This document shows positions 1 through 64,000 of a DNA stretch of 64,000 bases, piece by piece. The translations under genes were made by a program, and so were the position numbers. Under the pieces are notes generated by a model that searched no databases, had not been told where the DNA came from, and saw only the letters and a list, made by a program, of their open reading frames with translations. Location of the stretch: positions 62,001 through 126,000 of the forward strand of contig JAHFPV010000012.1 in NCBI GenBank assembly GCA_023266575.1. The letters run 5' to 3'. This stretch comes from Sphingobium sp. Lineage in GTDB: Bacteria > Pseudomonadota > Alphaproteobacteria > Sphingomonadales > Sphingomonadaceae. Each line of letters begins with the position of its first letter. The first letter of the stretch is position 1.

Positions 1-1661
1 CCGACTCGATCGACTGGGATCTGTCGGGTAGCTATGGCGAATCCGAGAACGTCCAGACCCAGCAGGGCTACTGGCTGAACTCGCGCGTCCGTCAGGCGCT
101 GCTGGCGACCAACACCGCCACCTGCCTGACCGACACCAATGGCTGCGTCCCGCTCAACGTGTTCGGCCCCGACGGCTCGATCACCGCAGCGCAGAACGCC
201 TATCTGACGGCCAACAGCCAGGTCACGACCAAGACGTCGCTGGCCCAGGTCAAGGGCACCGTCAGCGGTGACTTCGGCGTTGCCTCGCCCTTCGGCACCG
301 ACAGCCTGGCTTTCGCGCTGGGTGGCGAATATCGCAAATATGGTGCCAGCCAGGAATCCGATCTGCTCTCGCAGTCGGGCGATCTGGGCGGTGCCGGTGG
401 TGCTGCTCCGAACATCGACGGCGGCTATGACGTCTATGAAGCCTATGGCGAAATCATCCTGCCGCTGGTGCAGGACAAGCCCTTCTTCCAGGATCTGACG
501 CTGGAAGCGGGCATCCGCTACTCCGACTACACAGTCGATGGCGGTTCGGGTTACAACACGACCACCTGGAAGGTGGCCGGTAACTGGACGCCTGTCGACG
601 GCATCAAGTTCCGCGGCAACTATTCGCGCGCCGTTCGTGCCCCGAACATCGCCGAACTGTTTGCGCCGGTGAACACCACGCTGACCAACCTCGACAGCGA
701 TCCCTGCGCCGGCGTAGCGCCGACCCAGAACGCCAATCTGGCGGCTGTCTGTATCGCCCAGGGCGCTACCGCAGCACAGCTCGGCTCGATCATCAACGAT
801 CCGGCTGGTCAGGTGAACTCCACCGGTGGCGGTAACCTCGCCCTCGGCCCGGAAAAGTCGAACAGCTGGGGTCTGGGCGTGTCGCTTCAGCCTGCCGCCC
901 TGCCGGGCTTCAGCCTGACGGTCGATTATTACAACATCAAGATTACGGGTGCGATCACCAACCCGACGCCTGATGACGTGATTTCGGCCTGCTTCGACAA
1001 CATCACCGCCGCCAGCGCATCTGACGCAGCCTGCACCGGCATCCGTCGCGATCCGTCGACCGGCGCGCTGTTCGGTGAAGCTTCGGTCGTCGGCGGTCTG
1101 CCGCAGACCCTGTCGAACCTGGGCAAGCTGGCCACAGATGGTATCGACGTTCAGCTGAACTATCAGAAGGATGTCGGTTTCGCGAAGTGGGCGCTGAGCG
1201 CCAACGGCAACTGGACCAACAGCTCGACGTTCCAGGCGACCCCGACGTCGGTCAACCGCGAATGCGTTGGCCTCTACAGCGTCAACTGCGCCTCGATCCA
1301 GCCCAAGCTGTCCTGGTCGGTGCGTAACACCCTCTCGTTCAAGTCGGTCGATCTGTCGCTGCTGTGGCGCTATATCGACGGCGTGAAGTATGAGGATGGC
1401 GATGCGTTCGTCGGCACGCTGAACGGCAAGGAAGTCGATTTCAACCGTATCCCGGCTGAACATTATTTCGACCTGACCAGCCGCTTCCACGTTTCGGATG
1501 AGGTCACGCTGACCATGACCGTGCAGAACCTGCTGGACAACCAGCCCAAGGTGGTCGGCAACACCATCGGTTCGACCAGCTACAACAGCGGTAACGTCTA
1601 TCCGTCGACCTACGACGCGTTGGGCCGCCGCTACACGGTCGCTGCCAAGCTGCGCTTCTGA
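1..1661 (+). CDS. TonB-dependent receptor, C-terminal part (5' truncated)
   Basis: Outer-membrane beta-barrel receptor for active, TonB-driven uptake of a large nutrient; the substrate is not readable. The reading frame is already open at base 3, so the plug and N-terminus lie outside the window and only about 552 residues of barrel are seen. Family features are alternating strands with extracellular loops, an SRAVRAPNIAELF barrel signature near 630-670, the LGPEKSNSW motif, a VQNLLDNQPKVVG segment near the end and a terminal ...KLRF with the C-terminal Phe used for barrel assembly. Paired cysteines sit in predicted loops. It is followed by a strong terminator, so it ends its transcript. A GTG at 159 is internal and is not the true start. 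The family call is secure; the ligand is unknown. Confidence 0.93.
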   Translation, partial: DSIDWDLSGSYGESENVQTQQGYWLNSRVRQALLATNTATCLTDTNGCVPLNVFGPDGSITAAQNAYLTANSQVTTKTSLAQVKGTVSGDFGVASPFGTDSLAFALGGEYRKYGASQESDLLSQSGDLGGAGGAAPNIDGGYDVYEAYGEIILPLVQDKPFFQDLTLEAGIRYSDYTVDGGSGYNTTTWKVAGNWTPVDGIKFRGNYSRAVRAPNIAELFAPVNTTLTNLDSDPCAGVAPTQNANLAAVCIAQGATAAQLGSIINDPAGQVNSTGGGNLALGPEKSNSWGLGVSLQPAALPGFSLTVDYYNIKITGAITNPTPDDVISACFDNITAASASDAACTGIRRDPSTGALFGEASVVGGLPQTLSNLGKLATDGIDVQLNYQKDVGFAKWALSANGNWTNSSTFQATPTSVNRECVGLYSVNCASIQPKLSWSVRNTLSFKSVDLSLLWRYIDGVKYEDGDAFVGTLNGKEVDFNRIPAEHYFDLTSRFHVSDEVTLTMTVQNLLDNQPKVVGNTIGSTSYNSGNVYPSTYDALGRRYTVAAKLRF

Positions 1662-1688
1662 TCCTTCGATCAGGCAAGACAAAGAAAG

Positions 1689-1717
1689 GGGGCCGGTGGC
1701 GACACCGGCCCCTTTTT
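1689..1717 (+). terminator. Rho-independent terminator of the TonB receptor gene
   Basis: A perfect 10-bp GC stem (1689-1698 with 1703-1712) closed by a GCGA tetraloop is followed directly by five T residues. It lies 28 bases after the receptor stop codon. This is a textbook intrinsic terminator. Confidence 0.9.
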
Positions 1718-1797
1718 CCATGGTTGAGAATGGTGGGCGAGCTATAGCGCCAGAAAATGGGGCATTTTAACGGGTTAAGGGGGGCTACGCCTTGCTT

Positions 1798-2835
1798 CTA
1801 CCCGTGGATCAACGACCGGGGTAGATGCAGCGCAATTCCCGCATTGTCGGCCAGCACGATTGCCCAATGGGCCACCTTGGCGACCTCGTCGGCGTGGATC
1901 TCCAGTCCGCGTTGCGCTGCCTCAGCGCGTTGGCCAGGCGTAAAGGTCGCGCCATTTTTGGCGTCGCGGGCAAAGACCGGGCCGGTTGCGATTGCGGCGA
2001 CCGCGGCATCGTCCAGCTGCAGCCCAAATAGGTGCGCTAATGCGGCCAGGCTCTCAGCCGGCCTTGCCACCAGCGTTTCGCTGTCCAGCGTGGCGACCCG
2101 TGCGCCCAATTGATCGCACAGCGTCTGGAACTGGCGCTGTTGCGCCAGCCAGCCGACGGCCGCGACCTGAACATCGGTGAGCCCCAGATAGTCGGACGGG
2201 GCGATGCCCAGTGGTTCGATCATCCCTTCGCGCACCAGTTTCTGGAACAGGTCGCGCACCCAGAGCCGCCCCCACATCCCCTTGCGCGCGATCGAGGCGA
2301 GATAGGGTTCGAGCGGGGCATGGAGCAGCAGGGCGCGGGCATCGGGCCGCAAGCCCATGATTGCGGGGATCAGCGGATTGATGAGGTTGGAGGGCTTGAT
2401 CACCACCGCCTCATCTGGGCCGAACGGGCGGGCGAGCAGATGCAGGCTGGCGTCCAGCACGCGCGCGACCTCCGGTCCCTTCGCCCCGCGATGTCGCCAG
2501 CCGATTAGGTCGTTGAGCAGCACAGGTTCCTTCAGCCCCATTGCGACGCCCGGAATATCCATCGCGGCAGCCAGCAGCGTCGAGCAGCAATAGGCCGAAT
2601 GGAACAGGAAATGGAGTGGCGCGCGGGGCGGCGCATGGGCCGTGGCGTCGGCCAGCCGCAACACCAGCGGCGCGTCGGTCTCGCCCAGATGCTCGTCCGT
2701 CAGGAAGGGGATGTCGCCATGCCGCGCGCGCGGCACCAGTCGCATATGGACAGCGTCATGCCCCGGATCATAGCGATGGGCCAGCCATTGGGCGTCGCGC
2801 ATGATGTCGCGGATCGCAGGATCGGGAGAGGTCAT
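1798..2835 (-). CDS. Sulfotransferase-like P-loop protein, function uncertain
   Basis: A soluble protein of 345 residues (356 if an upstream ATG at 2868 is used). The segment HFLFHSAYCCSTLL, about 75-88 residues in, resembles the 5'-phosphosulfate binding loop of sulfotransferase-fold proteins (hydrophobic strand, then small/Ser-rich turn). A later KPSN and the Arg/His-rich helices also fit that fold loosely. The downstream start is preferred because AAGG precedes it by about 10 bases, but both are possible. It is divergent from the TPR/Asp-hydroxylase gene next door and near a TonB receptor, a grouping that suggests modification of a peptide or envelope protein. The sulfotransferase activity is not demonstrated and the 3'-phosphate motif is not clear. 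Confidence 0.6.
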   Translation of the reverse strand: MTSPDPAIRDIMRDAQWLAHRYDPGHDAVHMRLVPRARHGDIPFLTDEHLGETDAPLVLRLADATAHAPPRAPLHFLFHSAYCCSTLLAAAMDIPGVAMGLKEPVLLNDLIGWRHRGAKGPEVARVLDASLHLLARPFGPDEAVVIKPSNLINPLIPAIMGLRPDARALLLHAPLEPYLASIARKGMWGRLWVRDLFQKLVREGMIEPLGIAPSDYLGLTDVQVAAVGWLAQQRQFQTLCDQLGARVATLDSETLVARPAESLAALAHLFGLQLDDAAVAAIATGPVFARDAKNGATFTPGQRAEAAQRGLEIHADEVAKVAHWAIVLADNAGIALHLPRSLIHG

Positions 2836-2946
2836 GGCGACCAGCCTTCGCATGGCTTTTCGGGTCATTCAAGCCGCCGGGCTTTCCCCTACTTGCCAGC
2901 GCCCCGGCTTGTGGTAGCGATGAGGGACAAGAAGCTGGGGGGCTTT

Positions 2947-4227
2947 ATGGAATTGGCGGTTGGTCGGTTGGTGCAGCAGGCGGCGGAAGCGCGGCGGCAG
3001 GGCCGTGTCGCGGTGGCCGAGCAATTGCTGAACGATGCGCTCGCGCGGCAGCCGGGGGAACCGCAGGCGCTCAACCTGCTGGGGATGATTGCGCTCGACC
3101 GGCGGGATTTTGCAGCAGCCAGCACACATTTTCGCGGTGCGGCTGCGGCTGATCCCGAAGAAGCGGCGCTGTGGATGAATGTCGCGTCGGCGGAGCGCGG
3201 GCTGGGCGCGGCGGAGGGCGAACGCGCGGCGTTGCAGGCGGCGATCGACATAGACCAGCGCAATTTGATGGCGCAAATCCGCATGGCGCAACTCCAGCAA
3301 CGGCTGAATGAACGGCAGGGTGCGGCGGACAGTTGGGGCAAGGCGTTGGCGCTGTCGGCAGGCTTGCCCGACCTGCCGCCTGCGCTGGTTGAAACGCTGG
3401 CGGAGGCACGGGGCTTCGTGACCGCGCATCAGGCGGAGTTTGCCGCCTTTGTCGAAGCGGGTGTGGCGGCGCAGCTGGCGGAGGCGGACGCGGTGACGCA
3501 GCGGCGATTTCAGGCCTGTCTGGACCGGGAGTTCGGCCGCCGGACGATCTACCAGAATCAGTGTTCGGGCCTGCACTACCCCTTCCTGCCCGCCGACGAA
3601 TATTTCGACCGGCAGCATTTTCCCTGGATGGACACGCTGGAGGCGCAGACCGACGCGATCCGTGCCGAATTTCTCGCCATGGTCGAACAGGGTGGTGACG
3701 CGATCCGCCCTTATGTGCGACAGGATGCGGGGACGCCGCAGAATAAGTGGACAGCGCTGGACGGGTCGCTCGACTGGGGCGCGGCGTTTCTGTGGGAATA
3801 TGGCGTACGTAACGAGGCAGTATGTGCCGCCTGTCCGCAGACGGTCGCGGCGCTGGAGGCTCTGCCGCGGGCCGACATTCCGGGGCGAGCGCCATCGGCC
3901 TTCTTCTCCTTGCTCAAGCCGCGCAGCCGGATTCCGGCACATAGCGGGGTCACCAATACGCGCGCGATCATCCATCTGCCGCTGGTCGTGCCGCCGGGCT
4001 GCTTCTTTCGTGTCGGGGGTGAAACGAGGGCGTGGCAAGAAGGGACTGCCTTTGCCTTTGACGATACGATCGAACATGAGGCGTGGAATGACAGCGATCA
4101 TTTGCGGGCGGTGCTGATTTTCGACGTGTGGAACCCGCATTTGTCGCTTGCGGAGCAGGCGTTGTTAAAGCAATTCTACGCCACGGCCGATGCAAGCAAG
4201 ACGAAGGACGTCCTGCCGCGCATCTGA
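2947..4227 (+). CDS. TPR protein with C-terminal aspartyl/asparaginyl beta-hydroxylase domain
   Basis: A 426-residue two-domain protein. Residues 1-130 are Ala/Leu-rich TPR-like helical repeats with the pattern A..LL..AL...P....AL.LLG. The C-terminal half matches the AspH family of Fe(II)/2-oxoglutarate dioxygenases: HSGVTNTR around residue 331 (first iron His), HLPLVVPPGC, RVGGETRAW, then FDDTIEHEAWN with the second iron His near 377, and a late FDVWNP. This family hydroxylates Asp/Asn side chains in folded or peptide substrates. The start at 2947 follows a G-rich stretch; an ATG at 2920 is an alternative. It is divergent from the sulfotransferase-like gene. The domain call is confident; the substrate is unknown. 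Confidence 0.85.
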   Translation: MELAVGRLVQQAAEARRQGRVAVAEQLLNDALARQPGEPQALNLLGMIALDRRDFAAASTHFRGAAAADPEEAALWMNVASAERGLGAAEGERAALQAAIDIDQRNLMAQIRMAQLQQRLNERQGAADSWGKALALSAGLPDLPPALVETLAEARGFVTAHQAEFAAFVEAGVAAQLAEADAVTQRRFQACLDREFGRRTIYQNQCSGLHYPFLPADEYFDRQHFPWMDTLEAQTDAIRAEFLAMVEQGGDAIRPYVRQDAGTPQNKWTALDGSLDWGAAFLWEYGVRNEAVCAACPQTVAALEALPRADIPGRAPSAFFSLLKPRSRIPAHSGVTNTRAIIHLPLVVPPGCFFRVGGETRAWQEGTAFAFDDTIEHEAWNDSDHLRAVLIFDVWNPHLSLAEQALLKQFYATADASKTKDVLPRI

Positions 4228-4290
4228 TCGACGGCATGGAGGCTGGCCCGTTCGGAGAGACGAGGCCAGCGCTGCCGCCTATCCAGGAGA

Positions 4291-4554
4291 ATGAGAGTGC
4301 GAATGTTCAAGGCAGTGATTGCGTCCAGCCTGATCGTCATGGCCATGCCGGTGCTGGCGCAGGACAAGGCTCCGCTGGACAAGAATGATCCCAATGCGGT
4401 GCGGTGCAAGCGGTTTCAGGTGACCGGGTCGCTGGTGAAGAAGGAACGGGTCTGCAAGACCAACGCTGAATGGCGGGCGATCACCGAACAGCAGAATCGC
4501 GATGCCGACGACATCATCACCCGCAGCCGTGCGGGGATGAACCCCAACGGGTGA
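4291..4554 (+). CDS. Small exported protein of unknown function
   Basis: A predicted secreted protein of 87 residues with a short signal peptide (hydrophobic stretch AVIASSLIVMAMPVLA, cleavage after AQ). The mature part has two cysteines, about 15 residues apart, in CKRFQVTGSLVKKERVCKTNAEWR-like context, and a charged tail. It probably forms a small disulfide-bonded periplasmic domain. AGGAGA abuts the ATG at 4291, while an ATG at 4303 leaves a 12-base gap; either start keeps the signal peptide. Similar Cys-Lys-Thr...Glu-Trp-Arg proteins are common in sphingomonads but I know no assigned function. Confidence 0.75.
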   Translation: MRVRMFKAVIASSLIVMAMPVLAQDKAPLDKNDPNAVRCKRFQVTGSLVKKERVCKTNAEWRAITEQQNRDADDIITRSRAGMNPNG

Positions 4555-4560
4555 GGTGCA

Positions 4561-4579
4561 GGAGGGGCGTGGCCCCTCC
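4561..4579. terminator. Possible bidirectional hairpin terminator between convergent genes
   Basis: An 8-bp perfect stem GGAGGGGC / GCCCCTCC with a 3-base loop lies between the small exported protein gene and the converging clpB gene. The following CGCCTTTCG is only weakly T-rich, so termination is likely but not certain. Confidence 0.5.
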
Positions 4580-4590
4580 CGCCTTTCGCG

Positions 4591-7170
4591 TCAGGCGACG
4601 CTGAGCGTCAGCGCGCCGTCGCCATCCTCGACCCGCACCTGCGATCCATCCGGCACGTCCCCGCGCAGGATCAGGTCGGCGAGCGGGTCTTGCAGATAGC
4701 GCTGGACCGCGCGCTTCAATGGCCGCGCGCCATAGACCGGGTCATAGCCGACCCGTCCCAGCCATGCGCGCGCGCCGTCGGTCAGGTCGAGCGCGATCTT
4801 GCGATCCTTGAGCAGTTTCTGCACACGGGCGACCTGAATATCGACGATCGGCGCCATATGGGCGACGCCCAGGCGATGGAAGAGGATGATCTCGTCCAGG
4901 CGGTTGAGAAATTCGGGGCGGAAATGGCCGCGGACCACCTCCATCACCTGATCCTCGACCTTTTCGACCGGATCATCATCGCCCAGCGCCGCGATATATT
5001 GGCTGCCCAGGTTCGATGTCAGCACGATGATCGTATTGGTGAAATCGACCGTGCGGCCCTGCCCGTCGGTCAGCCGGCCATCGTCCAGCACCTGAAGCAG
5101 GATGTTGAACACGTCGCCATGGGCCTTTTCCACCTCATCGAACAGCACGACCTGATAGGGGCGACGGCGGACGGCTTCGGTCAGGACGCCGCCTTCCTCA
5201 TAGCCGACATAGCCCGGAGGCGCGCCGATCAGCCGGGCGACCGAATGTTTCTCCATGAACTCGCTCATGTCGATGCGGACCATGGCGTTTTCATCGTCGA
5301 ACAGGAAACCGGCCAGCGCCTTGGTCAGTTCGGTCTTGCCCACACCCGTGGGGCCAAGGAAGAGGAAGGAGCCAAGCGGGCGGTTGGGGTCCTGTAGCCC
5401 CGCGCGGGCGCGGCGCACGGCGGTGGACACGGCCTTGACCGCATGGGCCTGCCCGATGACGCGCTTGCCCAGCGTATCCTCCATCGCCAGCAATTTTTCG
5501 CGCTCGCCGGTCAGCATCCGCTCGACGGGAATGCCGGTCCAGCGGGCGACGACCCCGGCGATGTCCTCTGCGGTCACTTCCTCGCGCAGCATCGCGCCCT
5601 CGGACGCGGTTTCCGCTTCTGCGAGGCGTTTTTCGAGGCCAGGGATGGTGCCGTAGGACAGTTCGCTCATCTTGGCGAGGTCGCCCGCGCGCTGCGCCTG
5701 TTCCAGTTCGAGCCGGGCGGCGTCGAGCTGTTCCTTGATCTTGGCTTCACCGGCGATCTTGTCCTTTTCCGCCTGCCAGCGGGTGGTGAGCGAGGCGGAT
5801 TGTTCCTCCAGATTGGCGAGGTCCGTTTCCAGCGTGGTCAGCCGGTCGGCGGAGGCCTTGTCGGTTTCCTTCTTCAGCGCCTCGCGCTCGATCTTGAGCT
5901 GGATGATGCGGCGGTCGAGATTCTCGATTTCCTCCGGCTTGGATTCGACCTCCATCCGCAGGCGCGACGCGGCCTCGTCCATCAGGTCGATCGCCTTGTC
6001 GGGCAGGAAACGGTCGGTGATATAGCGGTTGGAGAGGGTCGCGGCGGACACCAAAGCGCTGTCGGTGATCCGCACGCCATGGTGCAGCTCATATTTCTCC
6101 TTGAGGCCGCGCAGGATCGAGACGGTATCCTCGACCGTGGGTTCGCCGACGAACACCGGCTGGAACCGGCGCTGGAGCGCGGGGTCTTTTTCGACATATT
6201 TGCGATATTCGTCGAGCGTGGTCGCGCCGATGCAATGGAGTTCGCCACGCGCCAAAGCGGGCTTGAGCAGATTGCCCGCGTCCATCGCGCCTTCGCTTTT
6301 GCCAGCGCCGATCAGCGTGTGCATTTCGTCGATGAACAGGACGACCTGGCCTTCTGCGGCCTTCACCTCGTCCAGCACGCCTTTGAGGCGCTCCTCGAAC
6401 TCGCCGCGATATTTGGCGCCTGCGATCAGGCTGCCCATGTCGAGTGCCATCAGGGTGCGGTCTTTCAGCGTGTCCGGCACGTCGCCATTGGCGATGCGCA
6501 GCGCGAGGCCTTCGGCAATGGCGGTCTTGCCGACGCCGGGGTCGCCGATCAGGACCGGGTTATTCTTGGTCCGGCGGGCGAGGATCTGAATCGTGCGGCG
6601 GATTTCCTCGTCCCGGCCAATGACCGGATCAAGCTTGCCTGCGCGCGCGGCTTCGGTGAGGTCGCGGGCGAATTTCTTGAGCGCGTCATAGCGATCCTCC
6701 GCGCCTGCGGTGTCGGCGCTGCGGCCCTGACGCAGATGGTTGATCGCGGCGTTGAGCGCTTCCGCCTTGACGCCAGCGGCGGCCAGCGCCTTGCCAGCCG
6801 TCGTGGTGGTGGCCAGCGTCAGCGCGAGGAGCAGCCGTTCGACGGTGACGAAGCTGTCACCTGCCTTGGCCGCGACCTGTTCAGCCGAATCCAGCACGCG
6901 CACCGCGTCATTGTCGAGGCCCGGCGTCTGCTGCGCGCCGCTGCCGGAGACCGACGGCACTTTGGCGAGCGCGGCGTCAGTGTCGCGCAGCGCAACTTCC
7001 GGCGCACCGCCTGCGGCCTTGATCAGGCCCGACGCCATACCCTGCTCATCCTCCAGCAAGGCTTTGAGCAGATGTTCGGGGCTGATACGCTGATGGCTCA
7101 TGCGGATGGCCACGGTTTGCGCCGACTGGAGGAAGCCCTTGGCGCGGTCGGTGAATTTTTCGAGGTTCAT
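4591..7170 (-). CDS. clpB: ATP-dependent disaggregase ClpB
   Basis: A cytoplasmic AAA+ chaperone of 859 residues that works with DnaK to pull apart protein aggregates after heat stress. Domains in order are the N-terminal Clp repeat (residues 1-145), AAA-1 with Walker [10 protein letters not shown] near 205 and Walker [11 protein letters not shown], the long coiled-coil middle domain (about 400-525) that distinguishes ClpB from ClpA, and AAA-2 with Walker [10 protein letters not shown] near 605, then the C-terminal D2-small domain. There is no ClpP-binding IGF/L loop evident. Length is typical. The start is preceded by AAAGGT at good spacing. Transcribed alone; a heat-shock type promoter is possible upstream. 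Confidence 0.98.
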
Positions 7171-7214
7171 GACTTACCTTTGTGAAGCCCTTGGCTCTGT
7201 ATGGAACTGCGGCT

Positions 7215-7243
7215 GATGTGGTGTTGCCAAAAGGCCACACAAG
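7215..7243 (-). promoter_or_regulatory. Candidate heat-shock (sigma-32) promoter of clpB
   Basis: On the minus strand CCCCTTG is followed 18 bases later by CCACATC. This partly fits the alphaproteobacterial sigma-32 pattern (CTTG, 16-18 bases, CYTATNT). It lies about 45 bases before the clpB ATG. The family knowledge that clpB is heat-induced supports it; the -10 match is imperfect. Confidence 0.35.
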
Positions 7244-7274
7244 GGGCACTACGCAATTTCCACCAAAGAACGGT

Positions 7275-8897
7275 TCATTTTGGCGTGCTGGCCTTGGGCT
7301 GATCGGGCGCGAAGGCGTCGCCGAAAAAGTCGCCCTGATACCAAAGCGGCGCTTGCGGCGCGTCGGCGATGTCGCGGGCGATAGCGTAATTGACGCGGGC
7401 GAATTTCGCCGCCGCCTGCCAGTTGAAGGGCAGGCTGATCTGGTCGGATGGCTGGTGATAGTCGGTCTTGAGGAAATGTTCGAATGCGGCTTTGCCGGGA
7501 CCAGCGAAGCCGGTCATCAGGAATACCGACGGTACGCCTTCCTGCACGAAGCGATAATGGTCCGAGCGGGTGAAAAGACCTTCAGCCGGGAGCGGATCGG
7601 GCGAGAGGGTGACGCCTGCGGATTTGGCCGCGCGATCGACGATCGGGCCGAGGGTGGAATGTTCCGCGCCGAAGGCGACGACATCGGCGAAATCATAGGT
7701 CAGGATCGGCATGTCGAGATTGACGATGCCGACCAGCTTGCCACCGGCGGGCAGGACAGGATTTCGGGCGAGATGTTGGGAGCCGAGCAGCCCGTCCTCC
7801 TCCGCCGTGACTGCCGCGAACAGGATGGAGCGTTTGGGGCGGGTGCCGCTGTCGGCGAAGGCCTTGGCGACAGCCAGCATCGTCGCGGTGCCCGACGCAT
7901 TGTCCATCGCGCCATTATAGATTTTGTCTGGTCCCTTGGCGCTTTCGCGCACGCCATTATGGTCGAGATGGGCCATTAGCAGCACATACTCGCCTGCCAG
8001 TGACGGGTCCGATCCGGGCAGGATGGCGATGACATTGCTGGAGGCGGCGGTGCGGACCGTGCTGGTGCGGTCGAGCCGGACGAGGGCTTTGAGGGCAAAG
8101 CCCTTGGGACGCCCACCCCTCTTGGCGGCGAGTTGCATGATCGCGGCGACCTTGCGGTCTGACCCGGCGAACAGGGCGTCGGTTGCGGCTCCGTTGACCG
8201 ATGCGCCGCCGCGAATGGCGGGGGTACGGGTGAAGGGCTTGGCCTGTGCATCGAGCCAGCTGACGGTCGGTTCGCTGGCGCGGTCGCGCAGCTTTTCCCA
8301 AGGGGTGCGGGTAAGCAGGCTGGGGCTGGGAATGGTGATGAGGCCGATCGCGCCCGCCTTTTGCGCGGCCAGCGCCTTTTCCGCCGCCAGATGGGCGCCG
8401 ACTTCGCTGGGCATCCCGACCGGCGAACCGGAAAGGGCGACGGCGAATTTGCCGCGCAGGTCGAGGCCCGCATAATCGTCGATCTTCTCGCGGTCCGATT
8501 GCAGGCCATAGCCCACGAACACGGCGCCTGCCTCGATGCTCTGGACAGGTTCGCGGCCGAACGCACCGATTGCGACATCGCCGCCCGTGTCGAAGCGGGT
8601 GCCGCCGATGGTGAGCGCGGGTTTCACCCTGGGATCGAGTTCGGCAACCGCCAGCGTGACCGGCTGATACCAGCTGTCCTTGACCGCCTGTTGCAGGCCG
8701 AGCGCGGCGAAGCGGGCGGCGACGTAGCGGGCGGCAATGTCAAAGCCGGGCGTCCCGGCGTCGCGCCCTTCGAGCAGGTCGTCGGCCAGGAAGGTGACGT
8801 CGGCGCGGATGGCTTCGGGGGAGAAGGTCGGTTGCTGCGCGAGGGCGGGCGCGGAGAGAGCGAGCAAGGAAGCGAGCAGGGGCAGGCGGCGGAACAT
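7275..8897 (-). CDS. Secreted M28 family zinc metallopeptidase
   Basis: An exported aminopeptidase-type enzyme of 540 residues. Residues 1-20 form a signal peptide ending ALAQ. A PA-like insert (about 130-260) precedes the catalytic M28 domain. Two-zinc ligands are visible in order: LMAHLDHNG (His and, nearby, Asp in MDNASGT), AVTAEEDGLLGS (Glu-Glu), NLDMPI (Asp) and a late DYHQPSD (His). These match co-catalytic zinc aminopeptidases that remove N-terminal residues in the periplasm or outside the cell. It is transcribed divergently from the M16 peptidase gene, giving a pair of exported peptidases. Substrate specificity cannot be read from the sequence. Confidence 0.93.
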   Translation of the reverse strand: MFRRLPLLASLLALSAPALAQQPTFSPEAIRADVTFLADDLLEGRDAGTPGFDIAARYVAARFAALGLQQAVKDSWYQPVTLAVAELDPRVKPALTIGGTRFDTGGDVAIGAFGREPVQSIEAGAVFVGYGLQSDREKIDDYAGLDLRGKFAVALSGSPVGMPSEVGAHLAAEKALAAQKAGAIGLITIPSPSLLTRTPWEKLRDRASEPTVSWLDAQAKPFTRTPAIRGGASVNGAATDALFAGSDRKVAAIMQLAAKRGGRPKGFALKALVRLDRTSTVRTAASSNVIAILPGSDPSLAGEYVLLMAHLDHNGVRESAKGPDKIYNGAMDNASGTATMLAVAKAFADSGTRPKRSILFAAVTAEEDGLLGSQHLARNPVLPAGGKLVGIVNLDMPILTYDFADVVAFGAEHSTLGPIVDRAAKSAGVTLSPDPLPAEGLFTRSDHYRFVQEGVPSVFLMTGFAGPGKAAFEHFLKTDYHQPSDQISLPFNWQAAAKFARVNYAIARDIADAPQAPLWYQGDFFGDAFAPDQPKASTPK

Positions 8898-9047
8898 GGG
8901 AAGTGCCTTTGCAATCTATGATGTCCCGGAACCTATCGCGGCCAGCCGCGCTGTCCAGCGTCATGCGTATTGCGCTGCTAAAACGCCCCGCTATTCTAGC
9001 GTCCTCCGCGGGTGACCAACCCGGCTGCATTTTCCTAGAGGTTGTTC

Positions 9048-11915
9048 ATGACCCTTTCCCCCCTGTCGCGTCGCCTGTCCCTGCTGATCGGCCTGTCCGC
9101 GATTGCCCTGACCCCCATGACGCAGGCAGTGGCGCAGAGGGCAGCGACCAGTGCTGCGCCTGCTCCGCTCTCCAGCCTCGTGTCGGCGGTCGATATTCCC
9201 TATGAGCAATTCACGCTGAAAAACGGGCTGCGGGTGATCGTCCATACCGACCGCAAGGCCCCGGTGGTGGCGGTGTCGATCTGGTATCATGTCGGATCGC
9301 GTTTTGAACCGGCGGGCAAGACCGGTTTTGCCCATCTGTTCGAGCATCTGATGTTCTATGGCTCCGAAAATGCCGACGGGCCGTTTTTCGGGCGGCTGGA
9401 GGATATTGGCGCGACCGACTGGAACGGGACGACCTGGTTCGATCGCACCAATTATTTCGAGACGGTGCCGACCGGGGCGCTCGACCGGGCGCTGTTCCTG
9501 GAGTCGGACCGGATGGGGCATCTGCTGGGCGCGGTGACGCAGCAGAAGCTGGATACCCAGCGCGGCGTGGTCCAGAATGAAAAGCGGATGGGGGAGAATG
9601 AACCCTATGGGCTGGTCGAATATGCGCAGCTGGCTGCTTTGCTGCCCGAAGGCCATCCCTATCGCCACTCGACCATCGGATCGATGGCGGACCTGAACAG
9701 CGCCAGCCTGAGCGATGTGCAGGGCTGGTTCAAAACCCATTATGGTCCCAACAACGCCGTGCTGGTGCTGGCCGGGGATATTGACGCGGCGACCGCGAAG
9801 AAGAAGGTCGAGCGCTGGTTCGGCAATATCGCGGCTGGCCCCGCGCCGCAGGATGTGGACGCGACCGTCCCGACGCTCGACAAGGATGTCGAGAAGCAGA
9901 TGCATGATAATGTCGCGGCGACCCGCCTCTATCGCAACTGGGTGGTGCCGGGCGTCAATGGAGCGGATCTGCCCGCGCTCGATCTGGCGCTGTCGGTCTT
10001 TGGTGGCCTCGCCTCCTCGCGGCTCTACAATACGCTGGTGCGGGACGAGAAGGTGGCGGTGGGGGTCAAGGCCAGCGTCCAGCCGTTCGAGAAATTGAGC
10101 TTTGCCGAGATTACGGTCGATGTGAAGCCGGGGACCGATGCGGTCGCGGTGGGCAAGCGGCTCGATGCGCTGCTGGCCGACTATCTGGCCAAGGGACCGA
10201 GCGCCGACGAGGTGCAGCGCGCCGCGACCCGGCAGCTGGCGGGGACGATATCGGGACTGGAGCAGGTGGGCGGCTTTTCGGGCAAGGCAGTGACGCTGGC
10301 CGAGGGGGCGGTCTATTCCAACGACCCGGAGAAATATCGCAAGGATCTGGCCGCCTATGCCAGCGCGACCCCGGCCCAGGTGGGCGAGGCCGCGCGCAAA
10401 TGGCTGGGGCGGCCGGTGTTCCGCCTGACCGTGGCGCCGGGCGAACGATCGGCGGCGGACAATGCGCTGGCCGGCAATGCGACCCACAAGCCGGCCTATT
10501 TCCGCGATCCCGCCGCGCCCGCGCCAGCAGCCGCGACGGTGCCTGCGCCCACGCAGATTGCCGAGCCGCCGATCGAGCCGGTGGCCGATCTGGATTTCCC
10601 GACGGTTGAACATGCGAAGCTGAAGAACGGGATCGCGGTGCAGTTTGCGCGTCGGGCGACGGTGCCGACGGTGCGGGTGTCGGTGGCGTTCGATGCGGGC
10701 AATGCGGCGGATGATCGGGCCAAGCTCGGCACTGCGGCGCTGGCGACGGCGCTGCTGGACGAGGGGACCAAGACCCGCAGCGCGCTGGACATTGCGCAGG
10801 AGCAGGAGCGGCTGGGCGCATCGGTGAGTGCGGGCAACAGCATGGACCGGACCACGGTGGGGCTGTTTGCGCTGAAGCCCAATCTGGATGCGTCGCTGGG
10901 GCTGCTGGCCGATGTCGTGCGCAATCCTGCTTTCGCGCCGAGCGAGGTGGAACGGCTGCGCGGGCAGATGCTGACCCGGATCGCGGCGGAAAAGACCGAG
11001 CCGACCGCCATCGCCCAGCGCATGTTGCCGCCCTTGCTCTATGGCAAGGCGCATCCCTATGGCATCCCCTTTACCGGGTCTGGCACGGAAAGCGGGGTCA
11101 AGGCGGTGACGCGTGCGGACCTGACCGCTTTTCATGACCGCTGGCTGCGGCCCGACAATGCGACGATCTTCGTCACGGGCGACACCAGCCTGGCCGAATT
11201 GCTGCCGCTGCTGGAAAAGCGCTTTGGCGACTGGAAGGCGCCCGCGACGGCAAAGGGTGCCAAGCTGTTCCGCATGGACCGGATGGCGCGCCCGCCGCGG
11301 ATCATTCTGATCGACAAGCCGCAAAGCCCGCAGTCGATGATATTGGCAGGCGTGCTGACGAGCAAGAAGGGGACCGACAATCCGGTAACGCTCCAGTCGG
11401 CCAATGAAGTGCTGGGCGGCAGCACCACGTCGCGGCTGACCATGGACCTGCGCGAGACCAAGGGCTGGGCCTATGGCGCGGGAACGTCTCTGCCCGGCGT
11501 CAAGGACACGATCCCGCTGCTGGTCTATGCCCCGGTGCAGACCGACAAGACCGGCGAATCGATCATCGCGGCGCGGCAGGACATCAAGGATTTCCTGACG
11601 ACCAAGGGGACGAGCGAGGCCGAGCGCAACCAGACGATCAACGGGCAAATCCTGTCGCTGCCGGGCAGTTTCGAGACATCGTCCGACCTGCTGGGGGCGA
11701 TGATGCGCAACAGCCTGATCGGGCGGGCGGATGATTTCTACGAGACGCTGCCCAACATCTATCGCGCGATGACCGCGGCCGATTTCGACAAGGCGGCGCG
11801 GGAGGCGATCAATGCCGACGGGCTGATCTGGGTCGTGGTCGGGGACGCGAAACTGGTGCGGCCGCAGCTTGACGCGGTGGGCTTGCCGGTCGAAACCGGC
11901 ACCCTGGCTGACTGA
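9048..11915 (+). CDS. Exported M16 (insulinase/pitrilysin) metallopeptidase
   Basis: A 955-residue two-module zinc peptidase. An N-terminal signal peptide ends near TQAVAQ. The first M16 module carries the inverted zinc motif HLFEH at about residues 95-99 in the context GFAHLFEHLMF, with the distal Glu in the following helix (GVVQNEKRMGENE). The second module (from about 520) lacks the HxxEH motif and is the usual inactive partner that forms the closing half of the peptidase chamber. The ATG at 9048 has AGAGG seven bases upstream, better than a TTG at 9042. It cleaves peptides in the periplasm. Divergent from the M28 gene. Confidence 0.95.
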   Translation: MTLSPLSRRLSLLIGLSAIALTPMTQAVAQRAATSAAPAPLSSLVSAVDIPYEQFTLKNGLRVIVHTDRKAPVVAVSIWYHVGSRFEPAGKTGFAHLFEHLMFYGSENADGPFFGRLEDIGATDWNGTTWFDRTNYFETVPTGALDRALFLESDRMGHLLGAVTQQKLDTQRGVVQNEKRMGENEPYGLVEYAQLAALLPEGHPYRHSTIGSMADLNSASLSDVQGWFKTHYGPNNAVLVLAGDIDAATAKKKVERWFGNIAAGPAPQDVDATVPTLDKDVEKQMHDNVAATRLYRNWVVPGVNGADLPALDLALSVFGGLASSRLYNTLVRDEKVAVGVKASVQPFEKLSFAEITVDVKPGTDAVAVGKRLDALLADYLAKGPSADEVQRAATRQLAGTISGLEQVGGFSGKAVTLAEGAVYSNDPEKYRKDLAAYASATPAQVGEAARKWLGRPVFRLTVAPGERSAADNALAGNATHKPAYFRDPAAPAPAAATVPAPTQIAEPPIEPVADLDFPTVEHAKLKNGIAVQFARRATVPTVRVSVAFDAGNAADDRAKLGTAALATALLDEGTKTRSALDIAQEQERLGASVSAGNSMDRTTVGLFALKPNLDASLGLLADVVRNPAFAPSEVERLRGQMLTRIAAEKTEPTAIAQRMLPPLLYGKAHPYGIPFTGSGTESGVKAVTRADLTAFHDRWLRPDNATIFVTGDTSLAELLPLLEKRFGDWKAPATAKGAKLFRMDRMARPPRIILIDKPQSPQSMILAGVLTSKKGTDNPVTLQSANEVLGGSTTSRLTMDLRETKGWAYGAGTSLPGVKDTIPLLVYAPVQTDKTGESIIAARQDIKDFLTTKGTSEAERNQTINGQILSLPGSFETSSDLLGAMMRNSLIGRADDFYETLPNIYRAMTAADFDKAAREAINADGLIWVVVGDAKLVRPQLDAVGLPVETGTLAD

Positions 11916-11938
11916 GAAATTCTAAAGGAGTGAATGAG

Positions 11939-12241
11939 ATGGCAAGTGTCGATGGCGCCTATGATTGCGTGGCCAAGACGCCGATGGGCGACCAGAAGGG
12001 CGTGTTCACCGTGATCAGCAATGGCGACCGGTTCAACGGCACCTTTGCGGGCATGATGGGGTCGCTCGACGTCGTCGATGGCAAGGTCGCGGGCAACAGC
12101 CTGACCTGGAAGATGGAAATGACCATGCCGATGCCGATGACGCTGGAATGCGAGGCGGACGTCAGCGGGGACGCGATTACCGGGACAATGCAACTGGGGG
12201 CATTCGGCGCTTCGGCCTTTACCGGCACCCGGCGGGGCTGA
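11939..12241 (+). CDS. Small conserved hypothetical beta-rich protein
   Basis: A 100-residue protein without signal peptide or membrane segment. It alternates short strands and Gly turns (DGAYDCVAKTPMG, GVFTVISNGDRFNGTF, GDAITGTMQLG), like a small beta-barrel, and reads as two similar halves. The ATG at 11939 has AAAGGAG eight bases upstream; a GTG at 11930 overlaps that signal and is not used. It follows the M16 gene by 23 bases and probably shares its transcript, ending at the hairpin at 12248. I recognise no named family. Confidence 0.75.
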   Translation: MASVDGAYDCVAKTPMGDQKGVFTVISNGDRFNGTFAGMMGSLDVVDGKVAGNSLTWKMEMTMPMPMTLECEADVSGDAITGTMQLGAFGASAFTGTRRG

Positions 12242-12247
12242 GTTTGA

Positions 12248-12274
12248 GGGGGCCGGGTGATGCCCGGCTCCCTT
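12248..12274 (+). terminator. Hairpin terminator after the M16 transcript
   Basis: A 10-bp GC stem with one G-T pair and a 5-base TGATG loop lies 7 bases after the stop codon of the small protein. It is followed only by TTAA, so termination may be partial or Rho-assisted. Confidence 0.5.
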
Positions 12275-12320
12275 AACCCGACACTGAGCTGGACAATAAC
12301 AACGCCCTTGCTGATTTGTG

Positions 12321-12338
12321 ATTAGTTGGCTAACTAAT
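12321..12338 (+). promoter_or_regulatory. Operator-like palindrome at the marR start
   Basis: A perfect inverted repeat ATTAGTT / AACTAAT with a 4-base spacer ends 4 bases before the ATG of the MarR gene. TTGCTG lies 17 bases upstream of TAACTA inside the palindrome, so the palindrome may cover the -10 box. MarR proteins usually bind such 16-20 bp palindromes and repress their own gene. Confidence 0.65.
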
Positions 12339-12342
12339 CGAT

Positions 12343-12837
12343 ATGAAAGAGCGGGAAGCCGGACGGGCTTTATTGCATGTGCTGGGGCCGGTGGCGCGGG
12401 GGTGGCGGCAGGCGGCGGATGGGGCGCTGGCGGGCCTCGGCGTGTCCGGGAGTGCGGGCTGGTGTCTGGTGCATCTGGCGAGCGTGGGGGCGGTGTCGCG
12501 ACAGGCGGAGCTGGCGCAATGGCTGGAGGTCAGCGCGCCGTCGCTGGTGCGGACGCTGGACCAGTTGCAGCGCGCCGGGTGGATCGAGCGGACGACCGAT
12601 CCAGAGGATGGGCGGTCCAACCGGGTGACGCTGACCCCGGCGGGCAAGACGATGGCGGCACAAATCCAGGCGCGGCTGGACGTGCTGGCCGGCGAATTGC
12701 TGGGCGGCTTGCCGGACGGGGCGGTGGAGATCGCGGTGGAGCTGCTGGGATTGCTCCGGCTGCGGATTGCCGAGCAGAAGCTGGCGCAGCTATTAGCCGA
12801 TGGCGGCGATGATCCTGCGGGGGACGCGGAGCAGTGA
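12343..12837 (+). CDS. MarR family transcriptional regulator
   Basis: A 164-residue winged-helix regulator. The core is at residues 35-105: AELAQWLEVSAPSLVRTLDQLQRAGWIERTTDPEDGRSNRVTLTPAGK, the classic MarR recognition helix plus wing with the DxRSxxVxLTxxG signature. Helices at both ends form the dimer interface. MarR dimers usually repress efflux or catabolic genes and release DNA on binding a phenolic or other small ligand. A palindrome overlaps its start, which suggests autoregulation. Its last 45 bases overlap the 3' end of the converging GH43-like gene. No obvious target gene is adjacent. Confidence 0.92.
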   Translation: MKEREAGRALLHVLGPVARGWRQAADGALAGLGVSGSAGWCLVHLASVGAVSRQAELAQWLEVSAPSLVRTLDQLQRAGWIERTTDPEDGRSNRVTLTPAGKTMAAQIQARLDVLAGELLGGLPDGAVEIAVELLGLLRLRIAEQKLAQLLADGGDDPAGDAEQ

Positions 12838-13731
12838 GCCGTGGCGCACACCCGGCGGCATGGCCAGGCGGGTACTGACATCGCGCCATGCCACCATGTC
12901 GCGGGTCATGGCCGCGCCCCAGCGACCTTCCTTGTAGACGTCATAATAGCAGATCAGCGCGTCGCCAACCTGCGCGGTCATCGGCCCTTCGACCCAGGAC
13001 GGGGAGAAGGGGGGCGAGAGCGGGCCGAAGGGACCGGCGGGGCTTTGCGCGGGCGCGCTGCGCAGCCATTTGCGCGGCGGAGTGAGGGTTTCGTCCTTGA
13101 TGATGAGGTGGAGGCTGCCGTCGGGGGCGCGGGCGAAGCTGCCGTCGATCAGGCTGAAGCCGGGATCGTAAAGCGGTTGCGGCGGGGTGAAGGTCACGAA
13201 ATCCGGGGTGGTGGTGGACCAGAGACGATGGTTGTAGCCCGATTCCGATGTGCCTGCGGTGTCCGTGAAGCGCCCCGTCACCGTGCTGGACCAGAAGATC
13301 ATCCAATGGCGGGCGGCGGGGTCGTATATCGCTTCGGGCGCCCAGCAATTGCGGGTGCCGGGGACGGTGGCCATGACCGGCAGCGCGCGTTGGGGCGACC
13401 AGTGGATGAGGTCGGCGCTGGTAGCATGGCCGATCGTCACCCCTTCCCAGGCGGTGGTCCAGAGCAGGTGGAAGGTCGCGCCGTCGCGAAACAGGAAGGG
13501 ATCGCGCAGCAGCTTGGTCTCGCCGACCTGCGGGACGAGCAGGCTGCGGCCAGCAGCGAGCGGGCGGAAGGTGAAGCCGTCGTCGCTGGCGGCGAGTTTG
13601 AGGCCGTCGGCTTCGCCCTTGCCGCTAGTGAAACAGGCGAAGAGGAGCGGGTCGGCGGAGAGGGCGGGGCGGGTGGCGCAGGCGGTGAGCGCCAGTGCGC
13701 CTGCCCCCAACGCAAAATCGCGCCGGTTCAT
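12793..13731 (-). CDS. GH43-like exported glycosidase (Tat lipoprotein)
   Basis: A 312-residue five-bladed beta-propeller type glycosidase. The N-terminus has a twin-arginine start (NRRDFALGAG) running into a lipobox LTAC, so it is predicted to be a Tat-exported lipoprotein. Candidate GH43-type acidic residues are Asp in LLRDPF, Asp in LIDGSF and Glu in VEGP, in the usual order. GH43 enzymes release arabinose, xylose or galactose side groups from pectic and hemicellulosic glycans. It overlaps the GH53 gene upstream by 4 bases (ATGA), so both act together on arabinogalactan side chains. Its 3' end overlaps the marR 3' end by 45 bases. Exact substrate unknown. Confidence 0.82.
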   Translation of the reverse strand: MNRRDFALGAGALALTACATRPALSADPLLFACFTSGKGEADGLKLAASDDGFTFRPLAAGRSLLVPQVGETKLLRDPFLFRDGATFHLLWTTAWEGVTIGHATSADLIHWSPQRALPVMATVPGTRNCWAPEAIYDPAARHWMIFWSSTVTGRFTDTAGTSESGYNHRLWSTTTPDFVTFTPPQPLYDPGFSLIDGSFARAPDGSLHLIIKDETLTPPRKWLRSAPAQSPAGPFGPLSPPFSPSWVEGPMTAQVGDALICYYDVYKEGRWGAAMTRDMVAWRDVSTRLAMPPGVRHGSLLRVPRRIIAAIG

Positions 13732-14939
13732 GGACTATAGTCTTTCGCCATCTGGCGGTAGAGATCGAGCAGCGGGTTGGCGATATAGTCGCCGCCTTCG
13801 CCGATCGGGCCGGTCTGTTCGGGCTTTGGCGGTGGCGGGGCGCTGGCGAGGCCGCCTGGGGCTTCGGCGCTGTTGATGCCCTGGCTCAGAAGGTCAGGCT
13901 TCGCGCCTTCGCCGGCGTTGCGGCCCTCACGGTCGAACAGGGCTTCCTGATGGCGGGTCGGTTCCCAGATGAATGTCCCCCAGCCGCGCCGGTCGGGCAG
14001 GGCGTGAACCAGATCATTGAGGTAGCGTTTGCGGCTGGAATATTCGGCAACCAGCAGGCCTTTGCCGGGATAGCGGGCGAGGAACTGGTCGAAGGTCGTC
14101 GCCCAGTCCCCCTGTTCGCGCTGCTGATAGCAGGAGAAGCCGATCACGTCGAAATCGACCTTTCGGGCGATCAGCGCGTCGGTCCATTCGCGCACGATTC
14201 CCCAGTGGCGGCCAAGATGATTGTGGAGCTGGATGGCGATGGCGGGTTCGGCGCGGCGCGCACCTGCTATCCCGGCGCGCAGCAAAGCGGCGAAGGCGTC
14301 GAAGCCGCCCACAGCCCCGACCTTGGCATGATTGGCGTCGGTGACGGGGTTGCCGGTGGGGGTGGAGAGTTTCACCCGGCCATGGGGCCAGAGGATGCCG
14401 AAGGTGGTTTCATTGCCGATGACCGCCATGTCGACCGGCGCGCCGCCCGCGCGCATGGCGACCAGCGTGTCGTAGGTGTGGGCTTTGACGGCTTTGGCGA
14501 GTTTGGGGAGGTCGTAACCGGCCCAGGATGCGGGGACGCCCTGATGCTCAGGGTCGGCCCATATGTCGCTATAGTGGAAGGAGAGGACGAGGTAGAGGCC
14601 TGCGTCGCGGATGCGGCGGCCGAGTTTGATGGTCTGGGCGAGGCCTGCCCAGGCCTTGTCCGGTTCGCGTCTGGAATAGCCCTTGGCAGGATCGACGAAG
14701 ATGCGCAGGCGGATGGCGTTGAACCCGGCGTCGCGCAGCAGGATGATGGGGTCTTTCCGCACGTCGCCGACGAAATAGCGCGCACCGGCGGCTTCATCTT
14801 CGGGAATCCAGCTGATGTCGGCACCGATGAGGAAGGGGCCGGGGCGGGCGCCGGTCTTTTTAGGCGCAGCGAAAGCGGGGCTGGCGAGCAGTGGCAGGGC
14901 TGTGGCGGCGAGCGCGGCGCGGCGGGTGAGGGCGGGCAT
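13728..14939 (-). CDS. GH53 arabinogalactan endo-beta-1,4-galactanase
   Basis: A 403-residue exported TIM-barrel enzyme that cuts beta-1,4-galactan side chains of rhamnogalacturonan I. A signal peptide runs through about residue 24 (RRAALAATALPLLASPAFA). The family start GADISWIPEDEAAG follows. The acid/base Glu lies in AVIGNETTFG near residue 175 and the nucleophile Glu in LLVAEYSS near 299. A WADPEHQ segment and NAIRLRIFVDP are also typical of GH53. It is translationally coupled to the GH43-like gene by an ATGA overlap. No carbohydrate-binding module is present. Confidence 0.93.
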   Translation of the reverse strand: MPALTRRAALAATALPLLASPAFAAPKKTGARPGPFLIGADISWIPEDEAAGARYFVGDVRKDPIILLRDAGFNAIRLRIFVDPAKGYSRREPDKAWAGLAQTIKLGRRIRDAGLYLVLSFHYSDIWADPEHQGVPASWAGYDLPKLAKAVKAHTYDTLVAMRAGGAPVDMAVIGNETTFGILWPHGRVKLSTPTGNPVTDANHAKVGAVGGFDAFAALLRAGIAGARRAEPAIAIQLHNHLGRHWGIVREWTDALIARKVDFDVIGFSCYQQREQGDWATTFDQFLARYPGKGLLVAEYSSRKRYLNDLVHALPDRRGWGTFIWEPTRHQEALFDREGRNAGEGAKPDLLSQGINSAEAPGGLASAPPPPKPEQTGPIGEGGDYIANPLLDLYRQMAKDYSP

Positions 14940-15021
14940 CCTGTCTCCTTTGCGTGGGGCGGGAGGGAGGGTTGGTGCCTCCTCTTATTTGGGCGCGTGG
15001 GTTTGTGTGCGACGCCTTGGG

Positions 15022-15039
15022 CTCCCGCTTTCGCGGGAG
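15022..15039. repeat. Short GC palindrome (CTCCCGC/GCGGGAG)
   Basis: A 7-bp perfect inverted repeat with a TTTC loop between the GH53 and kduD genes. It matches the cores of palindromic repeats seen elsewhere in the window and may also act as a weak terminator for kduD. Confidence 0.6.
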
Positions 15040-15049
15040 AACGGGTGGA

Positions 15050-15805
15050 TTACCTGGCCAGCCACCCGCCATCGACGGCGAGGGTGTGGCCGTGGATGTA
15101 GCCCGCGGCGCTCGACGCGAGGAATATGGCGGCTCCGCCAATGTCGCTGGCGTCGCCCCAGCGGCCTGCGGGGATGCGTTCCTGGATCTGGCGGTTGCGG
15201 GTTTCGTCGGCTTGCAGCGCGGCGGTGTTGTTGGTGGCGATATAGCCGGGCGCGATGGCGTTGACGTTGACGCCCTTGGCGGCCCATTCGTTCGCCAGCA
15301 GCTTGGTCAGGCCCGCGACGCCGCTCTTGGACGCGGTGTAGCTCGGCACGCGGATGCCGCCCTGGAAGGAGAGCAGGGACGCGATGTTGATGATCTTGCC
15401 ATGGCCTTGACCGATCATGTGGCGACCGGCGGCCTGGCTGAGGAAGAACAGCACCTTCAAATTGGTGTCGATCACTGCGTCCCAGTCGTCTTCCGTAAAG
15501 TCCACGCTGTCGGCTCTACGGATGATCCCGGCATTGTTGACGAGGATATGGAGGCCACCCAGCGTGGCGATGGTTTCGTCGATGACGCGCTGGACCGGCT
15601 CGATCGACGACAGGTCCGCCGAGACGATCTCGGCCCGGCGACCCAGCGCGCGGACCTTCTGCACCGTCTCCAGCGCAGGGGTGCGGCCAACGGCGGCGAT
15701 GTCCGCGCCTGCTTGTGCCAGCGACAGGGCGATAGCCTGGCCAATGCCGGTATTCGCGCCGGTGACGATGGCGACTTTGCCACTGAGGTCGAATGGGTTG
15801 GTCAT
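15050..15805 (-). CDS. kduD: 2-dehydro-3-deoxy-D-gluconate 5-dehydrogenase KduD
   Basis: A cytoplasmic 251-residue short-chain dehydrogenase that reduces 3-deoxy-D-glycero-2,5-hexodiulosonate to 2-keto-3-deoxygluconate, the second step after unsaturated uronates open. Seen are the Rossmann loop TGANTGIG near residue 15, NNAG near 91, catalytic Ser in NIASLLS and the YTASK Tyr/Lys pair near 157, plus VNAIAPGYIATNNT, typical for KduD. It directly follows kduI on the same strand, separated by a 107-base gap filled with a palindromic repeat. The kduI-kduD pairing makes the specific call more likely than a generic SDR. Confidence 0.92.
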   Translation of the reverse strand: MTNPFDLSGKVAIVTGANTGIGQAIALSLAQAGADIAAVGRTPALETVQKVRALGRRAEIVSADLSSIEPVQRVIDETIATLGGLHILVNNAGIIRRADSVDFTEDDWDAVIDTNLKVLFFLSQAAGRHMIGQGHGKIINIASLLSFQGGIRVPSYTASKSGVAGLTKLLANEWAAKGVNVNAIAPGYIATNNTAALQADETRNRQIQERIPAGRWGDASDIGGAAIFLASSAAGYIHGHTLAVDGGWLAR

Positions 15806-15817
15806 GGGGTTTCCTGT

Positions 15818-15910
15818 CCCCCTCCCTTCAGGGAGGGGTTAGGGGAGGGGTTGTCAGGGCCGGGCTATGCGGACATGCCCTCCCCCGACCGCTCCCTGAA
15901 GGGAGGGGAG
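15818..15910. repeat. Inverted-repeat element between kduI and kduD
   Basis: A 17-bp arm CCCCTCCCTTCAGGGAG (15819-15835) is repeated in inverse at 15892-15908. The left arm is itself a hairpin with a TTCA loop. The element fills the gap between two genes of one pathway and could act as an mRNA stabiliser or attenuator, or be a mobile palindromic repeat. Confidence 0.75.
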
Positions 15911-15912
15911 AT

Positions 15913-16752
15913 TCAGGCGAGCTGGCAGATATCCAGCACGTTCATGTCGGTATAGTCCTGATTCTCGCCCGCCATCGCCCAGATGAAGGCATAGGCTTTG
16001 GTGCCGGACCCCATATGGATCGACCAGGGCGGCGAGATCACCGCTTCCTCATTGGCCATGACGATGTGCCGCATCGCGTCGCCCTCACCCATATAATGGA
16101 ATACGCGATCCGAAGGGCCATCCAGCTCGAAATAGAAATAAATCTCGCTGCGCCGCTCATGGATGTGCGGGGGCATGGTGTTCCAGACGCTGCCGGGCTT
16201 GAGCACGGTGAGGCCCATGACCAGCTGTGCGCTCTCGCAGATGCCGGGGATGACCAACTGATAGATGGTGCGCTCGTTGGATTCCTCCAGAGAGCCGCGT
16301 TCCAGCGTGGTCGCATCAGCCAGCGAGATCAGGCGGGTGGTGAAGGCCTTATGCGCCGGGCAGGAGGCGAGATAGTAGCGTGCGCCTGCGCCTGCAAACT
16401 GCACGTCCCTCGCGCCCATGGTGACGTAGAGGCAATCCTTGTTGCCGAGCGTGAAGCTCTCGCCATCGACGGTGACGGTGCCGGTAACGCCCGACACATT
16501 GACGATCGCCAGTTCGCGCCGTTCCAGGAACGGGTGGCCAGCGGCAGAGGCGGGTTCGGTCTGCGCAGGCAGCGTGACGGGCGCATCGGCGACCGCGACG
16601 CCGCCAATGACAAAGCGTTCGGCATGGGTGTAGTTCAGCACGCATTCGCCATCGCGGAACAGCCCGCCGATCAGATAGCGATCGCGCAGCTCGTCATTGC
16701 TGACGCACGCCATCATGTCCGGGTGGGTTGCGTAATAGGTCTTGTCGAACAT
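15913..16752 (-). CDS. kduI: 5-dehydro-4-deoxy-D-glucuronate isomerase KduI
   Basis: A 279-residue cupin-type zinc isomerase that converts 5-keto-4-deoxyuronate (from oligogalacturonate lyase and GH105 products) into 3-deoxy-D-glycero-2,5-hexodiulosonate. The metal ligands are clear and sit at the positions known for KduI: HIHERRSE at about 196-203 (two His and Glu) and the His in PPWSIHMG near 245. The start MFDKTYY has GGAGAG upstream and gives the usual family length; longer upstream reading would be spurious. A palindrome that may be an IclR-type operator lies about 70 bases upstream, overlapping the lutC stop. Confidence 0.96.
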
Positions 16753-16820
16753 GGAGTCTCTCCGCTGGCGGGCTTTGGTCCGGCTTATAGCGGGGGACGT
16801 GCGGCCTGTCAGCCACAAAT

Positions 16821-16834
16821 TCCCGATATATGGA
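16821..16834 (-). promoter_or_regulatory. Candidate island operator upstream of kduI
   Basis: Read on the minus strand this is TCCATATATCGGGA. Exactly the same 14 bases occur at 40650-40663 between the oligogalacturonate lyase and esterase genes. A GGAC/GTCC half-palindrome adjoins it. This placement before a pectin gene suggests an operator for one of the two IclR regulators. Confidence 0.55.
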
Positions 16835-17467
16835 CTAATGGTCCGAAATGTGAGGAAATTCGTCGCGCAGCAGGATGACGTGGAGGAAGCGCGGGCCGTG
16901 CGCGCCGCGGACATAGGTGCCTTCAATGTCGGTCGTGCCCGACACACCGGTGATCCAGTAATGGGCGCGCGGCTGCGGGCCGGGGAGGGGGGCGTCCTCC
17001 AGATGGGCGGCGATGGCGGCGACCGGCAGCAGGACGATATGGTGGAGCGTCAGGAAATTGGGGAGCATCGGCGCGGTCGGGCTGGTTTCGAAGATCAGCG
17101 ATCCGGTTTCGGCGATGGCGGTGCGGGCGATGGCGAGGGTGGCGGTTTCGTCCGGCGCGGCGGTGGCGTGGAGGGTGAAGGCGGACCAGTCGCAGACGTC
17201 AAGGCGCGGGTCGGGCGGGCAGCAGAGGGTGAGGGGCTCGTTTTCGGCGCTGAGATAGCGGGCGATCGCTGAGGGCAAGTCGGTGAGGCTGGCGATGACG
17301 TCATGGCTGGCATTGACGCTGGGGAGGGCCAGCCGGGCGAGAAATTCGGATAAGAGATTGCTGGTGTCCACGGCCGGGCGTTCGGGGGTGCCGAGCAGGG
17401 CGACGGCTTCGGCGGCAACCGGGGCGGGGCTTTTGAGGCGGGCGAGGATAGCGGCACGGGCGCTCAT
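16835..17467 (-). CDS. lutC: L-lactate oxidation protein LutC (LUD domain)
   Basis: A 210-residue LUD-domain protein, third component of the LutABC L-lactate dehydrogenase complex that oxidises L-lactate to pyruvate. The mid-region [23 protein letters not shown] and the late [12 protein letters not shown] are family signatures; the latter resembles a nucleotide or substrate loop of LUD folds. There is no membrane segment. The start overlaps the lutB stop by 4 bases (ATGA). It has no cysteine clusters, as expected for LutC. Its role here is probably to consume lactate from the rhamnose pathway. Confidence 0.93.
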
Positions 17468-18858
17468 TTGCGCTGCTCCTGCTTGTATTGGTTCATAAAG
17501 GTCTGCGCGGCGGGTTTGGGGAGGTCGCGATATTGGGTCCAGCCGCCTGCGAGTGGCAGGCTGGCGATCCAGCCCTTGCGGCCGAGCAGGCGGATCGCGC
17601 GGATCGCGATCGCGGTGCCGAGCCGGTAGAGCGCGGGGCGGGTGGCGACCCAGGCCCAGAGGCCCAGCCCTGCGCGCATCGAGACCGGCTCCAGCCCTTC
17701 GCGCCAGCTTTTCTCACGCCAGCCCTTGAGCAAAGTGGGGAGGGGGATTTTGACCGGGCAGACCTGCTGGCACATGCCGTTGAGGGTGCAGGCATGGGCG
17801 AGGTCACGGGTTGCGGCGAGGCCGTCGAGCGTGGGGGTGAGGACGGCGCCCATCGGGCCGGGATAGGTGCCGCCATAGGCGTGGCCGCCAATCTGGCGGA
17901 ACACGACGCAATGGTTCATGCACGCGCCGCAGCGGATGCAGCGCAGCATCTCCGCCAGTCCCTCTTCGCGCATTTTGGTGCGGCCATTGTCGACCAGGAC
18001 GATGTGCATTTCTTCCGGCCCGTCGCGATCGCCGGGGCGCTTGGGACCGGTGTAGAAGGTCGTATATTGGGTCAGCGCCGCGCCGGTGGCCGAGCGCGCC
18101 AGCATCCGCAGCATGTGGATGGCATGGGGCATGGACGGCACGATCTTTTCGATCCCTGCGGTCACGATATGGACGCGCGGGGGGACGAGCGAGAGTTCGG
18201 CATTGCCTTCATTGGTGACGGTGCAGACCGCGCCACTGTCCGCGATCAGGAAGTTGGCACCCGATATGCCAACATCCGCGCCGAGCATGGCACCGCGCAG
18301 TTCGCGCCGGGCGCTCTGGGCCATGGCGGCGATGGTTTCTTCCTGATGGGGGGTGCGATGCTTTGCCTTGAACAGGGCGGAGACCTGCTCGCTTGTCTTG
18401 TGCATGGCGGGCCAGATGATGTGCGAGGGGCGTTCGTCGGCCAATTGGATGATATGTTCGGCCAGGTCGGTTTCGACCCGGCCGATCCCGGCTTCCTCCA
18501 GCGCGTGGGGGAGGCCGATTTCCTCGCCGAGCATGGATTTGGAGCGGGCGACGGTTTTGGCGTTGGCGGCCTTGCAGATGGCGATGACGATGCGGCAGGC
18601 TTCATCGGCGGTCTGCGCCCAATGGACCTGCGCGCCCGCGGCGATGGCGCTGGCCTCGAACTGCTCCAGATAGGGGCCGAGATGGGCGATCACATGATCC
18701 TTGATCGCGGCGGCGCGAGTGCGGGCGGCCTCGAAATCGGGGAAGGCGTCGATGGCGATGGCACGCTTGGCCTGCGCGGTGCCGGCGGTGCGTTCGACAG
18801 CGATTTTGAGGATCGGGTCGGCGAGTGCGGCGTCGGCGCGAGTGGTGAAGCTGCTCAT
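17464..18858 (-). CDS. lutB: L-lactate oxidation iron-sulfur protein LutB
   Basis: A 464-residue cytoplasmic iron-sulfur protein of the LutABC complex. An N-terminal LUD-like domain (about 60-290) is followed by a ferredoxin-type pair of [4Fe-4S] motifs, CIRCGACMNHC and CTLNGMCQQVCPVKIP, with each fourth cysteine shared across the motifs. The C-terminal DUF3390-like tail is present. The start MSSFTT overlaps the lutA stop (ATGA, 18855-18858); a longer N-terminal reading is low-complexity Arg-rich and rejected. It passes electrons from lactate towards the respiratory chain with LutA and LutC. Confidence 0.95.
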   Translation of the reverse strand: MSSFTTRADAALADPILKIAVERTAGTAQAKRAIAIDAFPDFEAARTRAAAIKDHVIAHLGPYLEQFEASAIAAGAQVHWAQTADEACRIVIAICKAANAKTVARSKSMLGEEIGLPHALEEAGIGRVETDLAEHIIQLADERPSHIIWPAMHKTSEQVSALFKAKHRTPHQEETIAAMAQSARRELRGAMLGADVGISGANFLIADSGAVCTVTNEGNAELSLVPPRVHIVTAGIEKIVPSMPHAIHMLRMLARSATGAALTQYTTFYTGPKRPGDRDGPEEMHIVLVDNGRTKMREEGLAEMLRCIRCGACMNHCVVFRQIGGHAYGGTYPGPMGAVLTPTLDGLAATRDLAHACTLNGMCQQVCPVKIPLPTLLKGWREKSWREGLEPVSMRAGLGLWAWVATRPALYRLGTAIAIRAIRLLGRKGWIASLPLAGGWTQYRDLPKPAAQTFMNQYKQEQRK

Positions 18859-19625
18859 GACTCTTCGCCGATGGCGGGGCCGTCGCCCATGCCGGCGATC
18901 AGTTCGATGGCGTGGAAGGCGCGGACCTTGCTGCCGTCGCGGTGGAGTTTGCCTGCCATGTTCATCAGGCAACCGAGGTCACCCGCCAGCAGCAGGTCTG
19001 CGCCGGTCGCGTCGATCGCTGCGGCTTTCTCACCCACGATGGCGTTGGAGATGGCGGGATATTTGACGCAGAAAGTGCCGCCAAAGCCGCAGCAGGTTTC
19101 CGCGCCGGGGAGCGGCGTCAGCGACAGGCCGTCGATCGCGTCCAGCAGGCGGCGGGGCTGGGCCTTGATGCCGAGTTCGCGGAGGCCTGAACAGCTGTCA
19201 TGGTAGGTGGCTGTGGCGGGGAGGGTGACGCCGTCGGGTTTCCAGCCGCAGACTTCATCGAGATAGGCCATGACTTCGAAGGTCTTGGCGGCGACCGCCT
19301 GCGCGCGGGGGAGCCATGATGCGTCATGCTCAAACAGTTCGGGATAGTGGCAGCGGATCGTCCCGGCGCAGGAGCCGGAGGGGACGATGATGGCCTCATA
19401 AGGTTCGAGCGCTTCGATCGTCTGCTTCGCCAAGGCGACGGCATGGTCGCGGTCGCCGCTGTTGAGGGCGGGCTGGCCGCAGCAGGTCTGGCCCTGTGGC
19501 ACTATGACGTCGCATCCGGCGGCTTCGAGCGCGCGGATCGCGGCGAAGCCGATGCGGGGGCGCATGATGTCGACCAGGCAGGTGACGAACAGGGCGACCT
19601 GACGGGTCCCAGATTGACCAGTCAT
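18855..19625 (-). CDS. lutA: L-lactate oxidation iron-sulfur protein LutA
   Basis: A 256-residue protein with two cysteine-rich CCG domains, the pattern of LutA/GlcF/heterodisulfide-reductase B subunits. The motifs are TCCGQPALNSGD at about residue 47 and TCCGFGGTFCVKYP near 178, each with upstream partner cysteines (FVTCLVD; YHDSCSG). It binds iron-sulfur clusters and forms the lactate oxidation complex with LutB and LutC. Start and stop both sit in ATGA overlaps with an upstream esterase gene and with lutB, so it is embedded in one translationally coupled chain rather than a separate lactate operon. Confidence 0.95.
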   Translation of the reverse strand: MTGQSGTRQVALFVTCLVDIMRPRIGFAAIRALEAAGCDVIVPQGQTCCGQPALNSGDRDHAVALAKQTIEALEPYEAIIVPSGSCAGTIRCHYPELFEHDASWLPRAQAVAAKTFEVMAYLDEVCGWKPDGVTLPATATYHDSCSGLRELGIKAQPRRLLDAIDGLSLTPLPGAETCCGFGGTFCVKYPAISNAIVGEKAAAIDATGADLLLAGDLGCLMNMAGKLHRDGSKVRAFHAIELIAGMGDGPAIGEES

Positions 19626-20590
19626 ACCCCGTGACGCTTCGCGAAATTAAGGAACAGGTCGGGCCAGGGCGCGGGCGCGGCAGGCGGGGCGATGAGGCCG
19701 AAGCCATGGCCGCCATTTTCAAACAGATGCGCTTCGACCGGGATGCCCTTGGCGCGCAGGGCGGCGAGCATGGCGAGGCTGTTTTCGGGCGGCACGGCGG
19801 CATCGTCCAAAGCATGGGCCATGAATATGGGCGGGGTTTGTGCGCTGACATTCTGATCGAGTGAGTAAGCGCGCATCGTTTCGGGCGACGGGGTGGGGCC
19901 AAGCAGCTGGGTGCGCGATCCCTGATGGACGAACGCGCCCTCCATCTGGATCACCGGATACATATAGGCAGCGATGGCGGCCTTGATCGGTTCGCGGTCG
20001 CTGGCGTCGATGGGCGTGTAAGTCTGTTCGGGCGTGCGGCTGGTGAGCCAGGCGGCAAGGTGGCCGCCCGCCGAAAAGCCGATCACGCCGACACGGTTGG
20101 CGTCATAGCGTTCGCGCGGCGCGAGGGCGCGGACGAGGCGCAGGGCGCGCTGGGCGTCCTGCAAGGGGGCCTGCGGGCCTGCTGCCCAGCCATCGGCGGG
20201 CAGGCGGTAGAGCAGGCTATAGCAGGCATAGCCAGCGTCGGCGAAACGGCGGGCGATACTATAGCCTTCATGGCCGATCGCGACCCGGCTGTAGCCGCCG
20301 CCGGGGATGAGCAGGATGGCCGCGCCATTGGGCTGGGTCGGGCGTACCAGCGTCAGCGTGGGCGTGGTGACATGGGTGAAGAGGCTGTCATGCGGGCCGC
20401 TGTCGGGGCGGCGCAGGGTTTCGGCTTCGGTCACGGTGACATGATCGCCGCCCGGTGCCTTGCCCGGCCAGATCGGGAAACGGACAAAGCCCTGCGGCAG
20501 CGGGATGCCCTGTGCGTGCGCAAGGGTCGGGGCGAGAGCGACACCCGCCAGTGCGCCGGAAATCAGGGTGCGGCGGTCGATGGCTGTCAT
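19622..20590 (-). CDS. Exported alpha/beta-hydrolase, acetyl-xylan/pectin esterase type
   Basis: A 322-residue serine esterase with a twin-arginine-like signal peptide (DRRTLISGALAG..., cleavage near AHAQ). The oxyanion loop LLIPGGGYSRVA, nucleophile elbow GFSAGGH (Ser about residue 186), Asp in HALDDAAVPPE and His in ENGGHGFG form the triad of BD-FAE / acetyl-esterase families. It likely removes acetyl or feruloyl groups from pectin or hemicellulose. The ATG at 20590 overlaps the previous stop by 4 bases; a TTG at 20596 is less likely. Its stop overlaps the lutA start. Confidence 0.88.
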   Translation of the reverse strand: MTAIDRRTLISGALAGVALAPTLAHAQGIPLPQGFVRFPIWPGKAPGGDHVTVTEAETLRRPDSGPHDSLFTHVTTPTLTLVRPTQPNGAAILLIPGGGYSRVAIGHEGYSIARRFADAGYACYSLLYRLPADGWAAGPQAPLQDAQRALRLVRALAPRERYDANRVGVIGFSAGGHLAAWLTSRTPEQTYTPIDASDREPIKAAIAAYMYPVIQMEGAFVHQGSRTQLLGPTPSPETMRAYSLDQNVSAQTPPIFMAHALDDAAVPPENSLAMLAALRAKGIPVEAHLFENGGHGFGLIAPPAAPAPWPDLFLNFAKRHGV

Positions 20591-21387
20591 TGGCAATCCG
20601 TCCTTCCAAGCGGTGTCGTGCGGGCGAGAGCCGGGCGATGGTCGGCTATTTTGGCGGATATGGGAAGGGCGAGGGACTTGAGGCCGTCAGCGACCAGATC
20701 GGCCACCTGCCGCGCGCCCAGCTCGCTGAAATGGGTGTCGTCGCTGACGCCCTTGGGGAAGGCGGGGATTTTATCCTGCGCGCTGTAGTGGAGGTAGAGC
20801 GATTTCGATGCGTCCGGTCCGGCGCGGTCGAGCCAGGCGCGCGAGCGGGCTTCCAGATCGATGAGCGGGGTGGCGGTTTTGGCGGCGAGGTCGCGCACTA
20901 CGGCGGACCATGCGGGATAATCGGCGATAGCCCGGCCGTCCGGCCCGAAGTTGCGCCGCGCGACCGGGGTGAGAAGGACGGGGACGCCGCCCGCGATCCG
21001 CACGTCGCGGATGAAGCGGAGCAGATTGTCGCGATAGTCGGTCTGGGCAGGCGCCCAGCGTTCGGGCTTGGCGCGGGTCTGGTCATTATGGCCAAACTGG
21101 ATCAGCACCGTGTCGCCGGGCATGATGTCGGCGCGCAGGGCGTCCCAGCGCCCCTCGGCCAGGAAGCTGCGGGTCGAGCGGCCATTTCTGGCGTGGTTGA
21201 GGATGCGCACGTCTGGCGACACGGCGCAGCGCAGCATCATGCCCCAGCCGGTTTGCGGGTAACGGGCGGGGGCATAATCGGCGGCGGTGGAATCGCCCGC
21301 GATCAGGATGGTGTCGCCGGGGCGGGTGGCGTGCGCGGGGGTGGTGAGGAGGAGGGCGGCGAGGGGGGCCAGGATGGCGCGCTTCAT
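20587..21387 (-). CDS. Exported SGNH rhamnogalacturonan acetylesterase (CE12-like)
   Basis: A 266-residue SGNH hydrolase with a signal peptide (cleavage near AHA, residue 20). All four blocks are visible: GDST at 31-34 (nucleophile Ser), a Gly and Asn in the NGRSTRSF region, QFGHNDQ near 98, and the Asp/His pair in DDTHFSELGA near 218. This order matches rhamnogalacturonan acetylesterases, which deacetylate galacturonate residues so that backbone hydrolases can act. It begins the ATGA-coupled chain esterase-esterase-lutA-lutB-lutC. A second enzyme of this type is encoded at 39325. Confidence 0.9.
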   Translation of the reverse strand: MKRAILAPLAALLLTTPAHATRPGDTILIAGDSTAADYAPARYPQTGWGMMLRCAVSPDVRILNHARNGRSTRSFLAEGRWDALRADIMPGDTVLIQFGHNDQTRAKPERWAPAQTDYRDNLLRFIRDVRIAGGVPVLLTPVARRNFGPDGRAIADYPAWSAVVRDLAAKTATPLIDLEARSRAWLDRAGPDASKSLYLHYSAQDKIPAFPKGVSDDTHFSELGARQVADLVADGLKSLALPISAKIADHRPALARTTPLGRTDCQ

Positions 21388-21470
21388 TTTCTGGCCTCTA
21401 CGTCGTCATCGCTGTGCATGTGGCGACCCATCATGCGCCCCAAAGGAAGGCGCGAGGCGGTGATATGTGT

Positions 21471-21491
21471 CCCCGCCTTCGCGGGGATGAC
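21471..21491. repeat. Palindromic repeat, half copy
   Basis: CCCCGC / GCGGGG stem with a CTTC loop followed by GATGAC, matching one end of the larger palindromic elements at 49745, 52086 and 57206. It lies in the 121-base gap between the acetylesterase and the rhamnose dehydrogenase genes; nothing else is seen in that gap. Confidence 0.6.
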
Positions 21492-21508
21492 GGGGGTAGG
21501 TGGGGGTG

Positions 21509-22273
21509 TCACTGCAAATTCACATACATGCCGCCGTCGACCAGCAGCGCGGCACCGGTGACATAGGCGGCCATGTCCGAGGCGAGAAAGACGATGGGTC
21601 CGGCGAGATCCTCCGGCGCGCCGAGACGGCCGAGCGGGGTGCGCTGTTCCATGTAGCGGCGCTTTTCATCGTCGGCGAGATCATCCTTGTTGATCTCCGT
21701 CAGGATCGTGCCGGGCAGGACGCTGTTGCAGCGGATATTATGTTTGCCCAGCGCAATGGCGGTGGACTGCATCAGCGAATGGACGCCCGCCTTGGTGGGC
21801 GTGTAATGGGTCTGATACTCGCCGCCGACCAGCGCGGAGATGGAGGAGACGGCGACGATGGAGCCGCCATGGCCCTGTTTGACCATCTGCTGGGCGGCGG
21901 CCTGGACCATGAAATAGGCGCCGTGCAGGTTCACTTTGAAGGTGCGCTCGACCACATCGACCGGCATGTCGAGAAAGGCGTGGAAGGGGCAGATGCCCGC
22001 ATTGCTGACCATGACGTCGACCTTGCCGAAGGCGTCTACGGCTTTGGCCACGAAATCCTGCGCGGTCTGCGGGTCGGCGACGTCGCCCTTGACCGCGATG
22101 GCGCGCTGGCCGAGCGCCTCGATCGCCTCGACACAGCTTTGGGCAGGGCCGTCGCTGCTGGCATAGTTGATCGCGACATTGGCGCCATGCTGCGCCGCGC
22201 CGATCGCGGCGGCGCGGCCAATGCCGGTCGATGCGCCGGTGACGAGGACGGTCTTGCCTTCAAGCAGTTTCAT
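21509..22273 (-). CDS. L-rhamnose 1-dehydrogenase (SDR, LRA1 type)
   Basis: A 254-residue cytoplasmic SDR that oxidises L-rhamnose to L-rhamnono-1,4-lactone, step one of the non-phosphorylated pathway. Beyond the general SDR motifs (TGASTGIG at 12-19, YTPTK near 160) it has the distinctive strings NAGICPFHAFLDMP, SSISALVGG and DGGMYVNLQ that I recall from characterised L-rhamnose dehydrogenases. The start MKLLEGKT is close to the usual family start; a much longer reading upstream runs antisense-like through the IclR gene and is rejected. It sits next to an IclR regulator and near the other pathway genes. Confidence 0.9.
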   Translation of the reverse strand: MKLLEGKTVLVTGASTGIGRAAAIGAAQHGANVAINYASSDGPAQSCVEAIEALGQRAIAVKGDVADPQTAQDFVAKAVDAFGKVDVMVSNAGICPFHAFLDMPVDVVERTFKVNLHGAYFMVQAAAQQMVKQGHGGSIVAVSSISALVGGEYQTHYTPTKAGVHSLMQSTAIALGKHNIRCNSVLPGTILTEINKDDLADDEKRRYMEQRTPLGRLGAPEDLAGPIVFLASDMAAYVTGAALLVDGGMYVNLQ

Positions 22274-22295
22274 GGGGCGGGGCTTTCTTGTTAGA

Positions 22296-23135
22296 TTATC
22301 GCCGCACGGCGCGGCGGGGTTTGAGGCCGGGGGTCCAGCCGAGATCGGCGCTGACCCGGTTGGCGGTGGCGCGGACGTCGTCGCTGAGCGCGGCCATGCG
22401 ATCATCGTCCATATATTGGGCGGCGCTCGACAGGCTGATCGCGGCGACGATCGCGCCGGACGCATCGCGGATCGGCGCGGCGACGCAGCGTATCTGGTCC
22501 TCATTTTCCTCCAGATCATAGGTGCGGCCCGCGGTCGCATAGGCGCGCATCCGGTCGAGCCAGAGCGTATAGTCGGCGGCGTGGATGCCCGCTTCGCGTT
22601 CGGCGTCGAAGGCGCGCTGCCAGCGCGATTCGCTTTCGTCGAGCAGCAGCGCCTTGCCAAGGCCAGTCGAGGTGAGGGGATGGCGATCGCCGATGCGGCT
22701 GGAGATTTCGACGCGGCGGCGACCGGGGATCTTGTCGAGATAGAGCGCCTGATCGCCATCGAGACGGCCAAGATGGACGACATCCTCACTGGCGGCGGCG
22801 AGCGATTCGATATGGGGGCGGGCGATCTGGACGATGTCGGTCTGAGATTGGGCGAGGAAGCCGAGTTGCAGCAGTTTCGGCCCCAGCTGATAGCCTTCGC
22901 GCGGCAGGAAGGTCAGGAAGCCGCGTTCCACCATCGCATTGGCGAGGCGGTGGGTGGTCGATCGAGTGAGGCCCATGCGGACGGACAAGTCAGCCAGCTT
23001 GATCGGCCCGTCAATCACCTGGTCGAGCAGGTCCAGCCCGCGATGCAGGGTCTGGGAGCCAGCCGCCTTCGATTTTTCCTCAACCTCAACGATTTTCATT
23101 TCGCCCGATTCTGGATTTGACGTATTTTGTCTCAT
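22296..23135 (-). CDS. IclR family regulator, probable control of rhamnose/pectin genes
   Basis: A 279-residue regulator: winged helix at about 25-90 (LADLSVRMGLTRSTTHRLANAMVERGFL) and an IclR effector domain ending near 265. It is followed after 22 bases by the rhamnose dehydrogenase gene and is divergent from the rhamnonate dehydratase operon, so its best candidate targets are those genes with a rhamnose-pathway intermediate as ligand. It is clearly related to the second IclR at 45382 (shared VIDGPI, LGPKLLQLG, IARP and GLGKALLLDE). The 180-base gap upstream holds TTTTGT/ACAAAA and CTCAT/ATGAG inverted repeats. Confidence 0.93.
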   Translation of the reverse strand: MRQNTSNPESGEMKIVEVEEKSKAAGSQTLHRGLDLLDQVIDGPIKLADLSVRMGLTRSTTHRLANAMVERGFLTFLPREGYQLGPKLLQLGFLAQSQTDIVQIARPHIESLAAASEDVVHLGRLDGDQALYLDKIPGRRRVEISSRIGDRHPLTSTGLGKALLLDESESRWQRAFDAEREAGIHAADYTLWLDRMRAYATAGRTYDLEENEDQIRCVAAPIRDASGAIVAAISLSSAAQYMDDDRMAALSDDVRATANRVSADLGWTPGLKPRRAVRR

Positions 23136-23275
23136 CTACTAATACTCTATCCCACAAAATGAGAAAAACAAGGGTGAAGGCGAGGACGGGCTGATAGTTT
23201 CGATCAACCTACCTCACCCAATACCCAGCCGTTATCGGTGTTTTGATCATATGGTGAAAGTTTTGGCTGCCGGTT

Positions 23276-23288
23276 CCCATATATTGGG
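23276..23288. promoter_or_regulatory. Candidate island operator before the rhamnonate dehydratase operon
   Basis: CCCATATATTGGG is a 13-base palindrome-like site about 28 bases before the dehydratase start and within the gap shared with the divergent iclR gene. It resembles the sites at 16821, 30745, 37764 and 40650. Confidence 0.5.
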
Positions 23289-23315
23289 CGGCGGCCGCGT
23301 TCAGGGAGTGGGTGT

Positions 23316-24521
23316 GTGCCGATCGTGACCCCGATTAAAACATTGCCGAAAATCAAGCATGTCCGTGCCTTCACGGTGCGCGGGGGCGGTGCCGATTATC
23401 ATGACCAGGGCGAAGGCCATTGGATCGACGACCATATTGCCACGCCCATGTCGCGTTACCCCGAATATCGCCAGTCGCGGCAGAGCTTCGGCATCAATGT
23501 GCTGGGCACGCTGGTGGTGGAGATTGAGGCCGAGGACGGCACGATCGGCTTTGCGGTGACGACCGGGGGCGAGCCGGCGGCGTTCATCGTTGAAAAGCAT
23601 CTGGCGCGCTTTCTGGAAGGGCGTTCGCCCACCGATTATGAGAAAATCTGGGACCAGATGTATTTTTCGACCCAATATTATGGGCGCAAAGGTCTGGTCG
23701 TGAACGCGATTTCCGGGGTCGACCTGGCGCTGTGGGACTTGCTGGGCAAGTTGCGGCAGGAGCCGGTCTATCACATGCTGGGCGGGGCGGTGCGCGACGA
23801 GCTGCAATTTTACGCCACCGGCGCGCGGCCTGACGTCGCCAAGGAACTGGGCTTTATCGGCGGCAAGATGCCGCTGCACCATGGCCCGGCCGAGGGCATC
23901 GAGGGCTTGCAAAAGAATATCGCCGAACTGGCGGACATGCGCGCAAAATGCGGTCCCGATTTCTGGCTGATGTGGGACTGCTGGATGGCGCTGGACGTGG
24001 ATTATGCCACGCGGCTGGCGATTGCCGCCCATGAACATGGGTTGAAGTGGATCGAGGAAGCGATCAGCCCCGACGATTATTGGGGTTATCAGCAATTGAA
24101 GCGCAACGTCCCCAAGGGGATGCTGGTGACGACCGGCGAGCATGAGGCGACCCGCTGGGGCTTCCGCATGTTGCTGGAGATGGACTGCTGCGACATCATC
24201 CAGCCCGATGTCGGCTGGTGCGGCGGCGTGACCGAATTGCTCAAGATCAGCGCGCTGGCCGATGCCCATGGCAAGATGGTCGTGCCGCATGGATCATCGG
24301 TCTATTCCTACCATTTCGTCATTACGCGCCACAATTCGCCCTTCGCCGAATTCCTGATGATGCATCCGGGGCCGACCGAGGTGGTGCCGATGTTCCATCC
24401 GCAGCTGATCGGCGAGCCGGTGCCGGAAAATGGACGTCTGAAGGCCAGCGCGCTGGATGCGCCCGGCTTCGGCGTCGAGCTGAACCGCGATATCGCGATG
24501 CACCGCCCCTATACCCATTGA
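23316..24521 (+). CDS. rhmD: L-rhamnonate dehydratase
   Basis: A 401-residue enolase-superfamily enzyme that dehydrates L-rhamnonate to 2-keto-3-deoxy-L-rhamnonate (KDR). Seen are the N-terminal capping region with [17 protein letters not shown], whose His and Arg bind substrate in RhmD, then the barrel with metal ligands Asp in MWDCW, Glu in WIEEA and Glu in [11 protein letters not shown], and the catalytic His in PHGSS. A GTG start is used: AGGGAG lies about 8 bases upstream. It heads the plus-strand operon rhmD, hydrolase, KDR dehydrogenase, lactonase and rhaT. Confidence 0.96.
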
Positions 24522-24543
24522 TTGCCAAAGAGAGACTGATCCC

Positions 24544-25401
24544 ATGAAATTCTGCCGTTTTGGGCCGCGTGGCCAGGAAAAGCCCGGTATCGTCGATGCC
24601 GATGGGAATATTCGCGACCTGTCGGGCGTGGTGGCCGATCTGACGATCGAGACGCTGGCCGCTGCCAAGGCTGCGGACGTCGCGTCGCTGCCGATCGTCG
24701 AGGGGACGCCGCGTTATGGCGTGCCGTTGAAGGGCGTGGGCAAGATCGTCGCCATTGGCCTCAACTATGAGGATCATGCGATCGAATCCAACCTGCCGAT
24801 CCCGACTGAGCCGATGATGTTCATGAAGGCGCTGTCGTCGCTCAACGGGCCGAACGATGAAGTGATGCTGCCGAAGGGCGCAACCCATGGCGACTGGGAA
24901 GTCGAACTGGGGGTCATTATTGGCAAGACCGCCCGCTATGTCAGCGAAGCGGACGCTTTGTCCTATGTCGCGGGCTATACCCTGGTCAACGACGTGTCGG
25001 AGCGTTTCAACCAGAAGCAGCGCGGCACCCAGTGGAGCAAGGGCAAGGGGCATGACACATTCTGCCCGACCGGTCCCTGGCTGGTGACGCCCGACGAGGT
25101 GGGCGATCCCCAGGATCTGGACATGTATCTGGACGTCAATGGCGCGCGGATGCAGACCGGCAACACGCGCACGATGATCTTCAATGTCGCGCAGCTCATC
25201 TCTTACGTGAGCGAATATATCACCCTCTATCCGGGCGACCTGATGATCACCGGCACCCCGCCGGGCGTGGGTGAGGGCAAGAAACCGACCGCCATCTACC
25301 TCAAGGCCGGCGACGTCATGGAACTGGGCATCGCGAAGCTGGGCGTGCAGACGCAGAAGGTGGTCGAGTGGCGGCATCTGGGTGACGAGGTGCTGGGATG
25401 A
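24544..25401 (+). CDS. 2,4-diketo-3-deoxy-L-rhamnonate hydrolase (FAH family, LRA6 type)
   Basis: A 285-residue fumarylacetoacetate-hydrolase-fold enzyme. Family marks are GLNYEDHA with the catalytic-base region, the metal triad Glu-x-Glu in DWEVELGVI with a distal Asp in VNDVSER, and the late GDLMITGTPPGVG. In the established oxidative L-rhamnose pathway of sphingomonads the LRA6 enzyme splits 2,4-diketo-3-deoxy-L-rhamnonate into pyruvate and L-lactate. Position between rhmD and the KDR dehydrogenase, with an ATGA overlap to the latter, makes this assignment far better than a generic FAH protein. Confidence 0.9.
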   Translation: MKFCRFGPRGQEKPGIVDADGNIRDLSGVVADLTIETLAAAKAADVASLPIVEGTPRYGVPLKGVGKIVAIGLNYEDHAIESNLPIPTEPMMFMKALSSLNGPNDEVMLPKGATHGDWEVELGVIIGKTARYVSEADALSYVAGYTLVNDVSERFNQKQRGTQWSKGKGHDTFCPTGPWLVTPDEVGDPQDLDMYLDVNGARMQTGNTRTMIFNVAQLISYVSEYITLYPGDLMITGTPPGVGEGKKPTAIYLKAGDVMELGIAKLGVQTQKVVEWRHLGDEVLG

Positions 25402-26147
25402 GCATTTTTGCGGGACGCTATGCAGGGCGCTGCGCCATCGTCACCGGTGGCGCGTCGGGACTGGGCAAACAGGTCGCTGCGCGGATCGTCGCAGAAGGTG
25501 GCAAGGTGGTGCTGTGGGATGTGAACCCCGATGCGCTGGCAGCCGCCGGGGATGAGGTTGGCGCGAGCGCCGTAGCCGCGCTCGACGTGTCCGATCAGGC
25601 AGCGGTGGAAGAAGCGGCGAAGGCGAGCGCCGAAGCGCTCGGCAAGATCGACATCCTCGTCTGTTCGGCGGGCATCACCGGCGCGACTGCGAGCGTGTGG
25701 GACTATCCGCTCGACAGCTGGCAACGGGTCATCGACATCAACCTGAATGGCCTGTTCTACTGCAACCGGGCGGTGGTGCCGTACATGCTGCAGAACGGTT
25801 ATGGCCGGATCGTCAATCTCGCCTCGGTCGCGGGCAAGGAGGGCAATCCCAACGCGTCCGCTTACTCCGCGAGCAAGGCGGGGGTGATCGGCCTGACCAA
25901 GAGCCTGGGCAAGGAACTGGCGGGCAAGGGCGTGATCGCCAATGCGCTGACCCCCGCGACCTTCGAAAGCCCCATCCTGGCGCAGTTGCCGCAGAGCCAG
26001 GTCGATTATATGCGCTCGAAGATCCCCATGGGCCGTCTGGGCGAAGTCAGCGAGTCCGCCGCGATGGTGTGCTTCATGGCGAGCGAGGAGTGCAGCTTCA
26101 CCACGGCGTCGACCTTCGACACGTCGGGCGGGCGGACCACTTTCTAA
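25398..26147 (+). CDS. 2-keto-3-deoxy-L-rhamnonate 4-dehydrogenase (SDR, LRA5 type)
   Basis: A 249-residue SDR oxidising KDR at C4 to 2,4-diketo-3-deoxy-L-rhamnonate. Motifs: TGGASGLG near residue 16, CSAGITG, NLASVAGKEGNPNASAYSASK with Ser/Tyr/Lys, and LTPATFESPIL. The C-terminus FDTSGGRTTF replaces the usual VDGG of SDRs and is typical of this subgroup. The start overlaps the hydrolase stop (ATGA). The alternative, a KduD paralogue, is unlikely because kduD is elsewhere in the window and the neighbours here are rhamnose genes. Confidence 0.9.
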   Translation: MSIFAGRYAGRCAIVTGGASGLGKQVAARIVAEGGKVVLWDVNPDALAAAGDEVGASAVAALDVSDQAAVEEAAKASAEALGKIDILVCSAGITGATASVWDYPLDSWQRVIDINLNGLFYCNRAVVPYMLQNGYGRIVNLASVAGKEGNPNASAYSASKAGVIGLTKSLGKELAGKGVIANALTPATFESPILAQLPQSQVDYMRSKIPMGRLGEVSESAAMVCFMASEECSFTTASTFDTSGGRTTF

Positions 26148-26160
26148 GCCTATGTTTTGC

Positions 26161-26204
26161 GCGATTTCCGAGTCATCAGATGCAAGCATCTGACTAGAAA
26201 TCGC
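26161..26204. repeat. Large imperfect hairpin between KDR dehydrogenase and lactonase genes
   Basis: An outer stem GCGATTTC / GAAATCGC and an inner perfect 7-bp stem CAGATGC / GCATCTG with a 2-base loop, joined by AGT/ACT pairs. There is no T-run after it, so it is not a classic terminator. It lies inside an otherwise tight operon, in the 126-base gap before the lactonase gene, and could set 3' mRNA stability or be a processing site. Confidence 0.7.
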
Positions 26205-26273
26205 TCCTGAAGTTGCGCGGCGCGACTGGACGGAAAGAGCCGGCGCGCTGCTTCTCCATAGGAGAGGACGGGC

Positions 26274-27176
26274 ATGATTCCCTTTGTCGATGCGCATATC
26301 CATCTGTGGGATCTGGCGCATATCCGTTATGACTGGCTCAGCCCGCCTTTCTCCGACGAGGGGCCGAATGGCAGCGTCGAGGCCATTGCGCATAATTATG
26401 GCGTGGCGGCGTATCGCGCGGACCTGGCCCGATGGAATGTCGTCGGCGCGGTGCATGTCGATGCCGGGGCGGCGGCGGAGAGTGCGTTGCGGGAGACGCA
26501 GTGGCTGGACGGGCTAGCCGCGATCGAAGGGGTGCCGACCGGGATCGTCGCCTTTGCCGCGCTCAACGACCCGCAAGTCGATGCGCTGCTGGCCGCGCAG
26601 GCGGCGCATGGCCGGGTGAAGGGCATCCGCCATATCGTCAACTGGCATCCCGATCCCAAGCGGACCTATGGGCCTGTCGACCTGACGCGCGATCCGGCGT
26701 GGCAGGCGGGCTATGGATTGCTGGCCAGACATGGCCTGTCCTTCGACTTGCAATGCTATCCGGGACAGATGCCGGGGTTGGTGCCGCTGATCGAACGGCA
26801 TCCCGACATTCCCGTCATCATCAACCATATGGGGATGCCGGTGCTGACCGACGCCGACGGCATTGGCGACTGGCGGCGGGGCATGGCGGCGCTGGCGGCG
26901 CTGCCGCATGTTGCGGTCAAGCTGTCGGGCATGGGTTTCATCCGCCGCGACTGGACCAAAGAGAATATCGCCTCCTTCATCCGCGAAACGATCGACCTGT
27001 TCGGGGTGGAGCGCTGCATGTTCGCCAGCGACACGCCGACCGACAAGCTGTTCGGCAGCATCGACCGTTACATGGAATCCTATCACGCCATCGTTGCCGA
27101 TCTGCCGGAAGCAGACCGGCGCGCCCTGTTCGGCGGCAACGCCAATCGCCTCTATCGTCTGGGACTGAAGCTATGA
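26274..27176 (+). CDS. L-rhamnono-1,4-lactonase (amidohydrolase family, LRA2 type)
   Basis: A 300-residue TIM-barrel metal hydrolase of the amidohydrolase-2 family. It opens with VDAHIHLWD (metal HxH), has VVGAVHVDAG, IRHIVNW, a NHMGMP histidine and the late FASDTPTDKLFG Asp. In the rhamnose pathway it opens rhamnono-lactone to L-rhamnonate, between the dehydrogenase and RhmD. Spacing of an AGGAGAGG signal to the ATG is good. The stop overlaps the rhaT start by ATGA. Alternative activities on other sugar lactones are possible but context favours rhamnose. Confidence 0.88.
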   Translation: MIPFVDAHIHLWDLAHIRYDWLSPPFSDEGPNGSVEAIAHNYGVAAYRADLARWNVVGAVHVDAGAAAESALRETQWLDGLAAIEGVPTGIVAFAALNDPQVDALLAAQAAHGRVKGIRHIVNWHPDPKRTYGPVDLTRDPAWQAGYGLLARHGLSFDLQCYPGQMPGLVPLIERHPDIPVIINHMGMPVLTDADGIGDWRRGMAALAALPHVAVKLSGMGFIRRDWTKENIASFIRETIDLFGVERCMFASDTPTDKLFGSIDRYMESYHAIVADLPEADRRALFGGNANRLYRLGLKL

Positions 27177-28237
27177 CCCCCAATCCGTTGCTCGGCGTGC
27201 TGTTCCACTGGCTGGGCGGTCTCGCCTCGGCCAGCTTCTATGTCCCCTATCGCGGGGTGAAGCGGTGGAACTGGGAGATTTTCTGGCTGACCGGGGGGAT
27301 ATTTTCCTGGGTCATCGCGCCCTGGTTCTTTGCGTCGGTCCAGACCAATGACCTGATGGGGGTGATGGCCCAGGTGCCGGGCAGCGTTGTGGGCTGGTGC
27401 ATGTTCTTCGGTTTTCTCTGGGGCTTTGGCGGGCTGACCTATGGCCTGACGATGCGCTATCTGGGGCTGTCGCTGGGGATGGCGGTGGTGCTGGGGCTAT
27501 GCACCGTGTTCGGCACGCTGATCCCGCCGATCGTGGACGGCACGTTCATGCGCGAGATTGCAGGCACGCTGTCCGGGCAGATCGTGCTGCTGGGGCTGGC
27601 GGTGACCGTGCTGGGCATCATCGTCGTCGCCATGGCGGGTGCGCGCAAGGATGCGGCGCTCTCGCCAGAGCAGAAGGCGGCGGTGGTCGCCGAATTTGAT
27701 TTCAAGAAGGGTATCGCAGTCGCCATCTTTTCCGGCATCATGTCGTCCTGCTTTGCCTTTGGCCTGGCGGCGGGCCAGCCGGTCAATGACCTTAGCCGAG
27801 CGGCGGGAACCGGGCCGCTATGGGTTGGCCTGCCGACCCTGTGCATCGTCATGTTCGGCGGACTTGTGACCAACGCTTTGTGGTGTGCCTGGCTGATCGC
27901 CAAGAATAAATCGGCGGGCCAGTGGCTGGGCGCGGCGGATGCGCAGGGACAGCGCCCGGCGCTGCTGCCCAATTTCCTGCTGTGCGCGCTGGCGGGGACG
28001 GCCTGGTATTTCCAATTCTTCTTCTACACGATGGGCGAAAGCCAGATGGGCCGGTTCGGTTTTTCCAGCTGGACGCTGCACATGGCGTCGATCATCATCT
28101 TCGGCACCTGCTGGGGCTTTGCCTTTCGCGAGTGGAAGGATGCCGCGCCCGCGGTGCGGCGGATGGTGTGGAGCGGGGTCGGGCTGCTGATCCTGGCGAC
28201 GATCATCATCGGCTATGGCAACCGGCTGGCGGTTTGA
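27173..28237 (+). CDS. rhaT: L-rhamnose/proton symporter RhaT
   Basis: A 354-residue inner-membrane carrier with about ten hydrophobic helices. The opening GVLFHWLGGLASASFYVPYRGVK-like block (FYVPYR) and W-rich segments (WNWEIFWLTGG) are typical of RhaT, which brings L-rhamnose into the cytoplasm with a proton. The start at 27173 is in an ATGA overlap with the lactonase gene. A long apparent fusion to the upstream frame is only overlap in a GC-rich frame and is not real. The last 25 bases overlap the converging GH43-like gene. Confidence 0.95.
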   Translation: MTPNPLLGVLFHWLGGLASASFYVPYRGVKRWNWEIFWLTGGIFSWVIAPWFFASVQTNDLMGVMAQVPGSVVGWCMFFGFLWGFGGLTYGLTMRYLGLSLGMAVVLGLCTVFGTLIPPIVDGTFMREIAGTLSGQIVLLGLAVTVLGIIVVAMAGARKDAALSPEQKAAVVAEFDFKKGIAVAIFSGIMSSCFAFGLAAGQPVNDLSRAAGTGPLWVGLPTLCIVMFGGLVTNALWCAWLIAKNKSAGQWLGAADAQGQRPALLPNFLLCALAGTAWYFQFFFYTMGESQMGRFGFSSWTLHMASIIIFGTCWGFAFREWKDAAPAVRRMVWSGVGLLILATIIIGYGNRLAV

Positions 28238-29190
28238 GGTTTCAGGCGGACGCGCACCGGGGCGTTGCGATCGACGGTCAGAATGCCGTCTGTCTCCGTG
28301 AGTTCGGCGATCTGGAGGACGCTGCGGCGCCAGAGGTCGGGTTTGGCCTGTGTGTCCACTTCGCCGCTCTGGTGGACGAAGTAGATGATGTACGCGCGGT
28401 TGCCCGTAACGATGATGTCGGGGTGCTGGCCCATGGCGCGATCGGTCGGATGGACGCCGGGAGTGGCGAGGATATGGTCGGGCTGGGGGGTCCATGTCGT
28501 GGCGTCGGGTGAGCGCATGACCAGCAGGCCTTTCCAGGCGTCGGAGATGAGCCACCAATTGATCTTCCAGTAGAAGGCCTTTGGTCCTTCGCCCGGCGTT
28601 TGCGTCAGGCGTTCGCCCGGCGTCCAGTGGACAAGGTCGCTGCTGTCGGCGGTACGGATCGCCTTATTCTGATGCTCGTCATTGTAGAAGAGGCGGTAGC
28701 CGCCTCTTGGCAGGGCGATGACGCTGGCGTCGATCACCCGGTCGGAGCCGAGATCGAGCCGGTCGCTACAGGTCCAGCTCGTCAGGTCGGGGCTGGTCAG
28801 ATGGACGATGAAGCGCGGGGCGTTCCAGTCGCGGAAGATGCCCGGCACCACGGTTAGCCACATATGCCACTGGCCCGCGAGATACTGGACTTCCGGCGCC
28901 CAGAGCGTGTCGCCGGTGCAGCTTTTGGGGATATGGGCCGTGCCGCTGTAGGTCCAGTGCGCGCCGTCGCGGGAACGGGCGGTGCCGATCGCGGTGCCAT
29001 GGACCCAGCGGACGTCCTTGGGATCATTCTGCGGCAGGTCGGCGCGGCGGTTGGTGTAGAACATCACCCATTCGCCGCTTTTGCGGTCATAGACGGTCGA
29101 GGCGTCGGCGGCACCATCATGCACCGGGTCGCGATAGAGCGGCTTGGGCGCGATCGGGGCGCTGGCGAGCAGGAGCAGCGCGGCGATCAT
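28213..29190 (-). CDS. GH43-like exported glycosidase (propeller fold)
   Basis: A 325-residue protein starting with a short signal peptide (MIAALLLLASAPIA). The beta-propeller motifs YRDPVHDGAADAS, VIDASVIA and GEGPKAFYWK hold candidate Asp, Asp and Glu of a GH43-type active site. The LWAPEV and DGAHW repeats are common in this fold. The ATG at 29190 overlaps the stop of the upstream transporter gene (ATGA), so the two are coupled and the enzyme probably feeds that transporter. It is about as diverged from the GH43-like protein at 12793 as expected for separate subfamilies. Substrate unknown. Confidence 0.8.
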   Translation of the reverse strand: MIAALLLLASAPIAPKPLYRDPVHDGAADASTVYDRKSGEWVMFYTNRRADLPQNDPKDVRWVHGTAIGTARSRDGAHWTYSGTAHIPKSCTGDTLWAPEVQYLAGQWHMWLTVVPGIFRDWNAPRFIVHLTSPDLTSWTCSDRLDLGSDRVIDASVIALPRGGYRLFYNDEHQNKAIRTADSSDLVHWTPGERLTQTPGEGPKAFYWKINWWLISDAWKGLLVMRSPDATTWTPQPDHILATPGVHPTDRAMGQHPDIIVTGNRAYIIYFVHQSGEVDTQAKPDLWRRSVLQIAELTETDGILTVDRNAPVRVRLKPQTASRLP

Positions 29191-30683
29191 CGGGCGACCG
29201 GGTTGTTGCCCCACAGCTGGTCATAGCGCCAGCCGGACAGATTTTCGACGATCGCGCCTGCCTCCACGCTGGTGGGGGTGCGTGCGCCGCTGCGCAGATG
29301 TTCGATCTCCGCCATCAGGATGGCGTGGGTGGCGGGGCTGAGGCGGAAGCGGGTGGAGACGAGGATGCCAAAGCCCAGCATCCCGACCGTGCCGATACCC
29401 AGCAGCAGCGCGATGGTGAGGATGGCGCTGTAGCTCTGCACCGGCGCGCCGGAGACAAAACCGCCCGCCTGCATGATGAAGCCGACGCCCGCGACGGCGG
29501 CGGCCTGGGTCGCCTTGCGCACGAAGGTCATGACCCCGGCAAAACTGCCCTCGCGCCGCTGGCCGGTGACGATCTCGTCCACGTCGGCCATATAGTTATA
29601 GGTGGCCCAGGGGATATAGTTGAGCGCGCCGCGACCAAGGCCCGCCAGGATGATCGGCAGCCAGATCATCGGGCTGCTTGCCGGGATGCCCAACACCCAC
29701 AGGCCGATCAGCGTCAGCGCGCCCGCCGCGAAGGCGGCGGCGGCGATCTGATAGGCGCGGCTGGGGGAGGCGCGGAGCGCGAGGTTGATGGCGATGATCA
29801 CCGCGACGAACTGGACGATATACATGGTGCCGAGCAGGCCGGATGCGATCGCCATGGAGCCGGTCAGCGCGAAGATCACGAAGAAGGTGAAGGCGGCGTT
29901 GAAAATATCCTGGCTGATATAGCCGCCCAGATACATGCCCAGATGCAGCCGGAAGGCGCGGATGCGCATGGTGGAAAAAAGATTGCGATAGAGCGCCTTG
30001 AACGCCTGCCCCGCGCCGCCCGACGATGCCGGCTGCGGAGCGAGTGTCGTGCCGGGCATATGCCGTTCCCAACTGAACAGATAGAGCAGCCCCGCGGTCG
30101 CCATGAACAGGATGGCGAAGATGATGCCCATATAGAAGAAGGTGTCGGCGCTGTCGCGGCCAAGCGTGGTGATCAGCCAGAGCGGCAGGAAACCGGCGAG
30201 GATGGCGGAAGCCTGACCGAACAGGATGCGCGCGCCAGCGAATTTCGCCTTGGTCTTATAGTCGGACGACATTTCGGCGGCGAGGGTTTCGAACGGGATG
30301 ATCTCCATCGCATAGACCAGCTCGAACAGGACATAGCTGACCAGATAGTACCAGAATGTCTGGCCCGGCAGCCACATCAGCGCGAAGCTGGGTAGCAGGG
30401 GAATGGCGGCGAGGATGAAGAAGCGGCGACGGCCAAAGCGCTGGCCAAGCCGGGTGCGGCCAAAATGGTCGGAGATATAGCCGATCATCGGCGAGGCGAA
30501 GGCGTCGAGGATGCGTGCGACTGCGAAGATGGTGGCGGCCTGCCCCGCGGACAGGCCGCAAAACTGGGTGTAGAAGATCAGCACCCAGCCGGAAATCACC
30601 GCCATCGACCCCGCGCCCAGCACGTCGTTAGAGCCGTAGGCGAGATAGTTGCGCAGGCGGACGGGGCGGGTTTCGGGGGTCAT
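29187..30683 (-). CDS. MFS sugar transporter, glycoside-pentoside-hexuronide (GPH) type
   Basis: A 498-residue inner-membrane carrier with 12 predicted helices. The GPH hallmarks are the N-terminal LAYGSNDVLGAG, the Asp-rich loop DAFASPMIGYISDHFGRTRLGQRFGRRRFF between helices 2 and 3, and the central loop before RNLFSTMRIRAFR. GPH carriers import oligosaccharides or hexuronides with cations. In this island likely cargo is unsaturated di-galacturonate, a rhamnogalacturonan disaccharide or an uronate. The start follows from ATG at 30683; a longer upstream reading is Arg/Pro-rich noise. It is followed by a coupled GH43-like gene. Confidence 0.92.
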   Translation of the reverse strand: MTPETRPVRLRNYLAYGSNDVLGAGSMAVISGWVLIFYTQFCGLSAGQAATIFAVARILDAFASPMIGYISDHFGRTRLGQRFGRRRFFILAAIPLLPSFALMWLPGQTFWYYLVSYVLFELVYAMEIIPFETLAAEMSSDYKTKAKFAGARILFGQASAILAGFLPLWLITTLGRDSADTFFYMGIIFAILFMATAGLLYLFSWERHMPGTTLAPQPASSGGAGQAFKALYRNLFSTMRIRAFRLHLGMYLGGYISQDIFNAAFTFFVIFALTGSMAIASGLLGTMYIVQFVAVIIAINLALRASPSRAYQIAAAAFAAGALTLIGLWVLGIPASSPMIWLPIILAGLGRGALNYIPWATYNYMADVDEIVTGQRREGSFAGVMTFVRKATQAAAVAGVGFIMQAGGFVSGAPVQSYSAILTIALLLGIGTVGMLGFGILVSTRFRLSPATHAILMAEIEHLRSGARTPTSVEAGAIVENLSGWRYDQLWGNNPVAR

Positions 30684-30744
30684 TGTGCTTCCGTCCTCTG
30701 CCTTCGGTCGTGCTGCCCTGTTCGGGTCTGGCACGCGATTAAAT

Positions 30745-30758
30745 ACCATATAGTGGAT
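30745..30758 (-). promoter_or_regulatory. Candidate island operator upstream of the GPH transporter
   Basis: ACCATATAGTGGAT (core CCATATAGTGG) lies 62 bases before the transporter start in the 95-base gap after the GH115 gene. It shares CCATATA..GG with the other island sites. Confidence 0.45.
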
Positions 30759-30778
30759 GCGTATCACGCCATGTGAAA

Positions 30779-33274
30779 TTAATGCAAGTCGTCTTTGTCG
30801 ATTGCGGGGGTGAAGCGGATCGCTTCGACCAGCACGCCCGGATCGGCGGCGCGTAGCGTCAGGCGGTGGGTGCCAGTGGCTAGCGGGGCGGGCAGGGGCA
30901 GGGCGATGCGATTGTCCAGCACTGCCAGCGCCCAGTCGCGGTCGCCGGTCTGGCGTGGGGCGGTAAGGGGATAGTCTATGCCATCGATGGTGAGCGTGAG
31001 GCGCAATGGATCGCCATCCTTGTCGGCATAGGTGGGCAGGATATCGACGGTTGCCTGCCACTGGCCTGCGGGCAGGGTGATAGTCGCGCTCACCGGGCCG
31101 GGCTGGTCGGTGGGGGCGAGGACATTGCCGTGGCGGCCCAGCCCGTCGCCTTGTCGCCATCCCTTGGCCGGGGTGAAATCGCGCGGGGTGAGCAGGGGGG
31201 CTGGCGGGGGTGGGGTGTTGGCGCGTGGCGTGGCGGCCAGCGCGGGGACGTCCGGCGCGGGGAGCAGCGGCGGGGTGAGGCGGTAGCTGCGCCATTGCCC
31301 GTCGGCTGGCTCGACCGCCATCATGCCACGCCATTTTCCGCCTGCAATGGCGTGGTTGTAGCGGTGGGTCAGGTCTCGCAGCATGTCGTCCGCCCGGTGG
31401 GCGATCGCGCCGCGTTGGAGCGCCTGGGGCAGGTCTATGTCGCGCAGCCGGTCATGCGCTTCGGCAGCAAAGAAGCGCTGATTGGCCGCGGCGGAGGCGA
31501 CGACGGGATAGGTGACCAGCTCGAAAAAGGCATCGCGGCGATCGGCGGGAATGTGGGATTCCAGTGCGGTGACGGCCGATGTCATCGCGGCGAAATCGGC
31601 GAGGCGGGCGTCGGCCTGCGCGATCGACAGCGGGCTGGGGCGGGCCTTTTCGCCGGGCAGATAATATTGGAGATGTCCAGGGCGACGATCGAAATTGAGC
31701 CGGTGATAGTCGCGCAGGATTGTCGCGATCGGGCGGGCCTGGGCCGGGGCGATATTTTCGGCGGCCCAGCTTTCGACGAAGCGGTCGATTGGCCGGGCGC
31801 GGGTGGCGTCCACGTCCCAAGCGAGGGAGAGGAAATAGTCGGTGGCGAGTTCGGCGGGTTTGAGATCGCCGACATTAGCGACCCAGATTTGCCGCGCGCC
31901 GCGATCATAGGCGCGGCCCATCTCCTCACGGATCAGCGCGGGCGGGGTGGTGGAGAGCCAGAGGTAAGAGAGTGGCGCGCCGAGATAGGAGAGGTGATAA
32001 TAGACTCCGGAGCCGCCAGCACGGGCGCGTTCGGCGGCGTCGGGGAAGTGGCGGATATAGCCGAAATTATCGTCCGGCCACATCAACGTGACATCGTCGG
32101 GGATTTTGAGGCCCGCACGGTAGAGGTCCAGCACTTCCTTATAGGGGGTAAAGACTTGCGGTGCCTGGGGGATGCCCGCGCGATCCAGCATCGCGCGCTG
32201 GTCGGCGATGATGTGGTCGAGCGTGGCGCGGCGATCGTCCAGCGTCGCCGGGCCGACCATGCCGCTGTCATGGATGCCGCGCATCCCCAGTGTCCAGATG
32301 CTTTCATAGCGGGCATGGCTGGCGACGCGCGTCTGCCAATAGCGCTGCACCCCCGGTGCGTTCGTCACATAGTTGAAATCGTCGGGCGGTGCCGTCCATT
32401 CGCCGACATTGTTGCGCAGCATCGGTTCGGCATGGCTGGACCCCATCACGATGGCATAGCGATCGGCCAGGGCGGCATTGGCGGGATCGGCATTGAAGGG
32501 CTGGGTCAGCTTGTGCATCGCGGGCCAGAGCAGATTGGCCTTCAGGCGCAACAACAATTCGAAGAGTCTGGCGTAGGTCTTGGGGCCGAGCGGCTTTTCG
32601 TCCGGGGCGTGGGTGGTTGCGGCCCAGGGCACCAGTCCCCAATCCTCATCATTCAGGAAAATGCCGCGATAGCGGACCGAGGGCGGGCCGAAGCGGCGCA
32701 GCCCTTTGGCGACATGGAGTGCGGCGCGCCGGGCGGGCGTGACGTCGGCCCACCAGTGCCAGGGGGAAACGCCGATGGCGCGGGAGAGTTCATAGGCACC
32801 ATAAGCAGTGCCGCGCCGGTCGCTGCCGATGATCAGCAGCGCGCGGGCGACGCCGGGGCTGGGCCGATCGACGCTGGTGATGAGGAAACTTTCCCACGCG
32901 CCCTTGAGGCTGCCGATGGCGATGCGCCGGTCGACCACCAGCCGGTCGATCGCGGCGTTGCGGCCGAGCGTGCCGATCCAGATTTGCGTGCCGCCGCCGG
33001 GCGTGCCGCGCGTGACGGTGGCCAGGTCATCGCGCAGATCCTGCGCGGCGATGGCGACCACGGCGTGGTCGGCCGGATCGGTGACGACATGCGCGACCTG
33101 CTGGCCCGATGCCAGCGTTACATCACCTTTGCGCGCGCTGGCGTGGACCCAGCTTTCCGCATGGGCGTTGACGGCAAAAGCCAACAGTAATGCCGCCAGC
33201 CCGGTGAGGCTGGCGGCACCTTTCAGCAGGATGATGCGAGGGAACGATCCTTCCAAGATATCGGCCCCGCCCAT
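30779..33274 (-). CDS. GH115 alpha-glucuronidase family protein, exported
   Basis: An 831-residue enzyme with an N-terminal signal segment (LTGLAALLLAFAVNAHA). GH115 marks are YRGIFLNDEDWGL, the LLRLKANLLWPAMHK block, VMGSSHAEPMLRNN, and VMWPDDNFGYIRHFP-like region, followed by a C-terminal beta-sandwich that carries a late IRFTP strand. GH115 enzymes remove glucuronic or 4-O-methyl-glucuronic acid from xylan or from arabinogalactan side chains. It is the last gene of a run rhaM-GH35-GH105-GH115, 9 bases after GH105, which favours an arabinogalactan or rhamnogalacturonan target here. The start is weakly supported and could be a little downstream. Confidence 0.92.
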   Translation of the reverse strand: MGGADILEGSFPRIILLKGAASLTGLAALLLAFAVNAHAESWVHASARKGDVTLASGQQVAHVVTDPADHAVVAIAAQDLRDDLATVTRGTPGGGTQIWIGTLGRNAAIDRLVVDRRIAIGSLKGAWESFLITSVDRPSPGVARALLIIGSDRRGTAYGAYELSRAIGVSPWHWWADVTPARRAALHVAKGLRRFGPPSVRYRGIFLNDEDWGLVPWAATTHAPDEKPLGPKTYARLFELLLRLKANLLWPAMHKLTQPFNADPANAALADRYAIVMGSSHAEPMLRNNVGEWTAPPDDFNYVTNAPGVQRYWQTRVASHARYESIWTLGMRGIHDSGMVGPATLDDRRATLDHIIADQRAMLDRAGIPQAPQVFTPYKEVLDLYRAGLKIPDDVTLMWPDDNFGYIRHFPDAAERARAGGSGVYYHLSYLGAPLSYLWLSTTPPALIREEMGRAYDRGARQIWVANVGDLKPAELATDYFLSLAWDVDATRARPIDRFVESWAAENIAPAQARPIATILRDYHRLNFDRRPGHLQYYLPGEKARPSPLSIAQADARLADFAAMTSAVTALESHIPADRRDAFFELVTYPVVASAAANQRFFAAEAHDRLRDIDLPQALQRGAIAHRADDMLRDLTHRYNHAIAGGKWRGMMAVEPADGQWRSYRLTPPLLPAPDVPALAATPRANTPPPPAPLLTPRDFTPAKGWRQGDGLGRHGNVLAPTDQPGPVSATITLPAGQWQATVDILPTYADKDGDPLRLTLTIDGIDYPLTAPRQTGDRDWALAVLDNRIALPLPAPLATGTHRLTLRAADPGVLVEAIRFTPAIDKDDLH

Positions 33275-33283
33275 GCTGCTGTG

Positions 33284-34399
33284 TCAGATATAGGTGCGCA
33301 GAAATTCGGCGAGCGCGCAGATCGCCAGGCTCTGGCCATAGGGCATGGAGGTGAGTGGGATATCCTTGTAGAATTGCAGCGTATCGCCCATCGCGGTGCC
33401 GAAGCTGACCTGTTTCAGCTCGCCCGTATCGTCGATATTGGCCAGCACGCCCTCGACCGCGCGGATGCCGACCGCTTCATAGTCACGCGGCAGATAGCCC
33501 TTTCGCACGGCTTTGAGGATACCATAGGCGAAACCGGCGGTGGCGGACGCCTCCAGATAGCTGGTCGGGTCGGTAATCAGCGTGTGCCACAGGCCGGTGT
33601 CCGGGTCCTGCGTGGCGGCCAGCGTTTTCACCTGGGCGGCGAGCGTGTCGATCAGGAAGGTCCGTAGCGCGTCGCCTTCGGGCAGGTCGAGAATCTCGAT
33701 GATTTCGGGGATGGCGATCGTCACCCAGCAATTGCCGCGCGCCCACAGCGCTTCGGCGAAATTGTGGCGACCGTTGAAATCCCAGCCGTGGAACCACAGG
33801 CCCGTTTTCTTGTCGAACAGATATTTAATGTGGATGAGGAACTGGCGCTTGGCTTCCTCGACATAATGGGGGCGGTCGAGCAGCAGGCCGATCTTGGCGA
33901 GCGGCAGCACCGACATCATCAGCGTGTCGTCCCACATTTCGCCCGGATTTTCGTCATTATAGACGATATGCTGGAAGCCGCCCTCCTCCGTCTTGGGCAG
34001 GCCGTCGGGGGCCATCAGCCATTCGGCCCAGCTGTCCAGATAGGGGATGTAAGCGGGCGAGGGTTCATGCTCGTAGAGGTAAGCGAGCGTGATGAACGGG
34101 GCCATGGTGTTGATATTCTTGGTCGGCGTGCCTTCGGCAAAGCGATCCGCAAACCATTGTTTGATGATGGTCAGCGCCTTGGCATCGCCGGTCTGCTCAT
34201 AATAGCGCCACATGCCGAACAGGCCCACGCCATGGGTCCATTCCCATCCGGCCCAGCCCTTGGTATCGATGATGCGGCCATCGTCCAGATGCAGCAGGAA
34301 TTCGCCGGTTTCGTCGGTGATGTTGACCAGATTGTGCATCAGGCGGTCGATGGCGTCGATCACGCTGGACCGTGCGACGTCATGAGTAAGGGCGGCCAC
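33284..34399 (-). CDS. GH105 unsaturated rhamnogalacturonyl hydrolase
   Basis: A 371-residue (alpha/alpha)6-barrel enzyme that adds water to the double bond of unsaturated galacturonate at the end of lyase products, releasing 5-keto-4-deoxyuronate for KduI. Family features: TKGWAGWEWTHGVGLFG, the catalytic Asp in EMWDDTLMMSVLPL near 155, and GLWFHGWD..R..FAEALWARGNCW. There is no signal peptide, so it acts in the cytoplasm on imported disaccharides. It lies between GH35 (2-base gap) and GH115 (9-base gap) in one transcript. Confidence 0.95.
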   Translation of the reverse strand: MAALTHDVARSSVIDAIDRLMHNLVNITDETGEFLLHLDDGRIIDTKGWAGWEWTHGVGLFGMWRYYEQTGDAKALTIIKQWFADRFAEGTPTKNINTMAPFITLAYLYEHEPSPAYIPYLDSWAEWLMAPDGLPKTEEGGFQHIVYNDENPGEMWDDTLMMSVLPLAKIGLLLDRPHYVEEAKRQFLIHIKYLFDKKTGLWFHGWDFNGRHNFAEALWARGNCWVTIAIPEIIEILDLPEGDALRTFLIDTLAAQVKTLAATQDPDTGLWHTLITDPTSYLEASATAGFAYGILKAVRKGYLPRDYEAVGIRAVEGVLANIDDTGELKQVSFGTAMGDTLQFYKDIPLTSMPYGQSLAICALAEFLRTYI

Positions 34400-34401
34400 T
34401 A

Positions 34402-37400
34402 TTATTTCTCCTGCTTGAGATCGGACGGGGCGGCGGGGGCGGACACCATCCGCACCGGCACGCCGCCTTTGACATTGTGAAGGGTGACGAGGCGCACGGC
34501 TTCGAGCGCATCGCCCGGCGCACCGTCGGACGTGACGGCAAGCGCGATGTGATTTTTACCCCGATGGTTGAGGATGCCTTCGGGGATGGGGAAGGTGCGT
34601 TGCGGGCCGACATGGGCGATGAACTGGCCCATATTCCAGCCATTGACGAAGATCAGCACGCGGTAGCGGACGGGGGAGCGCGGGGTGGTCGCGTCGCCGA
34701 AGCTGAGGCCGATGGTCGCGTCCTGCCCCTTTGGCACGGCAAGGTCGAAGCTGGTGCGATACCAGCTGGTGCCGGGCGCGCTCTGGCTGGTGGGGACGGT
34801 GGCTTTGGCCCAGCCTGCGTCGTTATAGCCGGGCAGGTGCCAGCCCATGCGTTCGCCGTGGAGGCCGCCATTATTCGCCGCGCCGCGCGCGACGTCGGGC
34901 AGATTTTCGCCACCCTGCCTGCCCTGAATCTTCCAGGCGATCGGTATGGTGAAGCTGCGCCCGCCGGGGGCTTCGAGCGAGGCGGAGATCAGACCGCGCG
35001 TTTCCTTGTGGAAATCGTCGCTGTCCAGATCCCAATTATGGCCATTGTTGCGGACCATGACGGACAGGACATGCTCGCCGCCTTGCGCGCTGGCGGGCAG
35101 GGCGAAGCGGGCGGTGCCGGTGGTGATCGGGCGGGGCAGGCCGGACGGGGTTTCCGCTTCGCCCAGAAACTGGCCATCGATCCAGGCCTGGACGAGGCCG
35201 GAGCCGCCCGCGCCATAATAAAGCGACAGTGTCTTGGCGTCGGGCGTGCCGGTGAAGCGGCCGCGATACCAGACATCGCCGTCATGAAAGCCATAGGCAT
35301 CCATGCCCATATTGGGCTGGCCGTCAGGGCGCTGGGTGATGCTGGCGCTGGGGCGGGCGTCGATCGCCTGCCATGCGCTGTCGTCGAAGGCGGGGTCGGC
35401 TTCGGGTGATCCCTTGGCTATGCGCCAGTCGGTGAGCGCGGGCAGGGTGACGGGGGCGGGGCCGGGGAGCGGTTGGGTCGCGGTCAGGCTGCCGGTGGGG
35501 GTGGCGCGGGTGGCGATGCGGGTGCCGTTCCATGTGATCGCGCGGATCGCGGCGGGCGCCCAGATTTCGAGCGGGCTTGGCGCTGCGGTGTCGCCGGTCA
35601 AGGCGAGGGCGCTGCCCTTGGCGGTCGCGCTGCGGACCAGTTCGGGGCCGCGGATCAGCGCGTCGCCATGCCGCCAGTAGCGCGTGCCCTCGGCCTCATC
35701 CGCGAGGATCAGGGTGAGGGGCGGGCGACCGCCGCCCTCGATCCGCACGATGGCGCGGTTCTGGTGGGCATAGCGGAGGGTGAGGTCGCCCTTGGCGGGG
35801 TCGAAGCGGGTGGTGGCCTTGCCTTCCAGCAGGGTGATTTTGGGGGCGCTGGTGTAGCGCAGGACGGTTTCGCCCGGTTCGCCCGCACGGCCGTACAGGA
35901 GGAGCAGGTCTTTGCCGTCCTGCCGCTGTGCGTTTTGCAGTTCCGATGTCGAATAGACCAGCCTTTGCCCGCCCAGCGTCACCCCCGCGACCAGCCATTT
36001 GGCGTCGAAGCCGTGGAGCTGCATCGGCACGGTGTAGCGGCCATCGGGCAGGTCAGCGGTGAAGGTGAAGGCGTCGTTTGTTTGCCCGTTGGACGGCTTG
36101 TGCGTCACCATCAGGAAGCGGGCGTCGCTGTCCGGGCTTTTATTGTGATAGATCTGGATATCGGGTGAGGAAATGTCGACCGGCCCGGCGGGGACCATGC
36201 CGGCCAGGTCCGGGACGGAGGCGATCAGCCCGGCCAGCTGTTTCATTTCCTGCGCCTTTTCGCGCAAGGCGCGCGGTTCCGATATGGCCGCGCCATAATC
36301 ATAGCTGGTGAACACCACCGGGCCGGGCAGCCAGCCCCAGCTGGTGCCGCCATAGGTCATGTAGAAGCTCTGGATGCCGATGCCGTTGGCCAGGTTCGTG
36401 CCGTAGAATACCCGCTGGAACCGCTTGCCGCGCTGGATGGCGTTGCAGTCATAGCCGCCATTCGAGCCCCAATAGTCGAACCAGCCGCCGCCAAATTCGG
36501 CCAGCAAGCCGGGCGTGTCGGGGGAGGCGGATGCGCCGCCCTTTGCCCCGCCGGGACCATAATAGCCCCAGTTGGGCGCGGCGACATCGCGGGTCGGCTG
36601 GCCGGTGACGGTGCAGGTGCCGCCGGGATAGCCGTCAAAGGCATACATATCGACCGGGCCGGGAACGACCTTCTCGACCTTTGAGGATTTGGGCGTCCAG
36701 TAGCCGTTGCGGCTCTGGTCATTGTGGAAGATCGGCACGGTGATGCCGTCGGCGCGCGCGCGGGCATAGAGATGGTCCATGTAACGGCGCTGCGCAGGGG
36801 TCGTCAGCGCCAGCTCATTTTCGATCTGGTGCAGGATGACCCCGCCCTTGCGTGTCTTGTCCGCATCGATCTGGTGCCGGGCGATGATCGGGTTGACGTG
36901 GCCGAGCCACTCGTCGACCGCCTTGATATAGTCCGGGTCGTCGGTGCGGGCGCGGCCACGCTGGTTGACCAGCCAGCCGGGAAAGCCGCCGCGCGACAGT
37001 TCGGCATTCACATAGGGGCCGGCGCGGGTGATGACATAGAGGCCTTCTTCCTCCGCCATCGTCAGCAACCGGTCGAGATCGCGGATGCCGGTAAAGTCGT
37101 ACACGCCCTGTTTGGGGCTGTGATAGCCCCAGTCGAAATAGAGAGCGACGGTGTTGAAGCCGCTGGCCTTCATTTTCTGGAGGATGTCGCGCCACAGGTC
37201 GGGCGATGGCAGGCGGAAGGGGTGAAATTCGCCGCCCCAGATGATCTGCCGCTGCCCGTCGATCATCAGCGAACGCGCGTCATAGGAGACGCGGCCGAAG
37301 GTCTTGACCGGGGCGGCGAAGTTCGCCGTGGGTTTGGCGACCTGCGCGGGGACGGGGCTGGCCAGCATGGTGCCAAGCAGCAAAGCGGGGAGAAGGCGGT

Positions 37401-37413
37401 GCATCATGGCCAT
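34402..37413 (-). CDS. GH35 beta-galactosidase, exported, multidomain
   Basis: A 1003-residue exported enzyme. A signal peptide (MHRLLPALLLGTMLASPVPAQ) precedes a TIM barrel at about 30-390: IIWGGEFHPFR, YFDWGYHSPKQG, the acid/base in HQIENELAL and the nucleophile in LLAEFGGGWFDYWG. Later come a beta domain and two jelly-roll galactose-binding-like domains (WYRGRFTGTPDA and WYRTSFDLAVP) ending with FVNGWNMGQFIAHVGPQ. It trims terminal beta-galactose from galactan and arabinogalactan. The ATG shares its A with the rhaM stop (TGATG), indicating coupling. A longer N-terminal reading into rhaM is rejected. Confidence 0.93.
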   Translation of the reverse strand: MAMMHRLLPALLLGTMLASPVPAQVAKPTANFAAPVKTFGRVSYDARSLMIDGQRQIIWGGEFHPFRLPSPDLWRDILQKMKASGFNTVALYFDWGYHSPKQGVYDFTGIRDLDRLLTMAEEEGLYVITRAGPYVNAELSRGGFPGWLVNQRGRARTDDPDYIKAVDEWLGHVNPIIARHQIDADKTRKGGVILHQIENELALTTPAQRRYMDHLYARARADGITVPIFHNDQSRNGYWTPKSSKVEKVVPGPVDMYAFDGYPGGTCTVTGQPTRDVAAPNWGYYGPGGAKGGASASPDTPGLLAEFGGGWFDYWGSNGGYDCNAIQRGKRFQRVFYGTNLANGIGIQSFYMTYGGTSWGWLPGPVVFTSYDYGAAISEPRALREKAQEMKQLAGLIASVPDLAGMVPAGPVDISSPDIQIYHNKSPDSDARFLMVTHKPSNGQTNDAFTFTADLPDGRYTVPMQLHGFDAKWLVAGVTLGGQRLVYSTSELQNAQRQDGKDLLLLYGRAGEPGETVLRYTSAPKITLLEGKATTRFDPAKGDLTLRYAHQNRAIVRIEGGGRPPLTLILADEAEGTRYWRHGDALIRGPELVRSATAKGSALALTGDTAAPSPLEIWAPAAIRAITWNGTRIATRATPTGSLTATQPLPGPAPVTLPALTDWRIAKGSPEADPAFDDSAWQAIDARPSASITQRPDGQPNMGMDAYGFHDGDVWYRGRFTGTPDAKTLSLYYGAGGSGLVQAWIDGQFLGEAETPSGLPRPITTGTARFALPASAQGGEHVLSVMVRNNGHNWDLDSDDFHKETRGLISASLEAPGGRSFTIPIAWKIQGRQGGENLPDVARGAANNGGLHGERMGWHLPGYNDAGWAKATVPTSQSAPGTSWYRTSFDLAVPKGQDATIGLSFGDATTPRSPVRYRVLIFVNGWNMGQFIAHVGPQRTFPIPEGILNHRGKNHIALAVTSDGAPGDALEAVRLVTLHNVKGGVPVRMVSAPAAPSDLKQEK

Positions 37414-37727
37414 CAATCGAGATGGAACAGCGGGACGAGCGGCCATTCCTTGGGCCGGTTGTCGGGTTCGACCTCCATCAGCGGCGCCATGCTGGCCCAC
37501 CAGCGCTGCATGACCGGATGGTCGGGCAGCGTGTCGCGTTGATTGTCGTCGGACAGGGTCAGGACGGCGAACAGGCTGAGCGTGGCTTCATCCAGGAAGA
37601 TGGAATAGGCCGAAATGCCCGACGCGCTGAGCAGGGCGGTCAGTTCCGGCCAGATTTCATCATGGCGGCGGCGATATTCCGCGACCACGCCCGGCTTGAG
37701 CTGCATCTTGAAGGCGTGGATCGCCAC
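37413..37727 (-). CDS. rhaM: L-rhamnose mutarotase RhaM
   Basis: A 104-residue cytoplasmic dimeric epimerase interconverting alpha- and beta-L-rhamnose. Characteristic RhaM residues include FKMQLKPG at the start, the His/Glu pair in RRHDEIWPEL, SIFLDEATLSLF, HPVMQRWWASMAPLM and the final PLVPLFHLD. It leads the transcript rhaM-GH35-GH105-GH115 and is preceded by a pair of palindromes. It supplies the anomer used by rhamnose dehydrogenase. Confidence 0.96.
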   Translation of the reverse strand: MAIHAFKMQLKPGVVAEYRRRHDEIWPELTALLSASGISAYSIFLDEATLSLFAVLTLSDDNQRDTLPDHPVMQRWWASMAPLMEVEPDNRPKEWPLVPLFHLD

Positions 37728-37743
37728 CCGACTCTCCTAAAGA

Positions 37744-37776
37744 ACCATATTATGGAACAGTTGACCTATATATGGT
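37744..37776 (-). promoter_or_regulatory. Paired palindromes before rhaM, candidate IclR operators
   Basis: CCATATTATGG (37745-37755) and ACCTATATATGGT (37764-37776) are each palindromic and are nested in a longer ACCATAT...ATATGGT inverted repeat. They fill the only 69-base gap before the rhaM-led transcript. Confidence 0.6.
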
Positions 37777-37796
37777 AACAACGTCCCACATCGGCG

Positions 37797-39323
37797 TCAA
37801 TGCCGCGCGCGCCAGAGCGGCGTGTTTTGGACGGAGAGACCCGGCGCGTCCTCGGTGTGGAAGGGCGGGCGCAGGTCCGGGGTGCTTGTTTCGGCAGTGA
37901 AGCGGTCGATCGTGAGCCGTTCCACATGGCGCGCCCATAGCGCCCAGCTGGGCAGGGTGCCGAACATGCTGGGTTCGGGATAGGCATCGGCCAGTTCAGC
38001 GGGCTGGCGCGCGGCGTCGGCTGCGGTGCCGCCGCCATCATAGACCAGGTGGATGTCGCGCAGCCGCACGTCGGCGATGCGATGGCCGGGCAGGCCCGCT
38101 ATGGCGGCGGGGAAGCGATGGTCGATGCCGCGCGCGTCGATCTGGCTGATCGCCACATCGCTGATCGCGCCGACGCCGGTCCCCTCCGGCCCGCGTCGCC
38201 GGTCGCCCAGCCGCAGAAAGAGTGGCGCGGTGGTGACGTCGCGCATGGTGAGGCGGCGGGCGACGATATGCTCCATGACGCCACCATCGACGGTTTCCAG
38301 CGCCAGCCCCCGGCAGCGGGTGAAGCGGCAGTCTTGAATGACAATGTTGCGATAGCCGCCATTGCTTTCGGTGCCGAGCTTGATGCGGCCGGTGACGCGA
38401 TCCTGATCGGGGGCGATGGTCTGGACGGCGGTGCGGGTGCCGTCGATGACGGACCCCATGTCATAGCCGGTGACGTCGCAGTCGCGGATGAGGATATTTT
38501 CCGCCGCGATGGCGCTGCCCAGCGCAAAGCTGCTCTTGACCACGATGGCGTCGTCATTGGGACTGTTGACCCGGCAGCGTTCCACCACGACGTCGCGGAC
38601 GCAGTCGAGGTCGATCCCGTCGCGGTCGGTGTCGATGGTCAGCCCGTCGATGCGTAAGCCCCGCGTGCCGGTGGCGAGGATGGCGAAATGGCCGCCTTTC
38701 AGGATCGTGAAGCCGGACAGGCGGATGTTGCGGCCGTTCTTGAAGGCGATCGCCTTGTTGCCCTTGCCCGCCATGGCGGCGGCGGCGGGTTCTAGGTTGG
38801 CGATCTGCGCGGCGGTCATTGCCTGCATCGACAAAGGCCGTTCGCCCGCCTGTTTCTTCCAGCGCGCGCCGGGGCCGTCGCGGGTCAGGCCGACGCCGTG
38901 GATCAGGCCGCGACCGATGATCGCGACGTCCTGTACATCGTCGCCCCAGATCAGGCTGTTGCGCCAATGGCTGTGGCCGAAATCCTGATAGAGCTGGTCG
39001 ATCCCGGTTTCGGGCAGGTCATAGCGTCCGGCGTGGCGGGCGGGATCGGCGGCCTCGATGATTGCGCCTTCGCTGAGCATGAGGGTGACGCGGCTCTGGA
39101 GGCGGATCGAGAAGCAGAGATAGCGGCCAGGGGCCAAGATGACGGTGCCGCCGCCTGCGCGCGATGCGGCGAGGATGGCGGCGTTGATCGCGTCGCTATC
39201 GAGGGTGATGCCGTCGCCGCGCGCGCCATGATCGCGCACGTCGATCTGGCGTGCGGCATGGGCGGGGAAGGGGAGGGAAAGTGCGAGCAGGCCGAGCGTC
39301 AGGTCGCGGCGGGTCATGTCCAT
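37797..39323 (-). CDS. GH28-like pectinase, probable rhamnogalacturonan-type hydrolase
   Basis: A 508-residue exported right-handed beta-helix protein with a twin-arginine-like signal (TRRDLTLGLLALSLPFPAHA). The opening DVRDHGARGDGITLDSDAIN is the standard start of GH28 domains. Catalytic-region motifs are DTDRDGIDLD and SPNDDAIVVKSS, giving the Asp residues of GH28. The GHG motif of polygalacturonases is replaced by TGYDMGS and the RIK motif by ALETVDGG, so it is not a standard endo-polygalacturonase. It likely acts on rhamnogalacturonan or substituted galacturonan. The esterase gene upstream ends 1 base before its start. Confidence 0.88.
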   Translation of the reverse strand: MDMTRRDLTLGLLALSLPFPAHAARQIDVRDHGARGDGITLDSDAINAAILAASRAGGGTVILAPGRYLCFSIRLQSRVTLMLSEGAIIEAADPARHAGRYDLPETGIDQLYQDFGHSHWRNSLIWGDDVQDVAIIGRGLIHGVGLTRDGPGARWKKQAGERPLSMQAMTAAQIANLEPAAAAMAGKGNKAIAFKNGRNIRLSGFTILKGGHFAILATGTRGLRIDGLTIDTDRDGIDLDCVRDVVVERCRVNSPNDDAIVVKSSFALGSAIAAENILIRDCDVTGYDMGSVIDGTRTAVQTIAPDQDRVTGRIKLGTESNGGYRNIVIQDCRFTRCRGLALETVDGGVMEHIVARRLTMRDVTTAPLFLRLGDRRRGPEGTGVGAISDVAISQIDARGIDHRFPAAIAGLPGHRIADVRLRDIHLVYDGGGTAADAARQPAELADAYPEPSMFGTLPSWALWARHVERLTIDRFTAETSTPDLRPPFHTEDAPGLSVQNTPLWRARH

Positions 39324-39324
39324 G

Positions 39325-40530
39325 TCAGTTTCCGGCCGGGCGCTGATCGCTTTCGATCAGGCTGGGGGCGATGACGACCTGCGTAATTGATGGGGGCTTG
39401 GTGGGCGCGAAGGCGGGGGCGGTGACATGGGGGGCGAGCGCGGGAATCGTGTCGCGGATGCGCTGCGCCACCGCGCTGGCCAGCAGCCATGCGCCATAAT
39501 TGTTGTGATGGGTCTTGTCCCGGCCACCATCGTTGAAAGCGGCGGGAGCGCGGTCGACCCCAAGCGCTTCATAGATCGCGCGGCTGTCGGCGTTGAGGTC
39601 GATCAGGCGGACCTGTTCCTCCGCCGCCAATTTGCGCACGGCAGAGGCATAGTCGCCCAGCGTGTCGATGATGCGGCCCTGCGCGTCGAAATTGCGCCGT
39701 TCGGGTGACGTCACCAGCACCGGATGCGCGCCGCGCCGCCGTGCTTCGGCAATATAGGCGCGCACATAGGCGGGATAGGTGGAGTCGGGCGCGACGTAGG
39801 TTTGCGGCCATTCGCGCTTCTGGTCATTATGGCCGAACTGGATGAAGAGCCAGTCGCCCGGCTTCATGGTCGACAGCAGCTTGTCGAAGCGCAAATTGGT
39901 GAGGAAGGATTTGAGCGTCTCGCCCGATTTGGCGTGATTGGCGACGATGATCCGATCATCGAGCAAAGCGGGCAGCATCTGGCCCCAGCTGGCCGCCGGT
40001 TCGGCATATTGGTCGGTAACGGTCGAATCGCCTGCCAGGAAGATGGTCGGCGCGCTGGCCGGTTCGATGCGCAGCGATGCAACCTGCGGCGTGCCGAGAA
40101 ATTCCAGCGTCAGCTTCTCGTCCCAGGTCGCCTCGCGCGCGTCGCGGGCGTCGATGCGCACGGCGCTGCCGCCCGGCGCATTGGCGGGGGGAGGCGGCAG
40201 GGCCGGGGTGCGGATGGTGACCAGAAAACTGCGGGTGACGAACTGGCCTTTGGCGGTCACGATGTTGCGCAGCATCAGGCGGCGGGCTTCGGCCTTGACC
40301 GTGGTGTCGCCCGCGGCGCGCCGGTCACCCAGTGTCAGCGTGACGCGATAGTCACCTTCCGGCAGCGCGACCGAGAAGCGGAAGCCTTTTTCGCTGTCGC
40401 CCGGCTCGATGCCATGGCCGCCCATTTCGTAGCGATGCTGCCGTTCGGGCGCGGTGGCGGAGAGGTCAAACTGCATGGTGCCGGGCGTCGCCAGGGTCAG
40501 CATCAGGGCAAGGGCGGCGCTGGACGGCAT
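39325..40530 (-). CDS. Exported rhamnogalacturonan acetylesterase with N-terminal beta domain (CE12-like)
   Basis: A 401-residue exported esterase. After a signal peptide (SSAALALMLTLATPG) comes a beta-sandwich domain (about 20-150, EKGFRFSVALPEGDYRVTLTLG) as in bacterial CE12 enzymes. The SGNH domain has FLAGDSTVTDQ (Ser), NHAKSGET, FGHNDQK and the Asp/His region DKTHHNNYGA. It deacetylates rhamnogalacturonan. Coupled tightly to the GH28-like gene downstream. The start chosen gives a clean signal peptide; a longer frame to 40596 is possible but lacks one. It shares a 237-base divergent promoter gap with the ogl gene. Confidence 0.9.
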   Translation of the reverse strand: MPSSAALALMLTLATPGTMQFDLSATAPERQHRYEMGGHGIEPGDSEKGFRFSVALPEGDYRVTLTLGDRRAAGDTTVKAEARRLMLRNIVTAKGQFVTRSFLVTIRTPALPPPPANAPGGSAVRIDARDAREATWDEKLTLEFLGTPQVASLRIEPASAPTIFLAGDSTVTDQYAEPAASWGQMLPALLDDRIIVANHAKSGETLKSFLTNLRFDKLLSTMKPGDWLFIQFGHNDQKREWPQTYVAPDSTYPAYVRAYIAEARRRGAHPVLVTSPERRNFDAQGRIIDTLGDYASAVRKLAAEEQVRLIDLNADSRAIYEALGVDRAPAAFNDGGRDKTHHNNYGAWLLASAVAQRIRDTIPALAPHVTAPAFAPTKPPSITQVVIAPSLIESDQRPAGN

Positions 40531-40649
40531 TGGTGGCGACCCCGCTGGAGCGACGGGAAGAAGGGGAGCGGTTCGGACCCGATCCGCTCCCCCCAATATA
40601 ACCGCCCGTGCAGGAGCAGTTAGTTGTATCCCGTTAAATAGATGTATGA

Positions 40650-40663
40650 TCCATATATCGGGA
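40650..40663. promoter_or_regulatory. Candidate island operator in the esterase/ogl divergent gap
   Basis: TCCATATATCGGGA, identical to the minus-strand site before kduI. It is nested in a wider TATCCCG...CGGGATA inverted repeat (40626-40664). The gap lies between the divergent esterase and ogl genes. Confidence 0.6.
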
Positions 40664-40706
40664 TATTTTCACGGTCAACCACTTTTCCTCTTCCGCCGAT
40701 GCTGCA

Positions 40707-40746
40707 ATATGGCCATATGTAAGAACTGGGTTCCACCATATAGAAC
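40707..40746 (+). promoter_or_regulatory. Second palindrome pair close to the ogl start
   Basis: ATATGGCCATAT (40707-40718) is a perfect 12-base palindrome, and TTCCACCATATAGAAC (40731-40746) repeats the CCATATA core 22 bases before the ogl ATG. Both could be operator sites controlling ogl. Confidence 0.45.
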
Positions 40747-40767
40747 AATAGCAATAGGGGATGGATC

Positions 40768-42051
40768 ATGCGCTTGGCACCTATGGCGGCCATCTTGGCT
40801 GTGGCGGTCATCGGCACCCCGGCGGCGCAGGCCGCGCCCGCGCGCGAATGGATCGACCAGACCACCGGCCATCGCATCATCCGCATCAGCCAGGCACCGG
40901 GCAGCACCTCGCTCTATTTTCACCAGAACAGCTATACCCGCCAAGGCGACAAGATGGTGATCTCCACGCCCGACGGCATTGCCGTGGTGCGGCTGGCCGA
41001 CTGGCGCGTGACGCCGCTGGTGCGACAGACGGGGATCAAGCTATTGCTGGTCGGGCGGCGGACGCGGACGGCCTATTATACCCAGCCCCATGGCGCGGGG
41101 GTGATCGTCCATGGCGTGGATATCGACAGCGGCAAGGTGCGACGGATCGCGACGGTCGCCCGCGGCTCGATCGGCTCGATTAATGCCGATGAAACGCTGC
41201 TGCTGGGGCAATGGGCGGAGCGTGAGCCGCCACTGCAACCCGGCGGCGATGGCAATCGACCGGGCGAAACCGCCTTTGCCGCGACCGGAGCGGACGGCAA
41301 GCCCCTATCCTATGCCGATGCCAAGGAGGTGCGGCTGAACCAGCGGCTGGAAGCGAAAATCCCGATGGAGATTTTCACCATCAATATTCGTACAGGGGCG
41401 AGAAAAGTGGTGGTCGCATCGACCGACTGGCTCAACCATGTCCAGTTTTCGCCGACCGACCCGGCCCGCATCCTCTATTGCCATGAGGGGCCATGGCACA
41501 AGGTCGATCGGATATGGACGATCCGCACCGATGGCAGCGACCAGCGACTGGTCCACAAGCGCGCCATGAATATGGAGATTGCGGGGCATGAATTCTTCTC
41601 GCCCGACGGGAAATGGGTCTGGTATGATCTCCAGACCCCGCGCGGTGAAGTGTTCTGGCTGGCGGGCTATGAACTGGCGACCGGCAAGAGGCGCTGGTTC
41701 CCGGTGGCGCGCGACCAATGGTCGGTCCATTATAACCAGTCGCCCGACGGCCAGCGCTTTTCAGGCGATGGCGGCGACGCGCAGATGGTGGCGCGCGCGA
41801 GCGACGGCAAATATCTCACCCTCTTCACGCCGCAGCCCATCCCCGATGTCGCGGGCATCCGGGCGGACAATGCCGACGATCTGACCGAGCCGGGGACGTT
41901 GCAGGCGGAGAAGATCGTTGATCTGGCCCGGCATGACTATCGGCTGGAACCCAATGTCACCTTCACCCCCGACGGACGCTGGATGATCTTCCGGTCCAAT
42001 ATGGAAGGGGCGAGCCATGTCTATGCGGCGGAGGTAGCTACGACAAAATGA
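40768..42051 (+). CDS. ogl: Oligogalacturonate lyase (PL22), predicted periplasmic
   Basis: A 427-residue seven-bladed beta-propeller lyase that cuts short and unsaturated galacturonides to 5-keto-4-deoxyuronate, the substrate of KduI. Matching PL22 features are TTGHRIIRIS, SLYFHQNSYT, the substrate His/Arg blocks ILYCHEGPWHKVDRIW and HEFFSPDGKWVWYD, and a final NVTFTPDGRWMIFRSN. An N-terminal signal peptide (MAAILAVAVIGTPAAQA) is present, whereas the studied enterobacterial enzyme is cytoplasmic, so this one probably acts in the periplasm. RBS GGGGATGG... near the ATG is modest. It is followed by the TonB receptor on the same strand. Confidence 0.94.
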   Translation: MRLAPMAAILAVAVIGTPAAQAAPAREWIDQTTGHRIIRISQAPGSTSLYFHQNSYTRQGDKMVISTPDGIAVVRLADWRVTPLVRQTGIKLLLVGRRTRTAYYTQPHGAGVIVHGVDIDSGKVRRIATVARGSIGSINADETLLLGQWAEREPPLQPGGDGNRPGETAFAATGADGKPLSYADAKEVRLNQRLEAKIPMEIFTINIRTGARKVVVASTDWLNHVQFSPTDPARILYCHEGPWHKVDRIWTIRTDGSDQRLVHKRAMNMEIAGHEFFSPDGKWVWYDLQTPRGEVFWLAGYELATGKRRWFPVARDQWSVHYNQSPDGQRFSGDGGDAQMVARASDGKYLTLFTPQPIPDVAGIRADNADDLTEPGTLQAEKIVDLARHDYRLEPNVTFTPDGRWMIFRSNMEGASHVYAAEVATTK

Positions 42052-42064
42052 TCCACATTGTGGA
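42052..42064 (+). promoter_or_regulatory. Perfect palindrome after ogl, before the TonB receptor
   Basis: TCCACATTGTGGA is a perfect inverted repeat around a single central base, starting on the base after the ogl stop codon and about 114 bases before the receptor start. It fits the same TNCCAYAT..GG scheme as the other island sites. Confidence 0.55.
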
Positions 42065-42088
42065 CTAAATAATCACATGATGATTTTT

Positions 42089-42142
42089 CTGGCATTATTG
42101 GTCGACTCCCTATAAGGTGATACATGAGTTCACATAGTGGGA
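42089..42142 (+). promoter_or_regulatory. Probable promoter and operator of the island TonB receptor
   Basis: CTGGCA (42089) and TATAAG (42111) are 16 bases apart and could be -35 and -10 boxes. TTCACATAGTGGGA (42129-42142), just downstream, shares 10 of 14 positions with the TCCATATATCGGGA site, which would place a repressor over the transcript start. Confidence 0.4.
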
Positions 42143-42177
42143 CATCTGGGGTAGCCCAGCGATCAGGGGAGGATTTT

Positions 42178-45123
42178 ATGTTGACCAACACCACTCGTTC
42201 CGCGTTTGCACGCCGCAGCTCAGGCTTGGCGCTCGCATCCGCCATGCTGATGGCCGCGCCCGCACTGGCGCAGGACCAGGCGGCAGAGGCGCAACCGGAG
42301 GCCGCCGACATCGTCGTCACCGGCTTCCGCGCTTCGCTGAACAGCGCGCTCGGCATGAAGCGCAAGGAAGCGGCCGCAATCGATTCGATCGTTGCGGAAG
42401 ATATCGGCAAATTTCCCGACTCCAACCTGGCTGAATCGATGCAGCGCGTGCCCGGCGTGGCGCTGGCGCGCGGTGATGGTGGCGAGGGGCGCAACATCTC
42501 CGTTCGTGGCCTGGGCGCCGGTTTCACCCGCGTCCGCATCAACGGCATGGAAGGATCGGCGCAGACCGGCAGTTCCGACATTTACGGCGCGGGCAATAAT
42601 GGCCGCAGCTTCGACTTCAACGTGTTCCCGACCGAGATTTTCTCGGCCTTGTCAGTGCGCAAGACGCCGTCGGCGGATATCGAGGAAGGATCGCTCGGCG
42701 CGACGGTCGATCTGTCCGCGCCCAAGCCGTTCGACCAGAAGGATGATTTCGTCCTGTCGATGACCGCGCGCGGCATTTACAATGAATTGTCCAAGAAGGT
42801 CGATCCGCGCGCGTCGCTGCTGATTTCCAAGCAGTTTGGCGATAGCGGCTTTGGCATTCTCGGTTCGGTCGCTTACCAGAAGCGCAACATTCGTGAGGTC
42901 GGCTATTCGGCGGTCGACCTGCTGTCGGCCAACACCAATGGCGGTTTCTGTTCGCCGCTGGGTTATACGCCGCAGAATCCGGCGGACAGCGCGCTCAAGG
43001 GCGTCACCGCCGCTGATTGTTCGACCGGCAATCCGCGCACCAGCAATGCAGCCGCCTATCAGACGATCCAGGATTTGCGCCGGGCCGACCTGCCCAACAC
43101 GCCCGGCAGCGGCGCGTTCCTGCCGCGTATTCCGCGCTACCTGAACAGCGAACAGAAGCAGGAGCGGATCGGTGGATCGCTGACGCTCCAGTTCCAGCCC
43201 GACGACCAGACCGACATTTCGGTCGACTTCCTCTATTCGCGGTTCGAAGTGACCCGCCGCGACAATTATATCGCCGCCATCTCCTTCGCCCGGTCGGCCT
43301 CCAATAATGGCCAGCCGATGACGTCGGTGCGCGAGATTGATTTCGACGAGAATGGATCGCTGGTCCATGGCGTGTTCGACGGGGTCGATGTGCGATCGGA
43401 AGGGCTGGTCGACAATTTCGTGTCGACCTTCAAGCAGGCGAACGTCAATTTCCGCCGCGACCTGAACGACAGTCTGACGATCGATGGTCTGGTCGGCTTC
43501 AACCGGTCGATCTGGGACGGCAAGAAGCGGCTCCAGACCTTCATCGACGCGATCGATACCGATGGTTTCTCGATCGATTTCCGCGATGGCGGCACCACGC
43601 CCAAGCTGGGCTTTGGTGTAGATGTCGCCAATCCGGGCAGCTTCACCTATGCGCCGGGCCTGGCCGACGGCACGGTGCTGGGCGGTTTCAGCTATCAGGG
43701 CAAGCCGTCGCGCAACAAGACCGACAATCTGACCGCCGAAACCAATCTGAAATGGACCGTCAGCGACGCCTTCTCGATCCGGGCGGGCGCGCAATATCGG
43801 CGCAGCGACTTCCTTTCCACCTCCCTGCGTCCCTATTCGGCTGACACGGTGGTTCGCGCGCTGCCCGCCGGCACGACGCTGGCCAGCATCACCCGCGACA
43901 TTACCGGGGTGGACAAGTTGTGGGGCCAGGGTGCGCCCGCCAGCTGGGTCTCGATCGACGCCGACAAATGGGCTGATACGTTCGGCTTTGACGATGTGCG
44001 CTTTTGCGGCGTCGAATGTGGCGGCAGTCGCAGCCGAGTGCGCGAAGAGGTGACCAGCGGTTACCTGATGGCCAATTTCGACCTGGAACAGGCGACCGGC
44101 TTTAGCGTACGCGGCGATGTGGGCGTGCGTTATGTCCGCACCGACATGCTCTCGTCGGGCTATATCGCGGTGGCTCCGCCAGCCGGGCAGACGTCGCCCA
44201 CCAACCTGGTCGGCAAGTTCGGCGCCGCGCAGAACAATTATGACGACTGGCTGCCATCGGCCAATATCGTGATCGAGCCGGTCAGCAATGTGCTGGTTCG
44301 CCTGTCGGGGGCCAAGGTGCTGGCGCGGCCGGAGCTGGGCCTGCTGACGCCGACCAGCGGCGTCAATCCGGTCACGCGCGTCGGCAATGTCAACAATCCC
44401 TTCCTCGACCCGATCCGTGCCAACACGTTCGACGTCGCGGTCGAATGGTACTTCCGCCCCGGATCGTTGCTCTCTGCTGCCTTCTTCTACAAGGATATCA
44501 AGAGCTTCATCCAGAATGTGAACAGCCAGGTGCCGTTTAACGAGCTGGGCTTGCCCAACGCGCTGCTGGAAAACAGCAATACCGCGCCGACCGAATTGTT
44601 CACCGTGTCGCAGCCGTTCAACACGCCCGGCGGTCCGCTCAAGGGCATCGAGCTGAACGCGCAAATCCCCTTCACCTTCTTTGACGGGTTCCTGAGCAAT
44701 TTCGGCGTGCTGGCCAATTACACGCTGGTGACGTCGAAGATCGACTATATCCTGGCCAGCGTCGGCGGCGTGCCGACGGTGACAACGACGGCGGATCTGG
44801 TCGGCCTGTCGAAGAAAACCGCATCGGCTACGCTCTATTATGAGGATGAGCTGTTCAGCATCCGCACCACGGGCAACTTCCGCGACAAGTTCATCCGCGG
44901 CATCCCCGCCTCGCCGGGCAGCGATCTGGTTGGCAATGCCAAGACCTTCTACATGGATGCGTCGGCCTCGCTCAACGTGACCGATCGTCTGAAGATCATC
45001 GTCGAGGCGCAGAACCTGACCGATGAACAGAACCGCCTCTACACCGACAGCGTGCGGCAGGACACATTGTTCGAGACGCGGATCGGCAGGACCTTCACCT
45101 TCGGGGTAACCTACCGGATGTAA
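42178..45123 (+). CDS. TonB-dependent receptor for pectin-derived oligosaccharides
   Basis: A 981-residue outer-membrane receptor. After a signal peptide (LASAMLMAAPALAQ) comes a TonB box DIVVTG, plug motifs ESMQRVPGVA and NISVRGLG..FTRVRINGM, then the barrel to the end. It belongs to the large receptors common in sphingomonads and Caulobacter for plant-glycan pieces. The ATG at 42178 has GGGGAGGA six bases upstream; an earlier in-frame ATG at 42124 would spoil the signal peptide. The protein ends ...VTYRM, an unusual C-terminus lacking the usual final Phe. Its place after ogl and its palindromes suggest uptake of oligogalacturonides or rhamnogalacturonan fragments. Confidence 0.95.
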   Translation: MLTNTTRSAFARRSSGLALASAMLMAAPALAQDQAAEAQPEAADIVVTGFRASLNSALGMKRKEAAAIDSIVAEDIGKFPDSNLAESMQRVPGVALARGDGGEGRNISVRGLGAGFTRVRINGMEGSAQTGSSDIYGAGNNGRSFDFNVFPTEIFSALSVRKTPSADIEEGSLGATVDLSAPKPFDQKDDFVLSMTARGIYNELSKKVDPRASLLISKQFGDSGFGILGSVAYQKRNIREVGYSAVDLLSANTNGGFCSPLGYTPQNPADSALKGVTAADCSTGNPRTSNAAAYQTIQDLRRADLPNTPGSGAFLPRIPRYLNSEQKQERIGGSLTLQFQPDDQTDISVDFLYSRFEVTRRDNYIAAISFARSASNNGQPMTSVREIDFDENGSLVHGVFDGVDVRSEGLVDNFVSTFKQANVNFRRDLNDSLTIDGLVGFNRSIWDGKKRLQTFIDAIDTDGFSIDFRDGGTTPKLGFGVDVANPGSFTYAPGLADGTVLGGFSYQGKPSRNKTDNLTAETNLKWTVSDAFSIRAGAQYRRSDFLSTSLRPYSADTVVRALPAGTTLASITRDITGVDKLWGQGAPASWVSIDADKWADTFGFDDVRFCGVECGGSRSRVREEVTSGYLMANFDLEQATGFSVRGDVGVRYVRTDMLSSGYIAVAPPAGQTSPTNLVGKFGAAQNNYDDWLPSANIVIEPVSNVLVRLSGAKVLARPELGLLTPTSGVNPVTRVGNVNNPFLDPIRANTFDVAVEWYFRPGSLLSAAFFYKDIKSFIQNVNSQVPFNELGLPNALLENSNTAPTELFTVSQPFNTPGGPLKGIELNAQIPFTFFDGFLSNFGVLANYTLVTSKIDYILASVGGVPTVTTTADLVGLSKKTASATLYYEDELFSIRTTGNFRDKFIRGIPASPGSDLVGNAKTFYMDASASLNVTDRLKIIVEAQNLTDEQNRLYTDSVRQDTLFETRIGRTFTFGVTYRM

Positions 45124-45148
45124 ATTCTCTCCCTTCCCCCAGCCTGAA

Positions 45149-45184
45149 GGGCGCGATCATTCCGATGATCGCGCCCTGTTTTTT
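45149..45184 (+). terminator. Rho-independent terminator of the island TonB receptor
   Basis: A perfect 12-bp stem GGGCGCGATCAT / ATGATCGCGCCC with a TCCG loop is followed by TGTTTTTT. It lies 25 bases after the receptor stop. Confidence 0.93.
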
Positions 45185-45235
45185 GGGGCGAGTTCCTGGC
45201 CGAGCGACCGTTGCTGCTATTCGAGTCTCAAAATT

Positions 45236-45321
45236 CGTTCGCCCTGAGCCTGTCGAAGGGTCGCGCTTTCTTCGTCGCTTTCAAAAGAAAGTACGAGGCT
45301 TCGACAAGCTCAGCCCGAACG
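45236..45321. repeat. Inverted pair of REP-like sequences
   Basis: Two 23-base arms (45236-45258 and 45299-45321) match in inverse orientation at 20 of 23 positions, of the type CTTCGACAAGCTCAG. Such repeats are widespread in proteobacterial genomes and fold into stem-loops. They sit in the convergent gap between the receptor and the second iclR gene. Confidence 0.8.
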
Positions 45322-45381
45322 GGGGTAGGCATGGGGACAGCGCAGCGATCCCGTCATAGGTAGGCGCGGTAGGACGAACCC

Positions 45382-46182
45382 TCAGCGCGGGCCGCTATAG
45401 CCAACGGCGGCGCTGATCTGCTGGGTGACGCGCATCACCTGTTCGGCCAGGGTAGGGCGCAGTTCGTCGGTCAGGTAATGGGCGGCGCTGGCGATGGAAA
45501 TGGCGACGCAAATCTGCCCCTTGGCATCGCGAACCGGGGTGGCGATGGAGCGGACGCCGTCGCCCAGTTCGCTGTCGTGCAGCACTTCGCCCCGCGCCTT
45601 GTGCGCGTGCATTTCCGCGAGGAAGGCGTCAATCTGTTCGCGCGACGCCTGACCATCCTTGGCCAACAGATAGAGCCGTTCCCAGGTCGCTTCATCCTCG
45701 TCCAGCAACAGCGCCTTGCCAAGGCCCGTTTCGGCGATCGGGCGGCGGTCGCCAGGGGCCGTGGCGACGCGCAGCCGCTGGGTGCCGGTCACCCGGTCGA
45801 GATGGCGGGAAAAATCGCCCTCCCGCTTGCCCACGAACACGCAAAAGCCGGTTCGCTCTGACAGAAGCTCCATGAAGGGGCGGGCGATGCGGACAAAGTC
45901 GATCTGCTCGGTCGCCAGCACGCCCAGTTGCAGCAGTTTCGGCCCAAGCGCAAAGCCGTCGCGCGTGACCGTCAGATAGTTGCGGGATTTGAGCGCCTGC
46001 ACCAGCCGGTGGGCGGTGGTCTTGCTCATGCCCAGCTTACGGGCGAGGTCGGCGGCGCGGATCGGGCCGTCAATCACCTCGTCCATGATGTCGAGCGCGC
46101 GCATCAGCGTCTGCGTGCCCTTGACCCCCGGTTCGTTGCCCGATTCCTGTGCCGGGTCCACCCTGTCGTCGCTGTCCTGCAT
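45382..46182 (-). CDS. IclR family regulator, KdgR-like, at the island edge
   Basis: A 266-residue winged-helix regulator: HTH at about 25-85 (AADLARKLGMSKTTAHRLVQALKSRNYL) and an effector-binding domain with ETGLGKALLLDEDE and the C-terminal VAISIASAAHYL. IclR proteins such as KdgR repress pectin genes until a 2-keto-3-deoxy sugar acid binds. It is a paralogue of the IclR at 22296, so the two may split rhamnose and uronate control. The start MQDSDDR was chosen because the extra upstream residues are not IclR-like. No clear operator lies directly upstream. Confidence 0.93.
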   Translation of the reverse strand: MQDSDDRVDPAQESGNEPGVKGTQTLMRALDIMDEVIDGPIRAADLARKLGMSKTTAHRLVQALKSRNYLTVTRDGFALGPKLLQLGVLATEQIDFVRIARPFMELLSERTGFCVFVGKREGDFSRHLDRVTGTQRLRVATAPGDRRPIAETGLGKALLLDEDEATWERLYLLAKDGQASREQIDAFLAEMHAHKARGEVLHDSELGDGVRSIATPVRDAKGQICVAISIASAAHYLTDELRPTLAEQVMRVTQQISAAVGYSGPR

Positions 46183-46279
46183 GGCCGTCCATTTTCCTGT
46201 TCCGGCATAGTCTATCGGCCAGTTGGACCGAGAAGTCAGCAAGATTATGCCCACCAGTTGGGACGCACGCCCACAATCA

Positions 46280-46312
46280 AAAGGCCCGCCGGTCGAGGAC
46301 GGGCGGGCCTTT
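46280..46312 (-). terminator. Terminator of the tol-pal transcript
   Basis: An 11-bp stem AAAGGCCCGCC / GGCGGGCCTTT; on the minus strand it is followed by TTTTG. It lies 20 bases after the pal stop and may work in both directions. Confidence 0.8.
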
Positions 46313-46332
46313 CGATCATATGTGGCAGGTGA

Positions 46333-46842
46333 TCAATATTGGATCGTCACCGTCACCGCGCGGCGATTCTGCGCCCAGGAGGCTTCATCCGAACCCAGTG
46401 CGGCTGGGCGCTCCTTGCCATAGCTGACCGTTGTGATGCGGCCTGAATCGATGCCGAGCGAGGCGAGATAGTTTTTCGCGGCATTGGCACGGCGTTCGCC
46501 GAGCGCGATATTATAGTCGCGGGTGCCGCGTTCGTCGGCATGACCCTCTATGGTCACGCGCACGGCGGGATTTTGTTGCAGCCAGGCGGCCTGGCTTTGC
46601 AGCGTCGCCTGATCCTCCGCATCGATATCATATTGATCGAGGCCGAAGAAAATGCGGTCGGAGGAGACGGACGCGACGAAATCCTCCTGGCTGCCCTTGA
46701 CCGGTCCGCTGGGTCCGGTCGATCCGACCGGTTCGGTCGCGGCGGCACCGGGCGCGGGCGGCAATTCGGCGGGCGGCTTTTTCGAGCAGGCGGCCAGAGC
46801 GATGATGGCGGTAGCCATGACCAGCGTTCGGGACATTTTCAT
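46333..46842 (-). CDS. pal: Peptidoglycan-associated lipoprotein Pal
   Basis: A 169-residue outer-membrane lipoprotein. The signal peptide ends in the lipobox LAAC. A short Pro-rich linker is followed by the OmpA-like peptidoglycan-binding domain (from about 60) with VTIEGHADERGTRDYNIALGERRANAAKNYL and the diaminopimelate-binding Asp/Arg. It ties the outer membrane to the wall and binds TolB; with TolQRA it drives outer-membrane constriction in division. AAAGGAG precedes the ATG by 8 bases. It ends the ybgC-tolQRAB-pal run. Confidence 0.97.
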   Translation of the reverse strand: MKMSRTLVMATAIIALAACSKKPPAELPPAPGAAATEPVGSTGPSGPVKGSQEDFVASVSSDRIFFGLDQYDIDAEDQATLQSQAAWLQQNPAVRVTIEGHADERGTRDYNIALGERRANAAKNYLASLGIDSGRITTVSYGKERPAALGSDEASWAQNRRAVTVTIQY

Positions 46843-46960
46843 CGGGGGTCTCCTTTGATTGATCCGGGCACCGCCCGCTCAGGACGGTATCAGGGTCCGT
46901 GATGTTCGTTACGCTGTCAAGACGATTGGGTTCCATGCCAACCGCCAGAATGCGCGATTT

Positions 46961-48295
46961 TCAGGGCAGCAGCGGTCCCCAGGCGGGGTCTGATCCGCTC
47001 AAGGGGGTGGGGATGCGACGCTCGTTCACGCCGGTCAGGTCGACCTGCCACACCTGGCTCGACCCCTGCTTGCCCGGCGATGTGCGGAAGAATTGCAGCA
47101 CGCGGCCATTGGGCGACCAGGTCGGCTGTTCGTCCTGCCAGCCATTGGTCAGGATACGCTCATTGTCGCCACCCGGCGTCATCACCGCGATCTTGAAATC
47201 GCCCGACAGCTTGGTGAAGGCGATGAGGTCGCCGCGCGGCGACCATTCGGGCGTCGCATAGCGGCCGCTGCCATGGCTGATGCGGCGCTGGTTGGAGCCG
47301 TCGGCGTTCATGACATAGAGTTGCTGCCCGCCCGACCGGTCGCTTTCGAACACGATCTGGCTGCCGTCGGGCGAATAGCTGCCGCCCACGTCAATGCCGG
47401 GCGATGTGGTGAGGCGCACGGGCGTGCCGCCGCTGGCTGGAACGCGATAAATGTCGGTATTGCCCGCAATCGCCATCGAAAACAGGATATTGCGCCCATC
47501 GGGCGACCAGCGCGGTGCGAAGGTCGGGTTGTTGCTTTCGGTCACCAGCCGCTGCTGCCCTGCGCCAATGTCATAGATATAAAGGCGCACCCGGCTGCCC
47601 AGATAGCTGACATAGAGGATCGACTTATAATCGGGCGAAAAGCGCGGGGTGAGCGCCATCGACTGGCCATTGGTGATGAAGCGGTGGTTCGCGCCGTCGC
47701 TGTCCATGATGGCGAGGCGCTTGACGCGCGCGCCCTTCGGCCCGCTTTCGGCGATATAGGCGATGCGGCTGTCGAAGAAGGGGCTTTCGCCTGACAGGCG
47801 CGCATAGATGGCGTCGGCGCATTTATGCGCGGCGCGCCGCCAGTCGCGCGGGGCGACGACATAGCCCTGGCGGGTCAGTTCCTGCTTCAGCGCCACATCA
47901 TAGAGGTAGCAGCCAACGGTGATGTCGGCTTCCCCGCCGGTGGTGCGGACGAAACCCTGCACCAACGCCTGATAGGCACCCCATTTGTCGAACACGGGAA
48001 AAGTGACTTCGGCAAAGGGGATTTGCGGCAGGCCGGCGGGACCGGAGGGATCGAACAGGCCGGAGCCTTTAAGGTCCGAGGCGATCACTTCGGCGATTTT
48101 GCGGCCAAGATCCGTGGCGGATCCGGCGGGGGTGGCGACCTCCTGCTGCGCGGGCATGGGGGGGACGGCGACCTTGACATTGCTGTCAATCTCACCGGTC
48201 ACATCGACCGACAGCTGGGCCATGGCTGGCATCGCTGCGAAGGCGAGCAGCGCGGCGGTCGCCACGCTCAAACGGCGGAAAAGGGAGGGTTTCAT
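46961..48295 (-). CDS. tolB: Tol-Pal system protein TolB
   Basis: A 444-residue periplasmic protein: signal peptide to about residue 26 (ALLAFAAMPAMAQ), an N-terminal alpha/beta domain, then a six-bladed propeller with repeated motifs such as SPDGRNILFS, SYSPDGSQIVF and WSPRGDLIAF. It shuttles between Pal and TolA. The ATG overlaps the tolA stop (ATGA). Length and order are typical. Confidence 0.97.
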   Translation of the reverse strand: MKPSLFRRLSVATAALLAFAAMPAMAQLSVDVTGEIDSNVKVAVPPMPAQQEVATPAGSATDLGRKIAEVIASDLKGSGLFDPSGPAGLPQIPFAEVTFPVFDKWGAYQALVQGFVRTTGGEADITVGCYLYDVALKQELTRQGYVVAPRDWRRAAHKCADAIYARLSGESPFFDSRIAYIAESGPKGARVKRLAIMDSDGANHRFITNGQSMALTPRFSPDYKSILYVSYLGSRVRLYIYDIGAGQQRLVTESNNPTFAPRWSPDGRNILFSMAIAGNTDIYRVPASGGTPVRLTTSPGIDVGGSYSPDGSQIVFESDRSGGQQLYVMNADGSNQRRISHGSGRYATPEWSPRGDLIAFTKLSGDFKIAVMTPGGDNERILTNGWQDEQPTWSPNGRVLQFFRTSPGKQGSSQVWQVDLTGVNERRIPTPLSGSDPAWGPLLP

Positions 48296-49269
48296 CGGTT
48301 CAGCCTCGCGTCAAAGCGGAGTGGCCGGAGCCATTTCCATTGGTCGTAAAATTCGGGCGGCATGTTGCGGAACGGGGAGGCAAGCTTGACCGCCTGGATC
48401 GCCCGTTCGGCATGGAGTTTGGCTTGCGGCCGGTTGCTGGCGGTGACGCCAAGCTGGTCGATCACCTCCGGCGTGCCGATCACCGCGCCGCTCTTGTCGA
48501 GCCGCACTTCGAGCAGGGTGACGAGCTGGTCCGCATCCGCGCCCGACGGGGGACGCCAATGCGGCTTCAACTGACGGCGCAGTTCGGCGTCGAGCGCGGA
48601 TTTCTGCGCCGGACCCATGGCAGCGGCGGGCGCTGGGGCGGGCGGTTTGCGCGGGGCGTCGGCACTGGTGTCGATGCCTTTGAGGAAATCATTGCCGAGC
48701 AGCGATCCCTTGGGTTTGTCCGCCTTGCCCTGACCCGACGCGCGCGCGGGCGCTTTGGTCGCGGGTTTGGCCGAAGCCTTGGCGGCGGGCTTTGCTGGCG
48801 CGGCGGCAGCCTTGGGCTTGTCGAGCGCAGGCTTCAGCGCTGGTTTTTTTGGGGGCGCGGGTTTGTCCGGCGCGGGCTTGGGCTTGGGCGCGACCTTGGC
48901 CACCTCCTTCTTGGGGGGCGTGGGCTTCGGTTTTTCAGGCGCTGGCTTGGCGACCGGCTTGGGCGGCGCGGGCTTGGGTTGTGGTTTGGGCGGGACCGGC
49001 ACCGGTTCGGGCGCGGGTTCCGGTTCCGGCGCGGGGGCGGCATCCTCGGTCGGTCCCTGTTCGGGCGCGACGCTGGGCGGGGGCGGTTCGGCCGAAAGCT
49101 TGGGCGCGGTCGATTGCAGCGCGACCTCATCCACCATGGACACTTCCATCGGCGGGGTCTTGAGCTTCAACGGGTTGGGTGTCGCCAAAAAGCCAGCCGA
49201 CAGCAGCCCGAACAGCAGGACATGCCCCGCGGTCGCGACGCCAAGGCCGATTTTCTCCGTGCGCTCCAT
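48292..49269 (-). CDS. tolA: Cell envelope protein TolA
   Basis: A 325-residue inner-membrane protein. One N-terminal membrane helix (VATAGHVLLFGLLSAGFLA) is followed by a long Pro/Lys/Ala-rich periplasmic domain (about 60-210, repeats like PKPAPPKP) and a C-terminal TonB-like domain (MGPAQKSALDAELRRQLKPHW...VRLDKSGAVIGTPEV). It links TolQR in the inner membrane to TolB/Pal. Sequence conservation is low as usual; position between tolR and tolB settles the name. Confidence 0.93.
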   Translation of the reverse strand: MERTEKIGLGVATAGHVLLFGLLSAGFLATPNPLKLKTPPMEVSMVDEVALQSTAPKLSAEPPPPSVAPEQGPTEDAAPAPEPEPAPEPVPVPPKPQPKPAPPKPVAKPAPEKPKPTPPKKEVAKVAPKPKPAPDKPAPPKKPALKPALDKPKAAAAPAKPAAKASAKPATKAPARASGQGKADKPKGSLLGNDFLKGIDTSADAPRKPPAPAPAAAMGPAQKSALDAELRRQLKPHWRPPSGADADQLVTLLEVRLDKSGAVIGTPEVIDQLGVTASNRPQAKLHAERAIQAVKLASPFRNMPPEFYDQWKWLRPLRFDARLNR

Positions 49270-49276
49270 GGTGGGC

Positions 49277-49723
<447 letters not shown>

Positions 49724-49744
49724 TAGCGACCCGCCTGTTCTGCC

Positions 49745-49817
49745 GTCATGCCAGCGAAGGCTGGCATCTCAGGCGTCGGTGCGCGAACGCATGAGACCCC
49801 AGCCTTCGCTGGGGTGA
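49745..49817. repeat. Palindromic repeat inside the tol operon
   Basis: Begins GTCATGCCAGCGAAGGCTGGCAT (a hairpin) and ends CCCCAGCCTTCGCTGGGGTGAG (a second hairpin), with ends in inverse orientation. It lies between tolQ and tolR and matches elements at 52086 and 57206. Confidence 0.8.
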
Positions 49818-49835
49818 GGGTGTGTGTGGGGTGCA

Positions 49836-50543
49836 TCACCGCTGCGCCTCCAACTCGCGGCTCAATGTCGCATAAAAGCCGTCGGCAAAGCGGGTCAGGC
49901 GCGATTCCATGCGGTTGATACCATGACTGAACCGGTTATAGGCGATGACCGCCGGGATCGCGGCGAACAGGCCGATGGCGGTCGCGAACAAGGCTTCGGC
50001 AATGCCCGGCGCGACGACGGCGAGAGAGCTATTCTGTTCCGCCGCAATGGCGGTGAAGGCGCGCATAATGCCCCAGACGGTGCCGAACAGGCCCACAAAA
50101 GGCGCGACCGACCCGACCGTCGCCAATATGTTGAGCCGGTCGGACAGACGGTCGATTTCCGCCGCGATCGTGCTGGACATGGTCGTCGCCAGCCGGTCGC
50201 GCGTGCCGTCGCGGTCGATCACCTTCTGCGCGGTCGATCGACGCCATTCGGTGACGCCAGCGGCCATCACCTTGGCGGCGGGCTGGTCCGCCTTGCCGCG
50301 CGCTTCATAGAAACGGTCGATATCCTCGGCTTTCCAGAAATCCTGCTCGAAGCTCTTGCTATGCTTGCTGGCGCGGCGGAGCGTGACGGAAAAGCCGATG
50401 ATGATCGCCCAGGTCCAGATGCTGGCCAGCAACAGGCCCAGCATCACACCCTTCACGACGATGTCGGCCTGAAGGAACAAAGCGAGCGGGGAAATGGTCG
50501 CGGCGTCGGCCACCGCGGCGACGTCTGGCAGATTGAGGGTCAT
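49836..50543 (-). CDS. tolQ: Tol-Pal system protein TolQ (ExbB/MotA family)
   Basis: A 235-residue inner-membrane proton channel with three hydrophobic helices: one near residue 30-50 (VMLGLLLASIWTWAIII) and two in the conserved C-terminal part (TVGSVAPFVGLFGTVWGIM and GIAEALFATAIGLFAAIPAVIAYN). These are family signatures. The start overlaps the ybgC stop (ATGA); a longer frame reads into ybgC and is rejected. Confidence 0.97.
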   Translation of the reverse strand: MTLNLPDVAAVADAATISPLALFLQADIVVKGVMLGLLLASIWTWAIIIGFSVTLRRASKHSKSFEQDFWKAEDIDRFYEARGKADQPAAKVMAAGVTEWRRSTAQKVIDRDGTRDRLATTMSSTIAAEIDRLSDRLNILATVGSVAPFVGLFGTVWGIMRAFTAIAAEQNSSLAVVAPGIAEALFATAIGLFAAIPAVIAYNRFSHGINRMESRLTRFADGFYATLSRELEAQR

Positions 50544-51010
50544 GGGTGGAAATCTTCCCCTTGGCAAAGGCGGCTGAAAATGTCGGTCCAGGCTTTGGGT
50601 TGCCGTTGCGGGCGACCCTGCGGCGTCAGCCAGGCGACCGATATGGTAGCGTCGGTCAACTGTTCGTCGGCGCGCATGACTGATTGATGAATGGCGCAGC
50701 TGGCCGCGCCCACCTGCACCACCCGGCTGACGACCATCAGGTCATCGTCCAGGCGGGCGGGGCGGCGGTAGCGGATGTGCAGGTCGGTGACGGCATAGAC
50801 GCCGGTGCCGCTGTCATGCGCGGCGCGCTGGTCGATCCCGGCCAGGCGCAGCATGTCGGACCGGGCGCGCTCCATATAGCGCAGATAATTGGCGTGATAG
50901 ACCAGCCCCGACAGGTCGGTATCCTCAAAATAGATACGTAGCGGGAAATGATGCACGGCAGCGACAAAGCGTCCGGTCGCCGGCATGGGCATCTGGTCTG
51001 AAACGGGCAT
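50540..51010 (-). CDS. ybgC: Acyl-CoA thioesterase YbgC
   Basis: A 156-residue hot-dog fold thioesterase that is the usual first gene of the tol-pal operon. The active-site pattern YFEDTDLSGLVYHANYLRYMERAR (Asp in DTD, His in YHANY) is the 4HBT/YbgC signature. It hydrolyses short acyl-CoAs and may act in phospholipid metabolism. It opens the minus-strand tol-pal run. Confidence 0.95.
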   Translation of the reverse strand: MPVSDQMPMPATGRFVAAVHHFPLRIYFEDTDLSGLVYHANYLRYMERARSDMLRLAGIDQRAAHDSGTGVYAVTDLHIRYRRPARLDDDLMVVSRVVQVGAASCAIHQSVMRADEQLTDATISVAWLTPQGRPQRQPKAWTDIFSRLCQGEDFHP

Positions 51011-51180
51011 GAGCGGCTTTTAACCATGGCGCACCGTTCAGGCAAAGGCGGAAAAGTCGGTTTCTCGCGCAACAGGCGCATTTTGTCGCCTGTCTATTTT
51101 CGCATCAATGCCCCTCTGGCCCCCGGACGGCGCGAAGGCTAGGGAGTTGGCCACGAGTCAGCATGTGGGAGAAGGCCAGG

Positions 51181-52059
51181 ATGACGGATATTCAGACGGT
51201 GGGCGTGATCGGCGCGGGGCAGATGGGCGCGGGGATCGCGCAGGTCGCGGCGCAGGCGGGCTATGATGTGATCCTGTCGGACGTCGATCTGCCGCGCGCG
51301 CAAAAGGGTCGCGACGGCATCATCCGCCTGCTGGCGCGCGGCGTGGAGAAAGGCAAGATCGCCCAGATTGACGCCGACGAGGCGATTGCACGGATTACGC
51401 CTGTGGGCGAGATCGCGCCGCTGTCCGGTGCGCAACTGGTGATCGAGGCGGCCACCGAGCGGGAGGATGTCAAGCGCGCGATCTTCGCCAATGTCGGGCC
51501 GTTGCTGGCGGCGGACGCAATCCTGGCGACCAATACGTCGTCCATTCCTATCACCCGGCTGGCGCAGGCTGCGCCCGATGCGGGGCGCTTTGTCGGGGTG
51601 CATTTCTTCAACCCCGTGCCGGTGATGGTGCTGGTCGAGGTCATTCGCGGCCTTGCCACCACGCCCGAAACGGTCGCGGCGGTCGAGGGTTTTGCGGGCC
51701 GGATCGGCAAGACGGTGGTGCAGGCGTTCGATGCGCCCGGCTTCGTCGTCAACCGCATCCTGCTGCCGATGCTGAACGAGGCGGTGTTCGTGCTGGGTGA
51801 GGGCGTGGGGAGCGTGGTCGATATCGACATGGGCTGCAAGCTGGGCCTCAATCACCCCATGGGTCCGCTGACGCTGCTCGATTTTGTCGGGCTGGATACG
51901 GCGCTGGAAATCCTCAACGTGTTCCTGAGCACCACCGGTGATCCCAAATATCGCCCCGCGCCGCTGCTGGTCAAATATGTCGAAGCTGGCTGGTATGGCC
52001 GTAAGACCGGGCGCGGCTTTTACGACTATTCGGGCGCGGAGCCTGTGCCGACGCGGTGA
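51181..52059 (+). CDS. 3-hydroxybutyryl-CoA dehydrogenase
   Basis: A 292-residue NAD(P)-dependent enzyme interconverting 3-hydroxybutyryl-CoA and acetoacetyl-CoA. The Rossmann start [21 protein letters not shown], the [13 protein letters not shown], catalytic His in [11 protein letters not shown] and the helix-rich C-terminal [15 protein letters not shown]...[11 protein letters not shown]...[13 protein letters not shown] are all present. Length is typical of the short, hydratase-free type. AAGG lies 5 bases before the ATG at 51181. It seems monocistronic. Confidence 0.96.
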
Positions 52060-52085
52060 AGGGGCGGATTGCCCTCCATTTTTCT

Positions 52086-52178
52086 GTCATCCTGACGAAA
52101 GTCAGGATCCATTCGGCGCTCCGTCTGCCTGACGATGCGGCCTAGCGCCGAATGGATCCCAGCCTTCGCTGGGATGAC
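52086..52178. repeat. Nested palindromic element (GTCATCC ... GGATGAC)
   Basis: Outer ends GTCATCC and GGATGAC are inverted; inside are a 16-bp perfect inverted repeat (52105-52120 with 52144-52159) and end hairpins TCCTGAC-GAAA-GTCAGGA and CCCAGC...GCTGGG. The whole can fold into a cruciform-like structure. It is the most complete copy of the window's repeat family and sits in the convergent gap before pspF. Confidence 0.85.
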
Positions 52179-52201
52179 GGCGGTTGGTGGATCGGACCTG
52201 C

Positions 52202-53224
52202 TTACCCCGCGCTTAGCCCATGTTTCTTCATGCAATGGCGCAGTTGGTCATAGGTCAGGCCCAGCCCCTTGGCGGTGGCGCGCTGGTTGTAGCGGTGGCG
52301 GTCGAGCGCGGCGCGGATGATCGCGGCTTCGTGCGCGTCGACTGCGGCTTTCAGGTCGCTGATGGTTTCGGTGGCGAGCGAGGGAGCAGGGGCGCTTGTG
52401 GGCGCGCTATCGGAAGGCGCGGCGGCGCTTGGCATCAGCGGTCTGGGTTTCCAGGGGGAGGCGAAAGGGTCGAAGGTCAGGCGGTCGATCGGCTTGCCCG
52501 GCTCGTCCCAGCGATAGACGGCCCGTTCGACCACGTTGCGCAGTTCGCGGACATTGCCGGGCCAGCTATGGGCCTCCAGCTGCGCGGCGCAGACGGGGGA
52601 GAAGCCGGGCCATTGCGGCCAGTTGAGTTCGGCCGCCATGCGCCGCCCGAAATGATCCGCCAGCACCGGAATATCGCCCTCCCGCGCGCGCAAGGGCGGC
52701 AGGGTGATGACCTCGAAACTCAGGCGATCGAGCAGGTCGGGGCGGAAGCGTCCGGCTTCAGCGGCGGCGGGCAGGTCGTCATTGGTCGCGGCCACGATCC
52801 GTACGTCCACCCGCAGCGGCTTCGACGCGCCGATGCGGGTGACTTCGCCATATTCGACCACGCGCAGCAGCCGTTCCTGCGCCGCCATCGATAGCGTACC
52901 CAGTTCATCGAGGAACAATGTGCCGCCATCGGCCTCCTCGAACCGGCCGGGGCGGGCGCGGTTCGCGCCGGTAAAGGCGCCCTGTTCATGGCCGAACAGT
53001 TCGGCCTCTATGAGGGTTTCGGGCAGGGCCGCGCAGTTCATGACGATCAGCGGCTCGCCCCAGCGCGGGGAGAGGTGATGGAGCCGCTCGGCGATCAGCT
53101 CCTTGCCGGTCCCGCGCTCACCGATCACCAGCACCGGGCGGTTGAGTTCGGCGGCGCGCCCGGCCAGCTCGACCGCGTCGAGAAAGGCAAAGGACTGACC
53201 GACAAATTGGGTATTTTTCTCCAT
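52202..53224 (-). CDS. pspF: Phage shock operon activator PspF (sigma-54 dependent)
   Basis: A 340-residue bacterial enhancer-binding protein. It begins directly with the AAA+ domain, with no receiver domain, as PspF does: Walker A GERGTGKE near residue 35, GAFTGA loop (HEQGAFTGANRA) near 86, Walker B GTLFLDEL, and WPGNVRELRN. A Pro/Ala/Ser-rich linker leads to a C-terminal FIS-type HTH (RYNQRATAKGLGLTYDQLRHCMK). PspA normally binds and silences it. It is divergent from the psp genes and activates their sigma-54 promoter at 53326. Confidence 0.96.
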   Translation of the reverse strand: MEKNTQFVGQSFAFLDAVELAGRAAELNRPVLVIGERGTGKELIAERLHHLSPRWGEPLIVMNCAALPETLIEAELFGHEQGAFTGANRARPGRFEEADGGTLFLDELGTLSMAAQERLLRVVEYGEVTRIGASKPLRVDVRIVAATNDDLPAAAEAGRFRPDLLDRLSFEVITLPPLRAREGDIPVLADHFGRRMAAELNWPQWPGFSPVCAAQLEAHSWPGNVRELRNVVERAVYRWDEPGKPIDRLTFDPFASPWKPRPLMPSAAAPSDSAPTSAPAPSLATETISDLKAAVDAHEAAIIRAALDRHRYNQRATAKGLGLTYDQLRHCMKKHGLSAG

Positions 53225-53236
53225 ACCCCAACTTAT

Positions 53237-53294
53237 GGTGAAATTTCCCACCTTTCGGCAAGAGATATTCTGGCGCGGGCTTGGAAAATCCCGC
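53237..53294 (+). promoter_or_regulatory. Possible PspF enhancer sites
   Basis: Two inverted repeats, GGTGAAATTTCCCACC (53237-53252) and GCGGG...CCCGC (53275-53294), lie 32-90 bases upstream of the sigma-54 promoter, where enhancer-binding proteins bind. The first lies close to the pspF start, so it may also give autocontrol. Inferred from position and symmetry only. Confidence 0.35.
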
Positions 53295-53325
53295 AAAAAT
53301 GGCGCAAATCGGCGCTTTTCCAAAA

Positions 53326-53342
53326 TTGGCACGGCCCCTGCA
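53326..53342 (+). promoter_or_regulatory. Sigma-54 promoter of the psp operon
   Basis: TTGGCACGGCCCCTGCA has the invariant GG (53328-29) and GC (53340-41) exactly 10 bases apart, an almost ideal match to the -24/-12 consensus. It points at the psp genes and faces the pspF gene, which encodes a sigma-54 activator. Confidence 0.9.
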
Positions 53343-53410
53343 AAGCTTAGGGCAATCCGCATAGACACAAGCGGAACGTCACGAAGGCCAAGGTTCAGGG
53401 AGTTATCATC

Positions 53411-53584
53411 ATGGAAGAGAACAACAACAGCGTTCGCGAAATCGGCCAGCTGATGTCGGTTGCTTTGGCTGCCCTGCTGTTCGGATCGACTCTGATCCTG
53501 TCAGCAGTCGGCCCGGCCCGCGCCAGCGAAGCCCCGATGCTTGCCAGTCAGACGACCCCTATGGCCCTGCGTTATCTGGCCTGA
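53411..53584 (+). CDS. 57-residue membrane protein leading the psp operon
   Basis: A short gene with AGGGAG nine bases before its ATG. The product has a polar start (MEENNNSVREIGQLM), one hydrophobic helix (VALAALLFGSTLILSAVG) and a short Ala/Ser/Thr-rich tail, so it could be a single-pass inner-membrane protein or a cleaved exported peptide (ARASEA). It is the first gene after the sigma-54 promoter and 41 bases before pspA. I know no named family. Its leader (GGGAG...ATCATG) is like those of the other psp genes. Confidence 0.75.
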   Translation: MEENNNSVREIGQLMSVALAALLFGSTLILSAVGPARASEAPMLASQTTPMALRYLA

Positions 53585-53625
53585 GGTCGCCGCCCCCCAA
53601 GAATAAAATAAGGAGTGAAGTTCAG

Positions 53626-54294
53626 ATGGGTATTTTCTCCCGCACCCGCGACATCATCGCCGCCAATGTCACCGACTTGCTCGACAAGGCCGAGGACCCG
53701 GCGAAGATGATCCGCATGATCATCCTCGAAATGGAGGAAACCCTGGTCGAGGTGCGCGCGTCCGCTGCCCGCACCATCGCCGACCAGAAGGAAATGCGGC
53801 GTCACATCGCCAAGCTGACCGCTTTGCAGGACAGCTGGACCGAAAAGGCGCAGCTGGCTTTGTCGAAGGACCGCGAGGACCTGGCCAAGGCGGCTCTGGT
53901 CGAGCGCCAGAAGGCGACCGACATGGCCGAGCATCTGTCCCACGAGATCGAGACGCTCGACGATGCGTTGAAAGCGTCGGAAGAGGATATTTCCAAGCTG
54001 CAGGGCAAGCTGCGCGAAGCCCGCGCCCGCCAGAACAGCCTGGTCACCCGGATGCAGAGCGCGGAAAATCGCCTGCGGGTGCGCGAAGCCTATGCCGGCG
54101 AGAAGGTGAACGAGGCGTTTGCGCGCTTCGACATGCTGGAAAGCCGGGTCGATATGGCCGAAGGTCGCGCCGACGCGATGGCGCTGGGCGGCACGCCCAA
54201 GACGCTGGAGGAAGAGATTGCCGAGCTGAAGTCCGCCGACAAGGTGGATGCTGATCTCGCCGCTCTCAAGGCCAGCATGAATAAGGGAGCCTGA
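53626..54294 (+). CDS. pspA: Phage shock protein PspA
   Basis: A 222-residue ESCRT-III-like protein, almost fully helical. The start MGIFSRTRDIIAANVTDLLDKAEDP is an amphipathic helix, then long coiled-coil helices (residues 25-185) with the family motif EDPAKMIRMIILEMEETL. It binds and stabilises stressed inner membrane and, when free, inhibits PspF. RBS AAGGAG is 10 bases upstream. It is the main effector of the locus. Confidence 0.97.
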   Translation: MGIFSRTRDIIAANVTDLLDKAEDPAKMIRMIILEMEETLVEVRASAARTIADQKEMRRHIAKLTALQDSWTEKAQLALSKDREDLAKAALVERQKATDMAEHLSHEIETLDDALKASEEDISKLQGKLREARARQNSLVTRMQSAENRLRVREAYAGEKVNEAFARFDMLESRVDMAEGRADAMALGGTPKTLEEEIAELKSADKVDADLAALKASMNKGA

Positions 54295-54298
54295 CATC

Positions 54299-54580
54299 AT
54301 GGAGGACATATTCCTGCCCATCATGATCTGCGGCATGTTGTTCATCGGTATGCCCTGGCTGATCTTCCACTATGTCACCAAATGGAAGCAGGCGCCCAAG
54401 ATCACCGACGAGGATGAGAAGCTGCTGGATGAACTCCACCTTCTCGCCCGCCGTCTGGAAGAAAGGCTGGTGACGGTCGAACGGATCGTCGCCGCCGACA
54501 ACCCCGATTTCCGTCCGCGCCGCCCGGCACCCGATGCCGACTTGAGCGATGACGATTACAGCTTCGACCGGAGGAACTGA
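54299..54580 (+). CDS. pspB: Phage shock protein PspB
   Basis: A 93-residue inner-membrane protein: one N-terminal helix (FLPIMICGMLFIGMPWLIF), a basic turn (HYVTKWKQ), then a coiled coil (DEKLLDELHLLARRLEERLVTVERIVAAD) and an acidic tail. PspB and PspC sense membrane stress and draw PspA off PspF. It lies 4 bases after pspA. Its second half resembles the four small proteins downstream. Confidence 0.92.
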   Translation: MEDIFLPIMICGMLFIGMPWLIFHYVTKWKQAPKITDEDEKLLDELHLLARRLEERLVTVERIVAADNPDFRPRRPAPDADLSDDDYSFDRRN

Positions 54581-54581
54581 G

Positions 54582-54962
54582 ATGACCGCCCGCCGCACCA
54601 AATTCTACCTCAACAAGGCCAATGGCAAATGGTCGGGCGTGTGCGCAGGCATCGCCGACTATAGCGGGATCGACGTCGTCTGGGTCCGTGTCGGCGCGGT
54701 GCTGATCACCCTGATGGGGGCCTTCCCCTGGACGCTGATCGCCTATTTCGCCGCCGTCTATTTCGCCGATGACAAGCCCAAGGGGCTGTATTCGGACCGG
54801 GATGACGAGAAATTCTGGCAGGGGGTGCGGACCAACCCGACCCGCTCCACCCGCGACGTCCGGTCCAAATTCCGCGACATCGACCGCCGCCTGGCCGACA
54901 TCGAAATCTACTATACCAGCCGCAACACGCGCCTGGCGGATGAAATCGACAGGCTACGCTGA
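54582..54962 (+). CDS. pspC: Phage shock protein PspC
   Basis: A 126-residue inner-membrane sensor. The PspC domain is clear: KFYLNKANGKWSGVCAGIADYSGIDVVWVRVGAVL, then a second hydrophobic stretch (TLIAYFAAVYFA) and a C-terminal charged helix (FRDIDRRLADIEIYY) that ends in a pattern (RLADEIDRLR) also seen at the ends of the next proteins. GAGG precedes the ATG by 8 bases. Confidence 0.94.
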   Translation: MTARRTKFYLNKANGKWSGVCAGIADYSGIDVVWVRVGAVLITLMGAFPWTLIAYFAAVYFADDKPKGLYSDRDDEKFWQGVRTNPTRSTRDVRSKFRDIDRRLADIEIYYTSRNTRLADEIDRLR

Positions 54963-55013
54963 GCAGGTTTCGGGCTGAGCAGGTCCGGGGCAGAGTAACA
55001 GGGAGTTAAATCC

Positions 55014-55304
55014 ATGAATTTCGGTGGACCTTTCTTCGTCCTGGCCATCATCGCCATGTCGACTTTGGGCTGGATGTTCACCACCTGGGTCCGTGCTCGT
55101 CACGGATACCCGGTGGAAAATGAATGGACCGGCACCGTTGATCGAACGGACGGCGACGCTGGTCGAAAAATCGACCTGCTGTCCGGTGAAAACGAAAAGC
55201 TGGTGGGCCGCATCAGCCGCCTGGAGGAGCGCATCGCCGTGCTGGAACGGATCGCCACCGATCCTGCCGTCCGCACTGCGCGCGCCATAGAGGAACTGCG
55301 CTGA
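55014..55304 (+). CDS. PspB-like membrane/coiled-coil protein 1
   Basis: A 96-residue protein: N-terminal helix (FFVLAIIAMSTLGWMFTTW), short basic stretch (VRARHGYPVENEW), then a coiled coil with RISRLEERIAVLERIATDP and a final RAIEELR. The helix-coil plan and the LEERxxxxERI core match PspB. The residues HGYPVENEW recur as NGYPLENSW in the next protein, which points to duplication. It is in the same operon; AGGGAG precedes the start. No individual function is known to me. Confidence 0.85.
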   Translation: MNFGGPFFVLAIIAMSTLGWMFTTWVRARHGYPVENEWTGTVDRTDGDAGRKIDLLSGENEKLVGRISRLEERIAVLERIATDPAVRTARAIEELR

Positions 55305-55328
55305 GCGCGGTGCAAGGGAGTAGAGATC

Positions 55329-55640
55329 ATGTTTCCATTTGCAGATTTCGCGCCGGTCGTCTTTGCCGTCGGATCGCTGGGGATCATCGGCTGGGTTGTT
55401 ACCACCTGGCTGCGCGTCAAAAATGGCTATCCGCTGGAAAATAGCTGGGGCAAACCGGTCTATCCGCAGAAGAATGAGGAAATGGTCGAGCGGGTGAAGC
55501 TGCTCAGCCAGGAAAATGCCCAGCTGCGCGCCGAGATCGGATCAATGAAGGACCGGCTGGCCGTGGTCGAGCGGATCGTCACCGACGAAAGCCACCAGCT
55601 TAATCGCGAAATCGAACGGCTGCGCAGCCCGGCCAACTGA
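55329..55640 (+). CDS. PspB-like membrane/coiled-coil protein 2
   Basis: A 103-residue protein: N-terminal helix (VVFAVGSLGIIGWVVTTWL), RVKNGYPLENSW, a polar linker and a coiled coil (EMVERVKLLSQENAQLRAEIGSMKDR, then LAVVERIVTDES) ending IERLR. It is the closest relative of the preceding protein. The gap before it (TGAGCGCGG...GGGAG...ATCATG) resembles the gaps before the next two genes. Confidence 0.85.
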   Translation: MFPFADFAPVVFAVGSLGIIGWVVTTWLRVKNGYPLENSWGKPVYPQKNEEMVERVKLLSQENAQLRAEIGSMKDRLAVVERIVTDESHQLNREIERLRSPAN

Positions 55641-55666
55641 GCGCGCGGCAAAAGGGAGAAAGCATC

Positions 55667-55918
55667 ATGAACCCGTTTGAAATGGTCGTCGCCATCATTG
55701 CGATCACCGCCATCGCCAGCGTCCTGCGTGCCAAATATGGTGTCGTGCGGCGCGACAAGGGCGAAGAATTTATCGCACGCGGGCCGGACCCGGAAGCAGA
55801 GCGGCTGCGCGCCGAGGTGAAAGCGCTGAAAGACCGCGTCGCGGTGCTGGAGCGCCTGGCCACCGACGGCAGCAGCGCGCTGGAGCGCGAGTTTGAGAAA
55901 TTGCGGGACCGCGATTGA
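55667..55918 (+). CDS. PspB-like membrane/coiled-coil protein 3
   Basis: An 83-residue protein: N-terminal helix (MVVAIIAITAIASVL), a basic turn (RAKYGVVRRDKG), and a coiled coil with KALKDRVAVLERLATDGS that ends EFEKLRDRD. It lacks the GYPxEN segment but keeps the core [DE]R[VIL]AV[LV]ER[LI]xTD. Start preceded by AAAGGGAG. Same operon. Confidence 0.84.
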   Translation: MNPFEMVVAIIAITAIASVLRAKYGVVRRDKGEEFIARGPDPEAERLRAEVKALKDRVAVLERLATDGSSALEREFEKLRDRD

Positions 55919-55946
55919 ACGCGGCCCATTGGGCAGGGAGGCTATC

Positions 55947-56180
55947 ATGCAGGACCCCACTCTCTATCTGACCATCGCGCTGGCCGGGCTGGCTGGCCTC
56001 TCCATCGTCACAATGGCCACGTTACGCGGCTGGACCGGCTGGCTGGAGCTGAAGCGCGCGGAACTTGGCCATCGCAGCGAAGCGAGCGCGCCACCATCGG
56101 CCGCCGCGCGGATCGAGGTCGCGGACTTGAAGGAACGCATCCGCAAGCTGGAAGCGATCGCGGCGGGCGTGGATTTGTAA
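55947..56180 (+). CDS. PspB-like membrane/coiled-coil protein 4
   Basis: A 77-residue protein: N-terminal helix (LYLTIALAGLAGLSIVTMA), a W-rich juxtamembrane part (LRGWTGWLELK) and a short helix DLKERIRKLEAIAAG. It is the most diverged of the four but keeps the K[DE]R...LE.IA core. The ATG at 55947 has AGGGAGG seven bases upstream. It is the last gene before sufE. Confidence 0.8.
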   Translation: MQDPTLYLTIALAGLAGLSIVTMATLRGWTGWLELKRAELGHRSEASAPPSAAARIEVADLKERIRKLEAIAAGVDL

Positions 56181-56231
56181 AGGACCAAAAGGCAGGTTTC
56201 CCCCCGCGCAAATCCCCCTATATGGGCGGCC

Positions 56232-56648
56232 ATGACCGATCAGAGCGCCCTAGCCGACATTCACGATGAATATGAATTTCTCGACGCGGACGATCGCTAT
56301 CGCCTGCTGATCGATCTGGGCCGGGCGCTGGAACCCATGCCCGATGCGCTCAAGACGGATGCGACGCTGGTGCGCGGCTGTTCGGCGGCGGTGTGGGTCT
56401 ATCCCACCGTGCTGGATGACGGACGGCTGCATTTCCTGGCCGACAGCAATGCCGCGATCACCAAGGGGATCATCGCGCTGGTGCTGCTGACCGTGCAGGA
56501 CAAAAGCCCCGTGGCGATCGGCGCGGCGGACATAGAGGGGGCGCTGGCCCCGTTCGACCTCAAAAATCAGCTGAGTTCCAACCGGACCCAGGGCATCCCC
56601 AACATGATCGCCCTGATCCGCGATACGGCGGCGCGCTACAGCGCCTGA
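56232..56648 (+). CDS. sufE: Cysteine desulfurase activator SufE
   Basis: A 138-residue cytoplasmic sulfur-transfer protein that accepts persulfide from SufS for Fe-S cluster assembly. The sulfur-accepting Cys is in LVRGCSAAVWV near residue 50, followed by the FLADSNAAITKGIIALVL block. The fold and length are typical. It is 51 bases from the psp genes and may have its own promoter; no suf genes adjoin. Confidence 0.95.
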   Translation: MTDQSALADIHDEYEFLDADDRYRLLIDLGRALEPMPDALKTDATLVRGCSAAVWVYPTVLDDGRLHFLADSNAAITKGIIALVLLTVQDKSPVAIGAADIEGALAPFDLKNQLSSNRTQGIPNMIALIRDTAARYSA

Positions 56649-56701
56649 GGGAAACCTGGATCAAGTTGCGGCGTTGAGTTTCCTGACAAGGAGATTCAAT
56701 C

Positions 56702-57199
56702 ATGCGCCATTTCATCGCCATCGCTGCCGCCGGCCTGCTCGCGGCCTGTTCGTCCGGCGACAAGGGGCCGACCCAGCGCGACACGATCGGCCAAACGTGG
56801 AAATATGAGGCCGGGTCGGGCGGCAAGCCCAAACTGGCCTATATCGGCAGCGCCAATGCGGTCCAGACGATGACGGCGGCGGATACCTTTGCGGTGCTGC
56901 TGGTCCAGCCGATGGACAATGGCGAAAAATCAGTGACGGTGAAGTTGGTCGGCGCGCCGTTCCAGTGCGACCTGTCCGATTGCGCCGTCACCGCGATTGC
57001 CGATGGCGGCAGGCCGCTGCGCTGGAAGGGGCGGATGACCGACGCCAAGGACGGGATCGAGATCATGCCGTCGCAAAATGCCTATGAGGCCATTGCCAAG
57101 GCGCAGACGGTTTCGGTCAATCTGGTTACCGGGCCGAAGGAGCAGACCGCGCCGTTTGCTTTCAACGTCGCAGGGCTGGATTTGAAGGGTGGTTCATAA
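56702..57199 (+). CDS. Putative lipoprotein, unknown function
   Basis: A 165-residue protein with a lipoprotein signal (FIAIAAAGLLAAC, lipobox LAAC at residue 16). The mature part is beta-rich, with two cysteines close together (CDLSDC) about residue 90, and no recognisable catalytic motif. AAGGAG lies 8 bases before the ATG. It follows sufE by 53 bases. Function unknown. Confidence 0.8.
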   Translation: MRHFIAIAAAGLLAACSSGDKGPTQRDTIGQTWKYEAGSGGKPKLAYIGSANAVQTMTAADTFAVLLVQPMDNGEKSVTVKLVGAPFQCDLSDCAVTAIADGGRPLRWKGRMTDAKDGIEIMPSQNAYEAIAKAQTVSVNLVTGPKEQTAPFAFNVAGLDLKGGS

Positions 57200-57205
57200 A
57201 TCATC

Positions 57206-57289
57206 GTCATCCCAGAACATGCTGGGATCTCCCTTTCTTCTGCGCTGAGCCAAAGAAGGCAGCGAGACCCCAGCCTTCGCTGGGGTGAC
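57206..57289. repeat. Palindromic repeat after the lipoprotein gene
   Basis: Starts GTCATCCCAG and ends CTGGGGTGAC; internal hairpins CCCAG...CTGGG and CCCCAGC-CTTC-GCTGGGG. Same family as 49745 and 52086. It fills the convergent gap before the gamma-glutamyltransferase gene. Confidence 0.8.
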
Positions 57290-57299
57290 GGTTACCCCT

Positions 57300-59018
57300 T
57301 CACTCCTGCAAGGACACGCCGGGGCTGCGTGGGTCGGCGGCACCGATCCAGTGGCCGTCGGGCGCGCGTTCGGCGGCATTGGCTTTGAGGCCGAGGCGCG
57401 AGACGACGACCCGATGGCCGAGTTTTTCCAGCGGTGCCTGCATCGCCTCCAGCCCGGTGCCCTGTTCCAGCACCAGCCCGTCGCCGTTGAAGAAGATCAG
57501 GCCCATCGCGATCGAATCCTGCGCCGACAGGCCCCAGTCGAAATGAGCGATCAGCGCCTTGGCCACTTGCATGATGATGGTCTTGCCGCCTGCCGCGCCG
57601 ACGGTGAAGATCGGCATCCCCTTGGCGTCATATACGATGGTTGGGGACATGGAGGATAGCGGCCGCTTGCCCGGTCCCACCGCATTGGCGACCGGCGCGC
57701 CATCCTTTTGCGGCGTGAAGCTGAAATCGGTCAGTTCATTGTTCAATATCACGCCATTGGCGATCAGCTGGCTGCCGAAGAAGCTCTCGATGGTGGAAGT
57801 CCAGGCGGCGATGTCGCCATTACGGTCGATCGCGACGAAATGGCTGGTGCCGCTTTCGGGTTGCGGCAGAGACGCAGTGCGGGGCTGCGCGCCGGGCGGG
57901 GTGCCGGGCTGATAGTCGTTCAGCGCCTTATTGAGGCGGATGGTGGCGGAACGCTGCTTGAGATAGGCGGGGTCGATCAGGCCGCCGACCGGCACGGACA
58001 CGAAATCTGGATCGCCCAGCCATGTGCCGCGATCGGCATAGGCCAGCTGCATCGCTTCGCCGATGACATGCCAGGATCGCGGATCATCCTTGCCCCAAGC
58101 GCTAAGCGGGAAGCGCTCGACCATGCCCAATATCTGCAGCACCGTGACGCCGCCGGCGGACGCCGGACCCATGCCGCACACGGTATAGACGCGATATTTG
58201 CCGCACACGGGTTTGCGCGGCTTTGCCTGATAGGCGGCGATGTCGCCTTCCGTCATCGGCACCGGGTTTTTGGGGGCGTTGGTGACCGCCTGCGCCATCA
58301 GCCGGGCATTGTCGCCGGTGTAGAAGGCGTCCGGGCCTTGCGCGGCGATGCGTTTGAAGAGGGCCGCAAGCGGCGGGTTTTTCAGCATCGTGCCCATCGG
58401 CGCAGGCTTGCCGTCGATCCAGAAATATTTTTGAATTTCGGGAAAGTCGGCCCAGACTCCTGCTACCGCCTTCATCGCCGTGTCGAGCCGCTGGCGCACC
58501 TCGAAACCCTCTTCCGCCGCGCGGATCGCGGGCTGGAACAGGTCGGCCCAGGGCAGCTTGCCCCATTTTTTATGCGCGTCCCATGCCATGCGCAAATTGC
58601 CCGGCACGCCCACCGAATAGCCGCCCGGCCAGGCGTTTCGGAAGGACAGGGGCTGGCCGTCCGGTCCCATGAAGCGGTCAGGCCGGGCGGCGGCAGGTGC
58701 GGTTTCGCGCCCGTCTATCGATTCCAGCACCCCGGTCTGCCCGTCATGGTGCATCAGAAAGCCGCCGCCGCCGATGCCGCTATTATGTGGCTCCACCACG
58801 TTCAGCGTCAGCATCATCGCGATGGCGGCGTCGGTGGCGCTGCCGCCTTTGCGCAATATCTCCTGCCCCGCGGCGGCCGCGCGGGGATCGGCGGCGGAAA
58901 CGGTGGCGTTGGTCGATACCGGTTCGCGCGCCATGGCGGGCAGCGGCAATGTGACGAGGAGGGCGAGAGGGGCCAGCAGGCCGAACGGACGGAAGATCAT
59001 GCCCGCTACCCTACGCAT
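57300..59018 (-). CDS. ggt: Gamma-glutamyltransferase, periplasmic
   Basis: A 572-residue Ntn-hydrolase precursor that breaks glutathione and gamma-glutamyl peptides. An N-terminal signal peptide (about residue 30, LPLPAMA) is followed by the large subunit (ATDAAIAMMLTLNVVEPHNSGIGGGGF) and the autocleavage site ESGTSHFVA near residue 388, whose Thr becomes the nucleophile. SMSPTIVYD, GGKTIIMQV and late GLVLEQG complete the small subunit. The exact start is unsure (59000 is an alternative). It is transcribed alone. Confidence 0.95.
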   Translation of the reverse strand: MRRVAGMIFRPFGLLAPLALLVTLPLPAMAREPVSTNATVSAADPRAAAAGQEILRKGGSATDAAIAMMLTLNVVEPHNSGIGGGGFLMHHDGQTGVLESIDGRETAPAAARPDRFMGPDGQPLSFRNAWPGGYSVGVPGNLRMAWDAHKKWGKLPWADLFQPAIRAAEEGFEVRQRLDTAMKAVAGVWADFPEIQKYFWIDGKPAPMGTMLKNPPLAALFKRIAAQGPDAFYTGDNARLMAQAVTNAPKNPVPMTEGDIAAYQAKPRKPVCGKYRVYTVCGMGPASAGGVTVLQILGMVERFPLSAWGKDDPRSWHVIGEAMQLAYADRGTWLGDPDFVSVPVGGLIDPAYLKQRSATIRLNKALNDYQPGTPPGAQPRTASLPQPESGTSHFVAIDRNGDIAAWTSTIESFFGSQLIANGVILNNELTDFSFTPQKDGAPVANAVGPGKRPLSSMSPTIVYDAKGMPIFTVGAAGGKTIIMQVAKALIAHFDWGLSAQDSIAMGLIFFNGDGLVLEQGTGLEAMQAPLEKLGHRVVVSRLGLKANAAERAPDGHWIGAADPRSPGVSLQE

Positions 59019-59135
59019 TGCGTTGCCCGCTGCAACCCTTTGAGGATGCCAGTGGCGCGCTGGCGGATCCTGCATCATGAAATCCCTCCTCCTAGGGCAA
59101 AGGAATCGCCTATGACTTTGCGTCATCCCTCCAAC

Positions 59136-59243
59136 GTCATCCTGAATTTATTTAGCTGCGCTGGCCGTCGGCTCAGGATCCATCGTGCCTCAAAAGCTGT
59201 CGCTGGGGACGAGAAATGGATGCTGAAACGAGTTCAGCATGAC
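59136..59243. repeat. Palindromic repeat with degenerate arms
   Basis: Begins GTCATCCTGAA and ends TTCAGCATGAC, with partly paired interior arms (CAGGATCCATCG / GATGCTG). A diverged member of the same repeat family. Together with the terminator below it is all that I see in the roughly 360-base gap between ggt and ppa. Confidence 0.65.
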
Positions 59244-59325
59244 GAAGTAAAATGAGGTCCGGCTCATATGCGATAAGCCCTGCCTTGCAGGGGAGGATTT
59301 TTAGGGGATTCGACATTATCGTCAC

Positions 59326-59360
59326 AAAAAAAGGCCGCGCAGTCACCCCGCGCGGCCTTT
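59326..59360 (-). terminator. Rho-independent terminator of ppa
   Basis: An 11-bp stem (59330-59340 with 59350-59360, AAAGGCCGCGC / GCGCGGCCTTT) followed on the minus strand by a run of seven T residues. It lies 25 bases past the ppa stop. Confidence 0.9.
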
Positions 59361-59384
59361 CCATTCACTCGGACAGTCGGGCGC

Positions 59385-59924
59385 TCAGGCCTTCTTGTTC
59401 GCCTGATAGCGTTCGATCGCTTCCAGCGTGACGCGCTTGGCGTCCTCGGCCCCGCCCCAGGTGCCGATGCGCACCCATTTGGTCTTTTCCAAGTCCTTGT
59501 AATGGGTGAAGAAATGCTCGATCTGCTCCATCACGATGCCGGGCAGGTCATCCTTCTCGCTGATGTCGGCATAATATGGGAAGGTCTTGTTGTCCGGCAC
59601 GCAGACCAGTTTCTCGTCGCCGCCCGCTTCATCTTCCAGGTTCAGCACCGCGATCGGGCGGGCGCGGACGACCGAGCCCGGGACAAAGGGCGAGCGCGCG
59701 ATCACCAGAGCGTCGAGCGGATCGCCATCGGGCGACAGCGTGTGCGGCACGAAGCCATAATTGGCCGGGTAGCGCATCGGCGTGTGCAAAATGCGGTCCA
59801 CGAACAGCGCGCCCGACGCCTTGTCGAACTCATATTTCACCGGCTCGCCGCCGACGGGCACTTCGATGATGACGTTCAGGCTGTTGGGCGGATCGTCGCC
59901 AACGGGAATCAGTTCGATGTTCAT
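59385..59924 (-). CDS. ppa: Inorganic pyrophosphatase
   Basis: A 179-residue family I soluble pyrophosphatase that hydrolyses PPi to phosphate. The signature DGDPLDALV with its metal-binding Asp residues is near residue 66; upstream Glu in KYEFDK and Lys/Arg residues near the start are typical. AAGG precedes the start by about 7 bases; upstream in-frame residues are not part of the family and are excluded. It ends at a strong terminator. Confidence 0.97.
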   Translation of the reverse strand: MNIELIPVGDDPPNSLNVIIEVPVGGEPVKYEFDKASGALFVDRILHTPMRYPANYGFVPHTLSPDGDPLDALVIARSPFVPGSVVRARPIAVLNLEDEAGGDEKLVCVPDNKTFPYYADISEKDDLPGIVMEQIEHFFTHYKDLEKTKWVRIGTWGGAEDAKRVTLEAIERYQANKKA

Positions 59925-59961
59925 GAAAACGCCTTTTGCTGCACGATAGATTAGCGGGTGT

Positions 59962-61881
59962 TTATGTTTTCGGTTGGAGCAGCCTGTCGAGGCTGCCCTC
60001 ACCCTCTCCTGTCTTTTCGAGGCGCGGATAGCGCAGCCCGCCCGAATAATCGAGTGACAAAGTGCGGTAATATTTGTCCTGCTTTAGGATGATCTGGATC
60101 GGCGTCTTGGCCTTGATCGCCGCCTTCCACACATCTCCCGAATATTCGTCGCCATTGACCGCCAGGATTTTGGCGCCGATCACCAGCCCCGCCTTGAAGG
60201 CCGGGCTGTCCCAGATGACGCCGCTGATTTCGCCGTCATTCTTGACGATCAGGCCGATGCCGAAACTCTGGTCGACCATCTTGTTCGCGCCCTCGGCTGC
60301 CTTGGTAAAGCCATTGGGGGTGTCGCCATAGACCAGCCTGTATCCGCCCATGGTGAAGCCGCCCTTGGGCGTTTCCCTAGTCGGGCTATCCACATAGGTC
60401 TGGAAGAATCCCGCCCAGTCATAGGGCGCGACGCCGTTCAGCGTATTGATGACGTCCTGCCGATTATAGACGAGCTGGCCCCAGTCGCCCGGCTTCACGC
60501 CGAAAAAGGCCTTGGCGAAATCGTCCAGCCCCTTGGCACCCTTGGTCTGCTTGCGGATGATCGCATCGGCCTCCAGCCAGATCATCAGCCCTTCATTATA
60601 ATAATCTTCCGACCGCTGCCAGCTGGCCCAGCCCTTGGGCCGCCGGGCGGAGATGATCGGATCATGCGTCGTATCCTCCATCGGCCGCCATTGCCGACCG
60701 ACCGCCGTGTCCAGCTTGGCCGCGATCTGCGCATAGGCGTCGAGCGTTTCGGCTTTGGTGAACAGGCCCGATCGCGCGCCCAGCACATAGCCCCAAAATT
60801 GCGTCTGCCCTTCATAAACCCACAGCAGATTATCCTGCATCGGCGTGCGGAAATCGGGGGTCCAGAGCAAATCGGGACGGCGGAACTTGCCGTCCCAGCT
60901 ATGGGTGAATTCATGGGGCAGCAGGTTGCGGTCCAGCAATGCCTCGCCATCGCTCCATTTCTTGAAATAGCCCGGCTCGACCTGATTTTCCGAACTGCGA
61001 TGATGTTCCAGGCCAATGCCGCCCATTTCGTCGGTGATGGCCAGCAGGAAATCATAATGGTCGAAATGATAGCTGCCGAACAGCGCGCCCGCTTCGGCCA
61101 CTAGGCGTTTGTGCTTGGCGATCTGGTCGGGGGTATAGACCAGCTCGTCGGCATCATCGGCGACGATGTTGAGCGTCACATTTTGCCCCAAATCCACCGC
61201 CTTGAAATGCTGGCCCGCGAACACCGGCGAATCCTGCAACGCTTCATAATCGATCACGTCATAGGCCACGGTGTCGCCGGTCCGCTTGCCGCGCAGCGCG
61301 GTCGCGGCCTGCCAGCCGGTGGGATAGGTGACGGTCGCCTGCACCGGAATCTGCCGGGTATAATAGCCCGCCGGATAGAGCGAGACGCTCTCCCACTGGA
61401 TATTCTGCATCTTGGGCGTCACCACGACGCGGCCCTGATTGCCGACGGTGGCCGACAGGAACTGGAAGCGGGCGACGACCTGTTTCGTCCCCTGCGGCAC
61501 GTCGATGACGAATCCATAGGCGTTAAGCGGATCGCGCTTCCAGCTCAGCGGCTTGCCATCGGCGGTGAAGGTCAGGCCGGTCAGCTTTTCCAGCTGGCCG
61601 CGCGGGGCGTGGTTGCCCGGCAGCCATTCGGGCATCAGCAGCGTCATCGGCCCGCTGGTTGCGACCGGGATCGTCTCCTTCACCCGGAAAATGCGTTGCG
61701 TGGTATCGCTGGCATCGACCTCCAGCTTTATCGTGCCGCCGGGATAGGGAATGTCCTTTGGCACGGGGCTGGCATCGTTGATTGGCAAAGCGGTGGGCTT
61801 GGACCGGATCGCGTCCTGCGCGACAAGCGGGCTGGCGATCGCGGTCGACAGGATAAGGGCGGCAGCGAGGCTGCGGATCAT
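59962..61881 (-). CDS. M61 family glycyl aminopeptidase with PDZ domain
   Basis: A 639-residue exported peptidase: signal peptide (LAAALILSTAIASPLVAQ), N-terminal beta-sandwich, catalytic domain with HEFTHSWDGKFRRP (HExxH, about residue 320) and the glutamate-containing VYEGQTQFWG, then a C-terminal PDZ domain (about 530-600, FGIGLIVKNDGEISGVIWDSPAFKAGLVIGAKILAVNG). M61 enzymes remove N-terminal Gly/Ala from peptides. CGGAG is six bases before the ATG at 61881. It lies after ppa on the same strand. Confidence 0.94.
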   Translation of the reverse strand: MIRSLAAALILSTAIASPLVAQDAIRSKPTALPINDASPVPKDIPYPGGTIKLEVDASDTTQRIFRVKETIPVATSGPMTLLMPEWLPGNHAPRGQLEKLTGLTFTADGKPLSWKRDPLNAYGFVIDVPQGTKQVVARFQFLSATVGNQGRVVVTPKMQNIQWESVSLYPAGYYTRQIPVQATVTYPTGWQAATALRGKRTGDTVAYDVIDYEALQDSPVFAGQHFKAVDLGQNVTLNIVADDADELVYTPDQIAKHKRLVAEAGALFGSYHFDHYDFLLAITDEMGGIGLEHHRSSENQVEPGYFKKWSDGEALLDRNLLPHEFTHSWDGKFRRPDLLWTPDFRTPMQDNLLWVYEGQTQFWGYVLGARSGLFTKAETLDAYAQIAAKLDTAVGRQWRPMEDTTHDPIISARRPKGWASWQRSEDYYNEGLMIWLEADAIIRKQTKGAKGLDDFAKAFFGVKPGDWGQLVYNRQDVINTLNGVAPYDWAGFFQTYVDSPTRETPKGGFTMGGYRLVYGDTPNGFTKAAEGANKMVDQSFGIGLIVKNDGEISGVIWDSPAFKAGLVIGAKILAVNGDEYSGDVWKAAIKAKTPIQIILKQDKYYRTLSLDYSGGLRYPRLEKTGEGEGSLDRLLQPKT

Positions 61882-62112
61882 GAACATCTCCGAAAATTTG
61901 GGCTGGGCCGGACGGCCCTCATGCCGCCACAATGGCGTCGCGGCGCGGGCGCGTCCAGCCTGTCTGGACGGAAAATGCTTGATCGCGCGCGTCGACATTG
62001 CCATGGGCACGCCATCGGGATCAGCGCCTTCCCGGTCAGCGCATCCGCGCCAAAGGCCGCCCATTGCCCCGCCACCTTGTGGATCAAGGCGGCGCGGATG
62101 AAGGAGCTGTGC

Positions 62113-63465
62113 GTGGATCGTTCTGCCTTTTTGCCCTTTTTCGCGTGGCTGCTTGGTAGCGTCCCTCTTGCTGCTCAGGCCCAGGACAAGGCGCCCGAAC
62201 AGGGACTGGCCCTCTCCGGCAATGTCCGCTTTCGTTACGAAGCGCTTGAAGGGCAGGCCCGCGCCGGGCTGGACGATTGCATCGACCTGGTCAGCCTGCG
62301 CACCATCCTGACCGCCAGCTATGGCGCGGGGCCGATCCGGCTTGGCGCGGAACTGTGGGACAGCCGGGTGTGGGGCGGCCAGCGGGGGGAAGGGATTGGC
62401 ACGGGCGAAGTCAACACGATCGAACCCGTGCAGGCGTTCGTCGCCGCCGATCTTGGCCCGTTGCTGGGGCGCGGCAGCAAGACGTCCGTGCAACTGGGGC
62501 GCTTCATGCTGAATCTGGGGTCACGGCGGCTGATCGCGGCGGATGATTATCGCAACACCACCAACGGCTCCACCGGCGCGCACGTTGATATCGCCACCGC
62601 GCGCGGCGGCACCGCGACGCTAATCTATGTCCTGCCGCAGATGCGCCGCCCCGACGACGAAGCATCCGTGCTGGACAATCGTAGCGGGCTGGACCGCGAA
62701 AGCTTCGACCTTCAGCTTTGGGGCGGCTATGGCGCGCATAAGATTGGGCGCGGGACCATGGCGGAAATCGGCTATTTCCGCCTGATCGAGCGCGACATGC
62801 CCGGCCGCCCGACCCGCAACCGCGACCTGCACAGCATCAGCGCCCGCATCCTGCGCGACCCCGCGCCCGCGCGCCTCGACTTTGAGGTGGAAGGGATCGG
62901 CCAGATGGGCAGCATCCGCGCCAGCGCCGCGTCCGCTGCCCTGCCGATCGATGTCGCGGCCTGGTTCGTTCACGCCGACATGGGGTATAGCTTTCCCGGC
63001 CCCCTGCGTGCGCGGGTTTCGGCCGAGTTTGACTATGCCAGCGGCGATCGGCCGGGTCGCAGCTATGGCCGGTTCGATACGCTGTTCGGGATGCGGCGGG
63101 GCGACTTCGTACCGGCGGGTATCTTTGCCCAGACCGGTCGCGCCAACATATTGACGCCGGGATTGCGGGTGGAAATGGCGCCGGGCAAGCGGCTCGATCT
63201 GTTCGCGGCATGGCATCCGATGTGGCTTGCCGCGCGCAACGACGCCTTTTCCACCACCGGGGTGCGGGATGCTGGCGGCCGGTCGGGGCGCTTTGCGGGG
63301 CATGGGCTGGACGGGCGGTTGCGCTGGTGGGCGAAGCCGCAAAAACTGCGCGTGGAAATCAATGCCAGCTGGATCGGCAAGGGGCGCTTTCTGCGCGACG
63401 CACCCAATGCCCCGGATGCCGGCAACCCGCGCTATATCTCGCTCGCGCTCTCGTCGATGTTCTGA
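62113..63465 (+). CDS. Alginate-export-type outer-membrane porin
   Basis: A 450-residue exported protein with signal peptide (FLPFFAWLLGSVPLAAQAQ) and an all-beta body that fits the alginate_exp/AlgE-like family: RFRYEALEGQARAG, LRTILTAS, DSRVWGG, FMLNLGSRRLIAADDYRNTTN, and a C-terminal ALSSMF with final Phe. It is predicted to form an 18-strand channel in the outer membrane; real substrates vary. A GTG at 62113 has AAGGAG six bases upstream; an ATG at 62098 is an alternative. A longer frame to the left is not coding. It precedes hisS. Confidence 0.88.
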   Translation: MDRSAFLPFFAWLLGSVPLAAQAQDKAPEQGLALSGNVRFRYEALEGQARAGLDDCIDLVSLRTILTASYGAGPIRLGAELWDSRVWGGQRGEGIGTGEVNTIEPVQAFVAADLGPLLGRGSKTSVQLGRFMLNLGSRRLIAADDYRNTTNGSTGAHVDIATARGGTATLIYVLPQMRRPDDEASVLDNRSGLDRESFDLQLWGGYGAHKIGRGTMAEIGYFRLIERDMPGRPTRNRDLHSISARILRDPAPARLDFEVEGIGQMGSIRASAASAALPIDVAAWFVHADMGYSFPGPLRARVSAEFDYASGDRPGRSYGRFDTLFGMRRGDFVPAGIFAQTGRANILTPGLRVEMAPGKRLDLFAAWHPMWLAARNDAFSTTGVRDAGGRSGRFAGHGLDGRLRWWAKPQKLRVEINASWIGKGRFLRDAPNAPDAGNPRYISLALSSMF

Positions 63466-63516
63466 CCGCAAAATCCGCGTTTCCTTGGGACACAATTGCG
63501 GTTAAAGGCCCGGCAT

Positions 63517-64000
63517 ATGGCGAAAATCGAAACTCCGCGTCCGGTTCGTGGCACGCAAGACATGTTGGGCGGCACCCCGGAAGCGTTTGCGGAGCGTTTC
63601 GCGCATGTGGTCGCCACCTTCGACAGGGTGCGCAGGCTTTACGGCTTTCAGCGGGTCGAGGTGCCGGTGTTTGAATCCACCGCCGTTTTCGCCCGGTCGC
63701 TGGGCGAATCCACCGACGTCGTGTCGAAGGAAATGTACACGTTCGAGGATCGCGGTGGCGATTCCATCACGCTGCGCCCGGAATTCACCGCCGGGATCAG
63801 CCGCGCCTATATCACCGAAGGCTGGCAGCAATATGCGCCGCTGAAAGTCGCGACCCACGGGCCGTTGTTCCGCTACGAACGGCCGCAAAAAGGCCGTTTC
63901 CGTCAGTTCCACCAGCTCGACGCGGAAATCATCGGCGCGGCCGAGCCGGGCGCGGACGTGGAATTGCTGGTGTTCGCGGACCAGTTGCTCAAGGAATTGG
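63517..64000 (+). CDS. hisS: Histidine-tRNA ligase (3' truncated)
   Basis: The first 161 residues of a class II aminoacyl-tRNA synthetase that charges tRNA-His. [12 protein letters not shown] near the start, [29 protein letters not shown], motif 2 ([24 protein letters not shown]) and [14 protein letters not shown] are diagnostic. AAAGG lies 8 bases before the ATG. The window ends inside the gene. It is 51 bases after the porin gene. Confidence 0.97.

Follow-up and report, generated by a model that had tools for sequence, protein, structure and literature searches.

An old, family-wide array of small membrane proteins behind pspABC in Sphingobium: putative alternative partners of PspA and PspC

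What are the four small genes that follow pspABC in a Sphingobium genome, how are they related to PspB, and what might they do for the psp system? The locus lies in a stretch of 64,000 nucleotides (the window). A sequence-only reading had described four tandem genes of 77-103 codons (P1 to P4, with 96, 103, 83 and 77 codons in our analysis) there, ascribed them to repeated local duplication of a PspB ancestor and proposed that they supply PspA and PspC with alternative membrane partners. Our analysis confirmed the observation, down to lengths and coordinates, and supported the interpretation in part. P1 to P4 represent, in Sphingobium, an old array that extends across the family and for which paralogy, tail homology, an operon-like layout and absence together with PspA were computed. 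That they are putative alternative membrane partners for PspA and PspC is our leading idea.

The array is probably barely described beyond one clause on 'PspB duplicates' in psp operons, found in the main text of section 17 of a 2024 survey (PMC11237479), with AOL22920.1 as the example; the same survey mentions a PspC with a divergent C-terminal PspB. Like the array, the 'PspB duplicates' are extra PspB-like genes in a psp operon and may well be the same thing; unlike the analysis below, the main-text clause gives no count, lineage or tail analysis. The main text of PMC9239133 contains no word beginning with Sphingo. Among the literature matches listed for psp, sphingomonads and paralogues, no title dealt with an array behind pspC.

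The genes run in the order pspF (minus strand), sigma-54 type box, 57-codon ORF, pspA, pspB, pspC, P1 to P4 and a gene that we take to be sufE-like (Table 1). The putative promoter box follows what we take to be the -24/-12 consensus and was the sole sigma-54 type match in the 64-kb window, where 0.22 were expected and 20 of 100 shuffles held one. When the pattern was loosened, 52 of 77 relatives had a similar box in the 400 bp that precede pspA, compared with 0/77 after shuffling. The 57-codon ORF had no convincing family match in Pfam and NCBIfam; it had tblastn relatives in Sphingobium-type loci, and hydrophobic-stretch ORFs, a weak criterion, occupied its position in 67/77 relatives. The gaps between the small genes had been called alike, which holds for the three between P1 and P4 (24, 26 and 28 bases) but not for the 51 bases between pspC and P1, where GGGAG is present and the GCGCGG run is absent. 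By gene order the four genes are laid out as members of a psp regulon, behind pspC, with short gaps and a common upstream sigma-54 box. P2 is identical to P2 of Sphingobium sp. AS12 and S. terrigena, and searches of the 3.6-Mb source genome with P2 and with an array profile (18 of 64 candidates scored) gave no match beyond the psp locus.

Table 1. Features of the psp locus, in window positions
Feature	Position	Strand	Evidence or remark
pspF, sigma-54 activator	52202..53368	-	TIGR02974, 470.8 bits (cut-off 443.55); called ORF start possibly too far upstream
Sigma-54 type -24/-12 promoter-like box, TGGCACGGCCCCTGC	53327..53341	+	Pattern match, putative
Hydrophobic, signal-like ORF of 57 codons, after the promoter-like box and before pspA	53411..53584	+	ORF call
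pspA	53626..54294	+	TIGR02977, 280.2 bits (cut-off 242.95)
pspB	54299..54580	+	PF06667, 88 bits; TIGR02976, 76.3 bits; both above cut-off
pspC	54582..54962	+	TIGR02978, 124.8 bits (cut-off 104)
P1, array protein, 96 aa: single membrane helix, GYP turn, coiled-coil tail	55014..55304	+	
P2, array protein, 103 aa; tail ERIVTD...LNREIERLR	55329..55640	+	
P3, array protein, 83 aa	55667..55918	+	
P4, array protein, 77 aa, last-slot type; C-terminal end ADLKERIRKLEAIAAGVDL	55947..56180	+	
sufE-like gene (presumed label), downstream bound of array	56232..56648	+	Used as landmark only

By sequence, P1, P2 and P3 are clear paralogues. BLASTP linked P1 to P2 (E 2.4e-22), P2 to P3 (1.4e-11) and P1 to P3 (7e-7); P4 gave E 0.04-0.25 against P1 and P3, and no match to P2 among those listed. 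Profiles built from orthologues strengthened the first three pairs (P1-P2 E 1.2e-34, P1-P3 2.4e-24, P2-P3 2.4e-19) and extended to P4 (P3-P4 2.2e-8, P1-P4 7e-5, P2-P4 1e-3). All six pair scores exceeded the best of 60 decoys per pair, made by shuffling columns in blocks of seven, and P4 is for this reason a probable member of the family, its most divergent one; the P3-P4 score was 46.2 against a decoy maximum of 23.7, and the P2-P4 score exceeded its decoys narrowly (23.8 against 21.1). Whether seeded with P1, P2, P3 or P4, iterated searches arrived at one common set of 846-849 ORFs among the 1191 called, a result in which drift is possible and some loci overlap. The proposed tandem paralogy was thus borne out, pairwise for P1 to P3 and through profiles for P4. 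The common core was also found in the array proteins, as was the HGYPVENEW / NGYPLENSW motif shared by P1 and P2. R76 and E81 (P2 numbering) were invariant in 52 diverse members and, by inspection, the tails are conserved while the membrane helices differ strongly between slots.

A predicted helix lay near the N-terminus in 825 of 849 members, with none called in the other 24. Flanking charge could be scored in 385 of 401 relatives (not in the other 16); K/R residues were more numerous on the C-terminal side of the helix in 384, and in one the two sides were equal. Prediction thus supports the single N-terminal membrane helix, basic flank and coiled coil of the sequence-only reading. The array proteins are predicted to have the N-terminus outside and the C-terminus, with the coiled-coil tail, in the cytoplasm; given this topology, the tails would face cytoplasmic PspA. 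An AlphaFold2 model of P2 placed helices at residues 8-32 and 50-99 (mean pLDDT 73.9, pTM 0.33), and among solved structures the array profile matched nothing better than E 0.11.

The tail that the array proteins resemble forms the final ~40 residues of PspC. P2 matched this part of the PspC model (TIGR02978 positions 71-121) at 20.9 bits (E 2.6e-4), below cut-off, and none of P1 to P4 matched the PspC domain PF04024. P1, P2 and P4 had no match to the PspB models PF06667 and TIGR02976; P3 reached TIGR02976 at 17.7 bits (E 0.0033, positions 1-67), where 51.7 bits are needed. Models for PspD and PspG, which we take to be included in Pfam and NCBIfam, were not matched by P1 to P4 in these libraries up to E 10. 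Matches to general coiled-coil models (bZIP, JAKMIP) were weak and were taken as noise. Among the 52 diverse members, 12 matched TIGR02976 (best E 1.2e-6), four PF06667 (best 6.1e-5) and 14 TIGR02978 (best 1.7e-4) at E <= 0.01. The matches to the two PspB models should fall below the cut-offs, since 40.7 bits corresponded to E 2.2e-10 and 24 bits to 4.1e-5. With best values of this order, annotation by PspB and PspC models misses the array proteins.

In profile comparison, a PspB profile matched P1, P2 and P3 at E 2.8e-5, 1.5e-6 and 1.1e-4, and a PspC-tail profile matched them at 5.5e-7, 6.8e-9 and 2.3e-7, in each case above all 60 decoys; P1 also matched PspB directly by BLASTP (E 1.3e-4). 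The PspA profile, used as a coiled-coil control, gave E 0.02-0.15 against P1 to P4, and the PspB profile gave 0.028 against the PspC tail. The P4 profile reached E 0.03 with PspB and 0.01 with the PspC tail, neither above decoys; by profile, P1 to P3 carry a PspC-type tail and the P4 type does not. By end patterns defined in this analysis, 328 of 401 members ended in the PspC manner, as did 158 of 165 PspC tails and 1 of 195 PspB proteins; for the PspB-type end the corresponding counts were 0/401, 0/165 and 151/195. The P4 type accounts for 69 of the 401 members and has tails without the TD...EI..LR end. Tail profiles from outside the family scored the 401 array tails at a median of 9.4 bits for PspB (58 sequences, one of them the small PspB-like protein of locus L280) and 8.6 bits for PspC; scores of at least 15 bits were obtained for 81 and 104 array tails, respectively, compared with 0/401 shuffled tails. 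Conversely, true PspB and PspC proteins were among the array-profile matches of several loci.

In a FastTree tree of 235 tail cores (2 of 237 dropped, and the PspC tails of L328 and L329 left out), built from a short alignment of coiled coils whose fifty residues resolve history poorly, 61 of 64 PspB sequences and the window's PspB formed their own split (support 0.99), as did 57/57 PspC tails (0.72), and 106 array and P4-type members fell in one split (0.96). The array therefore sits outside the PspB split, yet by branch length all 90 sampled array members lay nearer to PspB than to PspC. On our reading, PspB, the PspC tail and the array tails are three branches of a single tail superfamily. 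Like PspB, the array proteins have one N-terminal membrane helix, a basic flank, a cytoplasmic coiled coil and an R[LI]xTxERI core in a psp operon; unlike PspB, P1 to P4 score below the curated cut-offs, and the members lack the PspB-type end and split off separately in the tree. With the PspC tail they share the pattern R[LI]xxxE...T[SD]...L..EI..L; PspC differs in its PF04024 domain, and the array proteins have a single, different membrane helix.

Of the descent from a PspB ancestor claimed in the sequence-only reading, kinship with PspB was supported, by the profile and BLASTP matches and by the tree distances; simple duplication was not, since P1 to P4 passed no PspB model, the PspB-type end was never found and the P2 profile matched the PspC tail at least as well. 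For the same reasons 'PspB duplicates' was rejected as a full account of P1 to P4; because the tree puts the array nearer PspB, it was retained as a possible origin, and descent from PspB and descent from the PspC tail both stand. With the tree nearer PspB and the tail-profile scores about equal, a PspA-docking role inherited from PspC is at most putative.

We examined the published PspC-PspA contact for its counterpart in the array. The C-terminal cytoplasmic domain of PspC is reported to bind PspA in the on state and free PspF (PMC5596341), and the leucine-zipper region of PspC is required for interaction with PspA (PMC3068692). In Yersinia, PspC changed at V125 no longer contacts PspA, and V105D in E. 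coli PspC abolishes PspC-dependent signalling by the authors' statement (both PMC6003685). In the 119-residue PspC of L309, position 105 holds the hydrophobic residue that directly precedes TS. Of the 394 members (of 401) that bore the pattern, 370 had A or V at the equivalent position; PspC tails mostly had Y (102/189) or V (57/189) there. The [IF] positions of PspA and PspC revealed no consistent covariation by eye.

The PspC tail matched the PspA profile at E 3.6e-4, which was unexpected. PspC tails (those of L328 and L329 left out) resembled a C-terminal segment of PspA, residues ~170-215. Of 16 comparisons between groups, 15 located the resemblance there (E 1.1e-5 to 0.03, the best being an alpha tail against gamma PspA), above 20/20 decoys in each comparison, with groups that are related and so not independent. 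The segment lies inside the part of PspA reported for self-association (PMC6003685), and the resemblance suggests that PspC may dock by imitating a contact between PspA molecules. Taken together, the array tails gave E 0.08-0.56 against this segment, not above decoys.

As to function, we consider it somewhat more probable than otherwise that the array encodes psp-regulon single-pass anchors that offer PspA, PspC or both an additional supply of docking helices of the PspB/PspC type. PspF would fire the sigma-54 promoter, and zero to nine anchors, depending on the genome, would be made together with PspA, PspB and PspC. Their tails may then engage PspA in the manner of the PspC tail, form pairs with the tails of PspB and PspC, or do both, and this could change the amount of PspA at the membrane and the setting of the PspA-PspF brake. 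Against this reading stand a psp genome that has no array (G856), the tree distances and balanced tail-profile scores, the P4-type tails, the Y that PspC tails mostly have at the V105 position, and the missing resemblance of the array tails to PspA. Zymomonas psp genes are reported to respond to ethanol and, by the authors' word, furfural; the text of the Zymomonas literature found gave no data on ZMO1066 or the array genes.

It is possible, if doubtful, that the proteins serve instead as extra PspB-type partners of PspC, whose tails mask the PspC tail or swap onto it and so set the threshold of the sensor, with PspA left uncontacted. PspB-like build and predicted topology, tree distances nearest to PspB, the PspB-P2 profile match (E 1.5e-6) and the 12/52 members matching TIGR02976 all favor such a role; against it, the PspB-type end is absent from all 401 members, 14/52 match the PspC model, and the operon retains a PspB proper.

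The Psp repertoire includes small proteins of effector type, PspG for instance. An unlikely alternative to docking anchors is that the array proteins are regulon effectors acting on lipids, proton leak or envelope proteins, binding no Psp regulator and using the tail to oligomerise only. Besides the precedent of PspG, the differences between helices from slot to slot beside conserved tails fit this account, as does a C-terminal peptide like DSGVPLNIxxKEKA that follows the tail in 17 of 401 members (14 loci, L114, L115, L120, L124 and L128 among them). However, the conserved PspB/PspC-type core with its invariant R and E in 52 members exceeds what oligomerisation would need. PspG itself is named in PMC9239133 and PMC3068692.

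We surveyed the array across genomes. The sampled family is probably Sphingomonadaceae, judged from named relatives of P2 (the best 80 of 383: Sphingobium, Sphingomonas, Sphingopyxis, Stakelama and others). A whole-genome profile search at E <= 1e-6 found an array match in 279 of 298 family genomes (265 of the 278 of good quality) and in 89 of 96 genera; three of the 279 (G871, G904, G963) are counted on a single weak match each (7.6e-7 to 1.1e-7), possibly to P4 or to PspC. Loci were read in 84 family genomes and 36 genomes of other families, among 184 with a PspC match. Behind pspC, the 84 family loci hold 401 called members, one to eight per locus with a mode of five; the total is a slight under-count, because the gene caller found one and two members in the AT-rich loci L147 and L167, where the profile found five each. 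Locus L338 has nine members and genome G856 none, so that the overall range is zero to nine. In G856 the sufE-like gene follows pspA-B-C directly, and the array is therefore not essential to the psp system.

The slots are old and ordered, and have been retained. Of 317 intergenic gaps in the 84 loci, 302 were <= 60 bp, with a one-base overlap as the median; a P4-type signature occupied the last array gene of 59/84 loci, and a P2-type motif was present in 56/84. The best match lay in another genome for 400 of 401 members, which, as several sampled genomes share a genus, shows an age above strain level and not a date. Recent local duplication was rejected on this count, and with it the 'repeated local duplication' of the sequence-only reading as a recent event, matches being present in 279/298 family genomes. 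dN/dS for P1 to P4 was 0.03-0.46, compared with 0.04-0.08 for PspA and 0.20-0.37 for PspB; of the four genomes compared, three were Sphingobium and the fourth was a Sphingomonadaceae MAG. P1 to P4 are real genes under purifying selection.

A tandem expansion that is close to neutral and does little by itself would sit easily with a copy number of zero to nine and with the intact psp genes of the array-less G856. We regard such an expansion as very unlikely given the dN/dS values, the best matches in other genomes, the matches in 89 of 96 genera and the absence of the array together with PspA.

That last association was seen in the 19 family genomes without an array match. No PspA was found in sixteen of them, two have contig-cut psp loci (G887, G1013), and one is G856. 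The absence is weaker for five of the 16, as these genomes are under 90% complete; among them, G1023 matched PspC but not PspA. Conversely, PspA was present in 15/15 array-matching genomes tested, picked among the weakest matches and the largest arrays, and in 14/14 genomes outside the family with strong array-profile matches (12 of other classes and two of family f153). These data support a tie to the psp system. Since most relatives keep the array and those without it mostly lack PspA, the array is probably a real extra layer of the psp alarm.

More distant, solitary relatives were identified in an order of another class of the phylum, probably gammaproteobacterial, in which 32 of 99 genomes matched the array profile at E <= 1e-6; the match in G811 was the PspC tail itself and was dropped. 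PspA was present in 30 of the 31 genomes left (two below the family cut-off) compared with 28 of 68 others (Fisher P = 2.7e-8, with relatives non-independent) and, counted by family, in 8/8 with a match compared with 9/19 without (P = 0.011). There were one or two such relatives per genome at E <= 1e-6. Those of L331-L334 lie far from psp genes; that of L306 (G774), a 73-aa gene, stands directly behind pspC in the psp operon. Like array proteins, they match the array profile (45-64 bits) and have a membrane helix and an LE[KRA]I[IV]TD tail; unlike them, they are solitary, and the six in the tree fall outside the array split, which makes them relatives and not shown members. Wide occurrence without psp genes had been named as evidence against the proposal; it was found in part, at L331-L334, yet nearly all the matching genomes have PspA.

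Eight of the 36 loci from other families of the order had one match each, seven in family f8 and one, a PspB-like protein, in f5. A short tail-less PspC-like ORF lies directly upstream of the single-pass tail protein in the f8 loci L198, L207, L218 and L232; no such ORF was present in the gene calls upstream in L208, L230 and L233. In the former four loci the PspC head and tail are on separate genes, and an ORF that by eye we take to encode an L,D-transpeptidase follows the tail protein. Within ~1.5 kb behind pspC, one of 17 PspC loci from other families of the class had such genes, L280, with one PspC-type and one PspB-type tail, and L329 has a further such gene. In a class sample of 289 genomes, matches at E <= 1e-9 came from the array-bearing family (4/4) and one f153 genome only. 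Single-pass proteins with PspC-type and PspB-type tails were also seen behind pspC in L330 (G463), as in L280 (G368), of another family of the class; in L246, an overlapping read of L330, the protein with the PspB-type tail is above the Pfam PspB cut-off. In L302 (G688), of another class, two tandem PspB genes precede pspC, a true PspB duplication unlike the array.

It is most improbable that P1 to P4 are unrelated small membrane proteins alike only through coiled-coil resemblance: none passes a curated cut-off, general coiled-coil models match weakly and the non-expected pair of PspC tail and PspA reached E 3.6e-4, but the P1-P3 profile scores lie far above decoys and above those of PspA against P1-P4, and all four seeds converge on the same 846-849 of 1191 ORFs (drift and locus overlap being possible), which for P1-P3 largely refutes this explanation.

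PspA is a bacterial ESCRT-III relative, and the psp field has yet to settle what directs it to its sites of action. If the array proteins are docking anchors, a further step, rather unlikely and offered tentatively, is that they form a tunable docking rack for PspA, in which different membrane helices, each with its own preference for lipids or partners, joined to a PspA-binding tail of the PspB/PspC kind would give damage-specific recruitment by different anchors. Diverged as they are, with up to nine per locus, the anchors are a natural panel, present in harmless bacteria of soil and water, for asking which part of the tail recruits PspA and how the helix relates to the type of stress.

Two further observations concern the psp genes of single genomes. 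Contig C3 of G996 carries two PspA genes on opposite strands ~40 kb apart (~3.58 and 3.62 Mb), with identical-score array matches near each, so that the psp locus seems to be duplicated. Elsewhere in the source genome, L291 encodes a second, tail-less PspC of ~60 codons (1480-1665; G000:C21:19731-19916), preceded by a ~34-codon hydrophobic ORF that by eye is like the 57-codon ORF upstream of pspA.
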